Both the position numbers and the translations under genes were made by a program. This document shows, in pieces, positions 1 through 51,002 of a DNA stretch of 51,002 bases. The notes under the pieces were generated by a model. That model was given only the letters and a program-made list of their open reading frames with translations, had not been told where the DNA came from and made no database searches. The DNA is taken from the NCBI GenBank assembly GCA_021372785.1, contig JAJFTT010000072.1, positions 1-51,002 on the forward strand, given 5' to 3'. Numbering within the stretch: position 1 is the first letter of the stretch; each line of letters begins with the position of its first letter. Source of the DNA: Negativicutes bacterium. Lineage in GTDB: Bacteria > Bacillota > JAAYKD01.

Positions 1-55
1 CCCTTGGTACACCCTTGGTACACCCTTGGTACACCCTTGGTACACCCTTGGTACA
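1..55. repeat. Five tandem copies of an 11-bp unit at the window edge
   Basis: The unit cccttggtaca occurs five times head to tail and ends exactly one base before the CCA end of the tRNA-Lys gene. The array starts at base 1, so its true length is unknown. It may be a real short tandem repeat or an assembly artefact at a contig edge. Confidence 0.85.
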
Positions 56-131
56 TGGTGGGCCATCAGGGATTCGAACCCCGGACAGGCTGATTAAGAG
101 TCAGCTGCTCTACCAGCTGAGCTAATGACCC
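56..131 (-). tRNA. tRNA-Lys (anticodon CTT)
   Basis: The minus strand folds as a full cloverleaf. The acceptor stem pairs GGGTCAT with ATGGCCC (one G-T pair), the anticodon arm is GCTGA-CTCTTAA-TCAGC, giving anticodon CTT, and the T arm carries GGTTCGAATCC. The 3' CCA is encoded. It is 76 nt long and points away from the two Met tRNAs. Confidence 0.95.
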
Positions 132-229
132 ATAACTGGAACACGATGTATACTAACATAATTTGAAACGCTTGTAAAGAGAAAATTGCTTGTTTTATTT
201 CAGGGTTTCACTTTATTTTCTGTTCCCTC

Positions 230-258
230 TTGACAAAAAACTCATTTTCGGTTATACT
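230..258 (+). promoter_or_regulatory. SigA-type promoter of the Met tRNA pair
   Basis: TTGACA at 230-235 and TATACT at 253-258 are separated by 17 bp. They lie about 30 bp upstream of tRNA-fMet, which suits a stable-RNA promoter. Confidence 0.85.
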
Positions 259-289
259 ACCGAAGTCAGTTGATTAGTCGACAGGATAT

Positions 290-366
<77 letters not shown>

Positions 367-373
367 TTCTTTT

Positions 374-449
374 GGCGGAGTAGCTCAGCTGGCAGAGCAA
401 GCGGTTCATACCCGCTGTGTCGTTGGTTCGATTCCGACTTCCGCCACCA
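374..449 (+). tRNA. Elongator tRNA-Met (CAT)
   Basis: The acceptor stem is GGCGGAG/CTTCCGCC-type, the anticodon loop is TTCATAC (CAT), and CCA is encoded. It lies seven bases after tRNA-fMet and is probably co-transcribed with it. The loop matches elongator Met rather than the lysidine-modified Ile2 tRNA, but the modification cannot be read from DNA. Confidence 0.9.
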
Positions 450-460
450 TTGTCAATAAA

Positions 461-493
461 AACCACCGGGCAATGCGCTTCGGCGGTTTTTTT
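461..493 (+). terminator. Intrinsic terminator after the Met tRNAs
   Basis: AACC(A)CCG at 461-468 pairs with CGG(C)GGTT at 481-488 around a 12-nt loop and is followed by a T run to 493. Confidence 0.75.
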
Positions 494-582
494 ATGTACC
501 TACGCTGCTTTTTTCAAAACAGAGGAAAAATCTCAGCCCTACTAGAAATAAGTTCACAATGAACAGGAAGGGCGGCGGCAGC

Positions 583-1275
583 ATGAATAAATTAGACTGT
601 TATATTCTCAATGACTCGGCAGAGCAGCACAGCCATGCTTATGCGCAGATTTTTCTGCCGCTGACCGGCTTCCTGGAACTGCATTGCAAGGATGCCGATT
701 ATACCATTCTGCCCAATGAGCTTGGTTTCATTCCACCCGATACCGTGCATCGCTGCCTGTGCAAGAATCAATTACTGACCATCAATATCCCCAACGATAT
801 GATCAAGAAGGAAGATATGCAGATCTTATCCAATCAGATTGTGTTTCCCATCAAAGGTCCGCTGATCCCGCTGATTGAGTTGATCAGGGCAGAAATCTCC
901 GGCGGGAAAAACGATAACTCGGTTCGCTATCTTTTCTACTATCTTTATGACAAATTGATTGAAAACCACCGCACCAACTCCATCCGCTATATTCAGGAAC
1001 ATTTCGAAGAAGCCATTAGCGTAGCGGAGCTGGCGAAAATGGAAAACTATAATATCTCTTACTTCAATGAATGGTTCAAACGCCAGACCGGCTGCACACC
1101 GGCGAATTACCTGAAACGAGTGAGGATCGAGAAAGCAAAAGAGCTGATTGTCTCCACCGATTATACAATGATGGAAATTGCGCTGCAGGTGGGCTATCAT
1201 AGCCATGCGGCGTTCAGCAGGGCTTTCAGCAAGACTACCGGGCTTTCACCGGCGCAATATCGCGCCGAACGTTGA
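583..1275 (+). CDS. AraC-family transcriptional regulator with an N-terminal cupin-like domain
   Basis: This is a 230-aa DNA-binding regulator. The N-terminal part (HSHAYAQIFLPLTG, then a PPDTVHR segment) has the look of the AraC sugar-binding cupin fold. The last ~95 residues are a two-helix-turn-helix AraC domain ending GYHSHAAFSRAFSKTTG and SPAQYR, the classic second-helix signature. The ATG at 583 is chosen because AGGAAGGG lies about 11 bases upstream; an in-frame ATG at 559 would extend it by eight residues but lacks a good ribosome site. It converges on an M20 amidohydrolase gene, and a plus-strand terminator lies between them. The effector and targets are unknown; the neighbouring hydrolase is a possible target. 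Confidence 0.9.
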   Translation: MNKLDCYILNDSAEQHSHAYAQIFLPLTGFLELHCKDADYTILPNELGFIPPDTVHRCLCKNQLLTINIPNDMIKKEDMQILSNQIVFPIKGPLIPLIELIRAEISGGKNDNSVRYLFYYLYDKLIENHRTNSIRYIQEHFEEAISVAELAKMENYNISYFNEWFKRQTGCTPANYLKRVRIEKAKELIVSTDYTMMEIALQVGYHSHAAFSRAFSKTTGLSPAQYRAER

Positions 1276-1294
1276 AACCGGTCCAGGATCCAAC

Positions 1295-1347
1295 ACAACC
1301 GCCCCGGGGAGCTGAGTAATCGCGCTCTTTGGGGCGGTCGTTTTTTT
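1295..1347 (+). terminator. Intrinsic terminator of the AraC-type gene
   Basis: ACCGCCCC at 1298-1305 pairs with GGGGCGGT at 1331-1338, followed by CG and seven T residues. The opposite strand has no T run, so it acts mainly on the plus strand. Confidence 0.8.
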
Positions 1348-1355
1348 GAATTACT

Positions 1356-2699
1356 TTAGAGTTTGCACCAGTCATGCAGATATTGCTCTTTGCTTAAGGC
1401 GGGTTGGAAGCGTTCTTTGACAAATCGCGCTTTCTCCGCCCCATCCGCCAACAGATCAATCAGCGTGCAAACCATCACTTTGGCAGCATCCAGTACGGCA
1501 TAATCCGGACGAACGATATCAAAATCCACGCCGTGGAAGGTGCCTTTGGCGCCGCCGGTGTTGAAAGCCAGGGTGGGCAGCAGGTTCGCCACATCATAGG
1601 TATCAGTGGATGCGCCGAAACCGTCGCGCTCACAGTGGTCAGCACCGAAAATCTCTTTCAGATTTTCAAAGCCCAAATCTTTCAACTCCTGCGATTCATA
1701 GGGGCACATATAGCCGGGGATCTGGGTGATCTCACACTTGGCGCCAATCACGTAGCCGCCAGCCAGAAAAGCGCGGTCGACTTTTTCGGAAGCATCGAGA
1801 ATTGCCGGCATGTTCTGCCCACGCACATAGGTTTCAATCCGCACATCGGCCGGGATGACATTGACGAGATTGCCGCCTTTGGTGATGATGGGATGCACCC
1901 GGATGCCATCCTCATCGCGGAACGTTTCCCGCAGGGCGTCCATCCCGTTAAAGCCGAGCCGGGCGGCAGTCAGAGCGTTGATGCCTTCACTGGGCTGAGC
2001 CGCGTGCGACTCCTTGCCGGTATAGCGGATCATTTTACCAACAAAGCCTTTGCCGATGGCGCCACCGCAGTTGGCTTTGATCTGAATCTGCTTTGTTTCT
2101 TTCTGACCTTCCGCGGCAGCATCCACTTCCGTTCCCAGCGTATGCTGCGTCAGCACAATATCCACCGCATCGAATTTACCCAGCCGAATGAATTCCTGCT
2201 TGCCGCCCAACAACTTAATTTTCCCTTGCTGAATCAGATTTTCGCGGTATTCCAGCTCGACAAATTCTTCACTCGGCACGTGCATCAGCGTCACATCGCC
2301 ATCGAGATACTGCATCACGCCGGATTCTACCAGAGCCGCTGCCACGCCAATCACCGAAGCCGCCTGGGCACAGTGACCGCAGCAATGCGCTGCGCCGGTC
2401 AACGGGTCGGCATATTTATGACCAGGCACCAGCACAGCGTCCAATTCCCCCATCACGGCAACATTGATCCCGTGGCTGCGGCCGCTGAGCGGTGTAATGA
2501 TGCCGGTAATCGCGACTCCATCCTCATACTTCAAACCCAGCCGGTTTAATTGTTCCTTCATCTTCGCCGCCGTCTGGAATTCTTTGTAACCAAGCTCCGG
2601 TTCCCGATAAACTGCATCATTGAGAGCGATCAATTCCTCTGCATGCCGGTCGATCACGGTACAGGCTGCTTTTTTCATTTCCTGCACATTCATCTGCAT
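1356..2699 (-). CDS. M20-family metal-dependent amidohydrolase/peptidase
   Basis: This 447-aa cytoplasmic protein belongs to the M20D amidohydrolase group, which cleaves amide bonds of N-acyl amino acids or small peptides using bound metal ions. Visible motifs are GELDAV (metal-binding Asp), HCCGHCAQ (His-Cys-Gly-His), VPSEEF (catalytic Glu pair) and a C-terminal TGGAKGTFHGVDFD segment with the last metal His. The annotated start has AAAGGGG only three bases away; an ATG six bases inside (2693) has better spacing. A second M20 gene of the AbgB type lies at 39628. The substrate is not predictable, and no signal peptide is seen. Confidence 0.88.
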   Translation of the reverse strand: MQMNVQEMKKAACTVIDRHAEELIALNDAVYREPELGYKEFQTAAKMKEQLNRLGLKYEDGVAITGIITPLSGRSHGINVAVMGELDAVLVPGHKYADPLTGAAHCCGHCAQAASVIGVAAALVESGVMQYLDGDVTLMHVPSEEFVELEYRENLIQQGKIKLLGGKQEFIRLGKFDAVDIVLTQHTLGTEVDAAAEGQKETKQIQIKANCGGAIGKGFVGKMIRYTGKESHAAQPSEGINALTAARLGFNGMDALRETFRDEDGIRVHPIITKGGNLVNVIPADVRIETYVRGQNMPAILDASEKVDRAFLAGGYVIGAKCEITQIPGYMCPYESQELKDLGFENLKEIFGADHCERDGFGASTDTYDVANLLPTLAFNTGGAKGTFHGVDFDIVRPDYAVLDAAKVMVCTLIDLLADGAEKARFVKERFQPALSKEQYLHDWCKL

Positions 2700-2992
2700 A
2701 CACCCCTTTCCCTCTTCAGCTTGTTTTCTGTTCTGTTAACCCAACCATTTCGTTTGGCAAATCATACTTTGTCAGGTAAATCATAACAAAAACCGACTGC
2801 TTTGTAAAGAAATAATCTATCGTTTTCCTCAAATTTGAAACATTCTTTTCAGCCCGCCTGCCAGCTCCCGTTTCTCCGCTCCCTTTCTCTGCGTCCCACT
2901 TGGGCGGTGTTTTTAGCGCATTGGCAGACGTGTTTTTAGACATTCTCTCTTGATCTTCTGCAAATCCGACAGGTGCAGGTCTTAATTTTCTC

Positions 2993-3021
2993 TTGACATC
3001 GCTTGCCCAAAGCCTTATACT
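2993..3021 (+). promoter_or_regulatory. SigA-type promoter of the ABC operon leader
   Basis: TTGACA at 2993-2998 and TATACT at 3016-3021 are spaced 17 bp apart. Transcription should start near 3028, about 35 nt before the leader peptide ATG and 300 nt before the first structural gene. The stretch 2700-2992 holds no other feature I can support. Confidence 0.85.
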
Positions 3022-3062
3022 GACAAAAAATCACCCGTTACCGGAATGGAAAGGGAAACACC

Positions 3063-3200
3063 ATGCACGCATTACCGACTGATTATTTAGTTGCCGTTGC
3101 TGCCAAGGCTTGCAATTCTTCTGCAAGTCTGTTTTCCTATACCTATTTTTATTATTTTAGCAGCCTGCTAAAGAATCGGCGAAGAGTACCTGCAAACTAG
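3063..3200 (+). CDS. Tyr/Phe-rich leader peptide (attenuator)
   Basis: This 45-codon reading frame starts at an ATG preceded by AAAGGGA six bases upstream and ends at TAG 3198-3200. Codons 24-32 read FSYTYFYYF: four Tyr and three Phe within nine codons, while aromatic residues are rare elsewhere in the peptide. The frame lies wholly inside the transcript leader between a consensus promoter and an intrinsic terminator, as in pheL-type leader peptides. Ribosome stalling at these codons when charged tRNA-Tyr or tRNA-Phe is scarce would alter leader folding. A perfect TTTAGCA/TGCTAAA hairpin (3156-3172) begins at the last aromatic codon. It is too short for routine annotation. Translation and function are inferred. 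Confidence 0.7.
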   Translation: MHALPTDYLVAVAAKACNSSASLFSYTYFYYFSSLLKNRRRVPAN

Positions 3201-3226
3201 GTTTATAGTAATATAAACAAATGCAG
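3190..3226 (+). promoter_or_regulatory. Candidate antiterminator fold
   Basis: CTGCA at 3190-3194 can pair with TGCAG at 3222-3226, enclosing a GTTTATA/TATAAAC hairpin (3201-3207 with 3212-3218). Its right arm uses 3224-3226, the first bases of the terminator's left arm, so the two folds exclude each other. A ribosome reaching the leader stop at 3198-3200 would cover the left arm and favour termination; a ribosome stalled at 3138-3158 would leave it free. The fold is inferred by eye. Confidence 0.5.
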
Positions 3227-3256
3227 CCTCGTCGGTTTCGACGGGGCTGTTTTTTA
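3224..3256 (+). terminator. Attenuator terminator ahead of the ABC operon
   Basis: An 11-bp stem pairs 3224-3234 with 3239-3249 (one T-G pair, GTTT loop) and is followed by seven T residues. It sits after the leader peptide and 70 nt before the first structural gene, so read-through must be regulated for the operon to be expressed. Confidence 0.85.
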
Positions 3257-3325
3257 TTTTCCTCGTTATTTTTGCCGGAAGTGGCCATTCTGGCATCAAT
3301 ATAAATCACTTAAGGAGACGAAAGC

Positions 3326-4306
3326 ATGAAACAACATTCTTCGGTTATCATGAAAATTACTTTTGTATTACTCACAGTGACTGCTCTTTTTCTGAGCGGC
3401 TGCAATAGCGGAAATTTACCCGCTGCTTCCGCGGCAAAAACCTATCGGATCGGTATCATTCAGTTGGCAGAGCATCCCGCTTTGGATGCAGCCACAGAAG
3501 GCTTTCAAGCCACTCTAACTGAAAAACTCGGTGATAAAGTCAGCTTCAATCTGCAAAATGCTCAAGGTGAACAAACCAATTGCACCACCATCGTCAATAA
3601 ATTCGTTAGCGATAAAGTCGACCTGATCATGGCAAACGCCACCAATGCAGTCAAAGCCGCCCGGGAAGCAACTTCTAAGATTCCCATTGTCGGCACTTCG
3701 GTCACAGATTACGTTAATTCCGGTTTGGCAGCTTCCAACGCCAAACCCGGTGCCAATGTCACCGGTGCTTCCGACAATAATCCGGTCTCTGTCCAAGTCG
3801 AATTACTGCAGCAGCTCTGTCCGGCTGTGAAAACCGTCGGAATCGTTATTTGTTCTGCAGAAGAGAACTCCAGAATCCAAGCTGATGAAGCCAAAACGGC
3901 TCTGGAAGCGGCAGGCTATGCCGTGAAGATCTATACCGTGGCTGACTCCAACGAGATTCAAACGGTAGTAACCAAAGCCTGCGGCGAAGTCGATGCTTTT
4001 TATGAACCCAGCGACAATCTGATCGCTTCCAATGTGACGACCATGTCCAATATTACCACCGCGGCCGGTAAACCGGTGATCTGTGCGGAGCAAAGCATGT
4101 GCGAAAACGGTTTTCTCGCTACCTATTCTATCAGTTACTATGACCTCGGCTGTCAGGCAGGCAAGATTGCCTATGATATTTTAGTCAACGGCGCCAAACC
4201 AGCCAGCACCCCGATCTTTACCTTTGATGCCAGTAATCTTGCTTTGTTTATCAACAAAGCCAACGCAGCTGAACTGGGGATTAAAATACCGGAGACTTTA
4301 AAGTAA
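3326..4306 (+). CDS. ABC transporter substrate-binding lipoprotein, TrpX/COG2984 type
   Basis: This 326-aa extracellular binding protein has a signal peptide with a lipobox LSGC (Cys26), so it should be lipid-anchored outside the membrane. The body matches the ABC_sub_bind family: YRIGIIQLAEHPALD at the start of the first lobe, then VDLIMANATNAV, VGTSVTDY and a C-terminal IAYDILVNGAKP. From memory, structurally studied members of this family bind Trp or Phe. It is the first gene of a three-gene operon with a COG4120-type permease and a COG1101-type ATPase. The Tyr/Phe leader peptide upstream suggests an aromatic amino acid ligand, which is inference. AAGGAGACGAAAGC precedes the ATG. Confidence 0.88.
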   Translation: MKQHSSVIMKITFVLLTVTALFLSGCNSGNLPAASAAKTYRIGIIQLAEHPALDAATEGFQATLTEKLGDKVSFNLQNAQGEQTNCTTIVNKFVSDKVDLIMANATNAVKAAREATSKIPIVGTSVTDYVNSGLAASNAKPGANVTGASDNNPVSVQVELLQQLCPAVKTVGIVICSAEENSRIQADEAKTALEAAGYAVKIYTVADSNEIQTVVTKACGEVDAFYEPSDNLIASNVTTMSNITTAAGKPVICAEQSMCENGFLATYSISYYDLGCQAGKIAYDILVNGAKPASTPIFTFDASNLALFINKANAAELGIKIPETLK

Positions 4307-4337
4307 AAAGCTCCGCGGATAAGGTAAGGTAATGATC

Positions 4338-5243
4338 ATGCAGCTTCTATCATTGATAAATTCTTTACCCGGTGCGATCGCACAAGGATTGATCTGGGGA
4401 ATTCTGGCGCTCGGGGTAGCGGTTAGTTACAAAATCTTGAATTACGCCGATTTGACGGTGGACGGCAGTCTTTGTACAGGCGGCGCGGTTTGCGCCGTCT
4501 GTATCGCGGCAGGAGTCAACCCCTATTTGGCGCTGCTGTTTGCTCTGCTGGCCGGTTTGCTGGCGGGCTTTGTCACCGGTCTTTTACATACAGCGTTAGG
4601 GATTCCCGCCATCCTGTCCGGAATTTTAAGCCAATTGGCGCTCTATTCGATTAATATGCGCATCATGAGTAAATCGAACGTGACCATCAGCCGAACCCAA
4701 TTCACGCTGATTTTGACCAGCGCCGAAGTGAGGCATGCCATTCTGGTCGGGACAATAGCAGCTCTTGCCGTAATCGGTTTGCTTTTTTGGTTTTTTGGCA
4801 CAGAACTCGGCTACGCCATCCGCGCCACCGGCAACAATGAAGCGATGGCACGGGCGCAGGGCATTAACACAAACACCGCCAAGGTGATCGGGCTTGCTCT
4901 TTCCAATGGTTTGGTTGGCTTCGCCGGCGGCTTGCTGGCGCAGTACCAGGGCTGTTCCGATATCAATATGGGTCGCGGCGCCATTGTGATCGGCTTAGCC
5001 GCCGTTGTGATCGGCAAAGCAATCCTGGGCAAACGCGAAAACTTGGCGCTCAGGTTTAGCGCAACAGTCTGCGGCGGCATCGCTTACTATATCGTGCTGG
5101 CCATCGTGATTTTTGCCGGCCTCTCCACAACGGATCTGAAGTTGTTCTCTGCTATCATCGTCGCTTGTTTTCTTTCTGTGCCTTTTTTGAAAGACAAGTA
5201 TCTAATGCTGCATCCAAGTAAAGGAGGTAAACCCGCATGTTAA
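4338..5243 (+). CDS. ABC transporter permease, COG4120 type
   Basis: This protein of about 301 aa has at least eight hydrophobic segments and forms the membrane channel of the uptake system. It carries the LIWGILALGVAVSYKILNYAD start and the GYAIRATGNNEAMARAQGIN loop typical of branched-chain/ribose-like permeases; that loop is the likely coupling helix touching the ATPase. An ATG at 4332 is also in frame. The 4338 start places AAGG eight bases upstream, whereas 4332 has only two bases of spacing. Its last seven bases overlap the ATPase gene, which indicates translational coupling. Confidence 0.88.
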   Translation: MQLLSLINSLPGAIAQGLIWGILALGVAVSYKILNYADLTVDGSLCTGGAVCAVCIAAGVNPYLALLFALLAGLLAGFVTGLLHTALGIPAILSGILSQLALYSINMRIMSKSNVTISRTQFTLILTSAEVRHAILVGTIAALAVIGLLFWFFGTELGYAIRATGNNEAMARAQGINTNTAKVIGLALSNGLVGFAGGLLAQYQGCSDINMGRGAIVIGLAAVVIGKAILGKRENLALRFSATVCGGIAYYIVLAIVIFAGLSTTDLKLFSAIIVACFLSVPFLKDKYLMLHPSKGGKPAC

Positions 5244-6031
5244 AAATACGTAACATCAGCAAGACCTTTCATGCGGCTACGGTCAATGAAAAGACCGCCC
5301 TGCAGCATCTTTCTCTCACCCTGCAGGACGGCGAGTTTGTCAGTGTGATCGGCAGCAATGGCGCCGGCAAATCGACGCTGCTCAACGCCATCGCAGGCAC
5401 CTTTCTGATCGATCAGGGTAGCCTGGAAATGGATGGAATCGATTTTACTCAGCTTTCCGAAGCCAAACGCGCTGCGTTCCTGGGCAGAGTTTTTCAGGAC
5501 CCCATGATGGGTACTGCTTCGGAGCTCTGGATCGAAGAAAATTTGGCACTGGCCAATCGGCGCGGCGAGCGGCGCGGTTTAAGCCGCGCGATTACCCGTC
5601 AGGAAAGGGAGCATTTTAAACAACTGCTCAAAGAACTTGATTTGGGTCTGGAGGATCGGCTGACCAGCAAAACCGGCCTGCTCTCCGGTGGACAAAGACA
5701 AGCCCTGACGCTCTTGATGGCTGTGCTGAAAAAGCCAAAATTACTGCTGCTGGATGAGCACACGGCAGCGCTCGATCCCAAAACCGCAGCCAAAGTCATG
5801 GCCATCAGCAATCATTTCATCCGGGAGGAACAGCTTTCCGTTCTGATGGTGACGCATAATATGAAGGATGCCATCGCCAACGGCAATCGCCTGATTATGA
5901 TGAACAACGGAGAGATTATTTTGGATGTTAACGGCCGCGAAAAGCAGGCACTGACTGTTGAGGATCTGCTGCTGGCTTTCTCGCGCGCCAGCGGCAGGGA
6001 ATTTGCCAATGATCGTGCACTTTTAGTATAA
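5237..6031 (+). CDS. ABC transporter ATP-binding protein, COG1101 type
   Basis: This 264-aa ATPase energises the transporter. It has Walker A GSNGAGKST, signature LLSGGQRQA, Walker B LLLLDEHTAALDP and the switch His in VTHNMKDA. The LDEHTAALDP form is characteristic of the TrpZ-like ATPases that pair with COG2984 and COG4120 proteins. AAAGGAGG lies eight bases before the ATG, inside the end of the permease gene. It is the last gene of the operon; a strong hairpin follows at 6103. Confidence 0.92.
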   Translation: MLKIRNISKTFHAATVNEKTALQHLSLTLQDGEFVSVIGSNGAGKSTLLNAIAGTFLIDQGSLEMDGIDFTQLSEAKRAAFLGRVFQDPMMGTASELWIEENLALANRRGERRGLSRAITRQEREHFKQLLKELDLGLEDRLTSKTGLLSGGQRQALTLLMAVLKKPKLLLLDEHTAALDPKTAAKVMAISNHFIREEQLSVLMVTHNMKDAIANGNRLIMMNNGEIILDVNGREKQALTVEDLLLAFSRASGREFANDRALLV

Positions 6032-6102
6032 CAATGAAATTGTCTCGCGTTTTTGTTCTTGTCAATGCCACAAAAACGCTTGTCTGTTTATAAATACTAA
6101 AA

Positions 6103-6149
6103 AGCAATCGCCGTTCTCTCACACAGAGCACGGTGATTGCTATTTTTTT
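6103..6149. terminator. Bidirectional terminator between the ABC operon and divIC
   Basis: AGCAATCGCCGT (6103-6114) pairs with ACGGTGATTGCT (6130-6141) with one mismatch. There are seven T residues on the plus side and a run of five on the minus side, so it can end both convergent units. Confidence 0.85.
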
Positions 6150-6160
6150 GAGTTGCTGCT

Positions 6161-6532
6161 TCACTCGATGATAAACATGATTTCTCCCGCTCTCAGCATG
6201 CCAAGTCTGGAGCGAGCCGCTTCGGCAACATAAGCATCCGTTTGCAAATAAGCCAATTCTTCTTTCAGTTCCGCTTGTTCCTGCAACAAGGCTGCTTTTT
6301 CTTCCTGAATCATACGGTACTGCGCTTCCACCTGCTTGATGTTCTGCTCGGTGGCAATGCCCTGGATCAGGAAATAACCCAATGTAATCGAAGCAATTAC
6401 CAAGAGCAGCTTTTCCCCCAGTTTTTGAAAACGCGGCGCCTTCTGCTCTGTTTTTTTACCGGTGATGGTATAGAATCTGTGTGATGGTATGACGCTTGGC
6501 GCCGCTGTCTTTGGGTTCTGCTGATCTTTCAT
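6161..6532 (-). CDS. divIC: Septum formation initiator, DivIC/FtsB-like
   Basis: This 123-aa bitopic membrane protein of the divisome normally forms a complex with FtsL and DivIB at the septum. It has a basic cytoplasmic N-terminus, one TM helix (about residues 42-60) and a coiled coil (EAQYRMIQEEKAALLQEQAE), ending RSRLGMLRAGEIMFII. The final block resembles the LGM..PGE motif of the family. It is the last gene of the yabM-mazG-rqcP-divIC string, as in Bacillus. The spore-coat genes yabP and yabQ that usually lie between rqcP and divIC are absent; only about 100 bp separate the two. Confidence 0.9.
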   Translation of the reverse strand: MKDQQNPKTAAPSVIPSHRFYTITGKKTEQKAPRFQKLGEKLLLVIASITLGYFLIQGIATEQNIKQVEAQYRMIQEEKAALLQEQAELKEELAYLQTDAYVAEAARSRLGMLRAGEIMFIIE

Positions 6533-6634
6533 ACAGACTCCTCCTTCTCAAATATCATTAAGTTTCAGTTTAGCATGTTATTCTTCATTGTGCAAGTAAA
6601 AATTCAGATATAGATACAGAAATGTATTTTCCTG

Positions 6635-6907
6635 TTACCAGTCAAATGTCACTTCTTGCCGTGTTTCTGATAAAACCTTATACATTTCGGCGGCATCCTC
6701 TTTTTTAGGCGCCGCTGTGATGCTGAGAACTTGCACGGTTGTGGTGCGGGAACCGAAATGCAGCGTGATGACATCTCCCACTTTCACCTCCGCCGCCGGT
6801 TTTACCGTTCTGCCGTTGAGTTCAATCCGCTGGCTATCCGCAACTTCTTTGGCAAGCGTCCGCCGCTTGATCAAACGCGAAACTTTCAGGAATTTATCGA
6901 GCCGCAT
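6635..6907 (-). CDS. rqcP: S4-domain RNA-binding protein RqcP (YabO)
   Basis: This 90-aa protein is almost entirely an S4 domain: MRLDKFLKVSRLIKRRTLAKE, then NGRTVKPAAEVKVGDVITLHF. The family binds stalled 50S-peptidyl-tRNA complexes and helps RqcH add C-terminal Ala tails in ribosome quality control. AGGGGGAA precedes the ATG. It follows mazG by nine bases and is surely co-transcribed. Confidence 0.93.
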   Translation of the reverse strand: MRLDKFLKVSRLIKRRTLAKEVADSQRIELNGRTVKPAAEVKVGDVITLHFGSRTTTVQVLSITAAPKKEDAAEMYKVLSETRQEVTFDW

Positions 6908-6916
6908 TGCTTCCCC

Positions 6917-7696
6917 CTATTCTGCAGCCTTGATCTGCTGCCACAATTCTTCCTGCTCTGTCAGTGTGAGTGAACTGAATACCTTGCCTTGTTGCTGCGC
7001 CAGCTGTTCCATTGCCTGAAATCGCCGGCTGAACTTCAGATTCGCCTGCAGTAAAGCCGTTTCCGGCTCCACCTCGAGGAAGCGAGCCAATTTTACGGCG
7101 GCAAACAGAAAATCACCGACTTCCTCCCGAACGGCTGCCGGATTGTTTTGCGCGGCTGCCTGTTTTACTTCTGCGCTTTCTTCCTCGATTTTCTGCCAAA
7201 CATCGCGGATATCCGTCCAATCGAAACCGGTTTTGGCCGCTTTGCTCTGCAGTTTGGCAGACGCCATCAAAGCCGGCAAGGCGGGGGGAATCCCGTCCAG
7301 TGCCGAATTGCGCGGTTGATACTTTCGCTCCACGACCTTGATGGCTTCCCAGTTCTGCATTACCTCCGCGCTGTTTTTTACCTGCAGATTACCGAAGACG
7401 TGCGGATGACGCCGCTGCATTTTATCACAGATCGCCCGGATGATATCATCCATCGTAAAAGCAGCTTCCTCTTCGCCAATGGCAGCGTGATAAACAACCT
7501 GCAGCAGGAGATCGCCCAATTCATCCACCAAAGCCGGTGTATTCCCCTGCTGCACCGCTTCCGCCACCTCGTAAGCTTCTTCAATGGCATAGGGGCGTAA
7601 ACTGTCATGCGTCTGCTCTCTGTCCCAGGGACAGCCATTTTCACCGCGCAGGCGCTGCATGATCTGCAGCAACGGCTGTAAATCTCCTTTGGTCAT
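6917..7696 (-). CDS. mazG: Nucleoside triphosphate pyrophosphohydrolase MazG
   Basis: This 259-aa protein has two tandem MazG folds. The first carries CPWDREQTHDSLRPYAIEEAYE and DELGDLLLQVVYHA; the second carries EEESAEVK and EEVGDFLFAAVKLARF. The EExxE and ExxD acidic residues that bind Mg are present in both halves. The enzyme hydrolyses NTPs or damaged nucleotides to NMP and PPi. It lies downstream of the YabM flippase and just upstream of rqcP, as in Bacillus yabN. Unlike some yabN proteins, it lacks an N-terminal tetrapyrrole methylase domain. Confidence 0.93.
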   Translation of the reverse strand: MTKGDLQPLLQIMQRLRGENGCPWDREQTHDSLRPYAIEEAYEVAEAVQQGNTPALVDELGDLLLQVVYHAAIGEEEAAFTMDDIIRAICDKMQRRHPHVFGNLQVKNSAEVMQNWEAIKVVERKYQPRNSALDGIPPALPALMASAKLQSKAAKTGFDWTDIRDVWQKIEEESAEVKQAAAQNNPAAVREEVGDFLFAAVKLARFLEVEPETALLQANLKFSRRFQAMEQLAQQQGKVFSSLTLTEQEELWQQIKAAE

Positions 7697-7745
7697 CCGC
7701 TCTCAAACCCTTTCTTATTATCGCTGCAACAGCAACCTCTTTGAT

Positions 7746-9356
7746 CTACTTCTGTTTGGAAAAACGGTTTAAAATCTTTATCACGGCAGGTCCCAATTTA
7801 GGAATACTGCTGAGTTCTTCCCGGTTCAAACCGCCGCTGAGCAGAAGAACGCCGGCGTAGAACAAAACGCCCAGCATCACGCTGCAGCCGGTGGAGATCA
7901 GAATGCTGCCAGTGATACGGTGCAGCAGCGGATAGCCAAAATAAACCGTCAAGCCCATCAGGGCGGAACTGATCACCGGCGCAATCAGCAAACCGCGCCA
8001 GTCCGGTTTCATTTCGGTATAGCGGTAGACCGCCAGCAAATTCATCGCCACAGCAATGGCAAAACCAATTCCGGTGGCAATCGCCGCTCCGTAAATATTA
8101 ATGGAGGGAATGCCGCAGAGCAGGAAAGTCAAAATAGATTTCACCGCGACACCAACCAGCATGCTGTAAACCGGTAAACTGATGCGATCAATGCCCTGCA
8201 GGATACTGGCAGATGTTTGATAGAGCAGCAAGAAAAGGATCACCCAGGAATAAACCGCAATGATATTACCGGCATTGGCAGAGCCGTAAAGCAATTGCGC
8301 CACCGGACCGCTCAGTAGATTCAATCCCAGAGCGGCAGGCAAAGCGATCAGAACACTCAACTTTAAAGCGAGATTGGCGCGGCTGCGCATGGTAACGCCG
8401 TCTTTGCGCACCATCGCTTCGGTGATGGAGGGAATCAGAGAAGCGGCTACCGCTACCGTCAGAATACTGGGCATATTGATCAAAGGCCCGGCTTGCCCGG
8501 AATAACGTCCGAACAGCGTCGTCGCTTCTTCCACACTGAAGCCGGAAGACTGTAAGCGTCCGGTAATCAAGAGCGTATCCATAAATTGCATCAACGGCCA
8601 AATCAAAGAGCCTAAGGTCACCGGAATGGCCAATTTCAGCAAACGCTGTAATACGGTGACAGTTTTTTCTTCCGGCAGCACGGCGGCGCTGACTGACCCG
8701 CTCTGTTCTTTTTGGCGGTTCGTTCGCAGATACATCATTAACAGGTAGAGGAAGCCGGCGGCTGCACCTAAGGATACCCCCATGGCAGCACCGGCGGCGG
8801 CGGTTTCCAGACCGCGCCCGATCAGTAAGAAGGCGAGCACGAGAATCATTACCACCCGCACCAGTTGTTCCACGGTGTCGGACATGGCGCGGGGGATCAT
8901 ATTTTGTTTGCCCTGAAAATAACCGCGGAACGGCGCCATTAAAAAAACAAAGAAGACAGCCGGAGCAATACAGCGCAGCGGCAATAAAGCGCGCGGTTCT
9001 TTTAAATTAAACTCAATCCAATAAGGCGCGCCCAAGCCCAGCAACGCGGCGATCAGCAAACCTAAGACAGCGGAAACCAGCATGGAGAGCCACAATACTT
9101 TGCGGGTGCCTTTTTCATCCTGCTCGACGGTTTTCTCGGCGACGATTTTAGAAATTGCCAAGGGCAGCCCGGTCATCCCCACCGTCATGAAAACAAGCGC
9201 CAGGTTATAGGCCATTTGGTAAAGACCAATTCCCACATCGCCAATAATTCGGGTCAGAAAAATCCGATAAACCGCCCCCAAGACTCTGGCAAAACCACCG
9301 GCAAGGGTAAGAATCATCGTATTCAATAAAAAAGAAGGTTTTTTATCCGATTTCAT
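7746..9356 (-). CDS. Polysaccharide-type flippase, YabM/SpoVB/MurJ-like
   Basis: This integral membrane protein of about 536 aa has around 14 hydrophobic segments in the MOP (MATE/MurJ) pattern. The start MILTLAGGFARVLGAVYRIFL and the repeated FQGKQNMIPRAMSDTVEQL segment are typical of the SpoVB/YabM branch that flips lipid-linked sugars or peptidoglycan precursors. The ATG at 9356 is preferred because AGGTGG lies about eight bases upstream; a GTG at 9368 is also open. It lies between prsA and mazG, where yabM sits in Bacillus. The exact lipid substrate is unknown. Confidence 0.88.
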   Translation of the reverse strand: MKSDKKPSFLLNTMILTLAGGFARVLGAVYRIFLTRIIGDVGIGLYQMAYNLALVFMTVGMTGLPLAISKIVAEKTVEQDEKGTRKVLWLSMLVSAVLGLLIAALLGLGAPYWIEFNLKEPRALLPLRCIAPAVFFVFLMAPFRGYFQGKQNMIPRAMSDTVEQLVRVVMILVLAFLLIGRGLETAAAGAAMGVSLGAAAGFLYLLMMYLRTNRQKEQSGSVSAAVLPEEKTVTVLQRLLKLAIPVTLGSLIWPLMQFMDTLLITGRLQSSGFSVEEATTLFGRYSGQAGPLINMPSILTVAVAASLIPSITEAMVRKDGVTMRSRANLALKLSVLIALPAALGLNLLSGPVAQLLYGSANAGNIIAVYSWVILFLLLYQTSASILQGIDRISLPVYSMLVGVAVKSILTFLLCGIPSINIYGAAIATGIGFAIAVAMNLLAVYRYTEMKPDWRGLLIAPVISSALMGLTVYFGYPLLHRITGSILISTGCSVMLGVLFYAGVLLLSGGLNREELSSIPKLGPAVIKILNRFSKQK

Positions 9357-9487
9357 TGCAATGTCCACCTGTCTGCCTTTTCAATTTCAGCCTGATCCTG
9401 TTTGGATGCCGGCTCATAATCATGTTATTTTCGCTGTTGGGTAGTAAGTGACCTTCTTTTTTTGCAGAACAACCTACCTTGACACCA

Positions 9488-9520
9488 TCAAAAAACCGCC
9501 CGGCCTGTATTCCGAGCGGT
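9488..9520 (-). terminator. Intrinsic terminator of prsA
   Basis: On the minus strand ACCGCTCGG (9520-9512) pairs with CCGGGCGGT (9503-9495), followed by a T run to about 9490. This separates prsA from the yabM gene downstream. Confidence 0.8.
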
Positions 9521-9539
9521 CTCTCGCCTGGTCCGTCTA

Positions 9540-10628
9540 TTACTTATCTTCCACCATGCCGAGCATCGCATTTTTAGCGCTGGTCGGACGGATGTTGGCT
9601 TTTTCAACAACGGCTCGCAAGACGGCATTGATCTTGCTGTCAACCATATCTGTCTTGATGGTATCAATGGCTTCTGACAACGGAGTCACCTGATTGCCGT
9701 CCAAACGGATGATGTGCCAGCCGAATTCGGTTTTAACCGGCTTGCTGATTTCACCGACTTCGGTCAGCTCAAACAACGCCTTGGTATATTCTGCCACCAA
9801 ACCGGTCTGTCCATAGTAACCGATCTTGCCGCCATTGGCTTTCGCGGTTGTATCGATGCTGTAGGCGTCGGATAACGCCGCAAAATCCTCACCGGCCGCC
9901 AATTTGTCATAAACCAGATTGGCAGTCGCTTCATCGGCTACCAGGATGTGGCTGGAATCTTTTTTAGTATATTTATCCAGCAGATGTTTTTGATAAAATG
10001 CCGCAATCTCTTCGTCGGTGTAGACAAGTTCCGCTTTAATTGTCTCACGCAACCGGGTGGTCAGCAAATTTGTGCGGGCGCTGACGGTAAAGTAGTCGCG
10101 GGTAATGCCGCCGGCAGTCAATTTCTCATCTAAAATCTGAGCGCCTGTTTTACCGAGCAATTCAGCCAGGCGCGCCGCTTCCGCTGCCGACGCCGACGCA
10201 TCCGTACTATACAGCGCGGCGCTGTCCATTTCCAATTTGGCATCCGTCGCTGCCTGATAGAGGAAATATAATTCCAGGGATTTTATCGTATCGGCTGCGG
10301 CTGCGCTGACCTCCTCGTCGCTCACTTGCAAACCGCGAGCAGTCGCTTCCTGCACCATCAATTTGTCCATAGCCGCATAAGGGGCGATGTTTTCCTGATA
10401 ATAGACATTATCTACTTTCACCGTAGCGTCATATAAGTAGTACTGACCCAAAAGCGCTTTGGCATCTGCAACAGTAACTTTTTCACCGTTGACGACCACC
10501 AGGTTATTTTTCTGATCCAGAGCAAACCAGATTGCTCCGCCTAGAATAGAAATCATCAGGACCAGAATCAGCCACTTCACCCAAGAGGCCAACGGTTTAG
10601 TGAGATTGCTTTTTGCTTGATTGCTCAA
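9540..10628 (-). CDS. Membrane-anchored peptidyl-prolyl isomerase, PrsA-like
   Basis: This 362-aa foldase has a single N-terminal TM anchor (WLILVLMISILGGAIWFAL, about residues 18-36) and no lipobox, unlike Bacillus PrsA. A SurA/PrsA-type helical region follows, with a parvulin domain at about residues 225-325 (SSHILVADEA, FGWHIIRLDG). It should act outside the membrane to help secreted proteins fold. It sits directly after mfd, as in many Clostridia, where spoVT would normally follow. AATGGGAGTTGTAGAA precedes the ATG. Confidence 0.88.
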   Translation of the reverse strand: MSNQAKSNLTKPLASWVKWLILVLMISILGGAIWFALDQKNNLVVVNGEKVTVADAKALLGQYYLYDATVKVDNVYYQENIAPYAAMDKLMVQEATARGLQVSDEEVSAAAADTIKSLELYFLYQAATDAKLEMDSAALYSTDASASAAEAARLAELLGKTGAQILDEKLTAGGITRDYFTVSARTNLLTTRLRETIKAELVYTDEEIAAFYQKHLLDKYTKKDSSHILVADEATANLVYDKLAAGEDFAALSDAYSIDTTAKANGGKIGYYGQTGLVAEYTKALFELTEVGEISKPVKTEFGWHIIRLDGNQVTPLSEAIDTIKTDMVDSKINAVLRAVVEKANIRPTSAKNAMLGMVEDK

Positions 10629-10701
10629 TTTCTACAACTCCCATTCATCTTCGTTTTTACTGTTCTTTAGCATAATACCACAAGTCATTATAAAAGTCTG
10701 C

Positions 10702-13700
10702 TTAATTTTTAGCAATACGTTGGAAGCCCTGCAGGAAAATTTCAATTTGCTGTAACATTCCGGATGTGCTTAAATTACTGGCATCCAGGAGGAATGGCGT
10801 CGATTTCCCGGGTTGATACCGCAGCCGTCCATTCATTCCGATGACCAGTAAAGCGGCATCATTGAGTGAATAGCTCACGTTTTCCGTTTTGATCGCAATC
10901 ACATCATCCGGTTTATAGCTGATTTGACTGACGCCGCAGGCGGACGCTCTGACACGCAGTTTGGCAATTTGGATTAAATTGCGCAGCTGCAGCGGCAAAT
11001 CACCGAAGCGGTCGATCAATTCATCCACCAATTCCGCCAGTTCCGCTTCGTCTGCCGCCTGAATGCGGCGGTAGAAATCAACTTTATGCCCCGTATCGGC
11101 AATATAAGCGGACGGAATAAAGGCATCCACAGGCAATTCCAATAATGTTTCGGTTTTCTTCTTCGTCACGCTGCCCTTTAATTCCTCCACCGCTTCTTTC
11201 AGCAATTGAGAATAGTATTCGAATCCCACCGCCGCAACATGGCCATGCTGTTCCGCTCCCAGTAAATTTCCCACGCCGCGCAGTTCAAGATCGCGCAGCG
11301 CGATTTTATAGCCTTCCCCCAACTGGCAGAATTCTTTTAAGGCTGCCAGCCGTTTTTCGGAAACTTCCGACAATTGTTTATCGCGCGTGTACATAAAATA
11401 GGCATAGCCAACCCGGTTTGAACGCCCGATCCGTCCTCTCAGCTGATGCAGTTGGGAGAGTCCGTAGCGATCCGCATCACAGACAATCAGGGTATTGACG
11501 TTCGGCATATCCAGACCCGCTTCAATGATTGTGGTGGAGATCAGCACATCATATTCGCCATCGAGAAAATCCGACATGGTTTCGGCCAGTTTTCCCTCCG
11601 CCATTTGCCCGTGCGCGATCACCATGCGGACCTGCGGCAGCAGTTGCTCCAGCATATCCTTGAGGACCGGCAGCGCGGCAATCCGGTTATGCACCACAAA
11701 AACCTGACCGCCACGCTCCAACTCCCGCTCGATGGCTTCCCGTACCAGCTCCGGATTCCATTCCATCACATACGTCTGCACCGGAAACCGGTTTTCCGGC
11801 GGAGTCTCCATCATACTCATATCCCGGATCCCGATTAAAGACATATGCAGAGTACGGGGAATGGGTGTGGCCGAAAGCATCAGCACATCCACATTCGTCT
11901 TTAGTTTTTTCAGTTTTTCCTTAGCTGCCACGCCAAAACGCTGCTCTTCATCGATGATCAGCAAACCCAAATCGGCAAATTCAATATCCCTGGAGAGGAT
12001 CCGATGCGTTCCGATCACGATATCGACTTGCCTGTTTTTCAGTTGGCGAATGGTGTCTTCATTTTCCCGGCTGTTGCGGAAGCGGCTCATCAACGCAACG
12101 TTAATCGGAAAATTGGCCAGCCGTTCCCGAAAAGTATTGAAATGCTGTTGGGCCAAGACCGTGGTCGGAACCAAGATCGCCACCTGTTTGCCATCGGCCA
12201 CTGCTTTAAAGGCGGCACGGAGGGCTACTTCCGTCTTGCCGAAACCAACATCGCCGCAAAGCAGACGCTCCATCGGTCGGGGCTGTTCCATATCCTGCTT
12301 AATTTCTTCGACACAGCGCAGCTGATCCTCGGTTTCCTCATAGAGAAAATCATCTTCCATTTCCTGCTGCCAGACGGTATCCTTGGAAAAAGCATAGCCC
12401 GGGCTGGCTTGCCGTTTCGCATAGAGCCGCAGCAGATCCGCAGCCATATCCTGTACTGCTTTTTTGACCTTGGCAGTAGTGCGGCTCCATTCCGTACTGT
12501 TCAGGGTATTGAGATGCTGCGTCTTGTTCTCGCTGTTGCCGATATATTTCTGAACAAAACCTATTTGATCCACCGGCACATAGAGTTTGTCTTCACCGGC
12601 ATATTGGATATAAAGATAATCCTTCTGCAAACCCTCCAGAATCAGGGAATGCACACCCAGATAACGGCCGATGCCGTGATTGACATGGACTACCAGATCC
12701 CCGATGTTCAGCTCCCGGTAAGTGCGCAGTTTCCGTCCTTCGGCAGACGCTTTGCCGCGCCGTTTTTTAATTTTGGCAAAAAATACGCTGTCCGGCAGGA
12801 CGGCAAAGCGAATGGAAGACATCTCTATGCCTTCGCTGATAAAACCCTTTTGAACGAGAATCTGACCCGCTTGCGGAGCGGTTGCTGCCGTGGACAAGCT
12901 GCTTTCCAATTCATATTCGCGCAGCAGCTCCTGAATCTGCTTCGCCCTTGCCTCGTCTTCCGCCAGGATCAGGATATGGTAGCCGAATTTCCGCCAGCGG
13001 GTTAATTCGGAGATCAGATTGGGCAGCACGCCGCGTAGCATGGGTAAGGATTTCATCTGATTGTTGATCACATCCACCGGTTTCAGCCAGACGGGACGGC
13101 GCAGCAGCATTGTCATGCTGATGCTGCGCTCGCAGTTGAGTTCCGGCAGCAAATCGTTAAAACTGATCAGGTGCTTCAGCCTGCCGTGCAGCATTTCACC
13201 GCGGGCAAAGCTCTGCAGGCAATATTCCTGGATTTCTTCCAGGCGGTGCTCCGCTGTTTCCTGCAAACGGGAGGGTTCATCCAAAAAGACGAGCGGCTTT
13301 TGCGGAAAATAGTCCGTCAGATAAACGGTCTGCGCATAAAAGTAAGGCAGATACGGACCCCAGCGCTCATCGATTTCATTCGCATCCAAGCGCTGCAGCA
13401 ATTCTTCCACCCGCTGCTGCAGTTCGGCTGCCTGCTCCGGCGCCGCGCTTTTACGCAGCCGCGCGAGACTGTCGGCCAAATCGGCCGCAATGGCTTTACG
13501 GCCATTTAGTTTCGCGGCCGGCGTCAGGATGAACTCGGCGCCGGGAGAAAGTGTGTATTCCTGAATCGGTTCATAAGAACGCTGATTGACCGGATCAAAC
13601 AGGCGAATCGAATCGATTTCGTCATCAAAAAGTTCGATGCGCACCGGCAGGGCGTCAATCGCAGCGTAGATATCGATGATACCGCCGCGGCGGGCAAAAC

Positions 13701-14217
13701 TGCCGGGAGTATCAACGGTAACCACCCGTTCATAGCCTTGCGCCACCAACGATTCCATCAAACCCTTCAAGTCCAGCCGGTCACCTGTATGGAGGCTCAG
13801 CTGACGGGAGACCATGACCTCGGGCGGCAGCAGCGGCAGCATCAGCGCCTCGATATCGGTCACAACACCGTCCAGTTTCCGATTGAGCAGATCCAAAAGC
13901 ACTTGCAGCCGCTGGTTGCTGAGATCACGGCTGGCTGCGGCGGAATCATAAAAGAAGCTCTCATTGGCCGGAAAAAAACCGATGCGTTTGTCAGGCAGCA
14001 ATCCGCAAATATCATCAAAAAGGTTTTGTGCCTGATTATGACCATAACTGACTAGGAGGAAAGGCAACTCCTCCGCCGCCAATAAGGCAACATGCAGGGA
14101 TTTTTGAGCGGTATCGGATAATCCGTACAGACAAACAGGCCCACGCTGCGCATGCACAGCCCGGGTCAGTTGCATCATTTGTTCAGTTTGATAGAGCGGG
14201 GTAAAAGCCTTCAGCAA
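10702..14217 (-). CDS. mfd: Transcription-repair coupling factor Mfd
   Basis: This 1171-aa ATP-dependent translocase removes stalled RNA polymerase and recruits UvrA. Visible are the UvrB-homology region (SYGHNQAQNLF, TPGSFARRGGIIDIY), the RNA polymerase interaction domain (LNIGDLVVHVNHGIGRYLG), the helicase motifs GDVGFGKTEVALRAA and DEEQRFG, HNRIAALPVLKDML, and the C-terminal regulatory domain. The length is normal for the family. The start is TTG at 14217 with GGAGGG six bases upstream. It follows pth by about 40 bp, as in Bacillus, but the small fin gene between them is missing. Confidence 0.97.
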   Translation of the reverse strand: MLKAFTPLYQTEQMMQLTRAVHAQRGPVCLYGLSDTAQKSLHVALLAAEELPFLLVSYGHNQAQNLFDDICGLLPDKRIGFFPANESFFYDSAAASRDLSNQRLQVLLDLLNRKLDGVVTDIEALMLPLLPPEVMVSRQLSLHTGDRLDLKGLMESLVAQGYERVVTVDTPGSFARRGGIIDIYAAIDALPVRIELFDDEIDSIRLFDPVNQRSYEPIQEYTLSPGAEFILTPAAKLNGRKAIAADLADSLARLRKSAAPEQAAELQQRVEELLQRLDANEIDERWGPYLPYFYAQTVYLTDYFPQKPLVFLDEPSRLQETAEHRLEEIQEYCLQSFARGEMLHGRLKHLISFNDLLPELNCERSISMTMLLRRPVWLKPVDVINNQMKSLPMLRGVLPNLISELTRWRKFGYHILILAEDEARAKQIQELLREYELESSLSTAATAPQAGQILVQKGFISEGIEMSSIRFAVLPDSVFFAKIKKRRGKASAEGRKLRTYRELNIGDLVVHVNHGIGRYLGVHSLILEGLQKDYLYIQYAGEDKLYVPVDQIGFVQKYIGNSENKTQHLNTLNSTEWSRTTAKVKKAVQDMAADLLRLYAKRQASPGYAFSKDTVWQQEMEDDFLYEETEDQLRCVEEIKQDMEQPRPMERLLCGDVGFGKTEVALRAAFKAVADGKQVAILVPTTVLAQQHFNTFRERLANFPINVALMSRFRNSRENEDTIRQLKNRQVDIVIGTHRILSRDIEFADLGLLIIDEEQRFGVAAKEKLKKLKTNVDVLMLSATPIPRTLHMSLIGIRDMSMMETPPENRFPVQTYVMEWNPELVREAIERELERGGQVFVVHNRIAALPVLKDMLEQLLPQVRMVIAHGQMAEGKLAETMSDFLDGEYDVLISTTIIEAGLDMPNVNTLIVCDADRYGLSQLHQLRGRIGRSNRVGYAYFMYTRDKQLSEVSEKRLAALKEFCQLGEGYKIALRDLELRGVGNLLGAEQHGHVAAVGFEYYSQLLKEAVEELKGSVTKKKTETLLELPVDAFIPSAYIADTGHKVDFYRRIQAADEAELAELVDELIDRFGDLPLQLRNLIQIAKLRVRASACGVSQISYKPDDVIAIKTENVSYSLNDAALLVIGMNGRLRYQPGKSTPFLLDASNLSTSGMLQQIEIFLQGFQRIAKN

Positions 14218-14256
14218 AGCAAGCCCTCCTTTGAGGAAATTCCGCTTTTTGTTTTG

Positions 14257-14835
14257 TCAATTTTGTTTGCCATTGAAACCATTAAACTGCGCCATGGCGG
14301 CTTCTGTGCCTTTGCTCAGCCAAACCTCGACGATAGCGGGGATGACGGCCAAGACACTGCTCACCGTGTCCCATTCCACTGGCTTAAAACTGCTCAACAC
14401 ATAATCCGCTGAATCGATTCCCGGTGTTTGAGGACCGATACCCAGACGGATGCGGGGGAAAGCATCGCTGTGCAGATGATCGATCAGGGATTTGACGCCG
14501 TTGTGTCCGCCGGCACTACCCTGCGGCCGGATGCGGATACGCCCGCAGGGCAGATCAATATCATCGTAGATGACTAAGATATTCTCCGGGGACAGCTGAT
14601 AAAAACGCTGCCAGGCTCCGACCGCACGACCGCTGTCATTCATGAAGGTAAGGGGTTTGACTAAAATCACTTTTTTCCCGGCGATCTGCCCTTCTCCATA
14701 AATCGAACTATTCTTATGCCCGTTCAATGAGATTTTGTACGCACCAGCCACCCGCTCGATAGCTTTAAAGCCAAAGTTATGGCGGGTAGGCGTGTACTGA
14801 ATGCCGGGATTTCCTAATCCAACCAGCAGATCCAT
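14257..14835 (-). CDS. pth: Peptidyl-tRNA hydrolase
   Basis: This 192-aa enzyme recycles tRNA by cleaving peptidyl-tRNA released from ribosomes. Family motifs are LVGLGNPGIQYTPTRHNFGF (with catalytic His), KPLTFMNDSG, YDDIDLPCGRIRIR and GSAGGHNGVKSL. AAAGGA lies before the ATG. It follows rplY (ctc) and precedes mfd, the standard Bacillota order. Confidence 0.97.
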   Translation of the reverse strand: MDLLVGLGNPGIQYTPTRHNFGFKAIERVAGAYKISLNGHKNSSIYGEGQIAGKKVILVKPLTFMNDSGRAVGAWQRFYQLSPENILVIYDDIDLPCGRIRIRPQGSAGGHNGVKSLIDHLHSDAFPRIRLGIGPQTPGIDSADYVLSSFKPVEWDTVSSVLAVIPAIVEVWLSKGTEAAMAQFNGFNGKQN

Positions 14836-14873
14836 ACCATATTGTTCCTTTGCGTCTTATTTAGAATTGAACA

Positions 14874-15515
14874 CTATTCAGGTTTCTTCTCTTCTGTCTT
14901 CTTTTCCTTGATCATTTCCGGTTCGGCAGGAGTTTCGCTTTCCGTGACAGCCGCTTCTTCGGCCAACGAACTTACAATCGCAAGCACCATCATGCCGTCA
15001 ATATCCAGCGTTACATCGGCCGGCAGAACAATGTCTTTGGCGTAAACCACTTCGTTGATCCCCAGATTTGAGATGTCAACTTCAACGCGATCCGGCAAAG
15101 CGGCAGGCAAGCAGGAAATTTCGATTTGATGAATCTGAATTTCAAAGATGCCGCCATTTTTAACGCCGACAGGACTGCCGACAAAAGAGATCGGCATCCT
15201 GAAGCTTTGCACCACATTCATCTCCATCTGATGCAGATCGACATGCACATAGCGGCGGTGAACGGGATGTTTTTGAATTTCCGTCACATAGACGGTCTTT
15301 TTTTCTCCATTGATTTCCAGATCAAATAAACTATGGGCAGAATACTTTGTTATTGCTTTATCGAACTCCGCGTTGTCCAAAGAAACACCCATGGAACCAT
15401 TGGCAACTTCCGCGCCATAAACGACAGCAGGAATCCTGCCGGCTTTGCGTACGGCTTTAATATGATTCTTGCCGAGTTCTTTTCTGATTTCCGCATGTAA
15501 AATCGGTCTTTCCAT
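14874..15515 (-). CDS. rplY: 50S ribosomal protein L25/general stress protein Ctc
   Basis: This 213-aa two-domain L25 binds 5S rRNA. The N-terminal L25 domain begins MERPILHAEIRKELGKN and contains GRIPAVVYGAE; the C-terminal TL5 beta domain carries VHVDLHQM, LPDRVEVDIS and GINEVVYAKDI. It ends in a charged tail EKKTEEKKPE. The ATG at 15515 is chosen because AAAGGGG lies nine bases away; the ATG at 15521 is too close. It has its own promoter at 15647 and a hairpin-bearing leader of about 125 nt. Confidence 0.94.
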   Translation of the reverse strand: MERPILHAEIRKELGKNHIKAVRKAGRIPAVVYGAEVANGSMGVSLDNAEFDKAITKYSAHSLFDLEINGEKKTVYVTEIQKHPVHRRYVHVDLHQMEMNVVQSFRMPISFVGSPVGVKNGGIFEIQIHQIEISCLPAALPDRVEVDISNLGINEVVYAKDIVLPADVTLDIDGMMVLAIVSSLAEEAAVTESETPAEPEMIKEKKTEEKKPE

Positions 15516-15554
15516 GATCATAAACCCCTTTCGTTTTCACGAGTTTTTTTTTAA

Positions 15555-15587
15555 CGTCTTAGGCAAGCCATGACTTGCCAAAGACAT
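15555..15587 (-). promoter_or_regulatory. Hairpin in the rplY leader
   Basis: In the minus-strand leader, TCTT(T)GGCAAG pairs with CTTGCC(T)AAGA around a 6-nt loop, and no T run follows directly. Just upstream the leader repeats TTTGCATTCA twice. It may be an L25 leader or only a local fold; no known leader class was recognised. Confidence 0.4.
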
Positions 15588-15646
15588 TCCAGCATGTGAA
15601 TGCAAATTACCAAAGCACTGAATGCAAATGCATCCATGACCGGAAA

Positions 15647-15675
15647 ATTATATCGTACTCTGAGACAAAAAGCAA
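15647..15675 (-). promoter_or_regulatory. Promoter of rplY
   Basis: On the minus strand TTGCTT (15675-15670) and TATAAT (15652-15647) are 17 bp apart. They lie 130 bp upstream of the rplY start and after the end of purR. Confidence 0.65.
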
Positions 15676-15704
15676 CTTTTTGTTTCAACAGTTCCTGATA
15701 GTTT

Positions 15705-16544
15705 TCAATTAAACCAATCGTTTGTCTGTTTTTCAGCCCAGACACCGGGTCGGATCATCAATTGTTTGCGCTCGGAATCCACATTTTCCAGAACTAAGAG
15801 TGAAGTGAAGTCCTGCACTGATTTTTGGCTGCCGCCCGCGCTGACCAAAAAACCCATACCCACGCATTCCGCCTGGAACTCCAGCATTAAGTCCAGGATG
15901 CCTTTGGCAGTACCGCCGCCGCGCAGAAAATCATCCAGAAATAAAACTTTTGCTCCCGGTTTTACCGCCCGCCGCGGCAGGGACATGGTAGCCAGCCGCT
16001 TCTGACTGTTCGAGATATAACTGATGCCAATGCTGGTGCCTTCGCTGATCCGGCTGTCGCTGCGCACGATCGCCAACGGCACATTCAGCTGCCGGGCGGT
16101 CATCAAGCCAATGGGTATGCCTTTGGTCTCGACAGTGGCAATCAGATCCGGTTTCAAATGACGAAAATGCTGCGCAAAAAACAAACCGACCTGCTGCATC
16201 AAAGCCGGATCGCCGATCAGGTCGGTCAAATATAAAAATCCGCCGGGCAGGATGCGTTCCGGAGCATTGATCATCGTGCAGAGGGTTTTCGCTAAGCCGA
16301 GTGCCTCCTGAAAGGTAAATACCGGCGTATAAATCACGCCGCCGGTCGCTCCTGTCTGCGTTTCAATGCGTCCCATATTCAATTGGGTGAACGCTTCTTT
16401 GATAATCGCCAGATCTTCGCTGATGCTGGACTTGGCAGAATTCAGAGTTTGCGTAAATTGCGTGAGGGGGATCAATTGACTGGGATGATCGATAAGATAT
16501 TTGGTGATGGCAACGATGCGATCGTTCCGGCGGATCCGCTCCAT
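15705..16544 (-). CDS. purR: Purine operon repressor PurR
   Basis: This 279-aa repressor has an N-terminal winged helix (RIRRNDRIVAITKYLI, SAKSSISEDLAIIKEAF) and a phosphoribosyltransferase-fold effector domain with the PRPP loop VLFLDDFLRGGGTAKG. PRPP lowers its DNA binding. ERILPGGFLYLTDLIG matches the Bacillus protein closely. The ATG at 16544 is chosen because AAAGAGGG lies six bases upstream; an ATG at 16565 is open but has GGAGG directly abutting it. It lies between ispE and rplY as in Bacillus, but yabJ, spoVG, glmU and prs are missing. Confidence 0.94.
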   Translation of the reverse strand: MERIRRNDRIVAITKYLIDHPSQLIPLTQFTQTLNSAKSSISEDLAIIKEAFTQLNMGRIETQTGATGGVIYTPVFTFQEALGLAKTLCTMINAPERILPGGFLYLTDLIGDPALMQQVGLFFAQHFRHLKPDLIATVETKGIPIGLMTARQLNVPLAIVRSDSRISEGTSIGISYISNSQKRLATMSLPRRAVKPGAKVLFLDDFLRGGGTAKGILDLMLEFQAECVGMGFLVSAGGSQKSVQDFTSLLVLENVDSERKQLMIRPGVWAEKQTNDWFN

Positions 16545-16599
16545 AGATTCCCTCTTTCTTTCCATCCTCCGTGGTTGACGGCAGCAATGGAATGGTTTA

Positions 16600-16612
16600 G
16601 ATTACGAACATT
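16600..16612. promoter_or_regulatory. Candidate PurBox operator upstream of purR
   Basis: GATTACGAACATT matches the recalled PurBox consensus AWWWCCGAACWWT at 11 of 13 positions, including the CGAAC core. It lies at the expected transcription start of purR, so it could mediate autoregulation. The usual second, inverted box was not seen, so this is tentative. Confidence 0.4.
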
Positions 16613-16620
16613 CAACTTAG

Positions 16621-16648
16621 ATTATAACTGAATTGTCCGTAAAGTCAA
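16621..16648 (-). promoter_or_regulatory. Promoter of purR
   Basis: On the minus strand TTGACT (16648-16643) and TATAAT (16626-16621) are 16 bp apart, about 80 bp upstream of the purR ATG. Confidence 0.7.
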
Positions 16649-16935
16649 GGAAAGAAAACCTTGCGGCAGAGAAGATTTGCGGGAAACCGCCCCGGTTGCC
16701 GCGCAGCCCGCCACAGCAGGGTCCCGCAAATGGCGGCCACAGGCATGGCCCAAACCAGCCGGCGTATCAGATCCGCACAGCAGTCCACTTGGATCGGTGT
16801 TTTCTTAGTTCTGCTAAACTGCCCGCAACGCAGTCTTAAGCCGCCTCTCTCTTTGCCGTAAAACCGTTTTGCTGCAGCGCATCGCAGCAGAGAGTGCCGG
16901 CCGGGATTCCCTGCTCAGCGCGCCCGGGATGATAT
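16649..16935. other. No supported gene between ispE and purR
   Basis: On the minus strand a frame stays open from about 16914 to 16648 and encodes a hydrophobic patch, but it has no ATG or GTG with a ribosome site. A plus-strand frame at 16633-16839 is Pro/Arg-rich and looks like chance. The stretch may hold a decayed small gene. Confidence 0.5.
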
Positions 16936-16970
16936 AAAAAAAGAAAGAGCATCTCTCGACGCCCTTTTTT
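16936..16970 (-). terminator. Intrinsic terminator of ispE
   Basis: On the minus strand AAGGGCGTC (16966-16958) pairs with GATGCTCTT (16953-16945), with two G-T pairs and a GAGA tetraloop. A T-rich run down to about 16935 follows. It begins seven bases after the ispE stop. Confidence 0.8.
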
Positions 16971-16972
16971 CG

Positions 16973-17875
16973 CTATTCTTCCGGTTCTTCCGGTTCTTCC
17001 TCAATTTCGGCGCCCAGTTCGGTTGTCACGGCTACCCCGCTCCACCAACCCGGCGGCGTCAGCTCCTCCACCAATTTGGCGGCCAATTCGGCGTCTTTGG
17101 TGATAGCAAAGACGGTTGGTCCGCTGCCGCTCATCAAAGCTTTTTCAGCTCCGGCAAACATCAAACGTTCCTTTAGCTGCTGCAATTCCGGCAGCATGGA
17201 AAAGGTTACGCTCTCCAGATGATTGCTCAGGTAATCCGGCAGATGATGCTGATCACCCACCTGTAAGCTGCGGACTAACAATTCCGTCACCGGCGCCGGC
17301 AGATGGTCCTGCTGCAGTGAAGTATAAACCAATTTCGTCGAAATGTTTTGCGGCGGTTTAAATAAAGCCAAATGCCATGTTCCCGCAAAAGGAAGCTGTT
17401 CCACAATCTCGCCGCGGCCGCTGGCAACCGCCGTCCCGCCCATGATACAAAACGGCATATCCGAACCAAGTTTTGCTGCCATTTTCATTAAATCCGTTTG
17501 ACTGTAACCCAGCTGCCATAATCGGTTCAAACCAACCAGGGTAGCGGCGCCATCCGCAGATCCGCTGCCCAAGCCGGAAGCAATCGGCAACCGCTTATCC
17601 AACCAAATCGAAGCGCCGCGCGGACATCTGCTCACTTCTTTCAAGTAACGGGCTGCCCGCAGAATATCGTTGCTTTCATCCAAGGCCAGGGCGGGAGGGC
17701 GCGCCCCCCGCGGGTCCCAGATCAATTCCAGTTTATCGCCTGCCTGAAAGGTGAGAACATCGTACAAAGAAATACTTTGCATTACCATCGATACTTCGTG
17801 ATAACCATCCGTTCTGCTTCCCAGGACATCCAATGTAAAATTAATCTTTCCTCTGGCACGTACAATGACCGGCAT
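16973..17875 (-). CDS. ispE: 4-diphosphocytidyl-2-C-methyl-D-erythritol kinase
   Basis: This 300-aa GHMP kinase phosphorylates CDP-ME in the non-mevalonate isoprenoid pathway. Motifs are RARGKINFTLDVLGSRTDGYHE, the ATP loop PIASGLGSGSADGA and SGSGPTVFAI near the end. The last residues are an acidic tail (EEEPEEPEE) encoded by a short repeat of tcttccggt units, which is unusual for the family. GGAG lies seven bases before the ATG. It heads the ispE-purR-rplY segment and has its own promoter and terminator. Confidence 0.95.
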   Translation of the reverse strand: MPVIVRARGKINFTLDVLGSRTDGYHEVSMVMQSISLYDVLTFQAGDKLELIWDPRGARPPALALDESNDILRAARYLKEVSRCPRGASIWLDKRLPIASGLGSGSADGAATLVGLNRLWQLGYSQTDLMKMAAKLGSDMPFCIMGGTAVASGRGEIVEQLPFAGTWHLALFKPPQNISTKLVYTSLQQDHLPAPVTELLVRSLQVGDQHHLPDYLSNHLESVTFSMLPELQQLKERLMFAGAEKALMSGSGPTVFAITKDAELAAKLVEELTPPGWWSGVAVTTELGAEIEEEPEEPEE

Positions 17876-17956
17876 CCCACCAGCTCCTTCGTTGCATCAC
17901 TGTGATTTGATTCCTGCTCTGAATGACTCAATCGCTTTTTTATCTGTGTTGTGCTT

Positions 17957-17985
17957 ATTTTATCATAAAACAAACAAAACTTCAA
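17957..17985 (-). promoter_or_regulatory. Promoter of ispE
   Basis: On the minus strand TTGAAG (17985-17980) and TAAAAT (17962-17957) are 17 bp apart, about 80 bp upstream of the ispE start. Confidence 0.6.
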
Positions 17986-18062
17986 GTCATTCTTGCCTGC
18001 AACTGCCGGTAGATTGCTTCTCATCTTCTTGCATCTGGTGATGCTTCGTTTGCTTTTTTTTG

Positions 18063-18293
18063 CTAATCGTGTTTACCGGGGAAAAATTTCCGCCGCAGCG
18101 CGATCACCACGATTCCGATCAGCAAAGGAGCAAAGGCGGAATACCGCTGCACAATCGCCTGGAAACCGCCGCTGCCACCATCCACACTCTCCGCCGCGCT
18201 TGCTGCAGCCCAAACCACAGCGGCCGGGCTGCTGACAACCATCAGCGATAAAACAATTACCGCAGTCAAAAAAGCCCATTGATTTCTCGGCAT
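18063..18293 (-). CDS. Small two-helix membrane protein of unknown function
   Basis: This 76-aa product was not recognised. It has a signal-like hydrophobic N-terminus (FLTAVIVLSLMVVSSPAAVV), a Gly/Ser-rich linker and a second helix (FAPLLIGIVVIAL) with a basic tail RRKFFPGKHD. The layout recalls the first part of NhaC-type antiporters, so it could be a remnant of one, but that is weak. GGAAAGG lies upstream of the ATG. It stands alone between ispE and the divergent prepilin peptidase. Confidence 0.45.
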   Translation of the reverse strand: MPRNQWAFLTAVIVLSLMVVSSPAAVVWAAASAAESVDGGSGGFQAIVQRYSAFAPLLIGIVVIALRRKFFPGKHD

Positions 18294-18442
18294 CTTCTTT
18301 TACACACCTTTCCTTATCAATCATAGGTAAACTTATTTCCTTTCTCAATTCCCCATGCAGCGGAAAAGACCTGCATTCTCTGCCGGAAATTTATCAATTC
18401 AGCCGAACTTGCCGGTATGAGCGGGATCCCGGCCAAAAAAGT

Positions 18443-18471
18443 TTGCCATCGCTGCGGATTTTTGCTATACT
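18443..18471 (+). promoter_or_regulatory. Promoter of the prepilin peptidase gene
   Basis: TTGCCA at 18443-18448 and TATACT at 18466-18471 are 17 bp apart. The start of transcription near 18478 rules out the longer in-frame start at 18417. Confidence 0.7.
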
Positions 18472-18506
18472 GCAAAAAGAGATCAAGAGGAAATGGTGAT
18501 AAAAGA

Positions 18507-19220
18507 ATGAAGGAGCTCATTTTTGCTGTTCTGGGCGGCGGTTGCGGCTTTGCGTCCTATCATCTGATGAACCTGCTGCCGGCCGCCTGGTTTTCGGAGA
18601 TTGATGAAGCACCGCATGCGGCCCTGCAAAAAACCATCCGTTGGCCAAGGCTGCCCTGGCTGCCACTCAGTTGTCTGCTGCTTGCTGTTCTGGCGGCGCT
18701 GATTGCAAAAGTCTATGCCGGCATTCTGTTCCCGGTTTTAAACACCTTTGCCCTGCTGCTGCTTTGGATGATTGCTTTGTCCGACGCTCGCTTTTCTATC
18801 ATTCCCGATCAATTCTGCATCGGCCTGGCGGGATTGGGTGTCTTGCGTCTGATGATCGTCAACACCTCCGCCGCCCTCTGGGCCGCCGGCATTGGTCTCG
18901 CCGCCGCAGCCTTCCTGCCCTGGTTGGTCGGCTGTCTTTGGTCCGTCCTGCGTCATCAGGAAGCCCTGGGATTCGGGGATGTCAAATTGCTGGCTGCTTT
19001 AGCAATTTATTGCGGCTGGCCGGATGTTGGATTGATCTTGTTCATCACACTGTTAACCGCCGGTTTGACTTTTGGAATTCTCCTGCTGTTGAAGCGCCTG
19101 CATCTCGGCGACAGCCGACCAATAGGACCTTACATTTGTCTGGCGGCAGCGCTTTGGCTGTTATTTCGGCCGCAGCTGCTCAATCTGATTCAATGGTATC
19201 TTAGTTTGATCCGCTTTTAA
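18507..19220 (+). CDS. Prepilin peptidase, A24 type, without the methylase domain
   Basis: This membrane aspartic protease of about 237 aa has seven or eight hydrophobic helices. The two catalytic Asp motifs are visible: ALSDARFSIIPD and GFGDVKLLAALA. It lacks the N-terminal zinc/N-methyltransferase domain of full-length PilD-type enzymes; only a short first helix with the FASYH-type GCGFASYH segment remains. No pilin, type II secretion or competence genes are in the window, so its substrates lie elsewhere. The ATG at 18507 fits the promoter, though its ribosome site (AGAGG) is distant. Confidence 0.85.
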   Translation: MKELIFAVLGGGCGFASYHLMNLLPAAWFSEIDEAPHAALQKTIRWPRLPWLPLSCLLLAVLAALIAKVYAGILFPVLNTFALLLLWMIALSDARFSIIPDQFCIGLAGLGVLRLMIVNTSAALWAAGIGLAAAAFLPWLVGCLWSVLRHQEALGFGDVKLLAALAIYCGWPDVGLILFITLLTAGLTFGILLLLKRLHLGDSRPIGPYICLAAALWLLFRPQLLNLIQWYLSLIRF

Positions 19221-19235
19221 AGAAAGCGGATCAAA
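19205..19235 (+). other. Perfect 13-bp inverted repeat over the stop codon
   Basis: TTTGATCCGCTTT at 19205-19217 and AAAGCGGATCAAA at 19223-19235 pair perfectly around TAAAG. It covers the last codons and TAA of the prepilin peptidase gene and has no T run. It may stabilise the mRNA end or assist the terminator that follows. Confidence 0.6.
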
Positions 19236-19240
19236 TGACG

Positions 19241-19290
19241 AAAAGAAGCCTGGGCAGTTCAAGTTGAACGCTGCCAGGACTTCTTTTTTC
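19241..19290. terminator. Terminator between convergent genes
   Basis: A long stem (AAGAAG..CTGGGCAG..TTCAA with TTGAA..CTGCCAGG..CTTCTT) spans 19243-19284, followed by a T run on the plus strand. It ends the prepilin peptidase unit and may also serve the operon on the minus strand. Confidence 0.75.
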
Positions 19291-19291
19291 T

Positions 19292-19693
19292 TTATTCCGC
19301 TAAAATTGCATCCACTTTCAAAGCAATTGCCGCGGCAATTTTCTCCATCATCGCATAGTGCTCCGGTTTTAAATCCCGGGCGGAAACGATTTTGCTGAGC
19401 GCCGCCTCACTGCCGATCACATCGGCTACCAGCAGGACATCTTTCACCGCTCCGCTGTATTTGACCGTGGCGCGTTCGGCACACGACTTGCTGCAGGCAT
19501 CCACTGCAATGCAGGGATACTTCCTGGCAAATTCACGTTCTTCTTCGCCGCCGGCGATATACAAGGGCAGGCAAAGCGTTGATACCCGACCCGGACGCAG
19601 TTTAGTCATCACATGACGAATCGCTAATCTGGATAAAGTACCGCCTAAGTATTCCTCTCCGCTGCAGGCGAGAACACCCACTTTTTCCGCCAT
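19292..19693 (-). CDS. DGC-type putative zinc-binding protein (third paralogue)
   Basis: This 133-aa protein shares the plan of its two neighbours: a start VGVLACSGEEYLGG with Cys10, then a Cys cluster CIAVDACSKSC (Cys61, Cys67, Cys71). Here the DGC triplet reads DAC. The DGC family is annotated as putative zinc binding; its biochemical role is not established. The ATG directly abuts the stop codon of the preceding gene, so translation is coupled. It is the last gene of the ArsR-headed operon. The three paralogues suggest ancient duplication with specialised Cys sets. Confidence 0.7.
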   Translation of the reverse strand: MAEKVGVLACSGEEYLGGTLSRLAIRHVMTKLRPGRVSTLCLPLYIAGGEEEREFARKYPCIAVDACSKSCAERATVKYSGAVKDVLLVADVIGSEAALSKIVSARDLKPEHYAMMEKIAAAIALKVDAILAE

Positions 19694-20095
19694 TTACTCT
19701 GCCTCCTGCTGGATTGCTTCGACTCGTGCCGCTACTTTGGCCGCCAATTCATCGCTGATCTGCCAGCCTTCCTCCGTCAGATCACTGCCGGTGCCGGGGT
19801 TCGCTCCCCGATGATTACGCATCTCATCCACGGAGCGAAATTTACCCCGCACGATACCACCGGCTGCTTCCAGACTGTGAAAAGAACACAAGGCAGCGCA
19901 GCCATCAATCGAAATGCAGTTTTTCCCACAAACTTTCGCCGTTACTTCCTCGTCTCCGGTCACAATATGCGCCAGACAAACCGTTTCAGCGTTTGCTGTT
20001 GCCAAATGCCCGCTGACTGCCAGGGCAGCTTCTCTCGCCATCAAGCCGTAGACTTTGCCGATCCCGCTGCAGGGTACCACAATTACTTTAGACAT
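19694..20095 (-). CDS. DGC-type putative zinc-binding protein (second paralogue)
   Basis: This 133-aa protein begins VIVVPCSGIGKVYG (Cys9) and carries CGKNCISIDGCAALC (Cys56, Cys60, Cys66, Cys70), with the DGC triplet at 64-66. The Cys residues could hold a metal, arsenic or a persulfide; none of these is shown. Its ATG overlaps the end of the DGC-GcvH gene by eight bases. It is smaller than the fusion upstream because it lacks the lipoyl domain. Confidence 0.72.
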   Translation of the reverse strand: MSKVIVVPCSGIGKVYGLMAREAALAVSGHLATANAETVCLAHIVTGDEEVTAKVCGKNCISIDGCAALCSFHSLEAAGGIVRGKFRSVDEMRNHRGANPGTGSDLTEEGWQISDELAAKVAARVEAIQQEAE

Positions 20096-20951
20096 GAAAC
20101 TCGTCCACCTTTCTTTTCAATACCGGAAAGTAACCTGCAAATTGGTGCAGCAGTTCCCGGTCATCTGAAAACGCCGTCAATTTCATTTCCAGAATCCAGC
20201 CTTTTTCATAGGGGCTTTGATTGATCAGCTCGGGTGTGTCCAGCAGCGTCTGATTGACCGCAGTAATCACACCGCTGACCGGACTGATAATTTCAAACAC
20301 GGCTTTGCCGGATTCGATATTTCCGGTTTCCTCAAATTGCTCCACTTGGCTGCCAAGCAGCGGCGGGGTAAAGTAAATGATATCAGAAAGACTATGCTGC
20401 ACAAAGTCAGTCACACCGATTCTTGCTTTGTCACCAAAAACATAGGCCCAAACATCATTCTCATTGAAATAGAATCCTGGATTATCGGGTATTTTAAAGA
20501 GGAACTTGTCTTTCGTATAAGTCTGATAATGCAGCTCGGCAGGGAATTGTAATGCTTCCTCAGCGGCAGCCGGCTGCGCGCCGCTGGCAGACCTACCTAT
20601 TTTTTCTGCGAGCTGGCCGGCAAATTCAATTTCTGCCGCCGTTAAGCGTAAACGATCGGACAATTCCAGACCATGGACTTTCGCTTCTTCGCTGATGTTG
20701 ATTTTCTCAGCAATTTTTAAGCCTTTTTCCGCTGCCAATTTGCTGGCACAGCGCGACGAACAGCCGTCGATCACCAAAAGTGGTTTTTCTTCTGTTCGCT
20801 TTTTATATTTTGCTTCGGCGACCCGGTAAAACACAGGGCAAATCAGTTCATTTTCTCCCGTTTCGCAAAGCTGCAGAGCCACTTCTCTGGCAACCGACCC
20901 GGCTGATTTATCCAAACCATTGCATGGCAACACCGCAAATGATCTAGCCAT
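20088..20951 (-). CDS. Fusion of a DGC domain with a GcvH-like lipoyl domain
   Basis: This 287-aa protein has two parts. Residues 1 to about 125 form a DGC domain (VLPCNGLDKSAG with Cys10; VIDGCSSRC with Cys64 and Cys68). Residues about 145-258 match glycine cleavage H protein: NESGKAV-like IESGKAVFEIISPVSGV, with Lys216 at the lipoylation position, then DTPELINQSPYEKGWILEMK. A swinging lipoyl arm on the same chain as a Cys-rich domain suggests transfer of electrons, sulfur or a thiol-bound group. No gcvT or gcvP genes are nearby, so a role in glycine cleavage is unlikely. The ATG at 20951 has GGGAGG upstream and overlaps the ferredoxin gene by eight bases. Confidence 0.8.
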   Translation of the reverse strand: MARSFAVLPCNGLDKSAGSVAREVALQLCETGENELICPVFYRVAEAKYKKRTEEKPLLVIDGCSSRCASKLAAEKGLKIAEKINISEEAKVHGLELSDRLRLTAAEIEFAGQLAEKIGRSASGAQPAAAEEALQFPAELHYQTYTKDKFLFKIPDNPGFYFNENDVWAYVFGDKARIGVTDFVQHSLSDIIYFTPPLLGSQVEQFEETGNIESGKAVFEIISPVSGVITAVNQTLLDTPELINQSPYEKGWILEMKLTAFSDDRELLHQFAGYFPVLKRKVDEFHV

Positions 20952-21237
20952 TGTCTGTTTCCTCCCGGCGCAGTTCTTTGATGGTAGCTGTTGTTGCTTT
21001 TTTATCGGGAAAAGAGATCGCATCCGGTCCGCAGGTCTTGGAGCAAGCCCGACAAAAAACAACGCAGTGTTCGGGATTCTGCACGATCAGTTTCGGAGTT
21101 GCATTTTCCCGCACGGCAAACACCTGATGCGGACAGAATTTATCGCATTCCAGACAATCATTGCATTTTGCCGGATCGATACGCGGCGCCCAATCAATTT
21201 TACTGCGTTCCACACCCATAAAAGTACTTTCGCTCAT
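20944..21237 (-). CDS. 2[4Fe-4S] ferredoxin-like protein
   Basis: This 97-aa protein has two cluster motifs: CNDCLECDKFCP (Cys25, 28, 31, 35) and CVVFCRACSKTCGP (Cys58, 62, 65, 69). The first gap in the second motif is three residues rather than two. It is probably an electron carrier for the HdrA-N-like and lipoyl proteins encoded on each side. The ATG at 21237 follows AGGAGG and lies one base after the preceding stop codon. An upstream ATG at 21261 would overlap the neighbour and lacks a site. Confidence 0.87.
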   Translation of the reverse strand: MSESTFMGVERSKIDWAPRIDPAKCNDCLECDKFCPHQVFAVRENATPKLIVQNPEHCVVFCRACSKTCGPDAISFPDKKATTATIKELRREETDNG

Positions 21238-21238
21238 C

Positions 21239-21616
21239 TTACAGTTCCTCCTCATAGCCAAGCTGGCTCAAGGCATCCCTGACCTTTTGAAAAGCTTTCT
21301 CGTTCGTCAGATCGCGGATATCAAGCATCAGACAATCCGTCTCCAGATTCATCCCGGCCTGCTGGAAGGCTTGCTTAAACATTTTCTTTTGCATATTCGG
21401 TGCGCAGGCCGCAATCACGACTTTACGCCTGGCTTGCAGGAAATCGGCTAAAAAGCGATCGCCATCCTCTTCGCAAAGCTGCGGGTGAATAAAAGCATAT
21501 TCGACCGGCAGTTCGATTCGCACCTGATTGATAAAATCCCAGATATCCATGGCACGAAAACCGGGACACTTGCCTGTGCAGACACACAGGATCAAACCAT
21601 ATCGTTCTTTTTCCAT
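21239..21616 (-). CDS. Stand-alone HdrA N-terminal-like cysteine protein
   Basis: This 125-aa protein resembles only the N-terminal domain of heterodisulfide reductase subunit A. It has LILCVCTGKCPG (Cys11, 13, 17), HPQLCEEDG (Cys48) and VVIAACAPNMQKKMFKQAFQ (Cys71), like the VVAACSPRMHEPTF block of HdrA, followed by LDIRDLTN in place of NIREH. The FAD and ferredoxin domains are absent. It may take part in thiol or disulfide chemistry with the adjacent ferredoxin. The ATG at 21616 has GGAGA six bases upstream. Confidence 0.7.
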   Translation of the reverse strand: MEKERYGLILCVCTGKCPGFRAMDIWDFINQVRIELPVEYAFIHPQLCEEDGDRFLADFLQARRKVVIAACAPNMQKKMFKQAFQQAGMNLETDCLMLDIRDLTNEKAFQKVRDALSQLGYEEEL

Positions 21617-21639
21617 ACTAAGTCTCCGCTTCTTTGTTG

Positions 21640-22002
21640 TTATTCTGGCTGACCAAATGGTTCGTCGCATTTCTTTGTGGAAGTACAGCTTATTTCAAGG
21701 CCGGACTGCCTGCCGGATTGCTCATTTTTTTCAGTTTTGACTGTGAATTTATCCCAAAACGTGATGATGGCAAGCGCCTTTTCCGGATCGACGCCATATA
21801 TCATCTTCTTACCGTCACGCCGCACGTTGACCAAACCACTGTCCGTCAAAAGCTTCATATGATAGGACAGGGTGGATTGGGTGAAGGAAAACGACTTCAG
21901 GATTTCACAGGCGCATAACTCTCCGCAGGAAATCAGATCAACAATCTCCAGTCTGGTTTGGTCGGCCAGTGCTTTAAACAGCAAGGCATAAGCTTTTTCC
22001 AT
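21640..22002 (-). CDS. ArsR-family repressor (second copy)
   Basis: This 120-aa winged-helix repressor has LFKALADQTRLEIVDLISCGELCACEIL and QSTLSYHMKLLTDSGLV. The C-x-C pair in ELCAC lies in the helix that binds As(III) in classical ArsR, so arsenite or a similar thiophilic ligand is likely. The C-terminal tail has two more Cys. It lies between arsM and the HdrA-N-like gene. The ATG at 22002 follows a GGGGGG stretch. Confidence 0.88.
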   Translation of the reverse strand: MEKAYALLFKALADQTRLEIVDLISCGELCACEILKSFSFTQSTLSYHMKLLTDSGLVNVRRDGKKMIYGVDPEKALAIITFWDKFTVKTEKNEQSGRQSGLEISCTSTKKCDEPFGQPE

Positions 22003-22047
22003 CACTTTTTACCCCCCCGCTCCCTTCGTCAGTATTTTGCCGGTAAA

Positions 22048-22836
22048 CTACTTGACTGCTTCAATCAGATAAGAAGCGACATAATCTTCGATTTTGCTGC
22101 CCGGAATCCAGGCGGCAATGATTTCTTTGCTGTTGTCTCTTGGCGTCAATACCGGCTCCGTGAAGCCGGCTCTTCGCAGCATGCTTTTCAATGTTTCAAT
22201 CGACTCGGCTCCGGCAATACAACCGGTAATTTTGCTTAAATTCTGTTTTGCCTCTGGCGGTAATTCGACAGTCGCCACCGAATCGGAAACAGATAATCTG
22301 CCGCCTTTTTTTAATACCCGGTAGGCTTCCTTGAACACTTGTTCTTTTTCCACGGACAAGTTGATCACACAATTGGAGATGATCACATCGACCGTCGCGT
22401 CAGCCACCGGCAAATGCTCGATTTCGCCTAAGCGAAATTCAACATTGGTATAACCGCTTTCTTTTAAATTCTTGCGCGCCAGTTTGATCATCGCAGGTGT
22501 CATATCAACGCCGATGACCAAACCTTGCTCGCCAACTTGCCGGCGAGCCAAAAAGCAATCGAAACCACCGCCGCTGCCTAAGTCAAGCACCGTTTCGCCT
22601 GGTTTCAATGCGGCAATCGCCAGCGGATTGCCGCAGCCGAGCCCGAGATTGGCCTCCGGCGGCACACTCTTTAAGTCTTCTTCGGTATAACCCAAACGCA
22701 AGGAGGCCTCTGTCCTGCCGATTGGGGTGCCATTGCAGTCGCAGCCGTTGCTGCAGCAGCCGGCGGCAGGTTGATTTTTAGCGATACTGCCGTATCTTTT
22801 TCGGATTGCTTCACGCACCGTTTCTTTGTCTTTCAT
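22048..22836 (-). CDS. arsM: Arsenite S-adenosylmethionine methyltransferase ArsM
   Basis: This 262-aa class I methyltransferase has VLDLGSGGGFDCFLA for SAM binding and the three Cys expected for As(III) coordination: Cys68 (LGLGCGNP), Cys156 (ISNCVINLS) and Cys206 (ITGCIAGA). The N-terminus holds an additional CCSNGCDC cluster, common in anaerobe ArsM. It methylates arsenite stepwise to methylated, partly volatile forms. The ATG at 22836 has AGGGAGGAA six bases away; the longer frame to 22914 overlaps arsR. No arsB, acr3 or arsC is seen nearby. Confidence 0.93.
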   Translation of the reverse strand: MKDKETVREAIRKRYGSIAKNQPAAGCCSNGCDCNGTPIGRTEASLRLGYTEEDLKSVPPEANLGLGCGNPLAIAALKPGETVLDLGSGGGFDCFLARRQVGEQGLVIGVDMTPAMIKLARKNLKESGYTNVEFRLGEIEHLPVADATVDVIISNCVINLSVEKEQVFKEAYRVLKKGGRLSVSDSVATVELPPEAKQNLSKITGCIAGAESIETLKSMLRRAGFTEPVLTPRDNSKEIIAAWIPGSKIEDYVASYLIEAVK

Positions 22837-22861
22837 TCCAAGTTCCTCCCTGATTGTCTTT

Positions 22862-23185
22862 TTAGCACTCGTCTTTCGCCGGTTGATGACAGACACAGTC
22901 ATCATGATCCCCACAGAATAAATGACAGAATTCCCGCAATTCCTGAAAACGCGTTTGATTTAAGGTATAGCGCATCCAAATGCCGTCCTTCTGACCCTCC
23001 ACCAAACCGCATTCCATCAGTATCTTCATATGGTAAGAAAGTGTTGGCTGACTGATCTGAAAACCCTCTAAAATTGCACAGGCACACATTTCTCCGCACG
23101 ACAGCATTTCCAGTATTTTCAATCTGGTTTCATCGGCCAGCGCCTTAAACACCGGCACAAATTCCGCATAAGAATATTTCATCAT
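22862..23185 (-). CDS. ArsR-family repressor (first gene of the operon)
   Basis: This 107-aa repressor has FKALADETRLKILEMLSCGEMCACAIL and QPTLSYHMKILMECGLV. It carries the same SCGExCAC metal-site segment as the second copy and a Cys-rich tail (CGDHDDCVCH). GGAGG lies eight bases before the ATG. It is the promoter-proximal gene and probably represses its own operon. The two ArsR proteins differ enough to have different ligands or operators. Confidence 0.9.
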   Translation of the reverse strand: MMKYSYAEFVPVFKALADETRLKILEMLSCGEMCACAILEGFQISQPTLSYHMKILMECGLVEGQKDGIWMRYTLNQTRFQELREFCHLFCGDHDDCVCHQPAKDEC

Positions 23186-23229
23186 ATAACCGTCCTCCGA
23201 TCTTTACTGATTGAACTTTATCTATCTGT

Positions 23230-23258
23230 TAAGTATACACATCATATCGAACTTTGTC
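23230..23258 (-). promoter_or_regulatory. Promoter of the ArsR-ArsM-DGC operon
   Basis: On the minus strand TTGACA (23258-23253) and TATACT (23235-23230) are 17 bp apart, a strong SigA site. An imperfect inverted repeat ATTGA-CAAAGT-TCGAT overlaps the -35 box and is a candidate ArsR operator. Confidence 0.8.
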
Positions 23259-23418
23259 AATCTATTTACCGGTTATTTTTTGATTCTTTCTTCTTTCTCT
23301 GACCATGTCCCAGCGAAAATCGCCGCTGCCAAGACGAACGACACAGACCGTAAATGGAGCAGCGTTTTGTTTATCAGATAATACATATAATTATATTAAT
23401 AATTATTGTTATATTATG

Positions 23419-23447
23419 TTGACATTTAATTATAACTATGTTATGAT
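23419..23447 (+). promoter_or_regulatory. Promoter of the yggT-like gene in an A+T-rich patch
   Basis: TTGACA at 23419-23424 and TATGAT at 23442-23447 are 17 bp apart. The preceding 23375-23418 is almost pure A/T (an UP-element-like stretch). The rest of 23259-23374 shows nothing I can name. Confidence 0.75.
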
Positions 23448-23569
23448 ACGGTTGTGGGAAAGATTTGTCACTTCCTCTTCTGTGTGTTATTGATGGGAAA
23501 ATCGCTGAGCGTGGTCCGCCTGCTGCGGAAATATACTAACGATAGTTAATCAAAGGAAGGAGTTTGAAA

Positions 23570-23986
23570 ATGCAAAGAAAAACCAGTCCTGCTGATCTGC
23601 AAACAACGGTAGAGGGGAGCGTTTTCTTCTATCGCTTGATCAGAGCCTTGACAACAGTGCTCGAATGCAGCTTGGCGTTCCGCTTGTTTTTTAAATTACT
23701 GGGAGCAGATCCGGCTAATGTTTTTGTCAAAGGAATTTATACTGTTACACAATACATTGTCGGCGCCTTTGACGGGATCTTTCCGGTAACACTGACCACC
23801 ATCGATGCCTTGCCGCTTTTGGAGCCTGCTACCCTCATCGCGATGCTGGTTACCGGTATCATTGGTATGATTCTCATGCGGCTGGTCCGACCCAGAAGGG
23901 TCCGTCCCGAATGGGTGGAATACCCGCCGGCCGATCTTGCCGATCAATCAGTCGATTACCCGGTAAAGAAGAGTTTATCCGATTAA
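23570..23986 (+). CDS. YggT-like integral membrane protein
   Basis: This 138-aa protein has two TM segments. The patterns FRLFFKLLGADPANVFVKGI, IVGAFDGIFP and LEPATLIAMLVTGIIGMILM are those of the YggT family, whose role is not well defined (linked to cell shape, osmotic response or membrane stress in different bacteria). The C-terminus is a short cytoplasmic tail. AAGGAAGGAG precedes ATG 23570; a TTG at 23564 is in frame but less likely. It is followed by a small membrane protein in the same unit. Confidence 0.75.
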   Translation: MQRKTSPADLQTTVEGSVFFYRLIRALTTVLECSLAFRLFFKLLGADPANVFVKGIYTVTQYIVGAFDGIFPVTLTTIDALPLLEPATLIAMLVTGIIGMILMRLVRPRRVRPEWVEYPPADLADQSVDYPVKKSLSD

Positions 23987-24040
23987 CAAATCAAAGCAAA
24001 AAAGCGAAGAAATGATTCTCATAAGAAGAAGGAGCGAATG

Positions 24041-24187
24041 ATGTTATATACGATTGCAGTTGTCCTGTTTGTTCTATGGTTACTTGGATTGCTTACTGCG
24101 ACGGGCGGAAGCCTTTTGCATATTCTCCTGGTCATCGCGGTGATTTTGGTGATTATCCGGTTGCTCCAAGGAAAAAGAGTAATCTAG
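24041..24187 (+). CDS. Small lmo0937-type membrane protein
   Basis: This 48-aa protein is almost all hydrophobic: MLYTIAVVLFVLWLLGLL, then GGSLLHILLVIAVILVIIRL and a basic tail. It matches the lmo0937/DUF5670 pattern (MLYTIAxxLxxLWLLG, then HxLLVIAVxxxxxRL), a family found next to stress genes. GAAGGAG lies just upstream; an ATG three bases earlier (24038) is also possible. It is co-transcribed with the yggT-like gene. The function is unknown. Confidence 0.85.
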   Translation: MLYTIAVVLFVLWLLGLLTATGGSLLHILLVIAVILVIIRLLQGKRVI

Positions 24188-24251
24188 AGGTTCCTATGGC
24201 CTAAGCGTATAGCCAGGGAAAATATTGAGGCAAACGAGCCTCAGCAATATT

Positions 24252-24284
24252 AAAAAGCAGGCACTGGTCAGTGCCTGCTTTTTT
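24252..24284. terminator. Bidirectional terminator
   Basis: GCAGGCACTG (24257-24266) pairs with CAGTGCCTGC (24269-24278), with A residues before and T residues after. It ends the small membrane-protein unit and the convergent Dlt-like operon. Confidence 0.92.
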
Positions 24285-24308
24285 ATGTTTATTTTGTTTC
24301 ACCTGCAT

Positions 24309-25271
24309 TTATTTTTTCAGGTAGTCCCCCAGGAATTTACTGAAAGAACCGGCGGTATCACCAAACATATGTCCGTCGTAATCCGAATAGCCGGCAAGGC
24401 TCTTGTCAAAACCTTCCAATGGGAGGAAATTGAAATTGTAATAGGTCAGACCGTATCTTTGCAGCATTTCTGAAAAATACAGGTATGCTTTTTGATAGTT
24501 TTCCGGATAAAGCTCCAATGTCTCCTGTGGGACAGGCGTAGTAAAAACCACCAGTTCAATGTCGTTTTCCCGGCAGAAGGCAACCATTTTATCAAAATAG
24601 CGATATGAATTACTCAGAATTTTCTTCTCATCCCAAAGAGAGACATTTTGAGACTTTGTTCTCTTGGTATCTTTGACAAATAAGAATCCCTCTTCTTTCA
24701 GCTGCTGATAAGAAAGGTCAAACGTAGCCAGACCGTAGTTTTTATAATTCTCCGTCTGTTTCAATTGCAGATTGGCCAGATTCGGCTGCCACTGCAATTG
24801 ATAATTGAACCAGGGAAATAAAACAGCTCTAAAATCCGCCGAAGTGATTTTTGCCAGAAAATATTCTGCTTTGATCCGGGACCAGGGCATATAATTAAAT
24901 AATTGGGTATAATAATAAGTATCTATATCCTTATTGATCCAATAAGTGGGATCCAGCTCATAAATCACACGTTCCGGTTTGTGATTTCTGCAGGCCTCTT
25001 GCAGAAGATAATAGGAATCTCTGGGATATTCTCCCCAGACACAGAGATTGGTGCTTTTCCGTCCTGTGATACTGTCTACAACCAAAGGATCCACAGCCGA
25101 AAAGCCATGCGAAGTGCCAAGAAATAAATCATCACAGGTCGTCGTTTCCAAATTATGCAGCTTAATTCTCATGATGTTATTTGGTATCAGGATGTAATCT
25201 AAAATGGAATTGAGCAGCAGGCAAACAGCGAAAAATGTCGCAAAGAGGATTACCCTTTTAGAATTGCGCAT
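24309..25271 (-). CDS. SGNH/DltD-like membrane-anchored acyl-handling protein
   Basis: This 320-aa protein starts with one TM helix (VILFATFFAVCLLLNSILDY). The extracytoplasmic part has FLGTSHGFSAVDP near the start, holding the nucleophile Ser block, and YSDYDGHMFGDTAGSFSKFL near the end, holding the Asp-x-x-His-like catalytic pair seen in DltD and AlgX-type SGNH proteins. DltD is proposed to act outside the membrane in the final transfer or proofreading. The ATG at 25271 overlaps the MBOAT gene by 14 bases; the longer frame to 25439 has no site. It is the last gene of the Dlt-like operon. Confidence 0.75.
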   Translation of the reverse strand: MRNSKRVILFATFFAVCLLLNSILDYILIPNNIMRIKLHNLETTTCDDLFLGTSHGFSAVDPLVVDSITGRKSTNLCVWGEYPRDSYYLLQEACRNHKPERVIYELDPTYWINKDIDTYYYTQLFNYMPWSRIKAEYFLAKITSADFRAVLFPWFNYQLQWQPNLANLQLKQTENYKNYGLATFDLSYQQLKEEGFLFVKDTKRTKSQNVSLWDEKKILSNSYRYFDKMVAFCRENDIELVVFTTPVPQETLELYPENYQKAYLYFSEMLQRYGLTYYNFNFLPLEGFDKSLAGYSDYDGHMFGDTAGSFSKFLGDYLKK

Positions 25272-26799
25272 AGATAAAGCCTCCTCCGGATGACGACAGC
25301 GTTCCGAATGCCGGCAAAGCATATAAAAGCAGCAAATAGACGAGGAAGCGGATAACAGCCGGTTTGGCGCGCAGAACTTCGCCAATCCGAACGCCTTTTT
25401 CCTGATAAAAACTGACGATAAAAAGCAAAAGACAGCCAAACAAGACGATATTGTAGAGGCGCGGTCCGATCTGGCTGACCCCTTTCAACATGAGAGTGCC
25501 ATCCCGGAAATCGGAAAAGTGAAAATCAGTCACCGTTTTCTGCATCAGGGCAAACGCATGCGTCAGATTATCGGCCCGGTCAAAATACCAGCTGATGTTG
25601 ACCAATAGAAAGGTTCTGAAAATCTGAAACAGATGCCAGACTGTTGATTTAGCAGGAATATGCCAAGCGCTTTTCCATTTCCTGGCGGTCGGCGTCATCA
25701 GTCCGCTGAAGCCGATGAGCAGTCCGTTATACAAACCATAGGCGATATATTTCCAGTTCGCGCCGTGCCAGACACCGACGATGAAAAAAACGATGATATT
25801 GGCCAGGCAAATCGGCAAAGCGCGCCCCAGATTTTTGCCCAAAAGTTTTCTGGCAAACTTGCCAAAGCGCAGCATCGTTTTGGATAGCGATAAGGGATAA
25901 AAGACATAATCCTTCATCCAGGTCCCCAGCGTAATATGCCAGCGATGCCAAAAATCCGCAATGGAAACCGCAAAAAAAGGCCGTTTGAAATTTTCGTCCA
26001 ACTCAATGCCAAACAGGCTGGCAGCCCCTTTGACGACATCCATACCGCCCGAAAAATCTCCGTAAAGCTGGATGGAATAGCCTAAAACGGCCACTAAAAT
26101 CGTTGTGCCGCTATATTTTTGATAGTTATTGCCCCAGAAAACCTCGCCAACCACCCGAGCCGCATTATCGGCGATCACCATTTTTTTAAAGAACCCCCAG
26201 AGAATCAGCTGCAGGGAACGCTCCATGCGCGGCCAGTTAAACTCATGCTCTTCATAGAGCTGACGCGCCAGCCGATCGAAACGGCCGATGGGGCCCTGCA
26301 GAATCTGCGGGAAAAAGGAGACAAACAAAGCAAACCGAAAGGGATTCTTTTCGGCTTCGTATTTTTCCCAATAGACATCGATGATATAACCTGCCGATTG
26401 GAAGGTATAGAATGAGATACCCAGCGGCAGCAGAAAGGCCTGGAAGGAAAGCTGCAGATCGAACAAACGATTCATGTTTGCCAGGGTGAAATTCGTATAT
26501 TTGATTACTGCAAGCATACCGAAATCCAGAAGCAGCATCAGCAGCAGGACGAAGCGTTTCCTTTTCTGTTTCAGCTTCTTTTCGGTTTGACTGTTTTTGA
26601 TCCGGTCCATCATTCTGCCAGCCAGATAGGATACGCCGGTAGAAAAAAGCAAAAAAGGTACTATTCTGAGGCCGGCAGACGCATAATAGACGTAACTGAA
26701 AAGCAGCAGCCATACCCATTGCCATTTTTTTGGTATGCGGTAATAGCCGATCACCGCAGCCAAGAGAAAGAGCGCAAACTTCAAAGAAACTAACGACAT
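25258..26799 (-). CDS. MBOAT acyltransferase, DltB/AlgI-like
   Basis: This protein of about 513 aa has around 12 membrane helices. The MBOAT signature is clear: NFKRPFFAVSIADFWHRWH, WMKDYVFYPL and GVWHGANWKYIAYGLYNG with the catalytic His. Such proteins move an acyl group from a cytoplasmic carrier across the membrane to a polymer or lipid. The adjacent carrier protein and adenylation enzyme make an aminoacyl group the likely cargo. ATG 26799 has GGAGG six bases upstream; the ATG at 26802 is only three bases away. Confidence 0.9.
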   Translation of the reverse strand: MSLVSLKFALFLLAAVIGYYRIPKKWQWVWLLLFSYVYYASAGLRIVPFLLFSTGVSYLAGRMMDRIKNSQTEKKLKQKRKRFVLLLMLLLDFGMLAVIKYTNFTLANMNRLFDLQLSFQAFLLPLGISFYTFQSAGYIIDVYWEKYEAEKNPFRFALFVSFFPQILQGPIGRFDRLARQLYEEHEFNWPRMERSLQLILWGFFKKMVIADNAARVVGEVFWGNNYQKYSGTTILVAVLGYSIQLYGDFSGGMDVVKGAASLFGIELDENFKRPFFAVSIADFWHRWHITLGTWMKDYVFYPLSLSKTMLRFGKFARKLLGKNLGRALPICLANIIVFFIVGVWHGANWKYIAYGLYNGLLIGFSGLMTPTARKWKSAWHIPAKSTVWHLFQIFRTFLLVNISWYFDRADNLTHAFALMQKTVTDFHFSDFRDGTLMLKGVSQIGPRLYNIVLFGCLLLFIVSFYQEKGVRIGEVLRAKPAVIRFLVYLLLLYALPAFGTLSSSGGGFIYAQF

Positions 26800-26834
26800 C
26801 ATCTGCCTCCGGATCTAGAAGCGTGGCTCAGACA

Positions 26835-27077
26835 CTACGCCTTAAGACGCTCTACCATTGCCCATAGAGCTTGGGCTGAGTTGAAATTAGCCGGTTTAAT
26901 ATCCATCGGCGTCACATAGACATCAAATTCTTCCTGCAGTTCGGCAACAATTGATAAAATAGCGAAAGAATCCAGAATCTGATTGTCAATGAGTGTATCA
27001 CACGTTGTATAATCCACCTCCGGATTGATGTCCTCCAGAATAGCGATGATCTTTTTCATTCCTTCTGAATGATCCAT
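26835..27077 (-). CDS. Acyl/aminoacyl carrier protein, DltC-like
   Basis: This 80-aa four-helix carrier has the phosphopantetheine site in NQILDSFAILSIVAELQEEF, where the Ser of DSF takes the prosthetic arm. The DSF motif, length and acidic character match DltC more than the fatty acid ACP (DSL). It is encoded between the decarboxylase and the MBOAT gene and should shuttle the amino acid thioester between them. GGGGA precedes the ATG. Confidence 0.88.
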   Translation of the reverse strand: MDHSEGMKKIIAILEDINPEVDYTTCDTLIDNQILDSFAILSIVAELQEEFDVYVTPMDIKPANFNSAQALWAMVERLKA

Positions 27078-27092
27078 GATGATTCCCCTCTC

Positions 27093-28268
27093 TCAAATCG
27101 AATTGAATGGATGGGTAGCAAGACTCGAGCGGACCAGACGGATTCCACCGGCCTGACTATAAAACAAAACGCCGGGAAGGTCGCGGCTCAAGAATAAGTA
27201 GATGCCTTCCGTGATCGAGTAAGCGCCTAATTTGCCAAAAACCAAGATATCACCCACGCTCAGCCGCCGTAAGGGGAGCTGTTTGACAATCACATCGCCG
27301 GCTGTACACAAGGAGCCGCAGATATGCCAATTCTCTAGCGGAGCGTCGTCCTGCTCTGCCAGATGCAGGATCGGCGGCGTTTTCATGGCCATGGTCTGCC
27401 CATAATAATTAATGTGATTGATGCCTCCGTCGATGATGCAGTAATTCTGGTCCTGATTCCGCTTACAATCAACGACGGAAGTGAGATAGTAACCGCAGAG
27501 CGCCGTCAGATAGCGTCCCATCTCCAGCATAATCTTGCCGCCGAAACGCATGTTTTGCAGCAAATCGCCGAGAGCAGCCAGCAGTTCTTTGTCATCAACG
27601 GCATCATCCTGCGCAAAATAAGGAATGTAGAGACCCGGTCCGTATTCGAGGTTCGTGAAGGTGATATGATAAGAATTCTGCAGCCGAATGCAGAGTTCAT
27701 CCAAATAGCGCAGTTCTTTGGCGAGCAGCGCGATCTTTTTTTTCTGCGTCCCGGAATAATACTGCAAACCGATCAGCTGCAGGCCGGGATACTCCTGCCG
27801 GCGGGATAAAATGCGGCAAATGGTTGCCTCATCCATCCCGAATTGATTGCCGCTGGTCAGGCGCAGGATGATTTTGATGGTTTTCTGCTGTTCCCCGGCA
27901 CAGCTCGCCAGCAATTGCAGCTGTTGTTCCGATTCGGCTGTAAAGGTCACAGCCGTGTCATAGCTGCGCAATACGCGTTCCATTTCGGCACGCTCTTTAT
28001 TCACGCCGGATAAAACGATTTGCGCTGCCGGGATGCGGTTCCGCTCGCAAATGGCGAATTCACCCGGAGAGCAAACCTCAAAACGGTCGACTAAGCCGTT
28101 CAGGTGATCAACTAAAAAGGGATTGGCTTTCATCGCAAAGCAAAGCCCCGCCGCGCCGTCCAATTGTTGGCGGATCATGGTCAGTCTTTCCGTCAATTCA
28201 TCCAGTTCGAAAACATAAGCCGGCGTCGGGAATTCCTGCGCAATCCGCGCTAACAGGCTGCGTTCCAT
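27093..28268 (-). CDS. Fold-type III PLP-dependent decarboxylase in a Dlt-like operon
   Basis: This 391-aa enzyme belongs to the alanine racemase/diaminopimelate decarboxylase fold. Lys47 in CFAMKANP is the PLP lysine. FEVCSPGEF, LEMGRYL, the Cys in CGSLCTAGDVI and GAYSITEG match decarboxylases rather than racemases. The usual HIGS segment reads GLQYYSGTQ, a form I associate with carrier-linked decarboxylases such as BtrK of butirosin synthesis. It starts two bases after the adenylation gene with AAAGGAG. The likely reaction is decarboxylation of an amino acid, free or bound to the carrier. It has no counterpart in a standard dlt operon. Confidence 0.82.
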   Translation of the reverse strand: MERSLLARIAQEFPTPAYVFELDELTERLTMIRQQLDGAAGLCFAMKANPFLVDHLNGLVDRFEVCSPGEFAICERNRIPAAQIVLSGVNKERAEMERVLRSYDTAVTFTAESEQQLQLLASCAGEQQKTIKIILRLTSGNQFGMDEATICRILSRRQEYPGLQLIGLQYYSGTQKKKIALLAKELRYLDELCIRLQNSYHITFTNLEYGPGLYIPYFAQDDAVDDKELLAALGDLLQNMRFGGKIMLEMGRYLTALCGYYLTSVVDCKRNQDQNYCIIDGGINHINYYGQTMAMKTPPILHLAEQDDAPLENWHICGSLCTAGDVIVKQLPLRRLSVGDILVFGKLGAYSITEGIYLFLSRDLPGVLFYSQAGGIRLVRSSLATHPFNSI

Positions 28269-28270
28269 TT

Positions 28271-29785
28271 TTAACTCCTTTTCAAAAGATTCCGCAAAGC
28301 CCCCCGGTCAATTTTCCCGTTCCTGCTGATTGGCATGGTTTCCACCCGCAGAAGGGTATTGGGCAGCATATAAACGGGCAATTCGGTTTTCAGCTGCCGG
28401 AGGATCAAACCTTTGGTGATATCGCCTTCATAGAAAGCGACAATTTTATTCGTCTCCGCCTCAAAGATGCAGCAGGCTCGTTTGATTTCCGGGATTCGAT
28501 CCAGACAAGTCTCGATTTCACCCAATTCAATCCGCTGCCCCATGTGTTTGATTTGAAAATCCTTTCTTGAAGCAAAACAAAATTCGCCGCGCTCATTAAA
28601 ATAAGCCAGATCGCCCGTCCGGTATATCAGTTCCAGAAAATGCGGATTCAACGGATTTTGCACGAAGGCTTTTTCGGTTTGTTCCCGGTTGTTGTAATAA
28701 CCCAAAGCGAGCGCCGTTCCGGAAACACAGAGTTCACCCTCCTGCTGCTGCGCTGTGATCAGACGGTTGTTTTCATCCAAAAGCATGACCTTTTCATTGG
28801 GAAACGCTCGGCCCATGGGCAGAACTTCACCCGGCTGAAACTCACGGTCAATGATATAATAGGTGCAGTTGCAGGTGATCTCGGTAGGCCCGTAGAGATT
28901 GACAAATAACGCTTTGGGGTAGACCGCCCGCCATTTATTCAGATGCTTAATCGGCATTACCTCGCCGCTGAATAAAACCTTTCTGATATCCGCCGGGATG
29001 CGATATTCAAAGGCATTCAGCGTGGTCAGGATACACAGAGCGGACACCGCCCAAATCAGCGTCGTCACTTTTCTGTCCGCCAGATAATCAAGCAGCTGCA
29101 TCGGCATGGAAAACAGACGGCGCGGAATGATGACCATCGTGGCTCCGGTTTTCAGCGTGGTATAAATATCTTTGACCGAAACATCAAAATCAAAGGGTGC
29201 CTGATTACCGATCACATCTTGCTCTGAGATTTGAAAGAGATCGGGAAAGTAATCCATAAAATCGATGACGGAGCGATGGCTGATCACCACACATTTGGGA
29301 ACACCGGTGGATCCGGAAGTAAACATGCCATAGAGCGGATCAATGTCCAGCGCCTGCTTTCGGCGCGCCGCCAAGAGCATTTCATCCGGCTGATCCGGCA
29401 GCAGCTCTTCGAACGCAAGGATTTCTCCCCTAAAATCCAAACAGGCCAAAGCGTTTTGATTGGTCTTGTCGGTGATGATGACAGACGCTTCCAGCGCCTT
29501 GACAATCTGATTCAAGCGGGTGACCGGCTGCTTCACATCCAGCATGACATAAAAACAACCGGCTGACAGAATTCCCATGAACAGGCTTATCGCTGCCACG
29601 CTTTTTTCCATGAAAACAGGCACCGCAGAACCGGCAGGGATTTTATTCGCCAAAGCACTGCCAATCCTCTGCGCCCGCTGCCATAACTCCCCGTAGGTAC
29701 AGAAGGATGTTTCGTCTTCAAATGCTTTTTTATCCGGAAACCGTGCTGCCGAACGCTCTAAATACTCCAGAACACTCTTCGTCAT
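28271..29785 (-). CDS. Amino acid adenylation enzyme, DltA-like
   Basis: This 504-aa AMP-forming ligase charges an amino acid onto the carrier protein. Core motifs are MFTSGSTGVPK (A3), FDFDVSV (A4, Asp for the amino group), NLYGPTEITCNCTY (A5), YRTGDL (A7), GQRIELGEIE (A8) and NGKIDR (A10). It has stand-alone DltA size with no fused carrier domain. In DltA the segment FCGEVLP carries a Cys that I recall as important for D-Ala selection; here it is FSGEVMP. That, and the adjacent decarboxylase, argue for another substrate. It is the first gene of the operon. Confidence 0.88.
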   Translation of the reverse strand: MTKSVLEYLERSAARFPDKKAFEDETSFCTYGELWQRAQRIGSALANKIPAGSAVPVFMEKSVAAISLFMGILSAGCFYVMLDVKQPVTRLNQIVKALEASVIITDKTNQNALACLDFRGEILAFEELLPDQPDEMLLAARRKQALDIDPLYGMFTSGSTGVPKCVVISHRSVIDFMDYFPDLFQISEQDVIGNQAPFDFDVSVKDIYTTLKTGATMVIIPRRLFSMPMQLLDYLADRKVTTLIWAVSALCILTTLNAFEYRIPADIRKVLFSGEVMPIKHLNKWRAVYPKALFVNLYGPTEITCNCTYYIIDREFQPGEVLPMGRAFPNEKVMLLDENNRLITAQQQEGELCVSGTALALGYYNNREQTEKAFVQNPLNPHFLELIYRTGDLAYFNERGEFCFASRKDFQIKHMGQRIELGEIETCLDRIPEIKRACCIFEAETNKIVAFYEGDITKGLILRQLKTELPVYMLPNTLLRVETMPISRNGKIDRGALRNLLKRS

Positions 29786-29923
29786 CGTTATCTCCCCGCC
29801 GCCCGGATTCTCTGTATGATCCGCCGGCCTTTTCCTTTGCTTACGAATTCACCATAAGCTCTCACACAGTCATCTTTTTTTAGAGTGCAGATCATCACTT
29901 CACTCGCTTTTCTTATTCTTACT

Positions 29924-29952
29924 ATAGTATCATTGACTGTTCTGCCTGTCAA
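29924..29952 (-). promoter_or_regulatory. Promoter of the Dlt-like operon
   Basis: On the minus strand TTGACA (29952-29947) and TACTAT (29929-29924) are 17 bp apart. The 5' leader to the first ATG is about 130 nt; no riboswitch was recognised in it. Confidence 0.75.
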
Positions 29953-29987
29953 TAAAATCACAGGTGACCGCTTTTTGCTTTTTTGCG

Positions 29988-30035
29988 TAAAAGCACGGCA
30001 CTGACTCCCAAACGAGACAGTCCCGTGCTTTTTTA
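29988..30035. terminator. Terminator between nfnB and the Dlt-like operon
   Basis: GCACGG (29993-29998) pairs with CCGTGC (30023-30028), extended by ACTG/CAGT and CTC/GAG with mismatches. The minus-strand T run is short (TTTT) and the plus-strand run longer. It lies just after the nfnB stop. Confidence 0.65.
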
Positions 30036-30059
30036 AAACAAAGACCCGGCTGCGCTTTC

Positions 30060-31463
30060 CTATAACACCGGTTGTTTTTTTTGGTTTTGGATAAATTGAT
30101 GCATCGCTGCTGCCGCAATCTTGCCGGCGCCCATCGCCAAGATGACAGTCGCCGCGCCGGTCACCGCGTCACCGCCGGCAAAAACAGCCGGACGGGAGGT
30201 TGATCCGTTTGGATCGGCAACAATGCAGCCGTATCGATCGGTCTGTAACCCCGCCGTAGTGGACTTGATCAAAGGATTAGGAGAAGTGCCGATGGCCATG
30301 ACCACGATATCGCAATCCATTTTGAACTCGCTGCCCTGCAGCGGAACCGGTCTCGCTCTGCCGGAGGCATCCGGTTCGCTCAGCACCATCTCCTGACAAA
30401 GAACGCCGCTGACAAAGCCGTTTTCATCGCCGTAAATCTGCAGCGGGCTATGCAGAAATTTAAATTCGATTCCTTCTTCGATGGCGTGTTCCACTTCTTC
30501 GCGCCGGGCCGGCAGCTCTTTTTCGGTTCTGCGGTAGACAATCGTAACATTGGCGCCCAGCCGTTTGGCGCAGCGGGCAGAATCCATGGCAACATTGCCG
30601 CCGCCGACGACGATAACATTTTTGCCTTTTTGAATCGGCGTGCTGCTGTCGGGCTGATAAGCCTTCATCAGGTTGATGCGGGTCAGAAATTCATTGGCGG
30701 AATAGACACCTTTCAGGTTCTCACCTGGAATGTTCATGAAATTCGGCAAACCGGCGCCGGATCCGATAAAGACGGCTTCAAAGCCATATTCCTCCAGTAA
30801 TTCGTCAATCGTGATCGTTTTGCCGATCACCACATTCGTCTCGACTTGCACGCCCAACGCTTTCAAACTGTCAATTTCTTTTTGCACAATCGCTTTGGGC
30901 AGACGGAATTCCGGAATCCCGTAAACAAGCACGCCTCCGGCCAGATGCAGCGCTTCAAAAATGGTAACAGCATAACCGATTTTAGCCAGATCACCGGCGC
31001 AGGTGAGACCGGAAGGTCCGGAACCGATCACGGCAACCTTATGCCCGTTGGGCAGCGGCTTCTCGATTTCTCCGCTGACTTGGGCATAATAACAGTCGGC
31101 GACAAAGCGTTCCAAACGGCCGATCCCAACCGGCTCGCCTTTGATCGCTCTGACGCAATATTTTTCGCATTGGTTTTCCTGCGGGCAGACACGGCCGCAG
31201 ACTGCCGGCAAGGAACTGGCCTGATTGATCACATCATAAGCGGCAGCAAAATGGCCTGCTTCCACTTCTTTAATGAAAGCGGGAATATTGATGCTGACCG
31301 GACAGCCGTTGACGCAGGGTTTGTTTTTGCAGTTCAGGCAGCGTTTGGCTTCGTCAATCGCCTGCTCCGCCGTATAGCCGAGGGTGACTTCCAAAAAATT
31401 CTGATTTCTGACGGCAGGATCTTGCGCAGGCATGGCATTTTTCTTTAAGGATAAATTCGTCAA
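30060..31463 (-). CDS. nfnB: NADP-binding bifurcating oxidoreductase large subunit NfnB (GltA/SudA-like)
   Basis: This 467-aa flavoprotein is homologous to the small subunit of glutamate synthase. N-terminal Fe-S Cys clusters (AKRCLNCKNKPCVNGCPV and VCGRVCPQENQCEKYC) are followed by the FAD site VIGSGPSGLTCAGDLA and an NADPH site VVGGGNVAMDSARCAK, ending with AVFAGGDAVTGAATVILAMG. With NfnA it couples ferredoxin, NADH and NADPH (electron-bifurcating transhydrogenase). The start is TTG at 31463 with GGAGG nine bases upstream, at the NfnA stop; an ATG at 31433 lacks a site. Pairing with nfnA argues against an assimilatory glutamate synthase role. Confidence 0.92.
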   Translation of the reverse strand: MTNLSLKKNAMPAQDPAVRNQNFLEVTLGYTAEQAIDEAKRCLNCKNKPCVNGCPVSINIPAFIKEVEAGHFAAAYDVINQASSLPAVCGRVCPQENQCEKYCVRAIKGEPVGIGRLERFVADCYYAQVSGEIEKPLPNGHKVAVIGSGPSGLTCAGDLAKIGYAVTIFEALHLAGGVLVYGIPEFRLPKAIVQKEIDSLKALGVQVETNVVIGKTITIDELLEEYGFEAVFIGSGAGLPNFMNIPGENLKGVYSANEFLTRINLMKAYQPDSSTPIQKGKNVIVVGGGNVAMDSARCAKRLGANVTIVYRRTEKELPARREEVEHAIEEGIEFKFLHSPLQIYGDENGFVSGVLCQEMVLSEPDASGRARPVPLQGSEFKMDCDIVVMAIGTSPNPLIKSTTAGLQTDRYGCIVADPNGSTSRPAVFAGGDAVTGAATVILAMGAGKIAAAAMHQFIQNQKKQPVL

Positions 31464-31464
31464 T

Positions 31465-32307
31465 TTATTCTACCTCCAATTGAAAGAGATGGCAGGTATG
31501 TTCGAAAGCCGCTCGTTCAAACGCCTGATACATCGAGGCCCGCGAGATGACTTCGTCAAAATCAACCTGCTGCCCGTCAAAATCCGGACCGTCCACGCAG
31601 GCAAATTTGGTTTTGCCGCCAACCGTCAGCCGGCAGCAGCCGCACATACCGGTACCATCGATCATGATCGGGTTCATACTGACAATGGTTTTAATCCCAT
31701 AGAGTTTCGTCAGCTTACAGACGTATTTCATCATGATCAAAGGGCCGATGGCAATCACTTCATCATATTGTTCACCGCTCTCAAGCAAGGCTTTCAAAGC
31801 ATCGGTGCCGAAACCCTTTTCACCGTAACTGCCGTCATCCGTCATCATTTTCAATAAACTGCAGGAACACTTGAATTGATCTTCCAAAATGACCAGGTCT
31901 TTGCTGCGGAAACCGACGATCGTATGCACTTTTGCACCGAGTTCATGCAGCTTCCTGGCGATCGGATAAGCGATTGCGCAGCCGACACCGCCGCCAACCA
32001 CAGCCACATTCTTTAAACCGTCAGTTTCGGTCGGTTTGCCGAGCGGACCGACAAAGTCCTGTAAGGAATCACCCACTTTGAGATGATTCAGTTTGGCGGT
32101 CGTGGCACCCACAATTTGAAAGATGATGGAAACGCTGCCGCTGCCGCGATCGTAGTCCGCCACGGTCAAAGGAATTCTTTCCCCTTCGGCATCCACGCGC
32201 AGGATAATAAACTGTCCCGGTTCCGCTTTTTTCGCGACCAGCGGAGCATAGATATCCATTTGAGTGACGGTAGGGTTCAACTCGATTTTTCTGATGATTT
32301 CGAACAT
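31465..32307 (-). CDS. nfnA: Ferredoxin-NADP reductase-like subunit NfnA (SudB)
   Basis: This 280-aa protein has the FNR fold: GQFIILRVDAEGERIPLTVAD for FAD, VAVVGGGVGCAIAYPIARKL for NAD(H), and the Cys motif DGTGMCGCCRLTVGGKTKFACVDGPDFDG for a [2Fe-2S] cluster. It is the small subunit of NfnAB. It is the first gene of the two-gene operon, and the two reading frames are one base apart. It resembles pyrimidine/dihydroorotate dehydrogenase subunit PyrK, but the gltA-like partner fixes the assignment. Confidence 0.93.
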   Translation of the reverse strand: MFEIIRKIELNPTVTQMDIYAPLVAKKAEPGQFIILRVDAEGERIPLTVADYDRGSGSVSIIFQIVGATTAKLNHLKVGDSLQDFVGPLGKPTETDGLKNVAVVGGGVGCAIAYPIARKLHELGAKVHTIVGFRSKDLVILEDQFKCSCSLLKMMTDDGSYGEKGFGTDALKALLESGEQYDEVIAIGPLIMMKYVCKLTKLYGIKTIVSMNPIMIDGTGMCGCCRLTVGGKTKFACVDGPDFDGQQVDFDEVISRASMYQAFERAAFEHTCHLFQLEVE

Positions 32308-32604
32308 ATTTTGCCCTCTTTCTCTTGATCAAGTCCTTTTCTACAATTTTGAAACGGAAAGTCGGAATAAATCCGCAAATCAAACAAAGCAGCGGGTGTT
32401 CTTTTTTATGACTGCCTTTGCCGCAATCTCTCGGACCTTGCTTTCGCGTGTTCAGCGATCCCGCGTCTTATAGCGGAACGATGATTCCTCTCATATTATA
32501 ACCCGGATTTTGTAAATTTGAAGTCTTACTGACTATCTTCCAGAGGGAATTTTTGTCATTATTTAATTTTTTCGGTAAATCGCACTGTTCTTGATTTTCA
32601 GGGT

Positions 32605-32645
32605 AAAAAAAAAACAAGTTTCCATGACAAGGGATGCTTGTTTTG
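32605..32645 (-). terminator. Terminator-like hairpin on the minus strand
   Basis: AAACAAG (32643-32637) pairs with CTTGTTT (32618-32612), with TCC/GGA inside, and nine T residues follow on the minus strand. It lies just after a small reading frame and suggests that a gene is or was transcribed through 32653. Confidence 0.65.
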
Positions 32646-32652
32646 TTGGTTT

Positions 32653-32895
32653 TCAATCTGCGGAACGATTACCGCAACGCAACGCTAACGTTTCTCGTGA
32701 CAGTAACTGACTCCGCACCCGGACAGGCTGCTGAATTTCGCGCGAATTGCGTATCGAAGTAAAAATAACCGGCACTACGGCAATCCAGCCCAAACCGCTG
32801 ACACAGTTGGCAGCCCAGGTACCGCCGCAGGTAATCATGATCATGTAAGTGACGCCCTTGCCGCTCAGGGCACCGCCGGCAGCCAAACGGAGCAT
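32653..32895 (-). CDS. Possible small membrane protein or gene remnant
   Basis: This 80-codon frame was not recognised. It has a hydrophobic middle (VTYMIMITCGGTWAAN, then GLGWIAVVPVIFTSIR) and a basic, hydrophilic end. No ribosome site precedes the ATG, and an in-frame stop lies just upstream, so it may be the end of a decayed membrane protein gene. The terminator-like hairpin directly downstream is the main support. Confidence 0.3.
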   Translation of the reverse strand: MLRLAAGGALSGKGVTYMIMITCGGTWAANCVSGLGWIAVVPVIFTSIRNSREIQQPVRVRSQLLSRETLALRCGNRSAD

Positions 32896-33170
32896 GAGGG
32901 AGGCCGGTTAACGGGTAGATTGGCAGAATGCACGCTGCGGTATTTTGCCGGAGCCAGCCGGCTTTTCAGTTGGTCCTGCCTGAATTCACCCTGCCGCTGT
33001 AAAATTTATTTCGCTGCCCGTATGTCAGAACCCTTTTGTTTTCTCCGTGAAAATTTGCTTAGTTTCGTTGTAAAAAAGGAGATTTCAAGAACCTTGCGGA
33101 AATAAGCAAATAAAACAAACTGAAAGCAAACTGATTTTGGCAGTAAATTCCAAAGGGGGTGCGCAGATCG
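32896..33170. other. Gap before the helicase gene
   Basis: No gene, RNA or repeat was recognised here. There is no clear consensus promoter for the helicase; AAAGGGGG at 33153-33158 is its ribosome site. Confidence 0.4.
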
Positions 33171-35351
33171 ATGAGTGATATTTTGAAGAACCTCAATCAG
33201 CAGCAATTAGAAGCGGTCACTGCAACCGAAGGCTATATTCGGGTGATTGCCGGCGCCGGTTCCGGAAAAACACGGGCTTTGGCGCACCGCTTCGCTTATT
33301 TAGTCAATCAAGTCGGTATCATGCCCTCCCATATCCTCTGCGTTACCTTCACCAACAAATCAGCCAATGAAATGAAGCAGCGCATCCGTCTGCTGACCGG
33401 CGACAGCGATACCGGTTACATCAGTACCTTCCACAGTTTTTGTGTCTCGGTGCTGCAGGAAGACAGCAACGCGGTATCCTATCCCAAAAGTTTTCTGGTG
33501 CTGGATAATTCGGATATTGATGATATGCTGAAGATCATTTATGAAGAGCGCAACCTGACGCTGCGCCATATGACCTTCTCCCGCGCGCGTGAATTGATTG
33601 AGATCCGAAAAATCTTGCGAGAACCGGACTATTATGAAGCGATGATTGCGATGTCAATCGATCAGCTGCATCAAAAATACCTGGAGGCCACGGAAACCTT
33701 TGAAATCATCTTCTATGGCTATCTCTATCAGGAAAAGAAATGTTTCGGGCTCGATTACAACGATCTGATTAAATACACGCTTTTTATTTTTGACAGCAAT
33801 GAGGAAATTCGCTTAAAATGGCAGCAGCGACTGGAATATATCATGATCGATGAATATCAGGATATCGATAACCTGCAGTACCGTCTGATGAAGGTGCTGT
33901 GTGATTATCATAAAAATCTTTTCATAGTCGGTGATCCGGATCAGACGATTTACACCTGGCGGGGAGCCAATGTGCGGCTGCTGCTCGATTTTGACCGTCA
34001 GTTCCCCCAGGTAAAAACGATTCTGATGATGCAGAATTACCGTTCCACCCCACAGATCATTGCGGTTGCCAACTCTTTGATCAGCAAAAATCAAACCAGA
34101 ATCAAAAAAGACCTGATCGCTACCCGCCCCGCTGGCGCTGCGGTGATTTATCATCATGCCAAAACCGCGCAATTGGAGGCGCACTGGATTGTGACTCAGA
34201 TCAAACAGTTGCTCGCTCAGGGCGCGGCTTTGCATGAAATCACCATTCTCTACCGCGCTCATTTTCTGACCCGCACTTTGGAAGAAGTGTTTCTCAAAGA
34301 AGAGCTGCCGTATACGATCTTCAGCGGCGTCCAGTTTTTTAGCCGTATGGAAATCAAGGATACCCTGGCTTATTTACGCCTGATCGTTTTTAAGGATGAC
34401 CTCTCCTTTCGCCGGGTTGCCAATCTGCCGAAGCGCAACATTGGCGAACGCCGGATGAAATTTCTGCAGAGTTATGCAGAAAAAAACCAATGCTCCCTCT
34501 ACGCCGCCCTGGAGGGTAATATTGAAGAGGAGATTTTTAAAAATACCAAAGCCAGGCAACTGCTCCGCCTCGTTGAACACTTTGCGGATCGATACCAAAC
34601 CACAGCGATCTCGGTCCTGCTGAGCGATGTACTGGATCAAAGCGGCTATGAAGCCATGCTGCGCACCGAAGGCAATCAGGAACGTCTGGATAATCTGGCG
34701 GAACTGAAGCAATCGGTCTATGATTACGAGGTTTCCTGCGGCGAAGAAAGCACCCTGGAACACTATCTGTCCCATGTCGCCATGCTGACCAATACCGACG
34801 CGGTGACCGCTAAGAACACAGTCAAACTGATGACCGTACACACGGCCAAAGGGCTTGAATTTCCTTATGTCTTTCTTTGCGGTCTGGAGGAAGGTGTCTT
34901 CCCGTCCAAAAAAACTTCTACTGCGGAAGCTATGGAGGAAGAGCGCCGACTGGCTTTTGTAGCCATCACCCGCGCGGAAAAAGCGCTGTTCCTGACCGAT
35001 TCCGAGGGCAGCAACCTGGACGGATCTTACCGCTATCCTTCGCGTTTTCTGCTGAATATTGATCAATCTTTGCTGACCTATACGCATGAACTCGATGACA
35101 GTCTGATCAAAGATGCCACTTGGCAAATCAGCAACAGTGAGAACCAGCTGCAGGCAAAAAACAGTGACCTCACTTTTCAGACAGGTGACCGCATCATACA
35201 CAGCATCATGGGCGCCGGCGAAGTGATCGCCATTGACCGTGACCTCGCGGCCTACGTCATCCAGTTTGATCTGTTGGATACGGTGCGAAAAATCAGCTTT
35301 AAAGTCCCTCTGACAGCGGAAACGCCAAACGAACGGGAACTTCGGTCCTGA
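33171..35351 (+). CDS. UvrD/PcrA-like superfamily 1 DNA helicase
   Basis: This protein of about 726 aa is a 3'-5' helicase. Motifs in order: NQQQLEAV (Q motif), VIAGAGSGKTRALAHR (Walker A), YISTFHSF (Ia), YIMIDEYQDIDNLQYRL (Walker B), VGDPDQTIYTWRGA (III), NYRSTPQI (IV), MTVHTAKGLEFPYVFLCG (V) and EEERRLAFVAITRAE (VI). The C-terminal ~60 residues carry the GDRIIHSIMGAGEVIAID Tudor-like segment of PcrA that contacts RNA polymerase. ATG 33171 is preferred; a GTG at 33159 is open. It runs into the ktrBA genes on the same strand. Confidence 0.92.
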   Translation: MSDILKNLNQQQLEAVTATEGYIRVIAGAGSGKTRALAHRFAYLVNQVGIMPSHILCVTFTNKSANEMKQRIRLLTGDSDTGYISTFHSFCVSVLQEDSNAVSYPKSFLVLDNSDIDDMLKIIYEERNLTLRHMTFSRARELIEIRKILREPDYYEAMIAMSIDQLHQKYLEATETFEIIFYGYLYQEKKCFGLDYNDLIKYTLFIFDSNEEIRLKWQQRLEYIMIDEYQDIDNLQYRLMKVLCDYHKNLFIVGDPDQTIYTWRGANVRLLLDFDRQFPQVKTILMMQNYRSTPQIIAVANSLISKNQTRIKKDLIATRPAGAAVIYHHAKTAQLEAHWIVTQIKQLLAQGAALHEITILYRAHFLTRTLEEVFLKEELPYTIFSGVQFFSRMEIKDTLAYLRLIVFKDDLSFRRVANLPKRNIGERRMKFLQSYAEKNQCSLYAALEGNIEEEIFKNTKARQLLRLVEHFADRYQTTAISVLLSDVLDQSGYEAMLRTEGNQERLDNLAELKQSVYDYEVSCGEESTLEHYLSHVAMLTNTDAVTAKNTVKLMTVHTAKGLEFPYVFLCGLEEGVFPSKKTSTAEAMEEERRLAFVAITRAEKALFLTDSEGSNLDGSYRYPSRFLLNIDQSLLTYTHELDDSLIKDATWQISNSENQLQAKNSDLTFQTGDRIIHSIMGAGEVIAIDRDLAAYVIQFDLLDTVRKISFKVPLTAETPNERELRS

Positions 35352-35463
35352 TCATCGTCTTTTTTTCATGGTGCTGCGATGCATCGGCAGAATTAAACAG
35401 GCAAACAGTCAGCCTGATTCGACTTGCAGGAAAGTCTGCCGATCCGGAAAGGAACAAACGGTT

Positions 35464-36801
35464 ATGCCATCAAAAGCGCGGTTCGGCGCGAGGCGAATCT
35501 TAGCGGCCGGTTTTGCCTTGATCATTCTCTGCGGCGCTTTGTTATTAATGCTGCCGCCGGCCAGCAGGAATGGAGAATCCATTCCTTTCCTCAACGCTCT
35601 CTTCACCGCCACCTCTGCCACCTGTGTCACGGGTTTGGTTGTCTATGATACCTGGACGCAATTCAGCCTGTTTGGTCAGGTAATCATCCTCTTGCTGGTT
35701 CAGATCGGCGGACTCGGTTTTATGACTTTCACCATTCTCTTTTCCATGGCCCTGGGTAAACGGGTCGGCTTGAAAGAGCGCGGTTACTTAATGGAAGCCG
35801 TCAGCGCCTTTCAGTTGGGCGGTGTGGTCAGATTAGCCAAACACATTCTGCTTGGCACGCTTTTTTTTGAAAGTCTGGGCGCAATTCTGCTCTTCAGCCG
35901 ATTTTGGCAGCGTTTTGGTCTGACCGGCGGAATTTGGTTTGCCATTTTCCATTCCGTTTCTGCTTTTTGCAACGCCGGTTTTGATCTGATGGGTTCCATC
36001 CGGCCATTCGCTTCTTTTACTCCTTTTGCGAATGACCCTCTTGTCAATCTGACCCTCATCGGTCTGATCATCATCGGTGGCATCGGCTTTGTGATCTGGG
36101 ACGATCTGCTGAAAAATCGCTGGCATTACGGCAGTTATCTGCTGCATACCAAGGTCACGCTCGTCTCTACCGGCCTCGTTTTATGTGTTTCCGCGGCTTT
36201 ATTTTATTTTTTGGAAAAAGACGTCTCTTTCGCCGGTCTCAGCGGCGGAGGCAAGCTGCTCGCCGCTCTGTTTCAGGCTGTCACCCCAAGAACGGCAGGC
36301 TTCAACACAGTTGACACCGCTGCTCTCAGCCAGGGCGGTTCCCTGCTCACTATGCTGCTGATGGCAATCGGCGCCGCTCCCGGCTCTACCGGCGGCGGTA
36401 TTAAAATTACTACATTTGTTGTCATTTTATCGGCTGTATGGGCAAATCTGCAACGGCGGGATGACGTTGAAATCTTTCATCGCCGTCTGGAGACAAGTCA
36501 GATCAAAAGAGCTTTTCTCAGCGCTGCTTTTTATTTTATCTTGTTGAGCTCGGCTTGTCTGCTGATTTTAGCCACGCAAAATCTGACTCTCAAAGATGCG
36601 CTGTTTGAAACATTTTCCGCAATCGGCACGGTGGGACTCAGTATGGGAATCACCCGTGAACTGCTTCCCTTCTCCAAACTGGTGATCATCCTGCTGATGT
36701 ATGCCGGCCGGGTCGGCAGCTTAACCATTTTTCTAGCCGCTACGGAACATCGCAGCGTCAGCCCCCTGAGAAGCCCGGAAGGTAAAATTATCGTTGGATA
36801 G
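35464..36801 (+). CDS. ktrB: Potassium uptake channel subunit KtrB (TrkH family)
   Basis: This protein of about 445 aa has four M1-P-M2 repeats. The four pore loops are visible: TSATCVTGL, SAFCNAGF, TPRTAGFNT and SAIGTVGLSMG, each with the filter Gly. The APGSTGGGIKITT segment forms the gating loop of Ktr channels. It takes up K+ driven by Na+ or the membrane potential with KtrA as the cytoplasmic gate. ATG 35464 has AAAGGA about ten bases upstream; the frame is open back to 35368 without a better site. ktrA follows at once. Confidence 0.92.
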   Translation: MPSKARFGARRILAAGFALIILCGALLLMLPPASRNGESIPFLNALFTATSATCVTGLVVYDTWTQFSLFGQVIILLLVQIGGLGFMTFTILFSMALGKRVGLKERGYLMEAVSAFQLGGVVRLAKHILLGTLFFESLGAILLFSRFWQRFGLTGGIWFAIFHSVSAFCNAGFDLMGSIRPFASFTPFANDPLVNLTLIGLIIIGGIGFVIWDDLLKNRWHYGSYLLHTKVTLVSTGLVLCVSAALFYFLEKDVSFAGLSGGGKLLAALFQAVTPRTAGFNTVDTAALSQGGSLLTMLLMAIGAAPGSTGGGIKITTFVVILSAVWANLQRRDDVEIFHRRLETSQIKRAFLSAAFYFILLSSACLLILATQNLTLKDALFETFSAIGTVGLSMGITRELLPFSKLVIILLMYAGRVGSLTIFLAATEHRSVSPLRSPEGKIIVG

Positions 36802-36811
36802 GAGGAATATG

Positions 36812-37462
36812 ATGAGACCAATGCTGGTAATCGGTCTTGGCCATTTCGGCAGCAATCTGGCCCGGAAGCTGACCGAATTGGGTAATGAGGTGATGGCAGT
36901 CGATATCGATGAGGAACTGGTGAATAAAATTGCTCCTTTTGTCACCAGAGCCCAAATTGGCGACTGCATGGAAATTGAGGTACTGCAGGCGCTCGATGTC
37001 AGGAGTTTTGATGTCTGTTTTGTCTGCATCAGCGATAATTTTCAGTCTTCACTGGAAATTACTTCCTTGTTGAAAGAACTCGGCGCCCGCTGTGTCATCT
37101 CCAAAACGGACCGGGAAATTCAAGCGAAGTTTTTACGTAAAATCGGAGCGGATGAGGTGATCTATCCGGAAAGAGACATGGCGCAGCGCACCGCTGTAAA
37201 ATATAGCATTGCCAATGCTTTTGAGTATTATGAACTGACGCCGGAATATGCCATTCTGGAAATCGCAGTACCGGGAAGCTGGGTTGGCAAGAGTATACGG
37301 TCGTTGAATGTGCGCACCGCTCATCATATCAATATCATCGGCGTAAAACGCAACGGTCAAATGACGCCAATAACCAATCCCGATTACGTTTTTATTCAAG
37401 AGGAGCATTTGGTGGCTGCCGGCAGTAAAAGCGACCTGCTCCAGCTGCTAAAGAAAAATTAA
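36812..37462 (+). CDS. ktrA: Potassium uptake regulatory subunit KtrA (RCK protein)
   Basis: This protein of about 216 aa forms the ring that gates KtrB. The Rossmann RCK-N domain starts MLVIGLGHFGSNLARKL and has DIDEELVN and VCISDNFQSS; the RCK-C domain is the last ~80 residues (VGKSIRSLNVRTAHHINIIG). ATP/ADP bind the Rossmann site, and c-di-AMP can bind RCK-C in relatives. AGGAGG lies six bases before ATG 36812; an ATG three bases earlier and a TTG at 36794 are alternatives. Confidence 0.93.
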   Translation: MRPMLVIGLGHFGSNLARKLTELGNEVMAVDIDEELVNKIAPFVTRAQIGDCMEIEVLQALDVRSFDVCFVCISDNFQSSLEITSLLKELGARCVISKTDREIQAKFLRKIGADEVIYPERDMAQRTAVKYSIANAFEYYELTPEYAILEIAVPGSWVGKSIRSLNVRTAHHINIIGVKRNGQMTPITNPDYVFIQEEHLVAAGSKSDLLQLLKKN

Positions 37463-37537
37463 GAAATCCAAAGCAAGACAAAGCCTTCCTCCCGCAATCA
37501 GCCTGTATATTGAAGCTTGATTGCCGCTGCCGCCCAT

Positions 37538-37603
37538 AAAAAAACCTGCCCCAACATCTGCCGGTGCGATCCTCAGACGGCAGATATTTGGCCAGGTTTG
37601 TTT
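37538..37603. terminator. Strong terminator between ktrA and the unknown gene
   Basis: A long stem pairs AACCTG..CCAA..ATCTGCCG (37543-37563) with CGGCAGAT..TTGG..CAGGTT (37578-37598). The minus strand has a run of seven T residues, so it mainly ends the gene at 37620; it may also stop ktrA. Confidence 0.85.
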
Positions 37604-37619
37604 ACTTCTACGAATCGCT

Positions 37620-38471
37620 TCAGACTTCCCGGTTGGAGTCTTTCCTTTTTTCATAATGCCTGTTGATAAAATAGCTGAAGTTGCCAAGAATTAAAAAAGC
37701 TATGATGATGATATGCCCAAGCGATTGCGCATCCATAGCGGAAACTGCCGAAGCCGGGTGCCCTGCCAACATTTCCAAATAGGCTGCGCCGCCGATCCCT
37801 CCGACGACACCTTTCAATAAGCCGGATTGATAATAATTGTAGCATACCGGAGTAGAAACCGCGGTACAAGCCGTGAGTACATCAATACTCTCCGTTGCAT
37901 ACCACATATTGATCCAACCGTGCGGCCCGGGGTCGGTTCCATAGAAAGAAAACACACAGGCAAAATCACTTGCTTTGGTGATTGTCTTCATGATCGGCAG
38001 CTCCGACAATTTTGTGCCATATTTGTCGATACCGCCCAAAGCTCCGGAAAGATCTGTTCTTGATTGTTCCATAAATGACTGATAGTTCACAATAAATCCC
38101 AGATGCACAACGTCTTGACCATAGACCTTCCCCATTTCTTTGATGATGGGATCGATCCACAGCGAGGACAGGCTGTTGGAATCCGCTGTGGTGGCAATCA
38201 TCACCACTTTATGTCCCAATTCAAAAGAACGGCGCAGCAGCACTTCGGCAGGCGGTTTTGTTTCTGTCATGGCAGAAGCGCTTGTATCAAAAGAATAGAG
38301 TACGACACTATCCGCCGGTAAAGCATTGATGTAGTCCCAGCTGGCCAGCGTAGATTCTTCCGCAGGTACCGGCAAGCCGATCGGAAAAAAAAGAACTCCG
38401 GCAATCCCCAGAAACATTGTAAGGTATAAGATACGCTGATCGACTTTCATGAGTCTTTGATACCAGGGCAC
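37620..38471 (-). CDS. Unknown protein with two TM helices and a large central domain
   Basis: This 283-aa product was not recognised as a named family. A TM helix (LYLTMFLGIAGVLFFPIGLP, about residues 15-34) is followed by a ~200-residue domain with VVLYSFDTSASAMTETKPPAEVLLRR and IDKYGTKLSELPIMKTI segments, and a second TM helix (LGHIIIIAFLILGNFSYFI) with a basic tail. The domain has a Rossmann-like alternation (VVMIATTADSNS, VHLGFIV). The start is GTG at 38471 with GGAGGG six bases upstream. It has its own consensus promoter and a structured leader of about 145 nt, so it is tightly controlled. Confidence 0.6.
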   Translation of the reverse strand: MPWYQRLMKVDQRILYLTMFLGIAGVLFFPIGLPVPAEESTLASWDYINALPADSVVLYSFDTSASAMTETKPPAEVLLRRSFELGHKVVMIATTADSNSLSSLWIDPIIKEMGKVYGQDVVHLGFIVNYQSFMEQSRTDLSGALGGIDKYGTKLSELPIMKTITKASDFACVFSFYGTDPGPHGWINMWYATESIDVLTACTAVSTPVCYNYYQSGLLKGVVGGIGGAAYLEMLAGHPASAVSAMDAQSLGHIIIIAFLILGNFSYFINRHYEKRKDSNREV

Positions 38472-38617
38472 GGTAATCCCTCCATTTCATTTGGCAGGTT
38501 TCCAGCGGCAGGGCATGGCCCGTTGGTACGCTTTGGCTTACATAGGACTCACCTTATTTCGTCTGTAAAATACCCGCAAAAGAATATTTTGCCTGTTAGA
38601 GATGAATCATTTATTTT
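38472..38617 (-). promoter_or_regulatory. Structured 5' leader, riboswitch-like
   Basis: On the minus strand the leader contains a GCAAAA-TATTC-TTTTGC hairpin, the segment AAGGTGAGTCCTATGTAAGC, a GGGC-CAT-GCCC hairpin and GGAAACCTGCC about 15 nt before the GGAGGG site. AGGTGAG..TCCTAT recalls the core of the M-box (Mg) riboswitch, and ACCTGCC recalls the cobalamin box, but neither consensus is complete. Treat it as an unassigned cis-regulatory RNA. Confidence 0.45.
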
Positions 38618-38623
38618 ACGACA

Positions 38624-38652
38624 ATTATAATGCTATTCCAACAATATGTCAA
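38624..38652 (-). promoter_or_regulatory. Perfect-consensus promoter
   Basis: On the minus strand TTGACA (38652-38647) and TATAAT (38629-38624) are exactly 17 bp apart. It drives the leader and the unknown two-TM gene. Confidence 0.88.
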
Positions 38653-38791
38653 GCAAAACAGATCTTTTCTGCTAAAAAATATCACCGGGGCCGGCCGATT
38701 GCAAAGCCAGCTCTGCCTGTGGTATCCTTTTCTCCGCTTACCCGAAGTGGATAACCGGAAATTCGATGGCGTTCTGGGAAGGATGATGACC

Positions 38792-39469
38792 ATGAAAAAA
38801 CAACTTCGGGAAGCTGAATACGACCCTTATACCGGCTTGCGCTTCTATTCCGCCCTGACACACGGGATCGGGGCGCTGCTCGCTTTTGCCGGCACTCTGC
38901 TGTTGCTGCAAAAAGCGCGGCGCCTGTCACTGCCGCCGCAGTCGCTGCCGGCTGTGCTGATTTACGGCACATCCGCCGTCTGCCTTTTTACGGCAAGCAG
39001 CTTGTATCATAGTCTGCGGACTGGCATTTCCGGGCGTCTGGCTTTGCGAAAGCTGGATCACAGCATGATTTATTGCCTGATTGCCGGCACTTATACCCCC
39101 ATCTGCTTAGTTTCCCTGGCCGGCAGCGGCGGGGAACTGCTGTTTGCTGTGGTCTGGCTGATTGCACTGGGCGGTACCATTCTCAGTATTTTCTGGATTG
39201 GCATGCCGCGCTGGCTTGCTGCCGCCATCTATATCGCAATGGGCTGGCTGGCGGTTTTCGTGATCGGTCCCCTGCTGAGCAGATTGTCTTTGGCAGCCCT
39301 TGGCTGGTTATTCGGCGGCGGATTCTTCTACACGGTTGGCGGTGTGCTTTACGCTCTCAAATGGCCCGGCCGCGATCATCCCCGTTTCGGTTTTCACGAA
39401 GTGTTTCATGTTTTTGTGGTGCTGGGCAGCATCTGCCATTTTGTCTTGATTTACCAATTTGTTATTTAA
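38792..39469 (+). CDS. Hemolysin III/PAQR-family membrane protein
   Basis: This protein of about 225 aa has seven TM helices. The conserved PAQR-type residues are present: FTASSLYHSL, LDHSMIYCLIAGTYTPICL and FGFHEVFHVFVVLGSICHF, whose Ser, Asp and three His form the presumed zinc site of these hydrolase-like proteins. The bacterial role is unclear (YqfA/hemolysin III). GGGAAGG lies nine bases before ATG 38792; the longer open frame overlaps the opposite-strand promoter. Confidence 0.9.
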   Translation: MKKQLREAEYDPYTGLRFYSALTHGIGALLAFAGTLLLLQKARRLSLPPQSLPAVLIYGTSAVCLFTASSLYHSLRTGISGRLALRKLDHSMIYCLIAGTYTPICLVSLAGSGGELLFAVVWLIALGGTILSIFWIGMPRWLAAAIYIAMGWLAVFVIGPLLSRLSLAALGWLFGGGFFYTVGGVLYALKWPGRDHPRFGFHEVFHVFVVLGSICHFVLIYQFVI

Positions 39470-39528
39470 GTAACCTCCAGACTGCCAGCCCGTTGGAACC
39501 GTTAAAAAAAAAAGCCGCAGCATGATTG

Positions 39529-39599
39529 TGAACCGCTCCTTACAGTGTAGTCTCGAATTTTTATTCTTGCGAGTATCTACTCTATGGGGGAGCGGTTCA
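39529..39599. repeat. Long imperfect hairpin element
   Basis: TGAACCGCTCC (39529-39539) pairs perfectly with GGAGCGGTTCA (39589-39599), and an inner arm CTCG/CGAG with partial pairing extends the dyad. It lies between convergent genes just after an A run (T run on the minus strand at 39504-39513). It may be a terminator of the M20 gene or a small mobile hairpin; no second copy was seen in the window. Confidence 0.55.
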
Positions 39600-39627
39600 A
39601 AGATTTCTGCCGGGGCTCTTTTTTTAA

Positions 39628-41019
39628 TTATTTCTGGCCGGGGGCTTTTATTTCCGGTGGAATCGGGCATTGATAGGGCTGGCCGCCGGTTGCTTCCAGG
39701 AATTCCGCTTTGGCTTTGGCGACGGTTTCCGGATCACGCAGCAGATTGCCTGCCGCATCCGCCATCACTTTAGCGGCATAAATCATGCCTTTATGACCGA
39801 TGCTCATACCGGAGCAGGCAGTGATCTGCCAGCTATGTCCGGGAGCACCCAGATTATCGGTGGCAGTACCGAATGAAGCGCAGGGAACGATATGCTGAAC
39901 ATCACCGACATCGGTCGAACCGCCACCAATTTTTCCGGTGGCAATCATGGGAGAGACATCGGCGGCGATTTCCGTGCCTTCCGGCAGATTCATCTGCTTC
40001 AAAGCGGCGGGATACTGGACCGGCTGCTGTTCATTGAGGCGTTTGGCAAAAGCCAGTTCTTCCGCAGTCCAAGCTTCCGGCGGAATTGCCTTCATGCTTT
40101 CATACAGGACAGTAGCCAGTACCTTGTTGGGCAGGGTATTATGGCAGCCGCCCAGGAATTCGATTTCCATTTCGGTTTCGGTCATCATCGCAGCACCTTT
40201 GCCTACTTTGATCAGCCGTGCATAGACTTCGTCGATGACACTGCGTTTCGGGCCGCGCACATAATACCAAACGGAGGCTTTATCCGGCACAATATTGGGC
40301 GCCATGCCGCCTTCTTTGATGACATAGTGAATTCTCACATCGGTTGTGACGTGTTCCCTGAGGTAATTGGCGCCGACATTCATCAATTCCACGGCGTCGA
40401 GCGCGCTGCGGCCGTTATGCGGATCGCCGCCGGCATGCGCAGTGCGGCCTCTGAAATGAAAGACGGCAGAGTTAAGACCATTGGAACTATCCAAGCCAAC
40501 ATAGTTGCCGCGGCCGGGATGATACGCCAAAGCCAAATCCAGACCATCAAAAGCGCCGCCGCGTGCCATGAAGGTTTTTCCGGTCAGAACTTCTTCGGCA
40601 GGGCAGCCATAGAAGATGATCGTGCCGGACAGGTGATTTTCAATCATTTCCTGCTTTAATCCGATTACGGCACCCAGGGTCGCTACGCCCAGCAAATTAT
40701 GGCCGCAGCCCTGGCCGGGGGCATTGGGAATCACCGGATCAAGCTCTGTGCCGGCTTTTTGGCTGAGCCCGGGCAAAGCATCGTACTCGGCCAGAAAACC
40801 GATGACAGGCTTACCTGAGCCCCAGGAAGCCATAAAAGCAGTAGGCAGGCCGGCGACTTCGTCTTGCAAGCGGAAGCCATCGTCCGCCAGGAATTTTTTC
40901 AGGGCGGCTACGGCTTTGTATTCCGTGTAAGCCGGTTCCGGGTTTTCCCAGATGTAGTCGCTGATTTGAATCAGTTCTTTGCGTCTTGCTTCGATCGTCT
41001 TTAATGCGATTTCGTTCAT
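39628..41019 (-). CDS. M20 amidohydrolase, AbgB/p-aminobenzoyl-glutamate hydrolase-like
   Basis: This protein of about 463 aa has FLAEYDALPGLSQKAGT (metal Asp), PGQGCGHNLLG (His), YGCPAEEVLTGKT (Glu pair), AYHPGR, and the dimerisation segment FHFRGRTAHAGGDPHNGRSALDA. The C-terminal APGHSWQITACSGMSIGHKGM is diagnostic for the AbgB branch. It probably cleaves a folate fragment or another N-acyl amino acid. ATG 41019 has AAGGAG eight bases upstream. A decayed copy of the same gene lies immediately upstream. Confidence 0.9.
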   Translation of the reverse strand: MNEIALKTIEARRKELIQISDYIWENPEPAYTEYKAVAALKKFLADDGFRLQDEVAGLPTAFMASWGSGKPVIGFLAEYDALPGLSQKAGTELDPVIPNAPGQGCGHNLLGVATLGAVIGLKQEMIENHLSGTIIFYGCPAEEVLTGKTFMARGGAFDGLDLALAYHPGRGNYVGLDSSNGLNSAVFHFRGRTAHAGGDPHNGRSALDAVELMNVGANYLREHVTTDVRIHYVIKEGGMAPNIVPDKASVWYYVRGPKRSVIDEVYARLIKVGKGAAMMTETEMEIEFLGGCHNTLPNKVLATVLYESMKAIPPEAWTAEELAFAKRLNEQQPVQYPAALKQMNLPEGTEIAADVSPMIATGKIGGGSTDVGDVQHIVPCASFGTATDNLGAPGHSWQITACSGMSIGHKGMIYAAKVMADAAGNLLRDPETVAKAKAEFLEATGGQPYQCPIPPEIKAPGQK

Positions 41020-41075
41020 CGGAACAACTCCTTTACTTTTATTCAATTTGATTCAACTTGGTACAGAAGATGAAA

Positions 41076-41413
41076 TCAGAACGTTCCGGGGACTCTGACT
41101 TCAACCGGAATGGGACATTGATCAGATGCATCCTTGGTTGCTTCAGCAAATTCAGCCCCGGCAGTTTCGATTCGATCCGATTCGCCCAAGCAGCCGGTCG
41201 GCCGCTTAAATATTCGTTTTGGCTTTATAAATCATTCCTTTATGACCGGGACCGGAGCCGGCACAAGCGATAATCTGCCGGCAGCACTTCTTTGATGACA
41301 GCGACCGCTATGAATTCTTGCTAAGCCGTTTCGGGATTTACCCACAAATAATCATTCAGATCGACCAGATGTGCTCTGCGTTTTTCAATCACTCTTTGCG
41401 CAATCTCATTCAT
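41076..41413 (-). pseudogene. Decayed, internally deleted copy of the AbgB-like gene
   Basis: On the minus strand ATG 41413, after AAGGAG, encodes MNEIAQRVIEKRRAHLVDLN, closely matching the first residues of the intact neighbour. A TAG follows at about codon 30. After about 46 codons it jumps to a C-terminal match (QIIACAGSGPGHKGMIYKAK) with stops and frameshifts, ending with QCPIPVEVRVPG. About 1 kb of the middle is missing relative to the intact 1.39-kb gene. It is the remains of a tandem duplication. Confidence 0.88.
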
Positions 41414-41576
41414 TGCATCAACTCCTTTTCTTCTCTTCTCTATTTCTCAAACGCCTTGCGGCATTGAAAACAGTCGGACCAGAAAAGACAGTCCCCATCC
41501 GTTCCCATGCTCCTGCGCAGATACGGCAGAACATTTTTCACGCCGCGCTCCCGCCTTGTTCTGCCATCCGTTCAGC

Positions 41577-42011
41577 CTATTCCGCCGTCACCGTGACTTT
41601 TTTCATCTTGTCTCCCTGCCGGAGCGCGTCAACAACTTCCATCCCTCTGCTGACTTCGCCAAACACGGTGTGAACGCCATCCAGGTGCGGAAATGCGTCA
41701 AAGCAAATAAAGAATTGACTGCCTCCGGTATCTTTGCCCGCATGTGCCATCGACAAACGGCCCCGGGTCTGTTTATAGGGATTGCCAACCGTCTCGCATT
41801 TGATGGTGTAACCGGGACCGCCTGTTCCGGTGCTGTTGGGACAGCCGCCCTGGGCAACAAACCCTTTGATCACGCGATGAAAGGTCAGCCCGTCGTAGAA
41901 CCCTTTTTTTGCTAAATCGCAGAAATTTTTCACGGTGTTCGGTGCGGCATCATCGAAAAAATCGATTTCGATTTTGCCGCCTTTTTCCATTTCAATGACA
42001 GCTTTACTCAT
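41577..42011 (-). CDS. ppiB: Cyclophilin-type peptidyl-prolyl isomerase
   Basis: This 144-aa cytoplasmic cyclophilin has the family core: [69 protein letters not shown] and [12 protein letters not shown]. The catalytic Arg of FHRV and the GSQFFI segment are intact. GGAGGAA lies eight bases before ATG 42011; the nine extra residues of the longer frame are not needed. It appears to be a single-gene unit. Confidence 0.95.
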
Positions 42012-42126
42012 TTCAAAAGTTCCTCCTGTGTTTTTCATTCATCAGCCTTGCCGGCTCCTTCCGCAATTGCTCCCTGTTATATTATCCGTTAGACGAAATA
42101 ATTCCTGCACCGCAGCGGCAAATTCT

Positions 42127-43002
42127 CTAAAGAGTACTGACCGGCAGTGATGGCAATAACACCCTGCTGCCTTTTCTGCGCTCAAAATTCATTTGCTCCC
42201 GGATCCGCGCCTCTTTCGCCAATTGCACAGCATAACCCAGAGCGCGTCCGCAATCGCTGCTGTGATGGGCATCGGAGCCAAAGCTGATCTGACAGTCTAA
42301 ATCAGCGGCAGCCTGCAACAACCCTAAGGGCGGGCAAATTGTGCCGGCAGGATAGCGGTATAGCAGCCCTGTGTTGATCTCCAGCGCTGTCTGATGCTGC
42401 CGTAAGGCAGCTGCAAGCTTTGCATACCAGGGCTGCATATCAATTCCCTGCGGCCAATGCTGAAAAGCCTTACAGGAAAAAGCATGTCCGATAACATCAA
42501 ACAAATCACTCTCAATTGCCTGCAGTAAAACTTCTTGATACACCGTATACACTTCGTTCACTGCTTTGCCCTGCCACAGTTCCGCTTTGGTATCAAATCC
42601 CCAGCCTTGCAGCCAATGCACCGAGCCAATACAATAATCAAACGGATATTGTTTGAGGATCGCGCGCAGCGTTTCCTCTTCACCGGGAAAATAACAAACC
42701 TCCAGACCGAGTTTCAAAGGCAGACCCGCTTTTTTGCCGGTTTCGATCAGCGAAACGTACTGATCCAGCGTGTAACAAAAAGACTTGGCACTCTGCAGCA
42801 GCCAATTTCTCTGGTAGTTGCCAACCGCCGAATCATCCATGATCACATGGCGCAAATAGATTGCCTGAAATTCTTTGAAATGATGCGTATGCTCGCTGAT
42901 GCCCAGTTCAGTCACGCCGCGCCTGGCTCCGGCCGCGACAAACTCCTGCAAGTACTCCTGCCGATATTCTCCTCTTTCGAGATGCATGTGATAATCTCTC
43001 AA
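42127..43002 (-). CDS. PHP-domain phosphoesterase, HisK/HisJ-like
   Basis: This protein of about 291 aa has the PHP metal motifs in order: DYHMHLERG (HxH), ISEHTHHF, LGLEVCYFPGEEE, IGSVHWL, DVIGHAF and FGSDAHHSSDCGRAL (DxH). It resembles histidinol-phosphate phosphatase of the PHP type, but no his genes are nearby, so the substrate is open. The suggested start is TTG at 43002, just before RDYHMH, with GGGGG seven bases upstream; GTG 43008 and ATG 43044 are alternatives. Confidence 0.85.
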   Translation of the reverse strand: MRDYHMHLERGEYRQEYLQEFVAAGARRGVTELGISEHTHHFKEFQAIYLRHVIMDDSAVGNYQRNWLLQSAKSFCYTLDQYVSLIETGKKAGLPLKLGLEVCYFPGEEETLRAILKQYPFDYCIGSVHWLQGWGFDTKAELWQGKAVNEVYTVYQEVLLQAIESDLFDVIGHAFSCKAFQHWPQGIDMQPWYAKLAAALRQHQTALEINTGLLYRYPAGTICPPLGLLQAAADLDCQISFGSDAHHSSDCGRALGYAVQLAKEARIREQMNFERRKGSRVLLPSLPVSTL

Positions 43003-43140
43003 GCTGACACCCCCTTTTTTTGCACCCCGGATCATCTGCTGCAATGGTTCGTCTCTTTGATTCGCGGAACAAAGTAAGCAATCCTTTTTGATCCGGCAGC
43101 CGGTGTTTTACCGAAAAATGCAAAGGGCAAGCCCGATCGA

Positions 43141-43169
43141 TTGACAGAGCAACCATCTTCTCCTATAAT
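43141..43169 (+). promoter_or_regulatory. Perfect-consensus promoter of the acyltransferase gene
   Basis: TTGACA at 43141-43146 and TATAAT at 43164-43169 are 17 bp apart, about 55 bp before the ATG. Confidence 0.9.
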
Positions 43170-43222
43170 GAATTCGTATTCACCTTGATTGACTCGGATC
43201 ACTTAGTCTGTGAGGAGAAAAA

Positions 43223-44290
43223 ATGAAACAAGAACGTGTTATTTTTGCGGATCTGCTCAGAATTACAGCCACCTTTGCTGTCATGCTGCTTCATATCGCC
43301 GCCGGTCACTGGGATACGGCCAGCGTATTTTCTGCCGAATGGCATGTTATGAACTTCTATAACAGCGCGGTGCGTTTTTGTGTGCCGATTTTCATTATGG
43401 TCAGCGGCATGTTTTTTTTGGATCCCGAACGGAATCTGACTTATCGCAAAATCTACCTGAAATACATCCTGCGGATCGCGGTAGCTTTTCTCTTCTGGTC
43501 CGCTGCTTATGCGGCAACCCCTTTGATTCTGCAATGGAGCCGTCACTTACCTATTGATCGGAGCATGCTAAAACAGGCAATCATTTCCTTCCTGACCGGC
43601 CATTATCATCTCTGGTTTTTATATATGATTGCCGGATTATATGCCGTCACACCATTTTTACGGAAAATCGTGCGGCATGATCAAACAATGACGCAGTATT
43701 TTCTCCTGCTCTCTTTTTTATTCGCATCCGTTGTCCCTCTCATCACCCGGCGCAGCGGCCCGCCGCTCAAATCCATTTTCAATACGATCCTCTCCTATGC
43801 GGATTTTAAATTCGTTCTGGGCAACGTAGGTTATTTTGTGGCCGGCCATTATCTCGCTCAATATGCGCTCAGCCGTCGGAAACGTCTGTTCCTCTATGCG
43901 CTGGGAGGGTTCGGTTTCCTGGCTACTTTCCTCTTGACCCAGTTCCTGTCCGAACAAGCCGGGTTCGGTGATTTGACTTTCTACCAGTATAATTCGCCGA
44001 CCGTCGTCCTGCAAAGCATCGCTGTTTTCGTTTTCTTTCAGTCTGTTTTTTTGAACCGCAATTATGCGCCAAAGCTGCTTCCGATTATTTCCGTGCTCTC
44101 TTCCTGCAGTTTTGGTATGTATCTGGTGCATCCTTTTATTCTTGCTTTCTTTTCACGCATGGACATTTTTTCCTGTCTCAACAATCCGTTTATCGCCATC
44201 CCCCTCTTAGCGCGTCTCGTGTTTGTTTGCAGCTTCCTTGTCAGCTGGCTGCTGCGGCGCATTCCCAAAATCAGCAGCTATATTACTTAG
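43223..44290 (+). CDS. Acyltransferase family 3 membrane protein
   Basis: This 355-aa protein has about ten TM helices and the acyltransferase 3 start FADLLRITATFAVMLLHIAAG, with the conserved Arg and His of the family (LRI and LLH). The TGHYHLWFLYMIAGLYAVTPF block is typical of WecH/OafA-type O-acetyltransferases that modify surface sugars. GAGGAG precedes the ATG. It is a single gene with a very strong promoter; no glycan genes are adjacent, so its acceptor is unknown. Confidence 0.88.
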   Translation: MKQERVIFADLLRITATFAVMLLHIAAGHWDTASVFSAEWHVMNFYNSAVRFCVPIFIMVSGMFFLDPERNLTYRKIYLKYILRIAVAFLFWSAAYAATPLILQWSRHLPIDRSMLKQAIISFLTGHYHLWFLYMIAGLYAVTPFLRKIVRHDQTMTQYFLLLSFLFASVVPLITRRSGPPLKSIFNTILSYADFKFVLGNVGYFVAGHYLAQYALSRRKRLFLYALGGFGFLATFLLTQFLSEQAGFGDLTFYQYNSPTVVLQSIAVFVFFQSVFLNRNYAPKLLPIISVLSSCSFGMYLVHPFILAFFSRMDIFSCLNNPFIAIPLLARLVFVCSFLVSWLLRRIPKISSYIT

Positions 44291-44703
44291 TAGCAAAAGA
44301 ATGCCGGTTTTTTTGTGCTTCGTCCTGCACCATCTGTCCGGCAGTGTGATGGTATGCCATTTCACTCAGCGACTCTCTCCTTTCATAAGCGAAAACTGCT
44401 AAACTGATCGCACTCGATTGAGGAAAAGAGGATGCATTTTTAGAGATGGCCGGAAGAGGTTCCGGTCAATGAGGTAAAAACAAAAGGCCGCTTTTCGTGC
44501 ATCTTGTTTTTGGTTCTGCTCTTTTTCGTCAAAGGGAAATCAGGATTATTACCGGTTGCATCCGCGCTGCCGGCATTGGACGGAAAGAGCCGGCAATCAG
44601 TTTTAGCCTGTATCTCAAATTCAGGCGTTCTTGTGTTTTTAGCGCGGCAAGATAGGCAAATTGCCGCTTTTTAAGCAGGCCCAGCCGGCGTTAACGCATC
44701 TGT
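44291..44703. other. Gap after the acyltransferase gene
   Basis: No gene was recognised. An AAAAACAA/TTGTTTTT arm pair around 44475-44513 may be a weak terminator for the acyltransferase gene. The rest shows no repeat, RNA or conserved promoter I can support. Confidence 0.4.
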
Positions 44704-44748
44704 ACACACAAAAAACCTCACTATCGCATAGTGAGGTTTTTTGTGTGT
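44704..44748. terminator. Bidirectional terminator at the end of the GlmL unit
   Basis: ACACACAAAAAACCTCACTAT pairs almost perfectly with ATAGTGAGGTTTTTTGTGTG around CGC, giving a stem of about 20 bp with A and T runs on both sides. It ends the minus-strand operon at 44753. Confidence 0.93.
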
Positions 44749-44752
44749 TCAA

Positions 44753-45874
44753 TTACTCTTCGATCAGCTCGACGTTTGCACGCGGAACCACTACGACGTC
44801 GCCATTGCGCAGTTTGACATGCATGATACGCACTTTAGCACCGGTTTCAATAACAACCAATTCCGGCGGTAAATCTACGATTTCGGCTAATTGTCCAAAA
44901 TAAGGTTCACGGATGCAGCGAACAATCGTGCCGGAATCCAAATTACCTTCCAGGTCGATGGTGGATTCGTGAATCACAGCCGCTTCGTTGGGAACAATAA
45001 TTTCCGGACGCATAACGCCGGCGCGAATTTGCGTGGCGCCATTGATGGAAGCATTTTTGCCTTCCAGGGATTTTAAGAGGTCAAACGTCTTGTTGGCCAT
45101 CGGAATTTCACCGAAGCCTTCGGTGACGATTAAGGTAAGGGGAATATCTTCATGGCCGGTAATGGCAACGCCAATATCAAAGCCAAGGAAGTCCACCAAA
45201 TCTTTATCGATGATGCCGCCGGCCACAATACCGCGGGCACCGACGGAAGCTGCTTTTTTGATTGCAGACGCAGTCATCAGGGAGCCGCCGATAATAATTT
45301 TGTCTTTGCAATCCGCAGTGATCGCGGGTCCGTCCAGGACTTCGTCAGGACGTTGACTGACCATTTTCAGAACGCCTTCCCGCTCGCCGCCAACGCCAAA
45401 AATCCCCTGAATGAAGGCACCTTTGGTTTCTACGGTGACGCCTTCGCGGTCGAGAATCTCAGTAACAGTACCGTTTACATAGGCGTTAATCACAATCGGC
45501 ATAGCCGGCTCACGAATAATAACCTGACCGGTAACTTCTGATACATGTTCTACCGTGCCGGCAACAGGAGACTTGCATTCGGTCTTGAACAGACCAAAGA
45601 ATGTTTTTGAGGAGGCAAGAATCTCATCTTTCGCGATGGTGTCTCCAGCCTTCTTTTTCATGTAACCTTCAATATCTTCCGCTTCGCAGCCGAGAATGTT
45701 CGCAACATTGATCGATTGGGGATTGCCGGGAATATATGCTTTGGCTACAGGGGTCTCCGGGCTCACTTTGGAACCTTTTTGTACCAGCACTTCGCCTAAA
45801 ATAGGCAAACGGCGCTTCTTGGAAATTATAGAGGCAGCCGTAACCTTAAGTCCCGGGGTATAAGCATTAGCCAT
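44753..45874 (-). CDS. Unknown protein with barrel-sandwich and KOW-like segments, partner of GlmL
   Basis: This 373-aa protein has no signal peptide or TM helix and was not recognised as a named family. Residues ~20-150 contain two biotin/lipoyl-like or RnfC-N-like turns (LPILGEVLVQKGSKVSPETP and KSPVAGTVEHVSEVTGQVII), with no lipoylation Lys. The middle has a Rossmann-like IIIGGSLMTASAIKKAASVG. The last ~65 residues resemble a KOW fold (GTIVRCIREPYFGQLAEIVD, then GAKVRIMHVKLRNGDVVVV). It is encoded 31 bp after GlmL. The pairing suggests a shared task, perhaps handling of a cofactor or large assembly. Confidence 0.6.
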   Translation of the reverse strand: MANAYTPGLKVTAASIISKKRRLPILGEVLVQKGSKVSPETPVAKAYIPGNPQSINVANILGCEAEDIEGYMKKKAGDTIAKDEILASSKTFFGLFKTECKSPVAGTVEHVSEVTGQVIIREPAMPIVINAYVNGTVTEILDREGVTVETKGAFIQGIFGVGGEREGVLKMVSQRPDEVLDGPAITADCKDKIIIGGSLMTASAIKKAASVGARGIVAGGIIDKDLVDFLGFDIGVAITGHEDIPLTLIVTEGFGEIPMANKTFDLLKSLEGKNASINGATQIRAGVMRPEIIVPNEAAVIHESTIDLEGNLDSGTIVRCIREPYFGQLAEIVDLPPELVVIETGAKVRIMHVKLRNGDVVVVPRANVELIEE

Positions 45875-45905
45875 TGATTGCCGCTCCTTTCATACACAAT
45901 TTGAA

Positions 45906-47780
45906 TTACTTCGATGTCTTCATATAGCGATCCAGAACATCCATGGAATAGATGTCCAGAGCTTTGAACCATTCAAACAATTTCGCAATACGCGTGCTCT
46001 TGTCGGTCGGTAAATTGAAAGGACGACGGCCGCGGGCATCAATGATGATACCGCCGGCGACACCACCGCGCACTTTTTTATTGACGGATCGGCCTCTGCC
46101 ATGGCCCATATCGAAATTGCCGGAAGGAGAGACTTCCACCTCGGCATATTCTGTTTCTCCCAATGGAATGTTAGCCAAAGAACCATACGCCACTTCTTTG
46201 GTGATCACTTCGCCATTCGGCATGGTCGCTTTGACAGTGACGCATCTATCACCGTCTTTTTGCGCATTGCCTACCGGGCAGATAGCGGTACCTAAGAAGA
46301 TCAGACAGTCACGATCGAACACTTCGGCAGCAGCCTTGGGAAGCACTTCGGACAAGACGCCTAATTGCGGAGTCATGAAGATGGAGTCAACGGTTAACTC
46401 GGTGAAGCCTTCTAATTGGAAGGAGTCAAGCATCATCAATGCAGCCTGTTGACGACGGGGTGCATGGGATAAAACACCGCCGGAACCGACGATCATACCA
46501 AGATCCATCAGATTGATCACAGTATCACTGGAAGAGGAAGTATCAAAAGCTTCGGAAATATCACGCACTTTTTGAACGCCCTTCAGACCGGTGGCTAAGG
46601 ATTTATGATGGATGAAGGCAAGGCGCAATGCTTCACGGGCCACTGCCTGTTCAATCACCAGTTCATCCAACGTTTGCGGGATGGTAGTAGGACGAATCAT
46701 CTTATTACGGATACGGTTGCGCAGGTCGGCTTCCTCAATCTCGAAAGGAACCCACCGCATGATATTGTCTACGCCCGCTTCCAACAAAACGTTGCAGATG
46801 GAATAGCTCATACCAAGATTAGCGGAAACGGTACGATTGAAGAACTCATGATCATCACCGAAGACGGAGAAGACGTCGGTCGTAGCACCGCCGATATCCA
46901 CACCAATGATATGGATATTGTACTCAGCTGCGCAGGTCTGAATGATTTTACCAACCGCAGCAGGTGTCGGCATGATCGGTACTTCGGTCCATTGCATTAA
47001 TTTATTGTAGCCGGGAGCCTGAGCCATAACATGCTCCATGAACAGGTTATGAATTTCTGCGCGTGCCGGTCCAAGATTTTCCGATTCCAGAACAGGACGA
47101 AGGTTGTCTACAATACGTAAGTCAACTTTCTTTTCCAGAATGTCGGTAATGTACTTACGGGCTTCTTTATTTCCGGCGTAAATAATCGGAAGCTGAAAGC
47201 CAATACCAAGACGCGGTTTCGGTTCAGCGGCAGAAATCAGCTCAGCGATTTCCACAACGTGTGTAACGGTGCCGCCGTCGATACCACCGGATAACAGAAT
47301 CATATCCGGACGCAGTTGGCGAATGCGTTGAATTTTCTCATAGGCTTTGCGGCCGTCGTCAATGGAAATGACATCCATAACAATAGCGCCGGCGCCTAAA
47401 GCAGCACGTTGGGCAGATTCAGCAGTCATAGATTTGACAACACCGGCAACCATCATCTGCAACCCGCCGCCGGCGGAGGAAGTAGACAGATAAATGTCAA
47501 CACCTGTGCCATCTGCTTGTCTGGGCGTAACAACACCGTCAGGGCCTAAGAATTTACGGCCTACCAGTTCTTCCAATTCATGAACTGCATTGCGGACACC
47601 TGCGGTAACATCTTCAAAAGGCGCCTCAACGGTTGTAGGGGATTCACCACGATTGATCAAACGATACGCGCCGTCAATCTTTTCAATCAAGATTGCCTTT
47701 GTTGTTGTCGATCCGCAGTCCGTGGCAATAATGGAATTAATCTCGCGAGTTATTGATTCTCGCTTCACTTCATGAGCCAT
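45906..47780 (-). CDS. GlmL/MutL-family ASKHA ATPase
   Basis: This 624-aa protein carries the actin-like ATPase motifs ATDCGSTTTKAILIEK (phosphate 1), LSGGIDGGTVTHV and IIGVDIGGATTDVFSVFGD (phosphate 2). It matches the MutL/GlmL family, encoded with glutamate mutase or ornithine aminomutase and thought to act as a reactivating chaperone for B12 enzymes. No mutase subunit genes are in this window. GGAGGAA precedes the ATG. It follows two unknown genes and precedes the barrel-sandwich protein, so its client may be unusual. Confidence 0.85.
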   Translation of the reverse strand: MAHEVKRESITREINSIIATDCGSTTTKAILIEKIDGAYRLINRGESPTTVEAPFEDVTAGVRNAVHELEELVGRKFLGPDGVVTPRQADGTGVDIYLSTSSAGGGLQMMVAGVVKSMTAESAQRAALGAGAIVMDVISIDDGRKAYEKIQRIRQLRPDMILLSGGIDGGTVTHVVEIAELISAAEPKPRLGIGFQLPIIYAGNKEARKYITDILEKKVDLRIVDNLRPVLESENLGPARAEIHNLFMEHVMAQAPGYNKLMQWTEVPIMPTPAAVGKIIQTCAAEYNIHIIGVDIGGATTDVFSVFGDDHEFFNRTVSANLGMSYSICNVLLEAGVDNIMRWVPFEIEEADLRNRIRNKMIRPTTIPQTLDELVIEQAVAREALRLAFIHHKSLATGLKGVQKVRDISEAFDTSSSSDTVINLMDLGMIVGSGGVLSHAPRRQQAALMMLDSFQLEGFTELTVDSIFMTPQLGVLSEVLPKAAAEVFDRDCLIFLGTAICPVGNAQKDGDRCVTVKATMPNGEVITKEVAYGSLANIPLGETEYAEVEVSPSGNFDMGHGRGRSVNKKVRGGVAGGIIIDARGRRPFNLPTDKSTRIAKLFEWFKALDIYSMDVLDRYMKTSK

Positions 47781-47975
47781 GAACGTTCCTCCTTCTTACC
47801 TTAATGGCAAGCCTGACCTTTTCGCAAAAAACACGAAAATGAAACAAGCTGCCGTTAAATACCAAACTCTTTTCGCTTCTTATGAGCCAAAACCCTTCCA
47901 TGTTGAAAAAGAAACTGATAGTATCAATTTGCACACGCTTTGCTAGTCAATTTCGAGCTTTTACGACTGCATCAA

Positions 47976-48389
47976 TCACCAGAACTTCCACCAGGGTTTT
48001 CTGCCTTCGGCAATCGCGCGCTTTTTGGCTTCCTGTTTTTCAATTTTTTCGCGGGCGACCCGTTCATATTCCATACTTTCAATTTTCTCAATCAGCAGTT
48101 CGATGTTTTTTCTGTCTTCGAGAAAGAGCGCAATTTCGCGAACATATTGATCATTGACAAAGATATTCAAAAACGGAGCAGCTCCCCAGACGAGCGAACC
48201 GCCGATAAAACTAACCGGACGTCCGGCTTCCAAAAAGATGATGGCCGGCGTTGCCATTTGGTATTTATCGATTTTCTTGGCCATATAGTCTACGATAAAA
48301 TCACGGCGGGAAGGATCGAGTTCATAATAATCCGGTTCTAAAATCGGATTGGGACTGGCAGGAATTTTTTCGTCATTATTTTTACTCAT
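47976..48389 (-). CDS. Unknown 137-aa protein
   Basis: This protein was not recognised. It has no TM helix. The centre is a predicted alpha/beta region (MATPAIIFLEAGRPVSFIGG, APFLNIFVNDQYVREIALFL) and the end is a charged helix finishing KPWWKFW, an amphipathic aromatic tail that could touch a membrane. Its ATG overlaps the stop of the upstream membrane protein gene by eight bases, so the two are coupled. GlmL follows after 195 bp with no clear promoter consensus in between. Confidence 0.6.
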   Translation of the reverse strand: MSKNNDEKIPASPNPILEPDYYELDPSRRDFIVDYMAKKIDKYQMATPAIIFLEAGRPVSFIGGSLVWGAAPFLNIFVNDQYVREIALFLEDRKNIELLIEKIESMEYERVAREKIEKQEAKKRAIAEGRKPWWKFW

Positions 48390-49041
48390 TTGTCTTCACT
48401 CCTTTTTGATCCGATTTTTCTCCGGCTTTTTCCTGTGACTCACCCTCGAGTTTCGCAACCACTTCTTCCCTGATCCGGGTATCCTCGCTCTCCATCCGTG
48501 CCCGGATTTGTTTCCAGGCAGCCCCGTGATATTCCCGAATCAAGCGCTCTACTTCTTCCCGGTTCTGATCATAATAGACCGGCATGCTGCGCTGAATGCG
48601 TGCCCGGATATTACCGCGTTCAAAAAATAATTCTGCCATTTCATCTTCAAAAATAAAGCCTTCAATCGCGATCCAGGGTTTAAACATTTGGTTCGCAAAA
48701 TTTTTCCAATAAACGCCTTCGGTTGTCACCACATAATAACTGTTCACCAGATGAGATGAGGAATTTCCCAGCAGAACCAATGGAACGACAGCCAGAAAAA
48801 TCCCGAATTCCGGTATGATTCTAACCGCCAGCAGGCAGAGACAAAGATAGAAGAACACCAAAATTGCCAATTTTTTAGGGCGGGCCCGCCAAGGCCGGCC
48901 TTTCCAGTCCAGCAAGATTTCGCCGGGTACTTCTGTCCAGCCGATTTTCCCGTTTTCATCACGGATCTGTTTGTTTTTTTCGGTAGCAGCACTGCTCTGC
49001 TTTGAATTTTTCGCCGCATCTTTCTTCTTGCGTTTTGCCAA
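48382..49041 (-). CDS. Unknown 219-aa protein with two TM helices
   Basis: This protein was not recognised. A basic N-terminus is followed by a Trp-rich stretch (GWTEVPGEILLDWKGRPWRA), two adjacent TM helices (LAILVFFYLCLCLLAVRII and FGIFLAVVPLVLLG) and a cytoplasmic domain (YYVVTTEGVYWKNF, reminiscent of PH-like bPH folds) with a long charged helical tail. The start is TTG at 49041 with AAGGTGATAAT upstream. It follows tex by 15 bases and is coupled to the next gene. Confidence 0.6.
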   Translation of the reverse strand: MAKRKKKDAAKNSKQSSAATEKNKQIRDENGKIGWTEVPGEILLDWKGRPWRARPKKLAILVFFYLCLCLLAVRIIPEFGIFLAVVPLVLLGNSSSHLVNSYYVVTTEGVYWKNFANQMFKPWIAIEGFIFEDEMAELFFERGNIRARIQRSMPVYYDQNREEVERLIREYHGAAWKQIRARMESEDTRIREEVVAKLEGESQEKAGEKSDQKGVKTNE

Positions 49042-49056
49042 ATTATCACCTTCCGC

Positions 49057-51002
49057 TTATTTTTTCGCTTGTTTCATGCTCAGTCCGATACGATTTCGCT
49101 GCTTGTCCAACGAAATTACCATTACCTCTACGTGATCGCCTACTTTCACCGCACTGGACGGGTGACTGATCCTGTGGCGGGAAATTTCTGATACATGTAC
49201 CAAGCCGTCCTGATGCACCCCGATATCCACAAAGCAGCCAAAATCAACCACATTACGGACAATACCCTGCAGGATCATGCCAATCTTCACATCTTCCATA
49301 TTCAGCACATCACGGGAAAAAACGACAGGCGGCAAATCATCTCTGGGATCCCGGCCGGGACGAGCCAGAGCTTCCAGAATATCACGCAGAGTGGGGATAC
49401 CGATCTGCAAAGCCGTTGCCAAACGTTCAATATCCTGATCGGTCAGCGTTTTCCGGATGGCAGTAAATTCGGAAATTCCCGCCCTGTTCCAATCGATTTT
49501 CAGCATCGCCAATAAATCTTTGACAGCAGGATAACTCTCCGGATGAATCGGGGTATTATCGAACGGCTCGTCACCGTCCGTTATGCGCAGGAAACCGGCA
49601 GCCTGCACAAAACTTTGCGCACCCAATCCAGCTACCTTCTTCAATTCCGACCGCTTCCTGAAACGCCGGTTTTCTTCCCGATAAGCAACGATATTTTTTG
49701 CGACATTTGCCTTCAAACCGGATACATATTGCAGCAGCGAGGGTGAGGCGGTATTCAAATCGACGCCCACATGATTAACAACACTTTCCACTACCGTATC
49801 CAGTTTTTTAGCCAATTGTTTTTGATTGACGTCGTGCTGATATAAACCAACCCCAATGCTCTTTGGATCGATTTTCACCAATTCCGCCAAAGGGTCCTGT
49901 AAACGGCGGGCTATGGAAATTGCGCTGCGTTCCGAGACATCCAAAGCAGGGAATTCTGCGCCTGCCAATTTCGATGCGGAATAGACCGAGGCTCCCGCTT
50001 CGTTGACGATGGTATAAAAGACAGAGCGCGGGATCTTTTTTAAGGTCTCCGCCACAAAAATCTCAGTTTCACGGGAAGCAGTACCGTTGCCAATGGCAAG
50101 ACAATCGACCTGGTGTTTTTCGATCATTGCGGTCATTTTAGCAGCGGACTGTTCTGTTTCGCGATGCGGCGCTGTTGGATAGATCACTGCCAAATCCAGC
50201 AACTTTCCGGTGGTATCGACCACTGCCAGTTTGCATCCCGTGCGAAACGCCGGGTCCACCCCCATGACGACCCGATTGCGCACGGGAGGCTGCAGCAATA
50301 AGTTGCGCACATTTTCCGCAAAACTCTCAATGGCATGTATTTCTGCTTTTTCGCTGAGCGCGGTGCGAATATCCCGTTCAATCGAAGGAGCCATCAGGCG
50401 ATCATAACCATCCGCGGCGGCAGCTGCCACCAATTCCGCGGCGGCCGAACCCCGCGGCGCCTGATAAGCCAGTTGCAGCCGAGTGAGAATCTGATCTCTG
50501 GGCGTCAGTAGTTTCAGTTTCAAAAAGCCTTCTGCCTCCCCACGATTCAAAGCCAAAATCCGATGCGGCGGCAGATGTATAACCGGTTCTTCATACTCAT
50601 AATAGCCGCTAAAGTCACTGACCTTTTCCGCATCGACAGCCTGTGCTTTCAGAATTGCCTGATTAAAGCTGTAATTGCGTACCCAGCTACGCAATTCGGC
50701 ATCCTCAGCTACTTTTTCCGCCAAAATGTCCTGTGCTCCGGCCAGCGCTGCAGCCACGTCGCGCACAGAATCGTCCCCGGTCAAGAATCTTTCCGCTGCA
50801 TTTTGTAAGGATTCCGCTGTAAAAAACTGCTGCAGACAAAAAATTGCCAGCGGTTCCAAGCCTTTTTCTTTGGCAATACCGGCTCGCGTCCGGCGTTTGG
50901 GACGGTAGGGCAGATAAAGATCTTCCACTTCCTGCAGGATGGCAGCCCGGCTGATTTTGTCACTCAACCCGGCGGTTAATTTGCCCTGCTCCTCAATACT
51001 GG
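49057..51002 (-). CDS. tex: Tex-like RNA-binding transcription accessory protein (5' end outside window)
   Basis: The gene is truncated by the window edge: 648 codons are visible, and the family usually has about 720. Motifs seen are SIEEQGKLTAGLSDKI then LEDLYLPYRPKRRTRAG, the YqgF-like VVMGVDPAFRTGCKLAVVD, helix-hairpin-helix segments (VGVDLNTASPSLLQYV) and a C-terminal S1 domain (GMILQGIVRNVVDFGCFVDI, LVHVSEIS). It binds nucleic acids and affects transcription. The downstream genes start 15 bases later, so they may be read from its transcript. Confidence 0.93.
   Translation of the reverse strand, partial: SIEEQGKLTAGLSDKISRAAILQEVEDLYLPYRPKRRTRAGIAKEKGLEPLAIFCLQQFFTAESLQNAAERFLTGDDSVRDVAAALAGAQDILAEKVAEDAELRSWVRNYSFNQAILKAQAVDAEKVSDFSGYYEYEEPVIHLPPHRILALNRGEAEGFLKLKLLTPRDQILTRLQLAYQAPRGSAAAELVAAAAADGYDRLMAPSIERDIRTALSEKAEIHAIESFAENVRNLLLQPPVRNRVVMGVDPAFRTGCKLAVVDTTGKLLDLAVIYPTAPHRETEQSAAKMTAMIEKHQVDCLAIGNGTASRETEIFVAETLKKIPRSVFYTIVNEAGASVYSASKLAGAEFPALDVSERSAISIARRLQDPLAELVKIDPKSIGVGLYQHDVNQKQLAKKLDTVVESVVNHVGVDLNTASPSLLQYVSGLKANVAKNIVAYREENRRFRKRSELKKVAGLGAQSFVQAAGFLRITDGDEPFDNTPIHPESYPAVKDLLAMLKIDWNRAGISEFTAIRKTLTDQDIERLATALQIGIPTLRDILEALARPGRDPRDDLPPVVFSRDVLNMEDVKIGMILQGIVRNVVDFGCFVDIGVHQDGLVHVSEISRHRISHPSSAVKVGDHVEVMVISLDKQRNRIGLSMKQAKK

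Follow-up and report, generated by a model that had tools for sequence, protein, structure and literature searches.

We describe a five-gene operon that appears to be a conserved and so far undescribed variant of MBOAT-SGNH envelope acylation. Judging from its sequence, it probably makes an omega-amino acyl group and exports it onto an envelope polymer. The operon lies in a stretch of 51,002 nucleotides (contig JAJFTT010000072.1 of a Negativicutes bacterium, assembly GCA_021372785.1), subsequently referred to as the window. No description of this gene combination was found in open-access papers (subscription papers were outside the search), and these papers also held nothing relevant on GABA, beta-alanine or D-Asp on wall polymers. 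The features of the locus, with their basis in brackets, are the following:

29924-29952, minus strand: promoter-like TTGACA-17-TACTAT with a TG before the second hexamer (consensus match only)
28271-29785, minus strand: A, stand-alone amino acid adenylation enzyme, DltA-like, pocket code DVKILSLCNK (TIGR01733, pocket code, fold)
27093-28268, minus strand: K, fold-III (alanine-racemase-fold) PLP decarboxylase, BtrK-like (domains, BtrK 2j66 at E=3.2e-33, conserved residues)
26835-27077, minus strand: C, phosphopantetheine carrier protein, DltC-like, Ser37 (profile match, conservation)
25258-26802, minus strand: B, MBOAT acyltransferase with a DltB-like core and a fused C-terminal acyl-shuttle hexapeptide FIYAQF containing Tyr511 (PF03062, invariant residues, motif according to PMC12148441)
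24309-25271, minus strand: D, DltD-like SGNH protein with an N-terminal membrane helix and S54/D297/H301 (conservation, AlphaFold model)
24252-24283, either strand (symmetrical): terminator-like hairpin of 14 pairs just downstream of D (sequence)

A preliminary description had proposed five coupled genes of a Dlt-like operon, and we could confirm that the operon is real. All five ORFs are present, open and co-directional, with tight gaps of 2, 15, 32 and -14 nt in the order A-K-C-B-D. The start of D is the ATG at 25271, within the 3' end of B; a longer D ORF is purely mechanical. The promoter-like site agrees with the consensus at 10 of 12 positions and is the top of 11 matches in the region. 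Position 29952, where the operon had been taken to end, is the first base of its TTGACA. Base composition does not mark the operon as foreign, since its GC content of 0.477 is near that of the flanks (0.493–0.499). No DltX-like ORF was seen in the region read around the operon. A 35-codon ORF just upstream of A (29787-29894, minus strand) was rejected as a DltX when read by eye, as it has neither a hydrophobic helix nor the hexapeptide; it could be a leader peptide.

The coupling, proposed from this one locus, is conserved in other genomes. A genome scan with K returned 80 loci (41–55% identity), mostly in Lachnospiraceae and also in Erysipelotrichaceae, Oscillospiraceae and others, and A, K and C occur together in nearly all homologous loci. 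The gene call recovered K at 77 loci. At 59 of these, A, K, B and D share a strand: 44 loci show the order A-K-C-B-D and six the order B-D-A-K-C, while in nine the ORF caller missed C. Pairwise protein distances across 50 loci correlate at r=0.92 for A-K, r=0.95 for B-D and 0.62–0.82 for the other pairs, compared with permutation maxima of 0.16–0.26 among the five proteins. The distribution of the system is sporadic, because in an even sample of the phylum K was present in only 4 of 398 genomes, which belong to different families. It was absent from the genomes compared within the same family (one) and elsewhere in the order (two); the order-level and class-level scans comprised 4 and 2 genomes, so that prevalence at these levels is uninformative. 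A gene of the response-regulator/sensor cluster lies at most three genes upstream of K in 21 of the 77 loci. In Lacrimispora and others, genes of this type stand directly upstream of A-K-C-B-D (L007:3007-5034, where the response regulator was confirmed), suggesting a stress-controlled envelope modification.

The adenylation enzyme A scores above the cut-off for amino acid adenylation (TIGR01733) and below that of the DltA equivalog TIGR01734 (277.9 bits, cut-off 559.85). Alignment to LgrA yielded the pocket code DVKILSLCNK, of which seven of the ten positions (D235, V236, K239, S301, C330, N331 and K517, in what we take to be the GrsA numbering) are invariant in 74 homologs. DltA proteins above the curated cut-off are found in 3 of 29 operon-positive genomes and in none of the other 26. 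Two of these true DltAs read DLMVLCTVAK at the same positions, while in the third, that of S. suis, the aligned residues are DLMTYDAVAK. The DltA-type contacts to D-Ala, made by Leu, Met and Cys (PMC11253843), are not found in A. As judged from this pocket, which differs from DltA at K239, S301, V236 and their neighbours, A-K-C-B-D is not a D-alanine system. No other DltA was found in this genome.

Which substrate would fit instead? In VinN, where 3-methyl-Asp is bound in the manner of a beta-amino acid, position 301 is Ser and position 236 is taken by a bulkier residue, according to a review (PMC11253843). The same review notes that engineering of TycA for beta-Phe fixed the exchange A236V. 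V236 and S301 of A resemble such beta-amino-acid pockets, pocket codes being poor predictors for unusual substrates, and K239 could plausibly pair with a carboxylate, which would suit an acidic substrate. The shortened beta13-beta14 loop of VinN is not seen in A, which aligns to LgrA there without a gap. A fold search with A ranked many A domains about equal and gave no help on specificity, and microcystin D-Glu/iso-Asp pocket codes, sought as a further comparison, yielded nothing usable. In an A-anchored sample of the phylum, the code DVK..S.CNK occurs in 4 of 15 A matches, all four with K, while the other 11 have neither code nor K. The odds of this co-occurrence are 1/1365 if the 15 matches are independent, although not all of them represent independent lineages.

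K matches the N- and C-terminal domains of Orn/DAP/Arg decarboxylases. Among solved structures it is nearest to BtrK, the next non-BtrK match in the PDB following at 4.6e-24. The motifs reported in the preliminary description (K47, GSLCTAGD, GAYS and YSGTQ) are all there. Conserved residues are K47, T174, C321, T322 and Y350; the PLP lysine, the catalytic cysteine (C321) and the tyrosine are invariant in 78 homologs, and K thus retains the Lys and Cys of BtrK-type enzymes. The catalytic Cys is followed by Thr in 76 of the 78 homologs and by Ser in two. Here K has LCT, as do BtrK and SbnH, whose substrates carry a blocked distal group, whereas the Aquifex DAP decarboxylase has ICE, with Glu at this position. 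An identity with LysA was ruled out, as K stays below the cut-off of the LysA/DAP decarboxylase model TIGR01048 (175.8 bits, cut-off 297.9). Its score on the exosortase-A-associated decarboxylase model TIGR03099 is about equal (174.9 bits, cut-off 478.45). A distant homolog, 24% identical to K, exists separately at C4.

Decarboxylation on a carrier has experimental precedents in VinN/VinO and BtrI/BtrK (PMC11284099; PMC7857480). BtrK decarboxylates glutamyl-S-BtrI to GABA-S-BtrI (PMC7857480), and VinO requires the carrier thioester, VinN accepting 3-MeAsp and rejecting its decarboxylated product (PMC11284099). If K acts on the carrier, its substrate should be a dicarboxylic amino acid loaded via the distal carboxyl, since on chemical grounds an alpha-carboxyl bound as thioester could not be removed. 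The preliminary description had an amino acid loaded and then decarboxylated. The resemblance of K to a carrier-acting enzyme speaks for this order of events; however, not any amino acid would do, and the pocket code fits the dicarboxylic, distally loaded substrate that would be needed.

C is a weak DltC/AmcB-like carrier (32.5 bits on the DltC model, below the cut-off of 68) in which Ser37 is 100% conserved. B exceeds the cut-off of the MBOAT family PF03062 (58.7 bits vs 27) and falls below that of the DltB equivalog TIGR04091 (164.7 bits, cut-off 375). Its residues H289, H346 and Y511 are invariant, Tyr511 being present in 65 of 65 aligned proteins. The C-terminal end of B reads FIYAQF; a strict FXYXXF is found in 22 of 64 proteins, and variants such as LIYAGF occur. 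In PatA, the Tyr of a C-terminal FXYXXF hexapeptide is acetylated and the acetyl group then passes to PatB; DltX bears the same hexapeptide motif for DltB, and MBOATs with a fused hexapeptide are said to use acyl-CoA without a carrier (PMC12148441). The DltX of an S. suis genome that also carries the A-K-C-B-D operon ends in GGFIYNEF. Classical DltBs in three operon-positive genomes lack the motif at their C-terminus and are shorter than B by about 100 residues. From the motif fused to B, the invariant Tyr511 and the motif-free classical DltBs, we infer that B is an MBOAT fed by the dedicated carrier and bearing its own shuttle peptide.

D matches no family in Pfam or NCBIfam. In the PDB, the best match to its AlphaFold model (pLDDT 93, pTM 0.90) is DltD (E about 5e-5). 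The sole invariant residues of D are G52, S54 and H301, and D297 is nearly so, which gives the SGNH triad S54/D297/H301. The locus hence combines sequence features of MBOAT-SGNH envelope acylation: an MBOAT with conserved His, a hexapeptide with the shuttle Tyr and a partner with a Ser/Asp/His triad.

The identity of the substrate, its decarboxylation on the carrier, its export and the direction of transfer are what we infer from these assignments. A would activate an acidic amino acid at its distal carboxyl, aspartate being the most likely candidate and glutamate the second, and load it on the phosphopantetheine arm that C carries. K would strip the alpha-carboxyl from the loaded substrate, leaving beta-alanyl-S-C (or GABA-S-C). 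B would carry the acyl group across the membrane onto its own Tyr511, from where D would accept it on Ser54 and esterify an extracytoplasmic polymer, which would thereby gain a positively charged primary amine. We consider this scheme probable as a whole; within it, we put aspartate somewhat short of an even chance and glutamate at a clearly weaker one, the rest going to other substrates.

As target, the preliminary description had suggested teichoic acid or another polymer. A classical teichoic acid is doubtful, as neither PF00884 (the sulfatase family including LTA synthase) nor PF04464 (TagB/TagF glycerophosphotransferases) has a match in the genome, the assembly of which is 97.5% complete. 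LpxC has no match in this assembly either, which makes LPS unlikely. Because these matches are absent, classical polyglycerol-phosphate LTA and LPS are both improbable targets here. Another envelope polymer is likelier, possibly a secondary wall polysaccharide, peptidoglycan or a glycolipid. The earlier interpretation as a whole is partly supported.

The same group could be exported if K decarboxylated free Asp to beta-alanine, or free Glu to GABA, and A then loaded the product on C. IdnL3 of incednine biosynthesis decarboxylates free beta-glutamate, loading coming after (PMC11284099), and the invariant V236/S301 would also fit a beta-amino acid without a carboxylate. However, the invariant K239 would then face no carboxylate, BtrK as the nearest PDB relative of K acts on the carrier, and VinN refuses the decarboxylated acid (PMC11284099), so that we consider this order of events unlikely. 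Distinctly unlikely is meso-diaminopimelate (or another diamino diacid) as substrate, in which case K would produce lysyl-S-C on the carrier and the envelope would be lysylated. K does share ancestry with DAP decarboxylase, as its TIGR01048 score indicates, but the Thr (rarely Ser) after its catalytic Cys, in place of the Glu of the Aquifex enzyme, is that of BtrK and SbnH with their blocked distal group, and the sister racemase operons described below point to an Asp/Glu-type substrate.

That the operon yields a small beta-amino-acyl metabolite, either secreted or retained in the cell, with no polymer decorated, would agree with the occurrence of A-K-C as a portable module without MBOAT/SGNH genes near sugar or flagellar genes. 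It seems very unlikely, though, given that 59 of the 77 loci pair A-K with a shuttle-Tyr MBOAT and a DltD-like protein, and that known relatives of such MBOAT/SGNH proteins acylate envelope polymers (PMC12148441). We give next to no credence to K as an alanine racemase that feeds D-Ala to an ordinary Dlt pathway. The N-terminal barrel of K does match PF01168, a domain of alanine racemases (E=3e-10); the decarboxylase N- and C-terminal domain matches are stronger, though, and together with the invariant decarboxylase-type Cys they led us to reject a racemase. The pocket of A, unlike DltA at K239, S301 and neighbouring positions, also argues against it. The assignment of the PLP protein as decarboxylase-type in the preliminary description is thereby upheld.

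Decarboxylation on the carrier, followed by export, can also be compared with sister operons. Dlt-like A-C-B-D sets without K and with an Asp/Glu-type racemase are present in two Anaerocolumna genomes and in genome G234 (L121:3967-9632, L123:3909-9190, L145:1099-8179). The racemase scores 179 bits on TIGR00035 (cut-off 93) and matches PF01177. These operons have homologous A, C, B and D, but a racemase in place of the decarboxylase and the pocket code DAKCAGLGMK, in which K239 is kept while V236 is replaced by A and S301 by G. In G234, an asparagine-synthase-like gene separates C-B-D from the racemase-A pair. For them we predict that an envelope polymer is decorated with D-aspartyl (or D-glutamyl) groups; no description of such operons was found in the open-access papers searched. 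The sister operons with K239 and the co-occurrence of code and K in the phylum sample make Asp a better candidate than Glu in operons with K, without settling the choice.

At nine loci A-K-C has no MBOAT nearby, and the carrier product can therefore have other uses. A-K-C without MBOAT/SGNH lies beside a FliD-like gene (L024:6464-10434) and beside a DegT aminotransferase gene (L030:6356-10610), and A-K beside a polysaccharide pyruvyl transferase gene (L036:2779-6878, no carrier confidently called). Their pocket codes are that of A in the window save at variable positions. Given these neighbours, A-K-C appears to act as a portable module supplying an omega-amino acid bound to a carrier. A further Dlt-like variant combines an A with the code DAKLFALVDK, a carrier and an MBOAT (L147:5522-9676, L148:4642-8775); in L148, where this was checked, a GNAT acetyltransferase gene lies between A and C.

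With Dlt (DltA-DltX-DltB-DltC-DltD) the operon shares an adenylation enzyme, a carrier, an MBOAT and a DltD-like SGNH protein, and presumably the carrier thioester as acyl donor. Unlike standard dlt operons, it contains a decarboxylase, its A, C and B all stay below the Dlt model cut-offs, the D-Ala pocket residues are replaced, the order is A-K-C-B-D and the MBOAT itself carries the hexapeptide, which in Dlt resides on DltX. PatA/PatB of peptidoglycan O-acetylation and other MBOAT-SGNH pairs likewise have their own C-terminal hexapeptide (FIYANF in NgPatA) and an SGNH transferase, but use an acyl-CoA donor without a carrier protein (PMC12148441), whereas here the dedicated carrier would be the donor. 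Distal-carboxyl loading and on-carrier PLP decarboxylation, predicted here, are found in BtrI/BtrK of butirosin and VinN/VinL/VinO of vicenistatin biosynthesis (the Asp-activating FlvN also belongs here); those systems, however, serve antibiotic biosynthesis with soluble end products and have no MBOAT/SGNH export. The exosortase-A-associated pair (TIGR03098, TIGR03099) also unites an AMP-forming ligase with a fold-III decarboxylase in a polysaccharide context, but A (184.4 bits, cut-off 592.35) falls below the respective cut-off, as K does.

Surface charge, autolysis and the resistance of cells to cationic peptides depend on amine decoration of the envelope, for which the routes known so far employ amino acids like D-Ala, Gly or Lys. 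We see an even chance that the operons represent a widespread Gram-positive class, in which beta-alanylation or GABA-ylation starts from a carrier-bound acidic amino acid, the carrier-fed MBOAT has its own shuttle, a D-aspartyl system exists as sister, and one chassis swaps its amino-acid module and thereby changes surface charge. If so, gut Lachnospiraceae and relatives, most of which lack a classical DltA among those sampled, would use another carrier-built amine, and natural variants would be at hand for probing amino acid choice. The system would also be an exception to the stated rule that fused-shuttle MBOATs use acyl-CoA (PMC12148441).

The sole other MBOAT of this genome (L001:87-2628) has FLYFRF at its C-terminal end, and a protein that looks AlgX-like by eye comes next; the two probably form a second MBOAT-SGNH pair of the acyl-CoA type. 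Elsewhere in the window, positions 19292-23185 on the minus strand encode two ArsR-type regulators, a methyltransferase resembling ArsM when read by eye, a ferredoxin-like protein, DGC-domain proteins and a fusion of DGC with GcvH. This cluster may be a lipoyl-protein system related to metalloids.
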